Shown one piece after another: positions 1 to 12,402 of a DNA stretch of 12,402 bases. The notes beneath the pieces are model-generated. The model was not told where the DNA came from, made no database searches, and saw only the letters and a list, made by a program, of their open reading frames with translations. Position numbers and translations under genes: made by a program. Within the stretch, counting starts at the first letter, position 1. Each line of letters begins with the position of its first letter. The DNA is from Kiloniellales bacterium (GTDB lineage Bacteria; Pseudomonadota; Alphaproteobacteria; Kiloniellales; JAKSDN01): assembly GCA_022360075.1 (NCBI GenBank), contig JAKSDN010000060.1, positions 1 through 12,402 on the forward strand, written 5' to 3'.

Positions 1-1080
1 GTCATCTTCGACAGCTTCGCAGGGCTCGGTCTGCGCGCGACCGGCTCGCCGATTTCGGCGGCCGATCTCATGCGGCCGGGCTTTGTCGCCAATACCGGCT
101 TCGTAGCCGCCGATCCGCTTCTGAAAGAGGTGAAGGAGCCCCTTGGGCCGATCGCGTTCTTCGAGAACTTCGTGCAGATCGCGGTGCTGATGATCGCCTG
201 GATCATCGTGCTCCTCGCGTTCTTCATCCTCGCGATTCAGCTCTTCATCACCATCCTAGAGTTCAAGCTGACCACCTTGGCGGGCTTCGTGCTGGTGCCC
301 TTCGCGCTCTGGGGCAAGACGGCGTTCCTGGCCGAGCGCGTGCTCGGCAACGTGGTCGCCGCCGGCATCAAACTGATGGTGCTGGCGGTCATCGTCGGCA
401 TCGGCTCGACACTCTTCGCCGCCTTCGCTGCGTCCTTCGCGAGCGGCGACATTACCATCGAGCAGGCGCTCTCCACCGTCCTCGGCGCGCTCGCCATCTT
501 CATGCTCGGCATCTTCGGTCCAGGCATCGCCGCGGGGCTCGTCTCCGGCGCGCCCCAGCTCGGCGCGGGCGCGGTCGCAGGATCGGCTGCCGGACTGGCC
601 CTCGGCGGCGCCGTGGGCGCTGGTGTCGCCATGGGCGGGGCGCGTGCTCTTGGCGCCGGAGCGAGCGGCGCCACGAGAGCGGCAGCCTCCGTGGCGGGTG
701 GCGCAAGCGGTGCCTACGGCCTCGGACGCGCGGCCTCCGGCGCTTCGGGTGCCGCGGGCGTTGCAGCGGGACTCAGCGGAGTCGCAAAGGCCGGCGCCGG
801 CGCGGTCGGACAACGAGTTTCGCGCGCCACGTCCGGCGTGCGCCAGTCCTTCCAAACGGGGCAGCGCGGCGCTTTCACCGCGACCGGCGGAACGCTCCCT
901 GCCGGATCGTCCGCTTCGGCGTCCGCCGTTGAGGCGGCGACCAACGCGGCGCCCGGCTGGGCGCAGAAGCTCCGCCGCGAGCAGCGCCTTCGTGAAGGCG
1001 CGACCGTCGCCGCCCACACACTGCGCGACGGCGACCGGCCTGCGTCCGGCGAGAACCCCAGACTGAGGGATGACGAGTGA
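1..1080 (+). CDS. trbL: P-type conjugative transfer protein TrbL (C-terminal part, cut by window edge)
   Basis: Polytopic inner-membrane component of the P-type (trb) type IV secretion system, the counterpart of VirB6; it helps form the inner-membrane channel for conjugative DNA transfer. The frame is open from base 1, so the start lies outside the window and 359 residues are visible. Hydrophobic segments are seen at about visible residues 60-88, in the stretch after LTTLAGF, in VVAAGIKLMVLAVIVGIG, and in STVLGALAIFMLGIFG. They are followed by a long Gly/Ala/Ser-rich tail (about residue 180 onward) and a charged C-terminus, as is usual for TrbL. Its TGA stop shares one base with the trbF ATG, so translation is probably coupled. 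The identity rests on this layout and on the trbF-trbG-trbI genes that follow in canonical order. Confidence 0.93.
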   Translation, partial: VIFDSFAGLGLRATGSPISAADLMRPGFVANTGFVAADPLLKEVKEPLGPIAFFENFVQIAVLMIAWIIVLLAFFILAIQLFITILEFKLTTLAGFVLVPFALWGKTAFLAERVLGNVVAAGIKLMVLAVIVGIGSTLFAAFAASFASGDITIEQALSTVLGALAIFMLGIFGPGIAAGLVSGAPQLGAGAVAGSAAGLALGGAVGAGVAMGGARALGAGASGATRAAASVAGGASGAYGLGRAASGASGAAGVAAGLSGVAKAGAGAVGQRVSRATSGVRQSFQTGQRGAFTATGGTLPAGSSASASAVEAATNAAPGWAQKLRREQRLREGATVAAHTLRDGDRPASGENPRLRDDE

Positions 1081-1775
1081 TGTTCAAGCGTTCGACCACG
1101 ACCTATGGCGACACGTCCGCGCCCGAGACGCCCTATCAGAAAGCGGCGCAGGTCTGGGATGAGCGGATCGGCTCGGCGCGCGTCCAGGCCGGTAACTGGC
1201 GGTTCATGGCGTTCGGTTGCCTGGCGCTCGCCATCGGGCTTTCCGGTGGAGTGGTCTGGCAGGCCGGTCGCAGCACCATCACGCCCTACGTGGTCGAGGT
1301 GGACACGCTCGGCGAGGTTCGGGCGGTGGGGCCGGCCACGGCGAGCTACGACCCAACCGACGCGCAGATCGCCTACCATCTCGCCCGCTTCATCGAGAAC
1401 GTCCGCTCGCTGTCGATCGATCCCATCGTCGTGCGGCAGAATTGGCTGAGAGCCTACGACTACGCGACGCCACAGGCCGCCAATACGCTCAACGCCTACG
1501 CCCGCGAGAACGACCCGTTCTCCAATATCGGTCAGCGCACCGTCACCGTCGAGGTGACCAGCGTCGTGCGCTCGTCTGGCGACAGCTTCGACGTGCGCTG
1601 GCGCGAACGCGCATATGAGAACGGGGCGCTCGCCGGCACCACGCGCTACACCGCCGTCCTTTCCATCTTCCTGCAGGTGCCGCGCACCGAAGAGGCGCTC
1701 AGGAAGAACCCCCTCGGCATCTATGTCCACGGCCTCAATTGGAGCCGCGACCTCATCGCGGGAGAAAACGAATGA
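1080..1775 (+). CDS. trbF: Conjugal transfer protein TrbF (VirB8-like)
   Basis: Bitopic inner-membrane protein of the mating-pair-formation apparatus, the P-type counterpart of VirB8, expected to link inner-membrane and periplasmic parts of the secretion channel. It has 231 residues. A short cytoplasmic N-terminus carries the stretch ETPYQKAAQVWDERIGSARV, which I recognise from TrbF proteins. One transmembrane helix follows at about residues 43-63, then a periplasmic domain beginning ITPYVVEVD. I chose the ATG at 1080 over the in-frame GTG at 1077: it gives the usual MFKR-type start, overlaps the trbL stop as TGATG, and has a GAGG-like ribosome site about 12 bases upstream. The stop overlaps the trbG start by 4 bp (ATGA). 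Confidence 0.95.
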   Translation: MFKRSTTTYGDTSAPETPYQKAAQVWDERIGSARVQAGNWRFMAFGCLALAIGLSGGVVWQAGRSTITPYVVEVDTLGEVRAVGPATASYDPTDAQIAYHLARFIENVRSLSIDPIVVRQNWLRAYDYATPQAANTLNAYARENDPFSNIGQRTVTVEVTSVVRSSGDSFDVRWRERAYENGALAGTTRYTAVLSIFLQVPRTEEALRKNPLGIYVHGLNWSRDLIAGENE

Positions 1776-2818
1776 AGAAGATCCTTGTCCTGACCATGAT
1801 GGCGTTTGTCGCCGCCTGCGCCGCGAAGCAGCCGCCACCAAAGATCAGCTATGACCCTGAAGACTTCGACGCCGCGGCCCTGACGGCAGAAGCGCCGCGG
1901 CCGGTCCAGATCGTCACGGTGCCCGAGCCGCTGCCGCTGCCGGGTCAGTTGAAGCGGTTGCCGAACAGCGAACCCCGTGTGGAGGACCATCGGCCGCCGG
2001 AAGAGCGGGTGACGGACGCCAACGCCGGCGCGGCCGTCGAGCCGAGCGCGGACGGTTACGTCAACGCCATCCAGGTCTATCCCTATACGGAGGGTGCACT
2101 TTACCAGCTCTATACGGCGCCGGAGAACGTCAGCAATATCGCCCTTCAGCCGGGTGAGGAGATCGTCGCCGTCTCGGCAGGCGACACCGTGCGTTGGGTC
2201 ATTGGCGACACGGTAAGCGGCTTGGGCGCGACGGCGCGCGCCCATGTGCTGGTGAAGCCGATCGCCGAAGGACTCTCCACCAACCTCGTCATCATCACCG
2301 ATCGGCGCGCCTATCATCTGGAGCTCACCAGCACGCCGGAGACCTATATGGCCTCGGTTTCCTGGCATTATCCGCGCGATGAACTCTTGGCGCTGACACG
2401 TCGCAACGTGGCCGCCGAGGACGCTGCCGAGCGCGTGATCGACAGCGGGCTAGATATCGACAAGCTCCGCTTCCGCTATGCGATCAGCGGCGATGAGCCG
2501 CCTTGGCGGCCGGTGCGCGTCTTCGACGACACCAACAAGGTTTACATCCAGTTCCCGGCCCGGCTCGACCAGGGCGAGGCGCCGCCGCTCTTCATCGTCG
2601 GTCCGAAAGGCGACAACCAGCTCGTCAACTACCGCGTCCGCGGCCGGTACTACATCGTCGACCGACTGTTCGCCGCCGCAGAGCTCCGACTCGGCGAGGA
2701 CCCGCAGCAGGTGGTGCGCATCACTCGCACCGACGGGCGTCCGGCCGTCTCGAGCCGTGAACGGACGGACGAACTCACAAGTGACGACGGCGTGTTCCAG
2801 GTGGGGAACCACCGATGA
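1772..2818 (+). CDS. trbG: Conjugal transfer protein TrbG (VirB9-like, probable lipoprotein)
   Basis: Core-complex component of the P-type type IV secretion system, homologous to VirB9, located in the periplasm and outer membrane where it forms the channel with TrbI. It has 348 residues. The N-terminus (MKKILVLTMMAFVAAC) is a short signal sequence ending in a lipobox-like VAAC, which predicts lipidation at Cys16. A proline-rich linker follows, then a beta-rich N-terminal lobe at about residues 96-200 and a C-terminal lobe at about 232-325 containing RFRYAISGDEPPWRPVRVFD and PLFIVGPKGDNQLVNYRV, typical of the VirB9/CagX fold. The ATG at 1772 overlaps the trbF stop by 4 bp. An earlier in-frame start at 1739 would lie deep inside trbF and would hide the signal peptide, so it was not used. 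Confidence 0.95.
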   Translation: MKKILVLTMMAFVAACAAKQPPPKISYDPEDFDAAALTAEAPRPVQIVTVPEPLPLPGQLKRLPNSEPRVEDHRPPEERVTDANAGAAVEPSADGYVNAIQVYPYTEGALYQLYTAPENVSNIALQPGEEIVAVSAGDTVRWVIGDTVSGLGATARAHVLVKPIAEGLSTNLVIITDRRAYHLELTSTPETYMASVSWHYPRDELLALTRRNVAAEDAAERVIDSGLDIDKLRFRYAISGDEPPWRPVRVFDDTNKVYIQFPARLDQGEAPPLFIVGPKGDNQLVNYRVRGRYYIVDRLFAAAELRLGEDPQQVVRITRTDGRPAVSSRERTDELTSDDGVFQVGNHR

Positions 2819-4095
2819 CGGGCGAACGTCGCGAAGAATCATCGAGTCCTGAGCCGCCGGCGCCGAAGATCGGTCCGGAGGAGCTGGCGCTTCGCGCCAA
2901 GCCCCGACCGGTGACCCGGATCAACCGCCGGGTGCTGATGCTCCTCTCCGGGACGGGGCTCCTGTTGATCTTCGGCGCGACCATCTTCGCCCTCGATCCA
3001 CCGCGTCTCTTCGACCGCGGCGACGCCGGCCGCGAGCTGATCCGCACCGAGAACGCGCCGCGGCCCGAGGGCTTGGACGCCCTGCCGCGCGACTACGGCG
3101 ACCTGCCGCGCCCACCGGTCCAGTTGGGTCCACCGCTTCCCGGCGATATCGGCCCCGCGGTCGTGGGCGCGGAGCGCGACCTCGGTATCGGGTCGCCGGA
3201 AGCGTTGCCGTTTCGTCCGAGCCCAGAGGATGACGCGGCGCGCGCCGAGCGCATCCGGCAGGCGCGCCTGGCTCAGCAAGGCCGCGAGGCCGGCGTCTTC
3301 TTTCAACTCACCTCCCGGACGGCGAGCGGCGCCCAAGCCGCCGATATCCCGACGCAGATATCGGCGTCACCGGACCGCAATCCCTTTGACGTCCTCCGCG
3401 CGGAGACGCCTGACCGAGGGCTCGGTCTCGATCTCCAGAACGATCAAAATCTGCAAGGCCGCAAGCTCGACTTCCTAAATCAGGATGTCGACGCGGACAT
3501 CTACAATGCACATGCCCTCCAGGACCCGGCCTCGCCCTATCAGGTGATGGCGGGGACCATCATCGCCGCGAGCCTCGTCACCGGCATCAATTCCGACCTG
3601 CCGGGCCGCGTCATCGCGCAAGTGACCGAGAACATCTACGACACCGTGTCGGGCCGCTACCTCCTGATCCCGCAAGGCTCGCGTGTCATCGGCACCTATG
3701 ACAGCGTCGTCGCGTTCGGCCAGGAGCGCGCGCTGGTGGTCTGGCAACGGATCATCATGCCCGACGGCTCGTCCGTCGTGATCGAGAACCTGCCGGCGAC
3801 CGACACCGCCGGCTATGCCGGCCTCGAGGATGAGGTGAACTTCCACACCTGGCGGCTCCTGAAAGGCATCGTCCTCTCGACGCTGCTCGGCGTCGGCACC
3901 GAGCTTACCTTCGGCGACGACGAAGACGATCTCGTCGAAGCGATCCGCGAGTCCGCTCAGGACAGCGCCAATCAGGTCGGCCAGCGCATCACCGAGCGCA
4001 ACCTCAATATTCAGCCCACCATCACCATTCGTCCCGGCTGGCCGCTCCGCATCATTGTCAACAAGGACGTGGTGCTCAGGCCCTACCGCGGATGA
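2815..4095 (+). CDS. trbI: Conjugal transfer protein TrbI (VirB10-like)
   Basis: VirB10-like protein spanning inner membrane, periplasm and outer membrane, which connects the energised inner-membrane machinery to the outer-membrane pore of the conjugation channel. It has 426 residues: a charged, proline-containing cytoplasmic N-terminus, one transmembrane helix at about 40-60 (VLMLLSGTGLLLIFGATIFA), a long proline-rich periplasmic stretch, and the conserved C-terminal VirB10 beta-barrel domain from about 243. That domain includes VMAGTIIAASLVTGINSDLPG, YLLIPQGSRVIGTYDS and a hydrophobic 'antenna' helix around LLKGIVLSTLLGVGTEL. The start overlaps the trbG stop by 4 bp (ATGA). Last recognised trb gene of the operon. 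Confidence 0.96.
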   Translation: MTGERREESSSPEPPAPKIGPEELALRAKPRPVTRINRRVLMLLSGTGLLLIFGATIFALDPPRLFDRGDAGRELIRTENAPRPEGLDALPRDYGDLPRPPVQLGPPLPGDIGPAVVGAERDLGIGSPEALPFRPSPEDDAARAERIRQARLAQQGREAGVFFQLTSRTASGAQAADIPTQISASPDRNPFDVLRAETPDRGLGLDLQNDQNLQGRKLDFLNQDVDADIYNAHALQDPASPYQVMAGTIIAASLVTGINSDLPGRVIAQVTENIYDTVSGRYLLIPQGSRVIGTYDSVVAFGQERALVVWQRIIMPDGSSVVIENLPATDTAGYAGLEDEVNFHTWRLLKGIVLSTLLGVGTELTFGDDEDDLVEAIRESAQDSANQVGQRITERNLNIQPTITIRPGWPLRIIVNKDVVLRPYRG

Positions 4096-4106
4096 GGAGA
4101 CGCAAC

Positions 4107-4364
4107 ATGACCCTCAAGCTCGACAAGCTCCCCGACCGCGAGGCCGTCAAGATCACCTTCACGGCGGACGCCGACCTCAAGGCGGCGCTCAACGACTATG
4201 CCGAGATCTATCGCCGGACGTACGGCCAGAAGGAAGGTGTTGCCGAGCTGATCCCCTTCATGCTGGAGGCGTTCATGAACGCCGATCCCGGCTTCAAGCG
4301 GGCGCGCAAGGAGCTCGAAAACGCACGCTCATCCTCAACTGCAACGCAACCGAAGGAGGTTTGA
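4107..4364 (+). CDS. DUF2274 family protein
   Basis: Small protein of 85 residues (MTLKLDKLPDREAVKITFTA...), recognised as the DUF2274 family that regularly follows trbI in alphaproteobacterial conjugative elements. Its biochemical role is not known. The sequence is mainly helical and charged, without membrane segments; a central part (LKAALNDYAEIYRRTYG) is followed by ELIPFMLEAFMNADPGFKRA, which resembles small helical DNA-binding or adaptor proteins, although that is only an impression. The ATG at 4107 was preferred over the in-frame ATG at 4092 because a GAGGAG ribosome site ends about 7 bases before it, while the 4092 codon overlaps the trbI stop. It is 3 bp from the DUF736 gene and clearly belongs to the same transcript. 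Confidence 0.88.
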   Translation: MTLKLDKLPDREAVKITFTADADLKAALNDYAEIYRRTYGQKEGVAELIPFMLEAFMNADPGFKRARKELENARSSSTATQPKEV

Positions 4365-4367
4365 CCC

Positions 4368-4676
4368 ATGGCTACGATTGGAAGCTTCACCGCCGGAAAA
4401 GACGGCTACACGGGAACGATCCGGACCCTGACGGTCAACGTCAAGGCCAAGATCGTCGCCAACGATCAGAAGAAGAGCGAGGGCGCGCCGGACTTCCGGG
4501 TCTATGCCGGTCGCGCCGAACTGGGCGCCGCTTGGAAGGCCCGCAGCAATGGAGAGGAGCCCCGCGACTATCTCAGCGTCCAGCTCGACGACCCGAGCTT
4601 CCCCGAGCCGATCCGCGCGGCGCTCTTCGAAGAGGATGGTGCGGCGTTCTTGGTATGGAACCGGCGGGAGGGGTAG
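4368..4676 (+). CDS. DUF736 family protein
   Basis: Small protein of 102 residues, recognised as DUF736 by its start ([20 protein letters not shown]) and its end ([10 protein letters not shown]). DUF736 proteins are frequent on alphaproteobacterial ICEs and plasmids; their function is not established. The sequence looks beta-rich, with no signal peptide or membrane helix. A near-consensus ribosome site, AAGGAGGT at 4353-4360, lies 7 bases before the ATG and overlaps the end of the DUF2274 gene, so strong translation is expected. In many elements DUF736 sits with replication or partition-type genes; here it directly follows DUF2274 at the end of the trb block, and the base composition changes just after it. 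Confidence 0.9.
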
Positions 4677-4730
4677 AGGATACCTCAGGATAAACGGTTG
4701 GAAATCAACCAAATTTAGGGAATACCCCTC
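4668..4730. repeat. Nested inverted repeat at the end of the DUF736 gene
   Basis: GAGGGGTA at 4668-4675 is matched perfectly by TACCCCTC at 4723-4730. Inside it are two smaller hairpins, GAGG/CCTC (4676-4679 with 4683-4686) and GGTTG/CAACC (4696-4700 with 4706-4710). As RNA this could fold as an outer 8-bp stem carrying inner hairpins. It starts at the DUF736 stop codon and lies at the point where the trb operon ends. There is no T-run after either stem, so it is not a classical Rho-independent terminator; it may be a 3' end stabiliser, a weak terminator, or chance. Confidence 0.4.
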
Positions 4731-4764
4731 TGTGACCGGCTTGCACGGTGTTTTCAGGCAAGTC

Positions 4765-4794
4765 TTGACAATTGTCGCTTAATAGGTATATATA
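4765..4794 (+). promoter_or_regulatory. Sigma70-type promoter of the toxin-antitoxin module
   Basis: A perfect -35 hexamer TTGACA at 4765-4770 is followed by an AT-rich TATATATA run; TATATA at 4787-4792 (16 bp spacing) or 4789-4794 (18 bp) can serve as the -10. Transcription would begin near 4800, giving a leader of about 18 bases before the antitoxin ATG at 4818. It is the best promoter seen in the window. It sits between two copies of a palindromic site, consistent with autorepression. Confidence 0.75.
4766..4777. promoter_or_regulatory. Operator copy 1 over the -35 box
   Basis: TGACAATTGTCG contains the perfect 10-bp palindrome GACAATTGTC (4767-4776). It overlaps the -35 hexamer, so a protein bound here would block RNA polymerase. 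The same 12-mer recurs in inverted orientation at 4795-4806. The likely ligand is the antitoxin encoded just downstream, which has a helix-turn-helix region; this is an inference from the usual autoregulation of type II modules. Confidence 0.65.
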
Positions 4795-4806
4795 CGACAA
4801 TTGTCA
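4795..4806. promoter_or_regulatory. Operator copy 2 at the transcription start
   Basis: CGACAATTGTCA is the exact reverse complement of the first operator copy and holds the same 10-bp palindrome (4796-4805). It covers the expected transcription start, just downstream of the -10. The centres of the two sites are 29 bp apart, a little under three helical turns, which places them on nearly the same DNA face. Confidence 0.65.
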
Positions 4807-4817
4807 TGGAGGTGAGT

Positions 4818-5231
4818 ATGGTCGAATTCCATATTGTCGAGCAAGTGGCTCCGCCGCGCGTTCCAGGCTTTTCGAATGAGGAAGAACGCGCGATGCAGCG
4901 TGCTGTGATTGCCTTGTTTGAGCGCTGGGGACTGACTGACGCCGAGGCTTCGATACTACTCGGTGATATTTCCGCGCGCACGTTCCAGAGATGGAAGCAG
5001 GGGCAGTTGGGCCGGGTGAGCAATGACCTGGCAGCACGGCTTTCGAATCTTATGGGAATACACAAAGCACTACGCCTGCTCTTTGCAGAGAAGGAGCGTG
5101 GTTATGGCTGGATCAAGCGACCCAACGCGGCTTTGGGAGGCAAAAGCGCGTTAGACGTCATGCTCGGAGGGCAACTCACAGACCTGATGCGTGTGCGCCG
5201 TTACCTCGATACACAGCGCAGCCCTTGGTAA
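4818..5231 (+). CDS. Xre/MbcA/ParS-type antitoxin of a RES toxin
   Basis: Antitoxin of a type II toxin-antitoxin pair, 137 residues; expected to bind and inhibit the RES toxin encoded next and to repress the shared promoter. The N-terminal half (about residues 20-75) has a helix-turn-helix-like segment (LTDAEASILLGDISARTFQRW). The C-terminal half, beginning at about GIHKALRLLF, is the MbcA/ParS toxin-binding domain, with the family-typical NAALGGKSALDVMLGG and MRVRRYLDTQ stretches; in solved relatives the C-terminal tail blocks the toxin's active site. I chose the ATG at 4818, which has GGAGGTG just upstream. The in-frame ATG at 4806 would overlap the second operator, leave only a few leader bases and have no ribosome site. 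The toxin gene begins 8 bp after the stop. Confidence 0.9.
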   Translation: MVEFHIVEQVAPPRVPGFSNEEERAMQRAVIALFERWGLTDAEASILLGDISARTFQRWKQGQLGRVSNDLAARLSNLMGIHKALRLLFAEKERGYGWIKRPNAALGGKSALDVMLGGQLTDLMRVRRYLDTQRSPW

Positions 5232-5239
5232 AGGTTAGC

Positions 5240-5950
5240 ATGGTCGATGCGCCAACCAATCGCGTGAATTGGTCACGCTATATCCGCCTGATCAACTCGG
5301 CATATCCACCAATCGACCTTTTTGAGGATATCGCTGATCCCGCGGACTGGATGCTTCTCGGTGCGGCGGAGAGCAAGACCAATCCCCGCCACGCTGAAAC
5401 GATCGGAAACCTGGACCTGATTCCCCCAGAACGACGGGTTGGCGGCGAGGGTGCTTCATACGTTATGGCCCCATTCACGCACTGTTCGCCTGACAAGCCG
5501 GGCCGCTTCCATGATGGCATGTTCGGCGCTTTTTATGCCGCTGACAGTTTTGAAACGGCAGTCGCGGAAACAGTCCATCACACTTCGATATTTCTGGCCG
5601 CGACTAATGAAGATCCTGGCTGGATTTCCGATGAGCGTGAGCTGATCGGCGTAATCAATGCTGACCTAGTTGACATTCGAAAAGGTGACTTCGATGCGCT
5701 ACTAGATCCGAACAGCTACGTTGCATCGCAAGCCTTCGCTCGTGAGATTCGGCAGGAAAAAGGAGACGGTATCGTCTACCCCAGCGTTCGGCAGGCTGGA
5801 GGAGAATGTTTCGCCGCATTCTGGCCAGACGTCATGGAAGCACCAGTTCAAGGTCGACATATCAGCTACCATTGGAACGGAACGGATATCGATTTGATCC
5901 GCGAGTTAACTTTGAACGGTGACGGGCCAGTGTATCGCTTGGAACAGTGA
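5240..5950 (+). CDS. RES-domain toxin
   Basis: Toxin of the module, 236 residues. RES proteins fold like ADP-ribosyltransferases; characterised members either degrade NAD+ (MbcT, Res) or ADP-ribosylate phosphoribosyl-pyrophosphate synthetase (ParT), so growth arrest by attack on NAD or nucleotide metabolism is expected. The conserved residues are visible: Arg89 (GRF), Tyr99 (FYAAD), Glu110 (AVAET) and Ser182 (VYPSVR). An N-terminal extension of about 70 residues precedes the core (RVNWSRYIRLINSAYPPIDL), as in the RES group paired with ParS-type antitoxins. The ATG at 5240 follows an AAGG site; an upstream in-frame TTG at 5225 overlaps the antitoxin gene and is less likely. Base composition is clearly lower in G+C than in trb. 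Which of the two chemistries applies cannot be told from sequence alone. Confidence 0.92.
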   Translation: MVDAPTNRVNWSRYIRLINSAYPPIDLFEDIADPADWMLLGAAESKTNPRHAETIGNLDLIPPERRVGGEGASYVMAPFTHCSPDKPGRFHDGMFGAFYAADSFETAVAETVHHTSIFLAATNEDPGWISDERELIGVINADLVDIRKGDFDALLDPNSYVASQAFAREIRQEKGDGIVYPSVRQAGGECFAAFWPDVMEAPVQGRHISYHWNGTDIDLIRELTLNGDGPVYRLEQ

Positions 5951-5983
5951 AATGAACCGAGATCTAACACGGGAGAATCGTAA

Positions 5984-6002
5984 ATTATCAAGTCATTATC
6001 AA
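5984..6002. repeat. Direct repeat ATTATCAA x2 upstream of the nuclease-helicase gene
   Basis: ATTATCAA occurs at 5984-5991 and again at 5995-6002, exactly 11 bp apart (one helical turn), within the AT-rich 93-bp gap between the RES toxin gene and the nuclease-helicase gene. Phased short repeats of this kind can be a regulator's binding site. I see no strong promoter in the gap, so the downstream gene may be read from the toxin-antitoxin promoter, or from a weak promoter here. Confidence 0.35.
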
Positions 6003-6043
6003 CGCGCATTAAGCCAGAGTCGTCAAAATACTAGGCACCCGAA

Positions 6044-9000
6044 ATGAAACTCTCCAAAAGCAAGCTTTCGCAATATCTAAGAACCCGATGTGATCGCTCG
6101 CTCTATTTGTCGCTGCATTCAGAAGCGGAGCTTCGCCGCAAGACCCTGCCGGACCCGCTGACGTCGCGCCCTGGTGTGCGCCATCTCCGTGATTCCGGAA
6201 TCGAGTTGGAGCGAGCTTGTTTCGGTCGTTTGAAACGCGCGTTTGAAGGTTTATGCATTGGCGACGAAGGCGAGCCTGATGGTCATTGGGGCAATGCGGA
6301 AATGCAAAGGGGGTTGAACGCCCTGGCCGATGGGCCGGCCTTTTTGATCCATCCGGAATATGAACTCGAACGGGACCGGGCTGTGTTCTTGGCCAATCTA
6401 GGCGTTCCGCAGGATGCGACCGCGACGATACCGACGCTTGGCGCGCATATTCCTGACATCGTCGCCGTCGATCTCGGCCCTGTGGGAGATCGCGGTGGGC
6501 TGGACTACTGGGTCGCGCCGAATGGCGACCGCATCGCCCTGGAAGATAACGAAACTCGTCGGCGGTTGACGGTGATCGACATCAAGCACGCCCAGGAAGC
6601 CAATACGAGTTATGAATCCGAAGTCGCGCTTTACGCGGTCGCCCTCGCTAATTGGCTCGAAGCGCGCGGACTAGAGACACGCTATTACGTGTCGGCCGAC
6701 ATGTGCTTGTGGACCAATGGCGGTGTTGCTGAAGGTCGGTTCGCCGAGCGCACAGATGACGCGGACGCCAGCCAAGCCGAACGCCTCGCAGCGCTGCGTG
6801 AAGAGTTGTCAACCATCAACGCGCCGATCTACTTGCAGGCGATCCGCCGTTTCATGTCCGAGCAATTGCCTGATGTGATCGCTGCTGGTGATGCCGATTT
6901 TGAAAGCCTGGACTGGCATGTATGCTCGCGCTGCAGTTCCTGCGACTGGCTTGGGCATCGCGATTGGCTCGGCAGCGACGACCGGGCCCGCATCGAAGCC
7001 AATCCCGACGGCTATTGTTTCCCGAAGGCCGCGGCAGACGAGCATTTAAGCCGGGTGCCGATGATTACGCGCGGCGCTCGGCGGGTCCTGGAGGCCGATC
7101 AGGTCTCCACCGTGTCGGAGCTCGTGCGGACCACAGGCGATGAGGATGTGTTTCGCAAACATACGGGGCTGAAAAGCGACCGCCGGTCCTTGCCGGCTCT
7201 TGCGAGCGCAATTGCGACCGGCGAGAGCAGTATCGATGAAGAGCGCGCGGATGGTGGGCTCGCGCGATATGCTGATCTCGATGTGTTTATCTCGGTGAAT
7301 TTCGACGCCGGCGCCGGACAGTTAACGGGACTCGGTCTTGAGGGACGATTTCGACAGCATACGCCGTATGGCGAACAGTCGGACGTGCGCAGGACCTGGC
7401 AAGAGCAATGGATCGTTTCAGGGAAATCGGCGGCGTCGGAAGGCAGTTCGGTAAGGGCTTTTCTCAACTATCTCGCCGGCATCTATGATTGGGTGCGCGA
7501 TGAAAATCCGCAGCGCGGTGGCGAGCATGCGTCGAGAACGACTGCGCAACTTATCTTCTGGGACCAGCGCCAATATGAGGAGCTGTGCCTTGCTGTAGGG
7601 CGGCATTTGCCGGCGATCCTCTATGGCGACGAAGAGCGTACGGTCAAAGCGCTGGTGTGGTTGTTTCCGCCGGAAGAGATTCAGGAACGCGACGCGATAG
7701 ACGCAAAACGCCCCGGCGTCGCTTTTGTCAGCGACATTGTGCGCCGCCTCGTCCGCGCGCCGGCGCTGCACGAGCTGACCCTGTTCAATGTCGCCGAGCA
7801 TTATCATTGGGGTGATGATTTTCGCGTACCGGATTCGTTCTACCGCGAGCCTCTGTCTGACGCGATCCCGCGCGAGCGCATCTATGAGATCTGGAGTGCG
7901 TCGGCGGCGGGCGATGGCTATGTGGTGCGCTGGGGCTCTGTCCTGAAGGATCTCAGCCAATTGATGGATGGGTTCCGGCGGACCATGCGCACCCAGACGG
8001 CTGGGTTGCGCATGGTGGTCTGGAGGGTCCGGCAGGACTTCGGCAACCGTTTAAAGGCGGCTGCGCCGCAGCTTGATTTGACGGTGCCACGCTGGGGCGC
8101 CGGCGTCGCATTCGAAGCGAAACTCTGGATTGCTTGGGCATCGTTTTGCAAAGCCTATGACGACTTGATGGCGCAGCGGGATTTCCTAAGTGACCCAGAG
8201 GAAATCGAAGCGCGCTATGAAGGCTTGCGGCTCGAAAGCTTGGTCGCTGAAGAGGCCGACGGATCGCTGACCTTTTCAGTGTCTCCGGACTCGCGCGATG
8301 CCAAAGTGCGCATCCCAGCGGGCTTTCTGTGTCTTTCGCTCGACGACACGCCTGGGTTTTTAGTTCAACGCGTCCGCCAGGTTGTGGAGGATGCGGACTT
8401 GCCGCTCCATCTGCGCGATCTCAGCTTTACTAACCGGCCGATGAGCATGGTCTTCAAGGTCAAGCTCGTGGATTTCGACCGGGAGGCGCTCCGAGCCCGG
8501 ATCGAATGGGACAATTACTGGGACGACGAGAAAGACCTGCGCGCGGCGGTATTTCGTGCCCTGGGTGAGCGAGTGCGTCGGAATGTGACGATTGTCAGCT
8601 CGGCGGGGAGCAACGTCCAGGTGCGCCGCCTCACGAACACGCTGCGCGCCATCAGCAATCCCGCTATCGCGCAGCCGACGGAAGAAACCTTAACTGCGCT
8701 TGGGAAACGCGGCTCGCGGATCCGCGCGGGCGCGGCCCCGATGACGCCCGCGGCTGCTGCCCTCTGGGACAGCGTGAGCCTAAACACCGAACTGGCGCGT
8801 CTACCCGCGGATGCGGACGCTATAGCGGAGGCGGCAGCTGCGTCTTCGACGCCGCCCCTCAACACCTCTCAACGCAGCGCCATTGCCAACGCCGCGGCGA
8901 AACGATTGAGCGTAATTTGGGGGCCTCCCGGCACCGGCAAGACGCAAACTTGTGCGGCATTGGTTCACCAACTCGCCAATCATGAAGCGGCGCGCGGCGC

Positions 9001-10378
9001 CGCACGCACTTTCAACATTCTTCTAACCGGGCCGAACTATAAGGCGGTGAGCGAACTCGCCGAGCGGGTGATGCGGCGTATGGCAGGTGACGCAACAGCA
9101 AACGCAAATTGCTACATCATTCATCGCGAAGACCGCGAGGACGAGTTCGTCTTGCCCGAGGAAACCGGCTCTAGCTTTACCATTGAGATGACCCTGGCAG
9201 ATCGTCGCGCTCCGATCTTTGTTGAGATGATGGAAGCCCTTAACGGTGGCACCGGCGTCAACATCGTCGCCGCAGTTGCGCATCAATGTCCTCGCATCAC
9301 CGAACAGGCCGCGAAGCTTTATGATGATGAGGATGTCTTGCGACCGCTCTTCGATTTCGTGCTATTCGATGAAAGCTCGCAGGCCGATATGGCGATTTCG
9401 ATCCCACCGCTCGGTCTGTTGCGGGACGGGTTTCAGTTGGTGTTGGCTGGCGATCTGTTGCAGATGCCGCCTGTCGCGCGCTGCGATCCGCCCGTGGGCG
9501 CAGAGTTCCTAGTCGGCAGCATTCAGAATTATTTTGTCACCCGGTTTGGGATCGAGCAGGAAGAGTTGCTTACGAATTATCGGTCAGCCGATGAACTTGT
9601 TCAGTACATCAAAGGACTCGGTTATCCGACGGGGCTGGCAGCGGCGTTTCCGGATGCGCGATTGGCACCTCTTAGCGATCCGGCCGATCAAGCAGGGAAT
9701 TGCGCGCTCAACGATCTTTGTTGGTCTGACGCGTGGCCTCAGGTACTGGCACCAGAGAAACGCATTGTCGCCATCACCTATGATGACGGTGTGTCCGGCC
9801 AGGCGAACCCGTTCGAGGCGGATATGGTCATCTCGCTCGCCTTCTTGTTAAGGCAAACGATATCGGCCAAGCTCGCCGATCACAATGATCGTGGCGAAGA
9901 CGGCCCTTATGATGACGAAACTTTCTGGCGCGTTGGCGTTGGCGTCGTGACGCCTCACCGGGCGCAGCGCGCGATTGTGGTCCGCAAACTGCTAGAGGCG
10001 TTTCCGGACACGGACCCGGAGTTGATCGAGAACGCTGTCGATACAGTGGAGCGTTTCCAGGGCGGCGAACGCCACACCATCATCGTTTCTTTCGGCGTCG
10101 GCGATCCCGATGTGATCGCTGGCGAAGAGAAGTTCCTTATGCAATTGGAACGAACCAATGTGGCGGTGTCACGGGCGATGGCGAAATGCATCGTCTTGCT
10201 TTCGGAGGATGTTGCCGGGCATATTCCAACAGACCGAGACGCAATCGAAACCGCCCATGCTCTAAAGGGCGTCGTCGATGAATGGTGCAAGGACAGGATT
10301 GACGCTACGGTGGTTTCGGCGCATGGGTTCGAGCGCGCCATCGCCGTGCGAACGCGGCCAGCGTCAGATGAGGCGTAA
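6044..10378 (+). CDS. Large nuclease-helicase: RecB-like PD-(D/E)XK nuclease fused to SF1B helicase
   Basis: A 1444-residue protein predicted to unwind and cut nucleic acid in the cytoplasm. The N-terminal nuclease (about 1-340) resembles the TM0106-type RecB family: Asp138 in IPDIV, then Asp179 and Lys181 in VIDIK, and a following helix YESEVALYA. Cys16 in YLRTRCDRSLYL plus Cys294, Cys297, Cys300 and Cys325 resemble the Fe-S cysteine pattern of Cas4, AddB and Dna2 nucleases. Residues 405-540 look like a degenerate RNase H/YprB-like domain; about 540-900 is not recognised. The C-terminus is a Dna2/Upf1-like SF1B helicase: Walker A GPPGTGKT with Lys966, DESSQ at 1109-1113, GDLLQMPP at 1136-1143, NYRS at 1178-1181, RFQGGE ending at 1342, and NVAVSRA ending at 1378. 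It is much longer than a plain helicase. The ATG at 6044 starts right at the conserved N-terminus, with only a weak TAGG ribosome site. The end overlaps the convergent methyltransferase gene by 15 bp. A defence role is inferred from context. Confidence 0.9.
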   Translation: MKLSKSKLSQYLRTRCDRSLYLSLHSEAELRRKTLPDPLTSRPGVRHLRDSGIELERACFGRLKRAFEGLCIGDEGEPDGHWGNAEMQRGLNALADGPAFLIHPEYELERDRAVFLANLGVPQDATATIPTLGAHIPDIVAVDLGPVGDRGGLDYWVAPNGDRIALEDNETRRRLTVIDIKHAQEANTSYESEVALYAVALANWLEARGLETRYYVSADMCLWTNGGVAEGRFAERTDDADASQAERLAALREELSTINAPIYLQAIRRFMSEQLPDVIAAGDADFESLDWHVCSRCSSCDWLGHRDWLGSDDRARIEANPDGYCFPKAAADEHLSRVPMITRGARRVLEADQVSTVSELVRTTGDEDVFRKHTGLKSDRRSLPALASAIATGESSIDEERADGGLARYADLDVFISVNFDAGAGQLTGLGLEGRFRQHTPYGEQSDVRRTWQEQWIVSGKSAASEGSSVRAFLNYLAGIYDWVRDENPQRGGEHASRTTAQLIFWDQRQYEELCLAVGRHLPAILYGDEERTVKALVWLFPPEEIQERDAIDAKRPGVAFVSDIVRRLVRAPALHELTLFNVAEHYHWGDDFRVPDSFYREPLSDAIPRERIYEIWSASAAGDGYVVRWGSVLKDLSQLMDGFRRTMRTQTAGLRMVVWRVRQDFGNRLKAAAPQLDLTVPRWGAGVAFEAKLWIAWASFCKAYDDLMAQRDFLSDPEEIEARYEGLRLESLVAEEADGSLTFSVSPDSRDAKVRIPAGFLCLSLDDTPGFLVQRVRQVVEDADLPLHLRDLSFTNRPMSMVFKVKLVDFDREALRARIEWDNYWDDEKDLRAAVFRALGERVRRNVTIVSSAGSNVQVRRLTNTLRAISNPAIAQPTEETLTALGKRGSRIRAGAAPMTPAAAALWDSVSLNTELARLPADADAIAEAAAASSTPPLNTSQRSAIANAAAKRLSVIWGPPGTGKTQTCAALVHQLANHEAARGAARTFNILLTGPNYKAVSELAERVMRRMAGDATANANCYIIHREDREDEFVLPEETGSSFTIEMTLADRRAPIFVEMMEALNGGTGVNIVAAVAHQCPRITEQAAKLYDDEDVLRPLFDFVLFDESSQADMAISIPPLGLLRDGFQLVLAGDLLQMPPVARCDPPVGAEFLVGSIQNYFVTRFGIEQEELLTNYRSADELVQYIKGLGYPTGLAAAFPDARLAPLSDPADQAGNCALNDLCWSDAWPQVLAPEKRIVAITYDDGVSGQANPFEADMVISLAFLLRQTISAKLADHNDRGEDGPYDDETFWRVGVGVVTPHRAQRAIVVRKLLEAFPDTDPELIENAVDTVERFQGGERHTIIVSFGVGDPDVIAGEEKFLMQLERTNVAVSRAMAKCIVLLSEDVAGHIPTDRDAIETAHALKGVVDEWCKDRIDATVVSAHGFERAIAVRTRPASDEA

Positions 10379-11521
10379 ATGCGCGTCGAATTCGGTTTCG
10401 GCGGTGTCGGGATCGCGCATTTGCGCCGCCTGTCGACGGCCCTTCGAGGCGGTCGACGCGCATTTCGTATAGACTCGTTTCCAGTCATATTTGCTTTCTT
10501 CAAAGGACTGGAACAAAAGCTCGCGCGCATCGATCTTGCGCGACGGCAGGACGCCAAAGCGCACAAACATATGTAAATTATCGCCTGCATGCGCGCCGAT
10601 CCGATCCCAGACTTTCGCGAGGCCTTTGGCGAAGACGTCAGGTGATGAACTTGGCACGCGTCCGTCATCGCTGTAATCGACTGTGTCTGGTCCTCCAACA
10701 AACCAATTGCGCAGCCATTGATCGGGCACATAAGTGCGCATGCCGTAGTATGGCGGTGATGTGACGACCGCGTCGATGCCGGCGGGGGCGTATTTCCAGG
10801 TGGACGGCTCGCCGGCGTCGCCGTGGACGACGTCGGCGAGCCTGGTCTCTTGAAAGTGGAAGGCCGGTGAACGGAACACGTGATTGGCCTTGCGCTCGAT
10901 CGCGGCGAGCACATCGATCTTCGGCGCTTTCATATCGCGCTCATTCCAGAACCGAATGGCGTAATCGGGTTTCGGCGCGAAGGTGCGTTGCATCTGATTC
11001 GAAAGATAGCTGCCAACGCCGGTGACGGGGCCGTGCAGGACACCCATCACGATGGCGCGCAGAATCGCTGCCTCGGGCGATGCATCGGCCAACAGACCCA
11101 TTCGCAGGACGCAAATCTTTTTGAGGACGCTAGGCTTGTAAGCAAGCCGCCAGAAGCGTCCGTGCGGCAAGTCGACATCATCAGAACGCTCCAAGAGCTT
11201 GCGCGCGAGATCGAGGACATCGCTTTTCGAAGCGGTGGCGAGCTTCGCTTTGGATATGGCGACGGCGACGGGGGAGCAGTCCACACCAAAGGTTTTGCGC
11301 TGTGTGGCGCGCGCCGCGTAAAGGGTTGTGCCGCGCCCACAAAAAGGATCGACGACGATTCGCGCATCCGGAACGCGACTCAGCGCACTTAAAGGGAATT
11401 CGAGTGGGAACATCGTAAAATAAGGACAGATCGCGTTGAGGGAATGACGCGGATCGTACGCTGCCGGAAGTGGCATGGGCTGGGTCTCTATCCTCTTTGC
11501 ATGGCTGTGCTCAAACTCCAC
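10364..11521 (-). CDS. DNA methyltransferase (amino-MTase, N4-cytosine or N6-adenine)
   Basis: S-adenosylmethionine-dependent DNA methyltransferase of 385 residues. Motif I is DPFCGRGTT at 58-66, with GVD at 79-81 as the next strand; the catalytic motif IV is TSPPYY at 254-259. SPPY-type motifs belong to enzymes methylating the exocyclic amino group of cytosine (N4) or adenine (N6); which base cannot be decided here. A segment before motif I (CPYFTMFPLEFPLSAL) resembles the PYPA-like lead-in of related methylases. About 190 residues separate the two motifs and may hold target recognition. The GTG at 11521 is used, with AGAGG about 11 bases upstream; an ATG at 11476 (residue 16) is a reasonable alternative. 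The gene is convergent with, and overlaps by 15 bp, the nuclease-helicase gene, suggesting the two form one module, with methylation perhaps marking self DNA. Confidence 0.88.
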   Translation of the reverse strand: MEFEHSHAKRIETQPMPLPAAYDPRHSLNAICPYFTMFPLEFPLSALSRVPDARIVVDPFCGRGTTLYAARATQRKTFGVDCSPVAVAISKAKLATASKSDVLDLARKLLERSDDVDLPHGRFWRLAYKPSVLKKICVLRMGLLADASPEAAILRAIVMGVLHGPVTGVGSYLSNQMQRTFAPKPDYAIRFWNERDMKAPKIDVLAAIERKANHVFRSPAFHFQETRLADVVHGDAGEPSTWKYAPAGIDAVVTSPPYYGMRTYVPDQWLRNWFVGGPDTVDYSDDGRVPSSSPDVFAKGLAKVWDRIGAHAGDNLHMFVRFGVLPSRKIDARELLFQSFEESKYDWKRVYTKCASTASKGRRQAAQMRDPDTAETEFDAHLRLI

Positions 11522-11817
11522 TAGCGCTGCAACCTCTTATCTCAGAAGTAAACTACTGTGGTGGTAAATGAAAGCGCGGCCGGTGTCCCGCAGTGGTTAC
11601 CCGCCGCGGCATTTCCAATAATGATCATTTTCTCGACTGCTCAATCGTTAGTTCGCCACCATTTGGCCTGCAGCATATTCATTACTGATATCGTTGATTG
11701 CAGGTCCTCGGATCCAGCAATTTCAGCGGGCGATGCTATGTCGGGTTGGCTTTCGACGTCACCGCTGCCGTTTTGCCTACTTATCGCGTCATTGCCAACC
11801 ATCTTGTTTGTGAGCAA
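11522..11817. other. Intergenic stretch between methyltransferase and integrase genes
   Basis: About 296 bp without a convincing gene. It should hold the promoter of the leftward methyltransferase gene near its left end, but no clear -35/-10 pair was found. A 7-bp inverted repeat GGTTGGC (11744-11750) and GCCAACC (11794-11800) lies downstream of the integrase stop, and CCTGCA/TGCAGG arms lie around 11670-11704; neither is followed by a T-run. No tRNA-like fold was seen. Confidence 0.5.
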
Positions 11818-12402
11818 CTAGGAGGCGGCGGCTGACATCGATATCCCGTCAGCGATCCGATCGGCTGCCGACTTGATTGGATCATTCGCTAGATGTGCGT
11901 AGCGGGCGGTCGTCTGGATTTGTGAGTGCCCCAACAGCTTTCCGATCATTGGCAGGCCTTCGCCGACAATCAGGCCACGGCTGGCAAATGAGTGCCGAAG
12001 GTCGTGGAGCCGCACATCGTCGAGACCAGCCGTTTTTCGAATGCGTCTCCAGGGATGCTGAAGATCTGTGAGGCGGCCTCCGGGCTTCTTTCCTGTAATG
12101 ACGAACTCGTTGTCCTCAAGCTTGGTGATCGCCTTGAGCCGGTCAATCGCCGCCGTACCGAGATGAACGGTCTTGGCACCCGTTTTGGAGTCGGGCAGGC
12201 GTAGCTCCTTAGCTTCGAGATCAACAAAGTCCCACTTCAAGGTCATGATCTCATTCAGCCGGCAGCCCGTCAGCATCAGCAGCCAGATCGCATTGATCGC
12301 TGACTGGGTTTCAGTCTTTTCGGCCTCAGCTTTGCGGAGCGCCTCGCCGAGCCGCTTATACTCTTCGTCGGAAAGAAAACGCTCACGCTTTTCCTCTTTG
12401 TA
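11818..12402 (-). CDS. Tyrosine recombinase/integrase (C-terminal catalytic part, cut by window edge)
   Basis: Site-specific recombinase of the phage integrase family, expected to excise and integrate the element at its att sites. The frame is open to the right edge, so the N-terminal arm- and core-binding domains are outside the window; 194 residues are visible, starting within the catalytic domain (ERFLSDEEYKRLGEAL). The full catalytic set can be seen: Arg in LTGCRLNEI, Lys in DSKTGAK, His and Arg in LHDLRHSFAS, His in LLGHSQIQTT and the nucleophile Tyr in ARYAHL. The C-terminus ends IADGISMSAAAS with a TAG stop. Residues resemble integrases found on alphaproteobacterial genomic islands. 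The gene reads inward, toward the cargo and trb genes, the usual orientation for an integrase next to its att site, which would then lie right of the window. Confidence 0.93.
   Translation of the reverse strand, partial: YKEEKRERFLSDEEYKRLGEALRKAEAEKTETQSAINAIWLLMLTGCRLNEIMTLKWDFVDLEAKELRLPDSKTGAKTVHLGTAAIDRLKAITKLEDNEFVITGKKPGGRLTDLQHPWRRIRKTAGLDDVRLHDLRHSFASRGLIVGEGLPMIGKLLGHSQIQTTARYAHLANDPIKSAADRIADGISMSAAAS

Follow-up and report, generated by a model that had tools for sequence, protein, structure and literature searches.

We propose, at a probability of roughly 0.7, that a gene for a large nuclease-helicase and the DNA methyltransferase gene that converges on it represent an undescribed restriction-modification-like family, the effector of which resembles a DNA-end-resection machine. 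The pair, whose nuclease-helicase we call NucHel, lies in a 12,402-nucleotide stretch of Kiloniellales bacterium DNA (the window). An original prediction had named this locus a candidate undescribed restriction-modification-like module, and it gains support on two counts: a methyltransferase stands next to NucHel at nearly all the loci we compared, and we found no named system for the pair. Features of the locus are collected in Table 1.

Table 1. Features of the NucHel-methyltransferase locus and the surrounding element, in window coordinates
Feature	Position	Strand	Remarks
trbL, trbF, CagX/TrbG-type protein, trbI, DUF2274, DUF736	end at 4676		trb-side backbone of window
Xre/RES toxin-antitoxin pair	4806-5950		between trb genes and NucHel
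NucHel: Cas4-like nuclease, DnaQ-like domain, SF1 helicase	6044-10378	+	1444 aa; proposed restriction effector
Cas4/AddB/Dna2-type PD-(D/E)XK nuclease	6044-7045	+	NucHel residues 1-334
Nuclease motif residues D138, D179xK181, E193xxxY197	within 6044-7045	+	
Cys 16, 297, 300, 325	within 6044-7045	+	predicted Fe-S cluster
DnaQ/RNase H-like 3'-5' exonuclease fold	7268-8218	+	NucHel residues 409-725
SF1 (UPF1/Dna2-like) helicase	8834-10327	+	NucHel residues 931-1428; AAA_11/AAA_12; PDB matches NAM7/UPF1, SMUBP2, DNA2
Walker A GPPGTGKT	8921-8944	+	NucHel residues 960-967
Overlap of convergent 3' ends, NucHel/methyltransferase	10364-10378	.	15 bp
DNA methyltransferase, subtype A	10364-11521	-	385 aa; likely start ATG at 11476
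Motif IV TSPPY (catalytic; amino-methyltransferase type)	10748-10762	-	invariant T254-Y258
Motif I DPFCGRGT (SAM binding)	11327-11350	-	near N-terminus; invariant D58 P59 F60 G62 R63 G64 T65
Integrase	11818-12402		reads in from right

Both open reading frames were confirmed as had been described, a nuclease-helicase and an SPPY-type methyltransferase on opposite strands, tail to tail. The pair is cargo of a trb-type integrative element (ICE), situated between the trb block and the integrase, again as predicted. Genome G001 shares this backbone with the window at 86% identity as far as base 4666, beyond which its cargo is unrelated; GC content in 600-base windows is 62-74% before the backbone/cargo boundary and 52-65% after it. 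On the defence side, the toxin-antitoxin genes are the pair's only neighbours in the window, and the NucHel-methyltransferase pair can therefore stand alone.

The N-terminal part of NucHel has the hallmarks of the Fe-S nucleases of the Dna2/Cas4/AddB type, namely PD-(D/E)XK motifs combined with one N-terminal and three later cysteines, from which a cluster is predicted. VIA-align, the only comparison that separated the NucHel domains, gave Cas4 rather than Dna2 as its nuclease row. The DnaQ-like domain of the window protein retains D421, and its usual DxE reads DxG, so that exonuclease activity of this domain appears doubtful from the residues present. A match to ResIII was obtained at 0.0048 only, which is below the cut-off, NucHel showed no recognisable target-recognition domain, and a 925-residue NucHel model submitted to Foldseek gave no match at E≤0.001. 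TM0106-type, DUF1156-like, SF1B, beta class and LodA-like, like the motif numbers, serve here as working labels.

The methyltransferase probably starts at the internal ATG given in Table 1; close homologues have their starts at roughly this point. The sequence at motif IV reads TSPPYYG, and TSPPY suggests that the window enzyme is an amino-methyltransferase. It matched PF01555 in Pfam (9.1e-8) and generic type II methyltransferase models in PADLOC (best 1.8e-17, 25 of 48 matches inspected). Its structure model (pLDDT 85.7) has a Rossmann methyltransferase fold that matches many such enzymes, those acting on tRNA, rRNA and small molecules ranking top, and the fold therefore does not reveal the DNA target or base.

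We used NucHel as bait to collect 20 distinct loci: 17 with a full-length NucHel, one cut by its contig (L056), one in which the gene is split over two contig ends (G489) and one in which it is interrupted (L004). The plasmid search contributed 3 of 33 records, taken at 80% coverage or more (L001, L002, L004), and the GTDB contig scan contributed 5 of the 39 loci among the matches listed, taken as full-length (L005-L009). IMG/VR yielded 12 loci in a narrower scan, in which L110 and L111 are the same cassette, and at least one in the first scan (L044, identical to L106). The sample thus holds 11 IMG/VR contigs and includes near-duplicates (L007/L059 94% and L057/L061 93% identical), and its loci are not all independent. 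Left out before counting were 30 of the 33 plasmid records and 34 of the 39 listed GTDB-contig loci, where the match was partial or mainly over the helicase; L011, among these, is also cut by its contig, and none of the three methyltransferase classes described below was found in the left-out loci that were checked further (L010-L014 and L019). Three rounds of whole-genome sampling, covering 385, 398 and 369 genomes, recovered NucHel in none, one and one, respectively, and both matches were to a single genome, G489. A control search recovered all but one of 9 records, and the one missed was a plasmid with the methyltransferase only; the rarity of NucHel therefore looks real. A search with the L009 protein as query gave no match.

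A DNA methyltransferase was directly adjacent to NucHel in 19 of the 20 loci (among the matches listed), a consistent coupling of nuclease to methyltransferase such as marks restriction-modification-like systems. Homologues of the two proteins, whose co-occurrence the original prediction had put forward for checking, are therefore neighbours and not almost always apart. The exception, L004 from M. extorquens AM1, carries a NucHel interrupted by a frame change, and its 16-kb locus includes no methyltransferase of the three classes; at G489, where NucHel is possibly broken too, the methyltransferase is still present.

Three methyltransferase classes were observed beside NucHel, and they largely track the NucHel tree. 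Class A, that of the window, occurs in 14 loci, convergent with NucHel in 13 and on the same strand in L065; in the window and 13 of the 14 other loci the 3' ends range from a 19-bp overlap (L063), through the window's own overlap, to a 20-bp gap (L049). A beta-class enzyme lies upstream of NucHel in L008 (216 bp away) and L115 (2 bp away), the two being 43.7% identical to each other. The third class, of about 690 residues and related to PADLOC DUF1156_MTase/HmaB, is found in 3 loci, upstream in L006 and L009 and downstream in L116, with identities of 39-48%. Matches of these other classes to the window enzyme extend over 27-80 residues around motif I only. On the NucHel tree, in which L063 and L116 are long branches, class A and the beta class each form one 100/100 clade and need one change each; the 690-residue class needs 2 changes and forms one group in 40% of bootstrap trees. 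That the L008 methyltransferase belongs to an adjoining type III-like operon is less likely, since L115 has the same class in the same place and no such operon was seen there.

Pairing was also apparent from contig sizes, counted as one size per cluster in each row: the best 120 of 253 NucHel matches and the best 120 of 4380 methyltransferase matches had 25 sizes in common, against 0.56 expected. Sharing was uneven across the best 120 NucHel matches (3/12 at ≥60% identity, 18/26 at 45-59%, 2/24 at 40-44% and 2/58 at 36-39%).

With the methyltransferase as bait, we assembled 22 loci whose methyltransferase is nearly full length and at least 40% identical to its query: 15 distinct loci among 34 from IMG/VR, 4 genomes (G489 and G668, from 3 of 398 genomes matching; G760 and G867, from 3 of 369) and 3 plasmids. 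Left out of this count were 18 of the 34 IMG/VR loci (short, partial or <40%), 16 of 19 plasmid records and G444 (32%). NucHel is the partner of the subtype A methyltransferase in 12 of the 22. In 4 others (L048, L070, L090, L091) the partner is NurA-HerA, with HerA recognised in L048 through DUF87 (1.5e-19) and NurA assigned weakly (PF09376 matched 3 of the 4 members, at 1.8e-4 at best, and the PDB gave no match). A ParB-superfamily-like protein, read as DUF262, is the partner in 3 (L064, L068, L069); that of L064 matches PADLOC NsnA and PD-T4-2_A, those of L068 and L069 were assigned by eye, and L068 also carries a HerA fragment. No partner was recognised in the remaining 3 (L003, L062, L071), of which L062 and L071 reach the contig end on one side. 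Since NucHel is absent from 10 of the 22 loci, two of them truncated on one side by the end of the contig, the dependence between NucHel and methyltransferase is one-way. More distant methyltransferase relatives, L050 (32%) and L072, lie beside a ParB-like protein that resembles PD-Lambda-5_A.

NurA-HerA and NucHel are thus found beside the same methyltransferase family, although the two effectors are unrelated to each other. On the methyltransferase tree (28 rows, including the very long row L074) the NurA-HerA label needs 4 changes, at least 3 of them forced by starred branches, and clusters no more than shuffled labels do; L048 falls inside a NucHel-paired clade at ~76% identity. These observations suggest that one resection-type machine has been exchanged for another beside the same methyltransferase family. 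Exchange was also seen between NucHels: L060 and L061 have methyltransferases that are 92% identical and NucHels that are 40% identical, and the DNA to either side is homologous. On the methyltransferase side the identity is 82.6% over 2840 bp, covering the methyltransferase, the far flank and ~325 bp of the NucHel 3' end, and past the NucHel start it is 89.7% over 146 bp. L060 is a 7.3-kb IMG/VR contig that could be a chimera, but two crossovers close to the ends of the genes would then be required. The reverse was observed between L065 and L005 (NucHel 62%, methyltransferase 46%, orientation changed). Replacement of the effector under a methyltransferase so highly conserved suggests that the nuclease side, and not the specificity side alone, is under pressure to change.

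That one NucHel family occurs with several methyltransferase classes, and one methyltransferase family with several resection-type machines, argues for functional coupling of NucHel and methyltransferase rather than hitch-hiking. The convergent genes and their reshuffling further argue that a single, highly specific complex of the two proteins is not required.

Defence genes are located just upstream of NucHel in at least 8 of the 14 other subtype A loci, that is, not counting the window. In L007 (PglX, PglZ, BrxL) and L059 (PglZ, BrxL) these are BREX genes, with NucHel directly downstream of BrxL. In L005, L044, L057, L061 and L066 they are a type III-like Mod gene and a gene for a putative Res of ~900 residues, so named from its position and motifs and weakly or not recognised by PADLOC (L066 1e-6, L005 no match); NucHel follows directly in all but L005, where one further gene intervenes. 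A 56-residue remnant of the putative Res gene stands at the contig end in L060. Other defence genes include one for a PDC-S06 protein in L005, Septu PtuA ~4 kb away in L002 and an annotated anti-phage dGTPase in L001.

Such surroundings would also fit an explanation that we consider unlikely, though it survives best among the alternatives, by which NucHel degrades DNA from its ends, either on its own or as an accessory of adjoining BREX and type III systems that clears broken phage DNA, and the methyltransferase is a frequent neighbour that shields the mobile element from other restriction systems (anti-restriction). The position of NucHel immediately after BrxL or the putative Res, and the frequency of subtype A pairs beside restriction or BREX genes, would be expected of an accessory, yet some pairs, that of the window among them, have no other restriction system alongside. 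The methyltransferase loci that lack NucHel, and distant NucHel homologues (two haloarchaeal, one from a Chlorohelix plasmid) with none of the three methyltransferase classes in their loci, would be expected of a mere neighbour. Against this, a methyltransferase of one of three classes is kept in all but one of the NucHel loci (among the matches listed), and replacement by another methyltransferase class in the same position is not what a passive neighbour would lead one to expect.

We therefore return to the reading of the pair as a mobile restriction-modification-like defence system. The methyltransferase would mark a short motif on resident DNA, probably at N6-adenine or N4-cytosine to judge from TSPPY, and NucHel, as restriction effector, would engage unmarked DNA or the ends formed on it. 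It may unwind DNA with its SF1B motor, the polarity of which is presumed, and degrade it with the Cas4-like nuclease, an action nearer to that of RecBCD, AddAB or Dna2 than to that of a site-cutting type II enzyme. As cargo of the ICE, the window pair would defend the element's host. What the loci themselves show is the structure of the genes and their domains, the conservation of catalytic residues, a methyltransferase next to nearly every NucHel, the exchange of partners and a setting among defence genes; the steps of methylation, protection, sensing of unmodified DNA and anti-phage activity we infer. The supposition, already made in the original prediction, of self-protection from NucHel by the methyltransferase is strengthened by the repeated association of NucHel with three methyltransferase classes and by the exchange with NurA-HerA. 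ATP-dependent restriction enzymes described so far mostly have SF2 motors. If our reading is correct, an effector akin to Cas4, AddB and Dna2, for which NurA-HerA may stand in beside the same methyltransferases, would tie DNA-end resection to self/non-self marking, in a two-gene family that is testable as such. At about even odds we would go further, and regard restriction by a DNA-end-resection machine as having at least three subtypes by methyltransferase class, subtype A recruiting NucHel or NurA-HerA, with methylation-gated resection a general strategy that employs interchangeable engines.

Comparison with known systems bore out the earlier statement that the pair cannot be assigned to a named one: none was found in PADLOC (2023 version), NCBIfam or Pfam, where NCBIfam (June 2026) gave no model at its cut-off for either protein and PADLOC treated the methyltransferase as generic type II and matched NucHel over the helicase only. 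Nor was a specificity subunit or a BREX or DISARM component found among the window proteins or the PADLOC matches inspected, in agreement with that statement. Type I systems were rejected for this 12.4-kb stretch, beyond which a subunit may lie, because no HsdS occurs among the scanned proteins of the window and the helicase is an AAA_11/AAA_12 SF1 enzyme, not an SF2 HsdR; type III because the window proteins include no Mod-Res, type III-like genes being only neighbours elsewhere; BREX because no PglZ, BrxC-type ATPase or PglX is among the scanned window proteins, BREX lying beside L007 and L059 only; and DISARM because neither DrmA nor DrmB is among the 15 PADLOC families for NucHel or the 25 methyltransferase matches inspected. 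The best PADLOC match of NucHel, DpdJ, covers the helicase region alone (residues 931-1428, 1.4e-36) and positions 39-493 of a 2112-residue profile; no other dpd gene was recognised in the window, and DpdJ was likewise rejected.

The closest relatives in architecture are the TM0106-type bifunctional RecB family nuclease/DEAD-DEAH helicases (e.g. Salinibaculum WP_302083894), which have a nuclease followed by AAA_11/AAA_12 in the same order. NucHel is homologous to them through the nuclease, middle domain and SF1 helicase (hhalign over residues 7-1407, probability 100, E 4e-56), but at ~21% identity; the three loci compared, on two haloarchaeal plasmids and one Chlorohelix plasmid, encode full-length homologues and none of the three methyltransferase classes. 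Dna2 also combines an N-terminal PD-(D/E)XK nuclease with a C-terminal SF1B helicase (structure 5eaw, profile match 1.2e-22 over NucHel residues 928-1379), and the Dna2 nuclease has a cluster-like cysteine pattern. NucHel, unlike Dna2, has an extra DnaQ-like domain, a larger middle region and a methyltransferase partner. UvrD-Cas4 fusions, for which a role in defence has been proposed, are described as SF1 helicases joined to a Cas4-like nuclease, with the cytosine methylase Dcm next to them in one context (PMC5704561); they have a UvrD-like helicase and Dcm where the present pair has a C-terminal UPF1/AAA_11-12 helicase and a TSPPY methyltransferase. Hna, a single-effector anti-phage protein, likewise unites helicase and PD-(D/E)XK nuclease in one polypeptide, with an N-terminal SF2 helicase and a C-terminal nuclease (PMC13381803); identity with NucHel was ruled out by the reversed domain order and the SF1 helicase. 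Reports on YprA/ARMADA (PMC12458937), BREX (PMC12839542), EVE (PMC7641849), PD-lambda-5 (PMC9519451) and m4C R-M (PMC10855626) provided further background.

The pair may have been described before as a defence system that the libraries or the literature covered here do not show; this would bear on novelty only, and is compatible with the restriction-modification-like reading. We regard it as rather improbable: the age of the PADLOC version and the literature coverage, which was incomplete for preprints and subscription papers and included several narrow queries, leave some room for it, and the NCBIfam models, none of which reached its cut-off for either protein, and a literature search that gave no such pair speak against it.

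Least probable is that the pair maintains its mobile element through ICE repair or replication, with methylation marking the element's own DNA, for although the loci are on ICE, plasmids and IMG/VR contigs and Dna2 and AddB relatives are repair enzymes, these elements are unrelated to one another, the pair adjoins BREX, type III-like and PDC-S06 genes in them and lies not far from Septu, and NucHel is rare among the sampled genomes, unlike core maintenance genes. Within the close pairs L007/L059 and L057/L061, dN/dS was 0.05-0.13 for both genes, more distant pairs having saturated or unreliable dS.

Genes for NurA and HerA adjoin the subtype A methyltransferase, the class of the window enzyme, at loci L048, L090, L091 and L070, and this is possibly a second undescribed restriction-modification-like arrangement. 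Where ParB-like proteins accompany methyltransferases (see table), PADLOC matched that of L064 to NsnA/PD-T4-2_A and that of L050 to PD-Lambda-5_A/PDC-M38A. An additional, second methyltransferase is interposed in the L068 array, and the 366-aa protein of L050 and L072 had no match in PADLOC or Pfam.

Features 5' of NucHel in the window and at homologous loci
Feature	Location	Strand	Remarks
Xre/MbcA/ParS antitoxin	window 4806-5231	+	PF09722
RES-domain toxin	window 5225-5950	+	PF08808, 2.4e-35
NucHel relative	L004:5968-10390		broken by frame change; Methylorubrum extorquens AM1 megaplasmid
266-aa protein, DEAD-box helicase	L009:13316-17411		3' of a NucHel pair with 690-aa-class methyltransferase
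Subtype A methyltransferase, then ParB-like (DUF262-type) protein and ~280-360 aa partner	L064:4794-8350		
Same	L069:4102-7628		
Same	L068:7995-12212		
Distant methyltransferase relative, ParB-like protein, 366-aa protein	L050:6816-10088		likewise L072

The nuclease-helicase, NucHel, differs between subtype A loci L060 and L061: the flanks are conserved, the methyltransferases are 92% identical, and the NucHel between has been swapped for a 40%-identical version. No methyltransferase of the three classes looked for adjoins the interrupted relative in the 16-kb L004 locus. At L009, Pfam recognised the helicase alone of the two downstream proteins, which appear to resemble Hachiman.

In the window, cargo begins abruptly past DUF736, at 4666; as far as this position the ICE backbone is 86% identical to that of G001, a genome with a related element (L102). 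Past the equivalent position G001 carries genes unrelated to the window cargo, which, judged by eye, resemble a LodA-type oxidase cluster. The antitoxin and RES toxin form a pair immediately 5' of NucHel.
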